From: Prevotellaceae bacterium
Lineage (GTDB): Bacteria; Bacteroidota; Bacteroidia; Bacteroidales; UBA932
Assembly: GCA_031288885.1 (NCBI GenBank)
Contig: JAITQP010000284.1
Span: forward strand, 1 to 12,108
DNA: 12,108 nt
Reading direction: 5' to 3'
Shown here: positions 1 through 12,108 of the stretch, piece by piece
Numbering within the stretch: the stretch's first letter is position 1
How the letters are laid out: every line of letters starts with the position of its first letter
The notes under the pieces: generated by a model
The model's database searches: none
What the model was told of the DNA's origin: nothing
Seen by the model: only the letters and a program-made list of their open reading frames with translations
Translations under genes and position numbers: made by a program

Positions 1-495
1 TTGTCTAATATTGGATATGAAGCCTATTCTATCACTGATTTGATGACAAAAATCGGATTAAAAAGCAGACCAAAATTCTTCTCACGCTATATTCAACCTG
101 CCCTGCAAGCCGGTTTGGTAGAAATGACCATCCCCGAAAAGCCAAATAGCCGCCTGCAGAAGTATCGACTTACGGTATCAGGTGTTGAGCTGAAAAGTCA
201 GCTTGAAAAGAATAGGGAACAAGATAACGAGCATATCAGGGAACAAGTCGGGATACAAGTCGGGGAACAAGTAAATAAGCTGTTGTCTAATATTGGATAT
301 GAAGCCTATTCTATCACTGATTTGATGACAAAAATAGGATTAAAAAATAGACCAAAATTCTTCTCACGCTATATTCAACCTGCCCTGCAAGCCGGTTTGG
401 TGGAAATGACCATCCCCGAAAAACCCAATAGCCGCCTACAGAAGTATCGACTTACGGTATCAGGTGTTGAGCTGAAAAGACAGCTGATAAAACCG
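1..495 (+). repeat. Tandem direct repeat, period 282 bp, duplicating a protein domain
   Basis: Copy 1 (1-213) and copy 2 (283-495) differ at 8 of 213 aligned bases by manual alignment. The 282-bp period is exactly 94 codons, so the frame is kept. Five differences are silent (Ile, Val, Lys, Pro and Leu codons); the other three fall in two codons, giving Ser to Asn and Ser to Arg. Bases 214-282 encode the EQVG-rich linker. This looks like a recent in-frame domain duplication under amino-acid constraint. Further copies could lie upstream of base 1. Confidence 0.93.
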
Positions 496-498
496 TAA
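1..498 (+). CDS. Fic/AlbA-type ATP-binding protein, C-terminal fragment with duplicated winged-helix domain (5' partial)
   Basis: The frame is open at base 1 and ends at TAA 496-498. The first codon, TTG, matches an internal Leu of the second copy, so this is most likely the C-terminus of a longer protein. Two copies of one domain (residues 1-71 and 95-165) carry the signature PALQAGLVEMTIPEKPNS followed by LQKYRLT, typical of the small winged-helix module ending Bacteroidota Fic proteins and AlbA/Schlafen-type ATP-binding (RecG-like) proteins. The linker at 72-94 is rich in EQVG-type repeats, as is usual in those families. Neither a Fic motif nor an ATPase domain lies inside the window, so the catalytic part is unknown. 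Base composition is more AT-rich than the metabolic genes to the right, consistent with horizontal acquisition. The KilA-N gene converges on it. Confidence 0.7.
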   Translation: MSNIGYEAYSITDLMTKIGLKSRPKFFSRYIQPALQAGLVEMTIPEKPNSRLQKYRLTVSGVELKSQLEKNREQDNEHIREQVGIQVGEQVNKLLSNIGYEAYSITDLMTKIGLKNRPKFFSRYIQPALQAGLVEMTIPEKPNSRLQKYRLTVSGVELKRQLIKP

Positions 499-604
499 AA
501 CCTTATCCCCTCTTTGCAAAAATTTTCAGCTTTTTGCGATTTCTATACAAAAATTCACATTAAACTCTCGCTCATCTTATTCTTTACCGAAAGGTTGCAG
601 CATT

Positions 605-1405
605 TCAGTGCAGCAGCTTCCGGCTTTCCACCCCCTGCAATACGCTCATTTGCTGAATGGCAATTTGGTTTAGCTTTATCAGGCGCTCGTGCTGCGGAAG
701 CCCCTCGCTGATGAGCACGGCGTTGATGTTTTCCATGTTCGACAAGCATATCAGCTCGTTGATGGTGGCGTAATCGCGGATGTTGCCTTTCAGGTTAGGG
801 TTTGCCTTGCGCCACTCTGCGGCGGTTATGCCGAACAGCGCCACATTTAGCACGTCGGCTTCGCTGGCGTAAATGGTGGAGGTTTGCTGCGGCGTAAGCG
901 CGGGAGGAATAAGGTGCTGCTTGATGGCGTCGGTGTGAATGTGGTAGTTGATTTTCGCAAGCTCCCGCTTCGCCGACCAGCCCAGAGACTTCTGCTCCTG
1001 CTCCTTGAGCCGCTGAAATTCCTTAACAACGTATATTTTAAACTCTGGGCTTATCCACAAGGCAAATTCAAATGCAATATCTTTGTGTGCGTACGTTCCG
1101 CCGTAGCGACCCGCTTTTGCCTGCAAGCAGATTGCGTGGGTCTTTTCCACAAATTCTTTCACGCTTACTTTAAACCGGTTAAGTCCGGCTTGATTTTTAA
1201 TTATGGCGAATTCGCCATAATTAAAATCCGGATTATACACCTGCTCCCAGATACCTATGTATTCCAGCGTATTGCGGTTGCGCAGCCAATCCGCAACGAA
1301 AAATTCGCCGTCTTTGGCTTTTATCATGTCAGTTATGCAGATATAATCTTCATTATTAATCTGAATTACGGTTACTTCCGTATCTTTTACTGTTATTTTT
1401 GCCAT
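605..1405 (-). CDS. KilA-N domain-containing protein
   Basis: This 266-residue protein has an N-terminal KilA-N DNA-binding domain (about residues 1-135). The diagnostic stretch is AGRYGGTYAHKDIAFEFALW followed by ISPEFKIYVVKEFQRLK. The C-terminal half (about 140-266, with ITAAEWRKANPNLKGNIRDY) resembles the tail that usually accompanies KilA-N in Bacteroidota. KilA-N proteins are common in phages and mobile islands and are thought to act as DNA-binding regulators or anti-repressors; no target can be read here. The ATG at 1403-1405 is preceded by a full AAGGAGG (1410-1416) about 4 nt away, which is unusual for this phylum and supports both the start and a foreign origin. The gene lies 47 bp downstream of the PLP-enzyme stop on the same strand, so read-through transcription is possible. 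A perfect palindrome lies inside the coding sequence. Confidence 0.9.
   Translation of the reverse strand: MAKITVKDTEVTVIQINNEDYICITDMIKAKDGEFFVADWLRNRNTLEYIGIWEQVYNPDFNYGEFAIIKNQAGLNRFKVSVKEFVEKTHAICLQAKAGRYGGTYAHKDIAFEFALWISPEFKIYVVKEFQRLKEQEQKSLGWSAKRELAKINYHIHTDAIKQHLIPPALTPQQTSTIYASEADVLNVALFGITAAEWRKANPNLKGNIRDYATINELICLSNMENINAVLISEGLPQHERLIKLNQIAIQQMSVLQGVESRKLLH
1195..1226. repeat. Perfect 32-bp palindrome inside the KilA-N gene
   Basis: The sequence is self-complementary over 16-bp half-sites centred between 1210 and 1211. The centre is GGCGAATTCGCC, flanked by ATTAT/ATAAT and TTTTA/TAAAA, and contains an EcoRI hexamer. It encodes about residues 60-71 of the KilA-N protein (core NYGEFAII). 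It could be an operator for a dimeric DNA-binding protein or a hairpin in the mRNA, or a coincidence of a conserved peptide and codon choice. Confidence 0.95.
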
Positions 1406-1409
1406 TTTG

Positions 1410-1416
1410 CCTCCTT
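1410..1416 (-). promoter_or_regulatory. Strong Shine-Dalgarno sequence of the KilA-N gene
   Basis: On the minus strand AAGGAGG stands 4 nt before the ATG at 1405. None of the neighbouring metabolic genes shows such a match to the anti-SD. It fixes the start and fits a phage or mobile origin. Confidence 0.7.
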
Positions 1417-1452
1417 GCGGTATTGTTTATTTATTGACAAAGCACTACCATG

Positions 1453-2706
1453 CTACACCTTGCTCAGCGCGCCCTCAATATCCGCCGCCAAGTCCTCGAG
1501 CTCCTCCAGCCCTACCGAAAGGCGGATGAGCTCCGGCTCTACGCCCATCACCCGCTTCATCTCCTGCGAGAAGGTGCCGTAAATGGTGGATTCGGGGTGG
1601 ATGGCGAGCGACTTGTTGTCGAACAGGTTGGTGGCGCGGCGAAAGACGTGGAGGTTATCCATGAGCCTGTAGCACGCCTCCTTGCTCTCCAGCGAAATGG
1701 TGAGCATGGCGCCCGGGTTGCCGGTAAACAACGCGTCGGAGAGGGCTTTGTAGGCGGATGCCTCCAGCTTTGGGTAGCTGACCTTAACAATTTTTTTCTG
1801 ATGGGTGAGGCGCTGCGCCAGCCGGTACGCGGTATCGGACATTTTTTCGTAGCGCAGCTGCAAGGTTTCCATCCCCAACGCTTGCAGGTAGGCCGTGTCG
1901 GGAGGCATGCACGCGCCCATGTTCCGTGCAATCTCCGATTTGAGCTTGAACATGAATTGCGACATACCCTTAGGCTGCGGCGCCTTGGCCAGCTTGCGGT
2001 TGTGCTGCCAGTCAAACGTTCCGTGGTCAACAATCACGCCGCCCATCGTGGTCGCCCCGCCCGAAATGTACTTGGTGGTCGATACTACCTCCACGTCTAT
2101 ACCGCACGCCTTGGCCTCAAATCCGCACCACGGGATGATGGTGGTGTCGATAACCATGGGCACGTGCTTTGCCCGCATGATTTTGGCAATCTCCGGCAGG
2201 TTGGCAATTTCGAGGTGAGGGTTGGTCAGGATTTCGCAGAAGAAGGCGCAGGTGTTTTGGTCTACGGCGGCGGCCACCTCGTCGAGGTTGTCGGTGTTGA
2301 CAAAGCGCGCCTCTACGCCAAACTCCGCCAGCGTGGACTTGAAAAAGGCAAAGGTGTTCCCAAACAGGTGCGGCGAGGCAACAATGTTGCACCCCGCGTA
2401 GGCTATCGTCATAAACGTGTTGGCGATTGCCGCCATGCCCGACGCGAGCGCCACCACGTTTTCGGCGCCGGAGGCCGCCTTTACCTTGTCCTCGAAGCCG
2501 GCAACGGTGGGGTTGGAGATGCGGGTGTAGGTGTGCAGCTCGTGCCGGAACTGAAACGCGGCGGCAATGCTCTCCGAATCGGGAAACTCAAAGGCTGCAT
2601 TTTTGTATATCGGCAGCGTGATGGCGCCGTGCGCGTCGGGCTTGGCGAAGTGGCGGCGGATGATGCGCGTTGAAAATCCGCCCTGCGGTGAATTGTTGTG
2701 CTCCAT
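1453..2706 (-). CDS. Cys/Met metabolism PLP-dependent enzyme (O-acetylhomoserine sulfhydrylase / methionine gamma-lyase type)
   Basis: This 417-residue fold-type I PLP enzyme has the length usual for the cystathionine gamma-synthase family. Visible motifs are YTRISNPT (60-67; Tyr and Arg that hold the PLP phosphate from the partner subunit), SGMAAI (89-94), VIDTT (185-189; Asp187 at the pyridine nitrogen), STTKYISGG (209-217; Lys212 is the Schiff-base lysine) and RLSVGLE (395-401; Arg395 for the substrate carboxylate). At LFGNTF (114-119) a Phe replaces the Tyr that stacks on PLP in methionine gamma-lyase and cystathionine gamma-synthase (LYG-type motif). Substrate cannot be fixed from sequence: sulfide addition to O-acetylhomoserine and gamma-elimination of methionine are both open. 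The ATG at 2706 is 18 bp after the hemL stop, so it is probably the last gene of the tetrapyrrole operon. That context mildly favours sulfide assimilation. Confidence 0.88.
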   Translation of the reverse strand: MEHNNSPQGGFSTRIIRRHFAKPDAHGAITLPIYKNAAFEFPDSESIAAAFQFRHELHTYTRISNPTVAGFEDKVKAASGAENVVALASGMAAIANTFMTIAYAGCNIVASPHLFGNTFAFFKSTLAEFGVEARFVNTDNLDEVAAAVDQNTCAFFCEILTNPHLEIANLPEIAKIMRAKHVPMVIDTTIIPWCGFEAKACGIDVEVVSTTKYISGGATTMGGVIVDHGTFDWQHNRKLAKAPQPKGMSQFMFKLKSEIARNMGACMPPDTAYLQALGMETLQLRYEKMSDTAYRLAQRLTHQKKIVKVSYPKLEASAYKALSDALFTGNPGAMLTISLESKEACYRLMDNLHVFRRATNLFDNKSLAIHPESTIYGTFSQEMKRVMGVEPELIRLSVGLEELEDLAADIEGALSKV

Positions 2707-2724
2707 AATGATTGTTTTTAAGGA

Positions 2725-3993
2725 TTACGAAAAATGTTTTAGTAGCGAAATAAACCTGCCCAGCGTCCGCTCGGAGTGCGCGCTCGACAGAAAGTTTGCC
2801 TCAAGCTGCGAGGGCGAAAGATAAAAATTATTTGCCAGCATGTACCTAAAAAAGCTGCCAAAGCGCTGCTGGTCTGCCCGCTTGGCGTCGGCAAACGAGC
2901 GCACCGGATGGCTGGTAAAGAAAAGGGTAAACATCGACCCCATCCTGTTCAGGCGGACGCCCTTGCCGGAGGCAACCTCCGAGAGCTCCGCAAAAAACCG
3001 GTCTGCCTTTTCCTCCAAGCCGGCGTAGTAGCCCTTTTGGCTCAGGATTTGCAGCGTTTTAGCGCCGGCGCTCATCGCCACCGGATTGCCGGACAGGGTG
3101 CCGGCCTGATAAACGGGGCCATCGGGCGCCAGCAGCGCCATCACGTCCGAGCGCCCCCCAAAGGCGGCGGCGGGAAATCCTCCCCCCACAATCTTGCCCA
3201 GCGTGGTTAAGTCCGGACGGACGCCAAGCAGCTGCTGCGCGCCGCCTATCGACAGCCGGAAGCCGGTGATGACCTCGTCGAAGATGAGCAGCGCGCCGTG
3301 CTGCGCGGTGATGCGGCGGAGGAAGGGCAAAAAATCGTTTTCCGGCAGCACCACGCCCATGTTGGCGGGCACCGGCTCCACAACAACGGCGGCAATGTCC
3401 TCCCCCCGCTCCCGAAACGCGCGCGCCACCGCCTCCGCGTCGTTGAACGGCAGGCTCAGCGTGCAGGCGGCAAACGCCTCCGGCACGCCCGCCGACGACG
3501 CGCGGCTCAAGCCGGCAACCCCCGAGCCTGCCGAAACCAGCAGGTGGTCGGCGTGCCCGTGGTAGCAGCCGTCGAACTTGAGGATGATGCTCCGCCGCGT
3601 AAACCCGCGCGCCAGCCGCACGGCGCTCATCACCGCCTCCGTCCCCGAGCTCACAAAGCGGACTTTCTCCATGCTCGGGAAGTGCTGGTTGACTAACCGC
3701 GCCAGCGCCGTCTCCGGCAGGGAGGGGATGCCGTAGCTGGCGCCGTTGGACACGGCTTTCCGAATGGCCTTGTTGACCGACGGGTGCGCGTGACCGAGTA
3801 TAAACACCCCCCACGACAGGCAGAAATCGGTAAACCTGTTTCCGTCAACGTCGGTCAGCGTGTCGCCCTTGGCTTTTCGGATAAACAGCGGCTGCGCGCC
3901 AACGCTCCGCAGCGCCCTCACAGGGCTGTTTACGCCGCCGGAAATGTACCGGAGCGCCTCCTCATATGCCTGAACGGAATTTGTATGCCTCAT
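2725..3993 (-). CDS. hemL: Glutamate-1-semialdehyde 2,1-aminomutase
   Basis: This PLP enzyme converts glutamate-1-semialdehyde to 5-aminolevulinate, the second step of the C5 tetrapyrrole pathway. Its 422 residues match the family. Motifs in order: YISGGVNSPVRA (16-27), SSGTEA (115-120), DGCYHGHAD (141-149), FDEVITGFR (238-246; Asp239 binds the pyridine nitrogen), TLGKIVGGGFPAAAFGG (264-280; Lys267 is the PLP lysine) and GTLSGNP (298-304). All key residues are present, so it should be active. The ATG at 3991-3993 gives the canonical N-terminus. Its leader is AT-rich without a Shine-Dalgarno sequence, and the inverted-repeat arm of the intergenic element begins only 5 nt upstream, so initiation may lie within its reach. 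It works directly after HemA, encoded 189 bp upstream. Confidence 0.96.
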   Translation of the reverse strand: MRHTNSVQAYEEALRYISGGVNSPVRALRSVGAQPLFIRKAKGDTLTDVDGNRFTDFCLSWGVFILGHAHPSVNKAIRKAVSNGASYGIPSLPETALARLVNQHFPSMEKVRFVSSGTEAVMSAVRLARGFTRRSIILKFDGCYHGHADHLLVSAGSGVAGLSRASSAGVPEAFAACTLSLPFNDAEAVARAFRERGEDIAAVVVEPVPANMGVVLPENDFLPFLRRITAQHGALLIFDEVITGFRLSIGGAQQLLGVRPDLTTLGKIVGGGFPAAAFGGRSDVMALLAPDGPVYQAGTLSGNPVAMSAGAKTLQILSQKGYYAGLEEKADRFFAELSEVASGKGVRLNRMGSMFTLFFTSHPVRSFADAKRADQQRFGSFFRYMLANNFYLSPSQLEANFLSSAHSERTLGRFISLLKHFS

Positions 3994-3997
3994 AAAA

Positions 3998-4192
3998 TAA
4001 TGATTAATGATTAGTGATTAATGATTAATGGCGCAAAGCGTGCATCTCCGCTAATGTAAATTTTTATTGGACTTTATTTAATTGTTCCCCTACGGGGAAT
4101 TGGACACGGAAATGGGGTTTAAGCTCGCCCTTGCAAGCCCCATCTGCCACGCTTTGCGCCATTAATCATTAATCATTAACCATTAATCATTA
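3998..4192. repeat. 195-bp inverted-repeat-bounded element between hemA and hemL (MITE/REP-like)
   Basis: Left arm 3998-4042 and right arm 4148-4192 are 45-bp inverted repeats matching at 43 of 45 positions. Each has an outer part of near-perfect TGATTAA heptamers (about five) and an inner core GGCGCAAAGCGTG or its complement. The 105-bp interior contains two further hairpins, TTCCCC-tac-GGGGAA (4085-4099) and ATGGGG...CCCCAT (4112-4143). No open frame fits inside and no target-site duplication is obvious. The right arm covers the last hemA codons and stop, and the left arm stops 5 nt before the hemL ATG, so in the operon mRNA the arms could pair end to end. The inner core plus about 40 bp of interior recurs at 11887-11939. 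Confidence 0.92.
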
Positions 4193-5067
4193 ACTACTCC
4201 CGTTGACCACTTGTAAAACTTGTGCATTTCCTCTTCGATGATTTGCTCTGCTTTTTTTACCTCCATGCCCCGCAGGGAGAGGTTGTTCTGCGCAAATCGC
4301 TCCACGTCGTCCAAGTCGAACAGGCGGACGCCCTCCTGCTGTGCCAGCGCAGGCTCCACGTCCCGCGGAAAGGCGAGGTCGAATATCAGCATTTCCTTTC
4401 CCAGCGGAATGTCCCCCTGCCGGACGATGGCGTGCGGGGCGGAGGTGGCGCAAATCAGCACGTCCGTAAACGCCAGCAGCTGCCGCTTTTGGCTCAGCGG
4501 CGTGGCCGTGCCGTGGTAGCGGGCGGCTAAGGCTTCTGCCTTTTCAAAATTCCGGTTGGACAAAAAAATGTTCACCGCCTGCTTGTCGGTCAGGAACTTC
4601 AGGATGTCCTCCGTGAGCTTGTTAACGCCAATGAGGCTGACGATTTTTTGCCGCAGGTCAACGTTCTCCTGCTTGAGGATGGCCACCGTGACTTGGCTGT
4701 GGGATACGGCGCCTTCGGAAATGCCGGTTTGGCTGCGCACCTTTTTGCCGGTGTGCATGGCGGTTTGAAAAAGCTTGTGGAGCTGGGGCGAGAGCCGGTA
4801 CTTTCCGCAGGCTTCGCGGTAGGCGTTCTTCAGCTGCCCCTGAATAGCCCGCTCGCCGGTGATGCCGGACTCCAAGCCCGAGGCAACGCGGTAGAGGTGC
4901 CGGAGAATGTCGTTGGGCATTTCGCCCTCGCCCCAGTACAGCTCCGTGCGGTTGCACGTTTTGAGCAGCACGTGCGGCGTGCCCTCGCCCATCCGGATGG
5001 CGCCGGAGAGCGCCTCCCGCTCCGCTAAGGTGTGGTGGGCATTGTTGACCTGCCTGCACTGTATCAT
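4183..5067 (-). CDS. hemA: Glutamyl-tRNA reductase, short form lacking the C-terminal dimerisation domain
   Basis: GluTR reduces glutamyl-tRNA(Glu) to glutamate-1-semialdehyde with NADPH. The start is the ATG at 5065-5067, which overlaps the upstream TGA as ATGA and gives a proper N-terminus; the frame continues farther upstream only as overlap. Motifs: KTCNRTELYW (36-45; Cys38 is the catalytic nucleophile), HLYRVASGLESGITGE (57-72), IQGQLKNAY (75-83), GKKVRSQTGISEGAVSHS (107-124), NADPH domain about 140-240 with LSNRNFEKAEALA (169-181), and AEQIIEEEMHKFYKW (273-287) from the spinal helix. The glycine-rich nucleotide motif is degenerate (LIGVNKLTEDI). At 294 residues it is some 100-120 shorter than typical GluTR: the protein stops within the spinal helix, before the dimerisation domain, exactly where the repeat arm starts. 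It is either a lineage-specific short form or a truncated gene. Confidence 0.9.
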   Translation of the reverse strand: MIQCRQVNNAHHTLAEREALSGAIRMGEGTPHVLLKTCNRTELYWGEGEMPNDILRHLYRVASGLESGITGERAIQGQLKNAYREACGKYRLSPQLHKLFQTAMHTGKKVRSQTGISEGAVSHSQVTVAILKQENVDLRQKIVSLIGVNKLTEDILKFLTDKQAVNIFLSNRNFEKAEALAARYHGTATPLSQKRQLLAFTDVLICATSAPHAIVRQGDIPLGKEMLIFDLAFPRDVEPALAQQEGVRLFDLDDVERFAQNNLSLRGMEVKKAEQIIEEEMHKFYKWSTGVVND

Positions 5068-5528
5068 TGTAGCTTTATGACTTCGGTTTTTACCAGCTCG
5101 CCTATCCGGTTGCGGATGTCGATGGATTGGCGGGCGCTTTGCGCGTTGGACGACACGGCAATGGTAACGTTGCCCTCCTTGTGCACGGCGGGCGACGTAA
5201 AGTCGCAGAGGGCGGGGTTGTCGCACACGCTGGCAAGTATCCCCTGACGGGCGCACTCCTCCTTTATCTCCCTGTTCAGCCGTTCGCTCCCCGTGCAGAT
5301 GTAAACCAAAAAAAAGCCCGCCAAATCGTCCGGCTCGTAAACTTTTTGCACGCGCTCAAACGGGAGCAGCTCAAAGCCGGTGTGAAACTCGGGCGCCACC
5401 ACCCGCACATTCTCCGTGAAGCGGGACAGGACAGACGCCTTATGAAACGCTACCCGTCCGCCCCCAACAAGGAGTATGTTTTTTCGGGTAATGTTGATGC
5501 ATATCGGTAAAAATTGCAGCCTTTCCAT
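5064..5528 (-). CDS. Met8-type precorrin-2 dehydrogenase / sirohydrochlorin ferrochelatase (siroheme synthase N-terminal type)
   Basis: This 154-residue protein corresponds to the N-terminal module of CysG or to Met8, which oxidises precorrin-2 with NAD and can insert iron to give siroheme. It has the Rossmann motif LLVGGGRVAFHKA (19-31) and the family block VCDNPALCDFTSP (101-113), where Asp103 lies at the position of the catalytic Asp of CysG/Met8. The next strand, VTIAVSSNAQSARQSIDIRN (121-140), matches the usual VAISSGGKSP region but with less typical residues. It lacks the methyltransferase (SUMT) half of CysG, so precorrin-2 must come from a gene elsewhere. The start ATG at 5526-5528 is 8 nt beyond the peptidase stop. 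The stop overlaps the hemA start as ATGA, implying translational coupling. Confidence 0.87.
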   Translation of the reverse strand: MERLQFLPICINITRKNILLVGGGRVAFHKASVLSRFTENVRVVAPEFHTGFELLPFERVQKVYEPDDLAGFFLVYICTGSERLNREIKEECARQGILASVCDNPALCDFTSPAVHKEGNVTIAVSSNAQSARQSIDIRNRIGELVKTEVIKLQ

Positions 5529-5536
5529 GACTTAGC

Positions 5537-8077
5537 CTACTTTTTTTCGGGGTAAAGGCTGTCCCACCACGAGGGGTCGTCCTGAAGCCACCGCGCAAAC
5601 CATGCGTATATCGAGTAGCTCCACTCCTGCTTTCGCTTGTAGGTGGCCACGCCGTGGTTTTCGCCCTTCACCTGTATAAACTCCACCGGACGACCGAGTA
5701 TTTTCAGGGCTGTAAACATTTGTATGCTTTCGCCTACGGGGACGTTGGTATCCTCCATGCCGTGCAGGAGGAGGAGGGGCGTTTTCACCTTGTCGGCGTT
5801 AAAGAGCGGGCTTTGCTCTACGTAGAGCGCCTTGTTGTTCCAAGGGTAGCTTCCGGCGCTGGCAACGCCGCTGTAGGCGTAGCCCCAGTAGCCCTCGCCC
5901 CAGTAGCTGGCTAAGGAGCTGATGCCGGCGTGCGACACGGCGGCGGCAAAAATGTCCGTCACCGTTTGCAGGTACATGGTCATAAACCCGCCGTAGGACG
6001 CGCCTATGCACCCTATTTTCTTTTCGTTGATAAAATCGTGCTCCGCCGCGAACTTCTTAGTGCCCTCAATAATGTCGTCCGCCGTGCGCTTTCCCCACGC
6101 GTTGACGTGCCGCGCGGAGAACTCCTGCCCAAAGCCCACCGTTCCGCTGGGCTGAAGCGTGTACACCACGTAGCCCAGCGCGGCGTAAACGTGCAGCGGG
6201 TACGAGGTTTCCAGCACTCGGGCCGTGGGCGACACGCCGCCGTAGTAGTAAACTATCAGCGGGTATTTTTTGGCGGCGTCAAAGTCCGGCGGCAGGTAGT
6301 AGCGCCCGCTGATGAGCGTACCGTCGGAGGCGGTGAAATTCCAGCCCGTAACCTTGCCGAGCGTAACGTTTGCGAGCCGCTCGCCGGAGGGGTCGGCAAT
6401 CAGCGTCGATTTGCCGCTTTTCAGGTCGTACACGTACGCCCGCGTGGAGTTGGACGCGCTCACCCCCACGTAAACGGCTGGCGCCGTGCCCTTGGCGGGG
6501 TAGCGTGCGCCCGTAAACGTCCTGATAACGTCCTCCTGCAAGCTCAGCTTGGCAAAAGTTTTGGTTTTAACGCTGTAGCGATACATGTTTTCGTAGTCCG
6601 CCTCCTCAACGGCCAAGTATACTTCGTCGTTGGAGTACCAGCTTGCGCCGTTGATGGAGGGGTGGAAGCTTTTGGAGATTTCCGTCACCTTGCGGTCGGC
6701 GAGGTTCATGATGAACGCCTCGCCCTCGTAGCTGTTGGGCGTCACCCCCGAGGGGAGGTTGAGCGCAACGCCGTTGAACGCTTCGGGCGAGCCCGATATG
6801 AGGATTTTTTGCCCGTCGGGCGAAAAGCTTGCCGCGCCGGCGTACGGCTCGTCTTTCCACAGCGTATCGACGCTCAGCGACGATAAATCCATCCTGAAGA
6901 GCGAGGTTTTCCTGAACGGCCTTTCGGTAATTTGCTCGTCGCTTACGCTAAACAGCAGGTAGCGCGAGTCGCGGCTAACGTCGTGCAGGGAGGTAGTGTG
7001 CTTTCCGTAGGTCAGCCGCCGGTTGAGGCCTGTGGCGATGTCGTACCGGTAGAGGTAGCGCCGGTCGTAGTACCCCTCCTGCCGGTCTTGCGGCGACTTG
7101 AGGCTGCGCAGGTCTCCCTTGCGGTCGTCAAAGCTTTCCTTTAGGGTGTAGATAAGAAATTGCTCGCTGGGGGCAATGCGGAAGCCCTCGCCATCCTTGG
7201 GTATATTTTTTGCGATGATGCTTTCGCTCATGGTTTCGGGGTCAACGCCAATGAGGGAGTTGTGCTCGCCCCGCTGCACCGTGTAGTACAGCTTGCTCGA
7301 CGTGGGCATCCACTGCATGGGCTTATCCATGTACAGGCGGCTGCCCGTTTTGGTATCGTACAGCTCCGAGTAGCGCGACGCCTTGCCCTCTTCGTTCACG
7401 CTGGTGTAGCTCAGGACGACAAAGCGCCCGTTGGGCGACATGCTTGCGCCGGACGTTCTCACGCCCTCCACCATGTCGCTCATCCTGATGCGCCGCTTGT
7501 CGCCGCACTCGGTCAGCTGCACCGAGCTGTCTTTTGCCTCCACCACAATGCTTACCGCCTCCTGCGGAGCTTTTGACGACGACTGGCTCAGGTATTTTAC
7601 GGAGAACTCGGTAGTGCCCGGGGGCACGGTGAGCTCCTTTTCCACCTTTTTGGCGGTGGAGAGGCTATCCTCCGCGGTGGTTTTCGACAGCTCTTTTTTG
7701 CCGTTTACGTACAGCTCCAGCATTCCGGTGGAGGTGATGGTCGCCTTTAGCTTTGCGTACCGGTCGGCGTTTACGCTAAAGGCAAAAAAGCGCAGCTCGT
7801 TGCCCTCCTTTGCCTTTGGGAAGAGCACGTAGCGCGCGGTGTCGGCGGCTATCTCCTCCGTAAAACTCTCACGGTTGGTCAGGAGCGTGGTTTCGAGGAA
7901 AGCCTTTGCCTCAAATTTTTCCCCCTTAAGGTTTGTGCTGTCCGTCATAAACGGATAGGAGACGGCAACCGGAGGCGTTGCGCGCACTTTGGAGATGTTC
8001 AGCTTGCTCTGGGCGGAAGCGTGTCCGCAGGCAAGCGCGCCCAGCAGCATGGCCGGCAGCAGTAGGTTTGTTCTCAT
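5537..8077 (-). CDS. Secreted S9 (prolyl oligopeptidase / dipeptidyl peptidase-like) serine peptidase
   Basis: The ATG at 8075-8077 is chosen (846 residues); a GTG at 8098 would add only seven residues and weaken the signal peptide. An N-terminal signal peptide (short charged start, then LLLPAMLLGALACG, cleavage near ASA-Q) predicts export, probably to the periplasm. Numbering from this ATG: an N-terminal beta-rich extension (about 24-185), a beta-propeller (about 195-575, with SPNGR and SPDGQ blade motifs), and an alpha/beta-hydrolase domain (about 585-835). The catalytic triad is visible: Ser694 in GASYGGF, Asp776 in HGMEDTNVP and His808 in KGENHG. This gene is the head of the minus-strand run and its stop lies 8 nt before the Met8-type gene. 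Peptide preference cannot be read from sequence. No functional link with tetrapyrrole synthesis is established. Confidence 0.92.
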   Translation of the reverse strand: MRTNLLLPAMLLGALACGHASAQSKLNISKVRATPPVAVSYPFMTDSTNLKGEKFEAKAFLETTLLTNRESFTEEIAADTARYVLFPKAKEGNELRFFAFSVNADRYAKLKATITSTGMLELYVNGKKELSKTTAEDSLSTAKKVEKELTVPPGTTEFSVKYLSQSSSKAPQEAVSIVVEAKDSSVQLTECGDKRRIRMSDMVEGVRTSGASMSPNGRFVVLSYTSVNEEGKASRYSELYDTKTGSRLYMDKPMQWMPTSSKLYYTVQRGEHNSLIGVDPETMSESIIAKNIPKDGEGFRIAPSEQFLIYTLKESFDDRKGDLRSLKSPQDRQEGYYDRRYLYRYDIATGLNRRLTYGKHTTSLHDVSRDSRYLLFSVSDEQITERPFRKTSLFRMDLSSLSVDTLWKDEPYAGAASFSPDGQKILISGSPEAFNGVALNLPSGVTPNSYEGEAFIMNLADRKVTEISKSFHPSINGASWYSNDEVYLAVEEADYENMYRYSVKTKTFAKLSLQEDVIRTFTGARYPAKGTAPAVYVGVSASNSTRAYVYDLKSGKSTLIADPSGERLANVTLGKVTGWNFTASDGTLISGRYYLPPDFDAAKKYPLIVYYYGGVSPTARVLETSYPLHVYAALGYVVYTLQPSGTVGFGQEFSARHVNAWGKRTADDIIEGTKKFAAEHDFINEKKIGCIGASYGGFMTMYLQTVTDIFAAAVSHAGISSLASYWGEGYWGYAYSGVASAGSYPWNNKALYVEQSPLFNADKVKTPLLLLHGMEDTNVPVGESIQMFTALKILGRPVEFIQVKGENHGVATYKRKQEWSYSIYAWFARWLQDDPSWWDSLYPEKK

Positions 8078-8168
8078 GGCTGTGTTGTTTTGTTTCACTT
8101 TGTGTTGATTTTGTTAAAATACATGTTAATTTTTAAGGAATGGATGGGATGGGATGTCATACTATCAA

Positions 8169-8211
8169 AACCCCAACCCTAACAGGGCAAAACCTTGTTT
8201 GGATTGGGGTT
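8169..8211 (-). terminator. Candidate terminator hairpin after the repeat lipoprotein gene
   Basis: AACCCCAA (8169-8176) pairs with TTGGGGTT (8204-8211), and two further C-G pairs are possible after a bulge. An inner CCCT-aac-AGGG stem (8177-8187) is an alternative. Reading on the minus strand the hairpin begins 24 nt after the stop at 8236 and is followed by TTGATAG, so the U-tract is short. It may separate the lipoprotein gene from the peptidase-hem operon. Confidence 0.5.
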
Positions 8212-8235
8212 ATACAGTCAGATTTTAAGCTCGGG

Positions 8236-9195
8236 CTACTGCGCCGCTACAGCTACGGAGCACGCACAAGCGTTAACGCTTGTGCTATCGGACAGCGTTT
8301 GCGCCACGCCGTTTTTCCATACCTTTGCCACCGTTCTTTCGCAGCCTGCCACGTACACATCGCTGCCCACTACGTAAACAGAGCGCGCCTCCGTGCCGTC
8401 GGCAAGCTCCTGCGCCACGCCGTTTTTCCACACGGTGGCAACCTCGCCTTTGCTGCCCGCCACAAAAACATCGCGCCCCGACACGCAAACGAACAGCGCC
8501 TCTGCGCTTTCGCCGCTGCCGGAGAGGGCTTGCGCCTCGCCGTTTTTCCAGAGCATGGCGGTTTCATTTTCGTAGCCCGACACGTACACATCGCTGCCCG
8601 ACACGTAAACCGAGTAGGCTTTTGCGTCGCTTTCGCCCGTGGGCTTGGAGAGCGCCTGCGCCACGCCGTTCTTCCACACCGTAGCCACCTCGTTGTCGTG
8701 ACCTGCCACGTACACGTCGCTGCCCGACACGTAAACCGAGTAGGCCTCTGCGTCGTTCTCGCCCGCGTTTTGGGAGAGCGCCTGCGCTTCGCCGTTTTTC
8801 CATATCGTAGCCACCTCGTTGTCGTGACCTGCCACGTACACGTCGCTGCCCGAAATGTACAGCGCGTAGGCCGCAGCGTTGCGGTCATCCGCCGTTTTGG
8901 AGAGCGTTTGCGCCACGCCGTTTTTCCACACCGTAGCCACCTCATTTTCGTAACCTGCCACGTACACGTCGCTCCCCAGTACGCAAACAAAATTGGCGGA
9001 TGCGTCCTCTGCGCCGTTGGAGAGCGTCTGCACCTCGCCGTTTTTCCATACCGTGGCAACGTTTATACCGTTTGCGTTTTCTTCGTAGCCCGCTACATAT
9101 ACGCTCACGTTGCTGCCCGCGTTGCACGAAACAACCATTGCAGCCAATGCGGTTAGCCCCAGCATATCTGATATAAATTTTTTGGATGTTTTCAT
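8236..9195 (-). CDS. Lipoprotein of seven WKNG repeats, probable beta-propeller
   Basis: The start is the ATG at 9193-9195 (319 residues); a TTG two codons earlier is also in frame but unlikely. A lysine-bearing N-terminus and hydrophobic stretch end in the lipobox AMVVSC, with Cys24 as the lipidation site. From residue 29 to the end there are seven tandem repeats of 37-46 residues (starts 29, 75, 117, 159, 201, 241, 278), each with SDVYVAGYENEVATVWKNG-like sequence followed by AQ-LS and a variable acidic stretch. Seven units of this size fit a single closed beta-propeller that begins almost directly after the lipid anchor. Similar VAGYE/WKNG repeat proteins occur in Bacteroidota with no known function; surface or periplasmic binding is a guess. 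The C-terminal repeat has extra cysteines (AGCERT, NACACS). No enzymatic motif is seen. Confidence 0.85.
   Translation of the reverse strand: MKTSKKFISDMLGLTALAAMVVSCNAGSNVSVYVAGYEENANGINVATVWKNGEVQTLSNGAEDASANFVCVLGSDVYVAGYENEVATVWKNGVAQTLSKTADDRNAAAYALYISGSDVYVAGHDNEVATIWKNGEAQALSQNAGENDAEAYSVYVSGSDVYVAGHDNEVATVWKNGVAQALSKPTGESDAKAYSVYVSGSDVYVSGYENETAMLWKNGEAQALSGSGESAEALFVCVSGRDVFVAGSKGEVATVWKNGVAQELADGTEARSVYVVGSDVYVAGCERTVAKVWKNGVAQTLSDSTSVNACACSVAVAAQ
8239..9111 (-). repeat. Seven tandem coding repeats of about 110-138 bp
   Basis: The repeats of the lipoprotein are visible at DNA level. Units 3 (8722-8847) and 4 (8596-8721) are the closest pair: both are 126 bp, share the run from the GHDNEVAT codons to SGSDVYVAG, and differ mainly in the variable loop. 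The WKNG motif is followed by Glu in units 1, 3 and 5 and by Val in units 2, 4, 6 and 7, suggesting that pairs of units were duplicated. Units are not identical and have no spacers, so this is not a CRISPR array. Confidence 0.9.
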
Positions 9196-9255
9196 TTCCA
9201 ATAATTTAGGTTAATTTTGGCTTGTTCAAAGCCCACGTTAAATGATACAAAGATG

Positions 9256-9263
9256 CAAAAGTA
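9256..9263 (-). promoter_or_regulatory. Candidate Bacteroidota -7 box for the repeat lipoprotein gene
   Basis: On the minus strand TACTTTTG matches the Bacteroides consensus TAnnTTTG. It lies about 60 nt upstream of the ATG at 9195. A TTTT run about 18 nt farther upstream (9282-9285) is only a partial match to the -33 TTTG. Confidence 0.45.
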
Positions 9264-9341
9264 ATGTTTTTTTGAATACAGAAAACTTTTGGAACAAAAA
9301 AATTTGAACACAGCGCAGAGCTCAACGCTAATCGTGGAGTA

Positions 9342-9467
9342 TTAAGAATTAAAAACTAAGAACTTAGCGTCCATAATTTATTCAAAAAAAATCTTCAACA
9401 TTAAACTAAAACGAGGTAGAATTGAACAAAATAATAAATCTCCAAATTCCTAATTTTTAATTCTTAA
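9342..9467. repeat. Inverted repeat of TTAAGAATTAAAAA type
   Basis: Arms of 21 bp at 9342-9362 and 9447-9467 match at 19 positions and enclose 84 bp without a reading frame. The arrangement (A/T-rich arms built of TAAGAAT/TAAAAAC words around a short non-coding core) parallels the hemA-hemL element but the sequences differ. Confidence 0.7.
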
Positions 9468-9486
9468 AATCTCCTCTTTCCGGCTT

Positions 9487-9669
9487 TCACAGCCAAAAAT
9501 CGCTCGGCATACCGGTATTTTCCCACTGCTTTGCCTTGGCGCCGTTGGGCTTTTCCATCAGGTGCAGGGGAACGGGCTCGCCGGTGTGAACTATTTTTTT
9601 ATGCCGATTTGTACGCCCTATAACGCGCACCATACCTGCCTCAACGCTATTTTTTATGCCTTTTTTCAT
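9487..9669 (-). CDS. Small hypothetical protein, 60 residues
   Basis: An isolated ATG (9667-9669) to TGA (9487-9489) frame with no competing gene on either strand. The product starts with a basic stretch (MKKGIKNS, then RVIGRTNRHKK) and ends with a polar part, HTGEPVPLHLMEKPNGAKAK followed by QWENTGMPSDFWL. Codon use in the second half (GGC, CTG, ACC, GAG, CCC) resembles the chromosomal genes rather than random AT-rich spacer, which supports expression. There are no transmembrane segments, signal peptide or recognisable domain. It is divergent from the Fe-S scaffold operon. No function can be assigned and it could still be spurious. Confidence 0.5.
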   Translation of the reverse strand: MKKGIKNSVEAGMVRVIGRTNRHKKIVHTGEPVPLHLMEKPNGAKAKQWENTGMPSDFWL

Positions 9670-9710
9670 GGTGAATAACTATTAAAATATTTGAACTTAT
9701 CTACTGTCAG

Positions 9711-9790
9711 CTTGTAGGCTTACGCTTTAGGCGCCGCAAACTCCGCTGGGGTGCATACCTCAACCCGGAATTTCAGCATTTATCTACAAG
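9711..9790. repeat. GC-richer block bounded by CTTGTAG / CTACAAG
   Basis: An 80-bp block upstream of the Fe-S scaffold operon is bounded by inverted 7-mers CTTGTAG (9711-9717) and CTACAAG (9784-9790). Its interior (9718-9783) is clearly GC-richer than the surrounding spacer and contains no frame. It may be a small repeat or the remnant of one. Nothing in it looks like a known riboswitch. Confidence 0.35.
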
Positions 9791-9836
9791 ATACTAAATT
9801 TTCCCCAGCTATGCTCCTCCGTTTAGTATAAAATGC

Positions 9837-9844
9837 TATCTTTG
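9837..9844 (+). promoter_or_regulatory. Candidate -7 box of the scaffold/GGGtGRT operon
   Basis: TATCTTTG matches the Bacteroidota TAnnTTTG consensus 48 nt before the ATG at 9893, implying a leader of roughly 40 nt. No TTTG is found at the expected -33 distance. Confidence 0.55.
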
Positions 9845-9892
9845 CAAGACTTTTTAATGAAGTAACGAAGTAAAATTCAAACACAAACCGCT

Positions 9893-10585
9893 ATGATTTA
9901 TTCACATGAAGTTGAGCACCAGTGCGTTGTAAAGCAAGGATACATGCACGGCGCTGCCCCAATTCCCGAAGAGGGGAAGTGGGTCAAATCGAAAGAAGTA
10001 AAGGATATCTCCGGCCTCACGCACGGCGTGGGCTGGTGCGCCCCCCAGCAGGGCGCCTGCAAGCTGACGCTGAACGTAAAGAACGGCATTATCGAGGAGG
10101 CGCTGGTAGAAACCGTTGGCTGCTCCGGCATGACGCACTCCGCGGCGATGGCCGCCGAGGTGCTGACCGGCAAAACGATACTGGAGGCGCTCAACACCGA
10201 CTTGGTGTGCGACGCCATCAACACCGCCATGCGCGAGCTGTTTCTGCAAATTGCCTACGGGCGCACGCAGAGCGCGTTCAGCGAAGGCGGGCTGCCCATC
10301 GGCGCCGGTCTGGAGGACTTGGGCAAAGGCCTGCGCTCGCAGGTGGGAACCATGTTCTCCACCAAAGCCAAGGGCGTGCGCTACCTCGAAATGGCCGAAG
10401 GCTACATCAACCGCATGGCGCTCGACGCCGACGGTGAGGTGATTGGCTACGAATTTATCCACATGGGCAAAATGATGGACGCCATCAAAAAGGGAACCGA
10501 CGCCAGCGAGGCGCTCAAAAAGGCAACCTCCACCTACGGCAGATTTGCCGAAGCTGCAAAGTATATTGATCCACGTCACGAATAA
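9893..10585 (+). CDS. NifU/IscU-like iron-sulfur cluster scaffold protein paired with GGGtGRT
   Basis: This 230-residue protein contains a NifU N-terminal/IscU-like domain (about 45-130). GWCAPQQGACKLTLNVKNG (47-65) and ETVGCSGMTHSAAMAAEVLT (73-92) mirror the IscU order of a cysteine loop, a strand, then GC(S/G) at the start of the long helix. Candidate cluster ligands are Cys49, Cys56, Cys77 and Cys106, with Cys11 in the N-terminal extension. The C-terminal part (about 130-230) is an extension absent from plain IscU. It is likely a cytoplasmic Fe-S scaffold or cluster-binding protein. The ATG at 9893 follows an A-rich leader without a Shine-Dalgarno match. It is the first gene of a two-gene operon, 14 bp before the GGGtGRT gene, a conserved pairing in anaerobes. 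No cysteine desulfurase is adjacent. Confidence 0.88.
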   Translation: MIYSHEVEHQCVVKQGYMHGAAPIPEEGKWVKSKEVKDISGLTHGVGWCAPQQGACKLTLNVKNGIIEEALVETVGCSGMTHSAAMAAEVLTGKTILEALNTDLVCDAINTAMRELFLQIAYGRTQSAFSEGGLPIGAGLEDLGKGLRSQVGTMFSTKAKGVRYLEMAEGYINRMALDADGEVIGYEFIHMGKMMDAIKKGTDASEALKKATSTYGRFAEAAKYIDPRHE

Positions 10586-10599
10586 AATTTAAGAACACT

Positions 10600-11598
10600 A
10601 TGGCACTATTTGAAAGCTACGACCGCCGCATTAAGCAGGTAAATGCGGCGCTTAACCAATACGGAATAAAAGACCTCGACGAGGCAAAAAAGATTTGCGC
10701 CGACAAGGGCATTGACGCTTACCAGCTCTGCAAGGACATTCAGCCCATTGCGTTTGAGAACGCAGGGTGGGCTTACGTGGCGGGCTGCGCCATTGCCATC
10801 AAAAAGGGCGCCAAAAAGGCGGCGGACGCGGCGCAAGCCATTGGCGAAGGCTTGCAGGCGTTCTGCATCCCGGGCTCCGTGGCCGACGACCGCAAGGTGG
10901 GCATCGGGCACGGAAATTTGGCGGCCATGCTGCTGCGCGAAGAAACAAAGTGCTTTGCGTTCCTCGCGGGGCACGAGAGCTTTGCCGCCGCCGAGGGCGC
11001 CATTGGCATTGCCAAGTCGGCAAACCGCGTGCGCAAGGAGCCGCTGCGCGTAATCCTCAACGGGCTGGGCAAGGACGCCGCCATGATTATCTCGCGCATC
11101 AACGGGTTTACCTACGTGCAAACGCAGTTTGACTACGCCACCGGCGAGCTGAAGGTGGTGAGGGAAAAAGCCTACTCCACCGGCGACCGCGCCAAGGTGA
11201 AGTGCTACGGCTGCGACGACGTGCGCGAGGGCGTTGCCGTAATGCGCAGCGAGGGCGTGGATGTTTCCATCACCGGCAACTCCACCAACCCCACGCGCTT
11301 TCAGCACCCCGTGGCGGGCACCTACAAGAAAGAGTGCATGGAGCAGGGACGAAAGTACTTTTCGGTAGCTTCAGGCGGCGGCACAGGCCGCACGCTGCAC
11401 CCCGACAACATGGCCGCAGGCCCCGCCTCCTACGGCATGACCGACACGCTGGGGCGCATGCACGGCGACGCGCAGTTTGCAGGCTCATCGTCGGTGCCGG
11501 CGCACGTTGAGATGATGGGCTTTCTGGGCATGGGCAACAACCCTATGGTGGGCGCTACCGTGGCGGTAGCCGTTGCCGTGGAGGAGGCGATGAAGTAG
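10600..11598 (+). CDS. GGGtGRT family protein
   Basis: This 332-residue protein carries the family's namesake GGGTGRT at 259-265, within FSVASGGGTGRTLHPDN. The family is found mainly in anaerobic bacteria and its biochemical role is not established; it regularly follows the NifU-like gene, as here. Visible features: an Ala/Lys-rich helix (about 64-84), a glycine-rich GIGHGNLAAMLL (101-112), a CYGC pair (Cys202 and Cys205), and other cysteines at 33, 44, 63, 89, 118 and 246 that could bind a metal or cluster. The C-terminus is Gly/Met-rich (MMGFLGMGNNPMVGATVAVA). There is no signal peptide, so a cytoplasmic location is expected. Length and reading frame look complete. It probably receives or acts on a cluster with the upstream scaffold (inference). 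Confidence 0.93.
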   Translation: MALFESYDRRIKQVNAALNQYGIKDLDEAKKICADKGIDAYQLCKDIQPIAFENAGWAYVAGCAIAIKKGAKKAADAAQAIGEGLQAFCIPGSVADDRKVGIGHGNLAAMLLREETKCFAFLAGHESFAAAEGAIGIAKSANRVRKEPLRVILNGLGKDAAMIISRINGFTYVQTQFDYATGELKVVREKAYSTGDRAKVKCYGCDDVREGVAVMRSEGVDVSITGNSTNPTRFQHPVAGTYKKECMEQGRKYFSVASGGGTGRTLHPDNMAAGPASYGMTDTLGRMHGDAQFAGSSSVPAHVEMMGFLGMGNNPMVGATVAVAVAVEEAMK

Positions 11599-11674
11599 CT
11601 AAGAACTAAGAGTTAAGAACCATAAGAGCTGTGGTGGCTGCCGATTGCGCAGCAGCCCAGCTTGTATTAAGCCA

Positions 11675-11713
11675 AAGAGGGCGTACCAAAAATAATTTTT
11701 GGTGCGCCCTCTT
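11675..11713 (+). terminator. Strong hairpin terminator after the GGGtGRT gene
   Basis: AAGAGGGCGTACCAAAAAT (11675-11693) and its complement at 11695-11713 match at 18 of 19 positions. The inner A/T part must open to form the loop, leaving a GC-rich stem of about 12 bp. It starts 76 nt after the stop codon. There is no long U-tract after it (TGCTGTATT), so it may also act as an mRNA-stabilising hairpin. Confidence 0.75.
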
Positions 11714-11791
11714 GCTGTATTCAGGGTAGACTACATGTGTTGATGCCACAAGGGATAGTATAACGCGTGGCATGGTTATGCATTGCTTTCA

Positions 11792-11903
11792 GCACGCCTC
11801 GCGTCATTGTAAGCGGAGCGAAGCAACCCGGAATACTTCATTGAACTTTGTTGCACGCTATATTGGCTACACCGAGCTCCGCTCGCAATGACGCAAGGCG
11901 TGC
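11792..11903. repeat. REP/MITE-like inverted repeat with GCGTCATTG core
   Basis: Arms 11792-11819 and 11876-11903 (28 bp) match at 25 positions as inverted copies of GCACGCC(T/C)TGCGTCATTG plus an AGCGGAGC tail, around a 56-bp spacer. The CGTCATTG-AGCGGAGCGAAGCAA wording resembles palindromic repeats seen in many bacterial genomes (from memory). The right arm continues outward into sequence (to about 11939) homologous to the inside of the 3998-4192 element. Confidence 0.85.
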
Positions 11904-11997
11904 CTCTCCGTTAATGTACATTTTATTAGACTTATATAATGTGTACAACAATTCCCCATACATCCCATAGCTTTTTAGGATTTTCGGCAAAAATGCA

Positions 11998-12062
11998 AAA
12001 ATAGTCCAGAATGCTGACAAAATAGTCCAGACGCAACAATTTTGTCATTGTTTTGGACTATT
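11998..12062. repeat. Cluster of AATAGTCCA repeats, two direct and one inverted
   Basis: AAAATAGTCCAGA occurs at 11998-12010 and again at 12019-12031, exactly 21 bp (two helical turns) apart. TGGACTATT at 12054-12062 is the inverted core. Nested with these are GACAAAA/TTTTGTC (12016-12022 with 12040-12046) and GCAACAA/TTGTTGC (near 12033 and 12070). This looks like an operator array or the terminal region of a mobile element cut by the window edge. Confidence 0.7.
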
Positions 12063-12108
12063 GTTTTACTTGTTGCAAAATGGAATGGTTTCCTTTGCAC
12101 AGTTTTTT

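Follow-up and report, generated by a model that had tools for sequence, protein, structure and literature searches.

A heptamer-array element between hemA and hemL belongs to a dispersed family found at stop codons and shares its array ends with PF05635 cassettes

According to PMC4990558, intervening sequences (IVSs) of rRNA genes have been proposed to be mobile, the Coxiella IVS contains a 28-bp stem that RNase III cleaves in vitro, and the function of the S23/IVP protein of such sequences is not known. Short heptamer repeats have been reported in several unrelated bacteria. Excerpts of PMC4692102 describe the 7-nt units GGGAATC of Xanthomonas, mostly in four copies, and GGGGA(T/C)T of Nostoc. 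Most of these downstream repeats lie on the coding strand within 50 bp of stop codons, some overlapping them, and GGGAATC forms facing pairs in 70 and 75 cases in two xanthomonads. The TAACTGA repeats of Beggiatoaceae, Cyanobacteria and Bacteroidetes are presented in passages of PMC4679880 as strain-specific 7-nt arrays at gene boundaries, which contain stops in three frames and sometimes overlap the upstream stop codon. In Porphyromonas gingivalis, the BrickBuilt MITE has a 23-nt tandem unit and occurs in 19 copies in one strain, as given in an extract of PMC4596501.

The element described here lies between hemA and hemL in a 12,108-nt stretch of DNA from a Prevotellaceae bacterium, hereafter the window, and has inverted arrays of the heptamer TTAATGA at its ends. 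Like an rRNA IVS with an S23p/PF05635 ORF, it is a foldback with terminal inverted repeats, although its stem is a predicted one, and PF05635 genes are found in related cassettes. Unlike an IVS, it is located in a protein operon outside any rRNA gene, its ends are heptamer arrays, it contains no ORF and its cleavage is a prediction. It shares unit length, facing pairs and gene-end placement with the Xanthomonas and Nostoc repeats. However, in the excerpts those repeats were interpreted as G-quadruplexes, whereas TTAATGA has no G-tracts. The TAACTGA arrays are similar in having a 7-nt unit, stops in all frames and a gene-boundary placement, but in the passages cited they lie mostly by start codons in the Guaymas genome, are mostly unpaired and have been suggested to bind a translational regulator. 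BrickBuilt, from a related group, is also intergenic with tandem units and inverted ends; its 23-nt unit, however, is inside the element, and the extract gives its distance to the closest genes as 49-591 nt. Neither S23 nor four helix appears as a term in the main texts of PMC4692102 and PMC4679880. Searches of open-licence literature gave no paper that, by title or abstract, deals with array-flanked PF05635 genes in protein operons or connects the heptamers with PF05635, and none with the exact string ttaatgattaatg. We consider the hemA-hemL feature likely to be a non-autonomous, ORF-less copy of a mobile foldback cassette.

Structure of the hemA-hemL element and empty junctions in relatives

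The operon is encoded on the minus strand, where hemA (glutamyl-tRNA reductase; 4183-5088; Pfam GlutR_N and Shikimate_DH) is the upstream and hemL (aminotransferase class III; 2725-3993; Pfam Aminotran_3) the downstream host gene. The five junctions taken from the ORF list are 8 nt, an overlap, 189 nt (hemA-hemL), 18 nt and 47 nt, so that the hemA-hemL junction is the sole wide one, as had been remarked in the initial annotation. A repeat search in the window identified two arms at 3998-4042 and 4148-4192, each of 45 nt, complementary at 43 of 45 positions (96%) and 105 nt apart. Each arm contains about 4.5 heptamers, reading TTAATGA in the direction from gene to interior, followed by a core, GGCGCAAAGCGTG. 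The left array (TAATGATTAATGATTAGTGATTAATGATTAAT; 3998-4029, plus strand) is separated at its outer end by 4 nt from the hemL start codon (3991-3993) and continues into the left core (4030-4042, plus strand). The right core reads GGCGCAAAGCGTG on the minus strand (4148-4160) and is adjoined by the right array, which reads TTAATGATTAATGGTTAATGATTAATGATTAAT on the same strand (4161-4193). The interior contains an inner module (CATCTCCGCTAATGTAAATTTTTATTGGACTTTATTTAATTG; 4043-4084, plus strand) with a 27-nt heart (4046-4072), as well as a small hairpin (TTCCCCTACGGGGAA; 4085-4099) and a second hairpin (ATGGGG...CCCCAT; 4112-4143), both in the predicted fold.

The stop codon of hemA (TAA; 4183-4185, minus strand) comes from the right array. 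A TTAATGA array contains TAA in all three frames and therefore closes any incoming frame. The HemA protein ends in STGVVND after a conserved W, and its last residues VND are encoded by the array, except for the first base of the V codon. The minus-strand RNA of 3970-4220 had a predicted folding energy of -96.5 kcal/mol, compared with -53.7 +/- 4.1 kcal/mol for 200 dinucleotide shuffles (z = -10.5), none of which was as good. In this predicted fold, the stop of hemA and the start of hemL come to lie near each other. The initial annotation had described the inverted repeat with two inner hairpins, its overlap with the hemA stop and a pairing of the arms that would bring this stop to the hemL initiation region; the repeat and the overlap were recovered here, and the pairing fits the predicted fold. 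An Rfam scan of the window found no family at gathering score, and a scan of the element detected no sigma-70-like promoter, the only promoter type covered, and no intrinsic terminator.

The nearest named relatives of this hemA are in metagenome-assembled genomes (MAGs) of Bacteroidales, some labelled Symbiothrix, Dysgonamonadaceae or Prevotellaceae, which we take to originate from termite guts. Among ten close hemA loci (L070 and L089 being counted as one), hemA is next to hemL in five (L071, L081, L082, L087 and L088), no hemL is found behind hemA in the stretch covered in three, and the contig ends too early in two. The loci L072-L077, six hemA genes of greater distance, showed no hemL match within the flank covered and were left out of the count. 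The search for hemA-hemL junctions free of the element, which the initial annotation had proposed, thus gave a uniform answer: the element is absent from all five contiguous relatives. In these, hemA and hemL overlap at stop and start, through ATGA in four and over 8 nt in L088, and in L071 and L081 ten different residues occupy the place of the array-derived HemA end. The absence of the element together with this overlap indicates that the element is an insertion. By comparison of these sequences, it appears to have split an overlapping, probably translationally coupled hemA-hemL pair and to have replaced the end of hemA. An assembly error caused by the repeat was discounted, since the relatives keep the hemA-hemL order. 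In a DNA search of 60 genomes, in which up to 13 candidates were scored per genome and weak copies and relatives with other units (e.g. G001) were missed, the element matched at least three, its own included, all among the 11 of its genus. The unit in the genome G008 is TTAATGG, and the genome G002 has TTAATGA with related or other cores.

These junctions also bear on the possibility that selection maintains the element as a cis-regulatory RNA in the hem operon, which would keep the translational coupling or processing of hemA-hemL. The strong predicted fold that joins stop and start is consistent with such a role, and so is the overlap seen in all five contiguous relatives. However, not one of these relatives has the element, the same architecture is found behind many unrelated genes, and Rfam gave no family. 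In addition, the element at L049 has a TTAGTGA unit in one arm and TTAATGA in the other, without compensation; as the arms of one element can thus differ in unit, no sign of compensatory change was seen. We regard a selected role of this kind as unlikely. The hemL-specific control suggested in the initial annotation is not supported, given the same absence and the same occurrence behind unrelated genes.

The element family and its position at stop codons

Reading the feature as a copy of a mobile cassette calls attention to the rest of the genome, which is a MAG with 79% completeness. The search for further copies, also proposed in the initial annotation, yielded 84 copies of a pattern that represents the arm by two heptamers and the core, with up to 3 mismatches allowed, and none of its reversed control. 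Across the genome, a heptamer triple had 261 matches including overlapping ones (control, 20), the core alone 635 (control, 122) and the 27-nt heart of the inner module 21 copies when up to 3 mismatches were allowed (reversed control, none). Scoring of 40 of the 220 candidates from a BLAST search of the same genome yielded at least 114 matches with E values up to 10. The copy set of this genome (G000) comprises 99 loci including the window, with 263,371 bases and 87 arms at up to 4 mismatches. The number of units per array varies from about 2 to 9, the heptamer arms occur with and without the GC-rich core, and many array copies then carry a GGGCGGGTTTNAAACCCGCCC hairpin. By eye, the arrays as a rule run from gene to spacer in the manner of terminal inverted repeats.

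With its multiple copies, inverted ends and lack of an ORF, the element resembles a MITE, but it departs from this class in target-site duplication, for which 19 two-armed elements gave no signal (mean shared word of 3.53 against 3.45 when swapped). There is therefore no direct mark of transposition. No insertion polymorphism was seen within species, and viral contigs contained no exact match to two arm patterns. The initial annotation had suggested that the element could be a domesticated mobile repeat; the 84 arm copies agree with a dispersed, mobile-looking repeat, whereas its absence from the five contiguous relatives leaves domestication unsupported.

Several other repeats were observed in the window. 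A 7-nt array (CTAAGAA CTAAGAG TTAAGAA; 11596-11619) directly follows the stop of the ORF at 10600-11598. An intergenic inverted repeat at 9342-9467 has the arms TTAAGAATTAAAAACTAAGAACTT and AAATTCCTAATTTTTAATTCTTAA with 78 nt between them and is possibly a decayed cassette. At 11792-11940, an inverted pair (GCACGCCTCGCGTCATTG / CAATGACGCAAGGCGTGC) stands before a diverged version of the inner module, of which the genome has 21 closer copies. The minus-strand ORF at 8236-9201 is made of repeats of about 126 nt, encoding a recurrent VYVAG...WKNG motif, and the ORF at 1-498 contains a 203-nt direct duplication, 96% identical and 282 nt from start to start. In G008, arm-plus-hairpin units are adjacent head to tail at L151, L155 and L156, as if inserting into, or duplicating beside, earlier ones.

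Gene ends were assigned with a simple codon-usage gene caller, which placed 46 arms behind a gene 3' end, 18 before a 5' end and 23 without a called neighbour or at a contig edge. The arms behind genes were concentrated at the stop codon, 37 of the 46 beginning between -30 and +22 nt from it. In 18 of the 46 the stop is inside the array, as for hemA, and the offsets of -4, -11 or -18 are those of the three reading frames of TAA in TTAATGA. At L098, the reading frame goes 30 nt in, beyond the arm. Such closeness to stops was found for 4 of 39 spacer hairpins, 0 of 38 CGTCATTCC repeats and 1 of 25 heptamer-less cores. The inner module is near gene 3' ends (-7 to +7 nt) in 4 of 10 cases on its right side and in 0 of 5 on its left, and this nearness counts against the cassette reading.

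Because any frame that enters an array must stop there, orthology provides the independent test. We compared 12 arm-flanked genes of G000, picked among 33 eligible ones as recognisable and conserved (including MiaB-, PheS-, IF2-, ClpX- and Era-like genes, named by eye), with their orthologs in G001, G003 and G008. After two of 29 ortholog ends were dropped as too near a contig end, none of the remaining 27 had an array of at least two units within 300 nt. The G000 proteins terminate within a few codons of their orthologs, as judged by eye. According to the simple caller, trained on G000, the next gene is within 90 nt at 11 ortholog ends and beyond this distance at 12, with none called at four. 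Tight operons alone were rejected as a full account of the stop-codon positions, given these 12 ends; tight spacing may account for part of them, as at hemA-hemL, but not all.

PF05635 genes between inverted arrays

In G002, two copies of the element enclose a gene for a 118-aa protein within an ABC-transporter-like operon (gene names by eye). This protein belongs to PF05635, the 23S rRNA-intervening sequence protein family, with 2rld as a solved relative (E 3.2e-42). The genome of the hemA-hemL element itself encodes a PF05635 gene between (TTAATGA)n arrays (C59:1537-1851). Here the upstream gene, FtsW by eye, ends in ...RSQEKEEEEIMIND with its stop in the array, and the downstream gene, MurG by eye, begins with MRIIISGGGTGGHIFPALAIAGAL; this geometry, with a stop in the array and the next gene after it, is that of hemA-hemL. 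In G002, a PF05635 cassette at C226 is bounded by TTAATGA arrays, and G008 (C215) has a shortened PF05635 gene with local TTAATGG arrays. The PF05635 cassette of G001 (C141) has different arrays, but contains the GCGCAAAGCGC core twice per side. TTAATGA and an AATTCCT-type heptamer are the units of two PF05635 cassettes of G000. Across the G000 loci, TTAATGA forms 77 arrays, the loci having been chosen for it, and the AATTCCT-type, for which they were not chosen, 17 versus 1, while the units of PF05635 cassettes from two other genomes gave 0 and 0 arrays. Neither this link to PF05635 cassettes nor the position at stop codons had been noted in the initial annotation. Since the 105-nt interior of the hemA-hemL element contains no PF05635 ORF, we refer to it as an ORF-less relative and not as a full cassette. 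Lacking this gene, and with a core unlike that of the C59 cassette, it is not shown to descend from that cassette or to have given rise to it.

Of 119 genomes from the order, 85 had a PF05635 match, as did 157 of 198 in a phylum sample. For a comparison of flanks, the 250 nt upstream of each gene were aligned to the reverse complement of the 250 nt downstream, with all cross-locus pairs as the control. The genus and order set consisted of 46 loci, obtained from 55 PF05635 loci by removing seven with stops inside or below the cut-off and two with too short flanks. The median score was 18.5 against 8.5 for cross-locus pairs; 26 of the 46 were above the 99th percentile, and the own partner was the best one in 32. 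A replicate of 30 loci from the phylum, assembled after the pattern had been noticed, was weaker: the median was 13.0 against 8.5, with 10 of 30 above the 99th percentile, 18 above the 95th and the own partner best in 10. For 16 plasmid loci (16 of 25 records, with hosts mostly Cyanobacteria and also Bacteroidota, Spirochaetota, Bacillota and Chloroflexota), the median was 26.3 against 9.0, seven were above the 99th percentile and the own partner was best in 12. A score of at least 17.5 was reached by 13 of 15 intact plasmid PF05635 genes and by 0 of 30 neighbouring plasmid CDS controls. The 15 exclude L261, whose reading frame is interrupted early by an in-frame stop and which has no CDS annotation; this broken gene scored 15.0, 19.0 or 8.0 depending on the chosen end. 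The best period of the 13 high-scoring plasmid genes was 7 in 11 and 14 in two. Chromosomal loci with scores of at least 17.5 showed a period of 7, 8, 14 or 15 where it was clear, and it was unclear in 10 of 27 and 5 of 9 (15 of 36 in all). Many PF05635 genes have no clear inverted flanks.

On the plasmids, eight of nine co-directional upstream CDSs, judged by eye, have their stop codon within or at the array, and the PF05635 genes lie between partners such as hsdS/hsdR or cas2/cas1. The order cas2-PF05635-cas1 was observed in an Anabaena plasmid (L263) and a Nostoc plasmid (L264; 1036-3127), and a PF05635 gene of Pseudanabaena is beside cas1.

The shared arrays weigh on a different origin, in which REP/BIME-like palindromes were moved by a RAYT (Y1) transposase unconnected to PF05635 and the heptamers are incidental tails. 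Short dispersed inverted units by gene 3' ends are reminiscent of the REPs described in PMC3733652, and the absence of a target-site duplication would also fit. On the other hand, the 79% complete genome has no PF01797 match, the arms are tandem heptamers that also occur without the GC-rich core, and a PF05635 gene is flanked by the same arrays; such an origin seems improbable to us. It is slightly more doubtful still that the arrays are simple repeats grown by slippage at stops and selected as translation or transcription stops, with no inserted element, as their variable unit number, their stops in every frame and the hairpin after many copies might suggest, because facing pairs enclose variable interiors and PF05635 genes, one unit type is common across the genome and no terminator was called in the hemA-hemL copy.

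A possible cassette cycle and its implications

If the hemA-hemL feature is a copy of a mobile foldback cassette, the ends of the cassette would be inverted (TTAATGA)n arrays followed by a GCGC-AAA-GCG core, and its interior would be variable. Full cassettes of the same kind would carry, between such arrays, the gene for the four-helix-bundle protein of PF05635, and this protein may act in the spread of the family. The copy described here would have inserted at the 3' end of hemA, at a junction in which the two genes had previously overlapped by stop and start. With TAA in three frames, the array would close any incoming frame after at most six codons, which in hemA happens after VND. In the transcript, the two arms could pair as a stem of about 45 bp, looping out the insert and leaving the stop of hemA close to where hemL starts. 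By analogy to rRNA intervening sequences, this stem is a likely RNase III substrate. The element might break the coupling between hemA and hemL, or keep it by folding.

A broader reading can be offered tentatively, and we hold it to be possible rather than probable. PF05635 (S23/IVP) would mark widespread mobile foldback cassettes with inverted arrays of 7-8-nt units that vary by locus, which insert at stop codons in such a way that the upstream gene is terminated by the array itself. The intervening sequences of rRNA genes would be a special instance, inserted in rRNA, and the GGGAATC, TAACTGA and cyanobacterial arrays would be ORF-less relatives. With the ends of coding sequences and rRNA as the targets, insertion might use transcripts, or it might proceed via a reverse-transcribed copy. 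The heptamer repeats of unrelated bacteria have so far been explained separately, as quadruplexes or as sites for a translational regulator. If they are the ends of one class of cassettes, there would be a single, genome-wide testable account of these repeats and of S23/IVP. If true, this would be a selfish element that spares its host through all-frame stops and a foldback looped out of the transcript.
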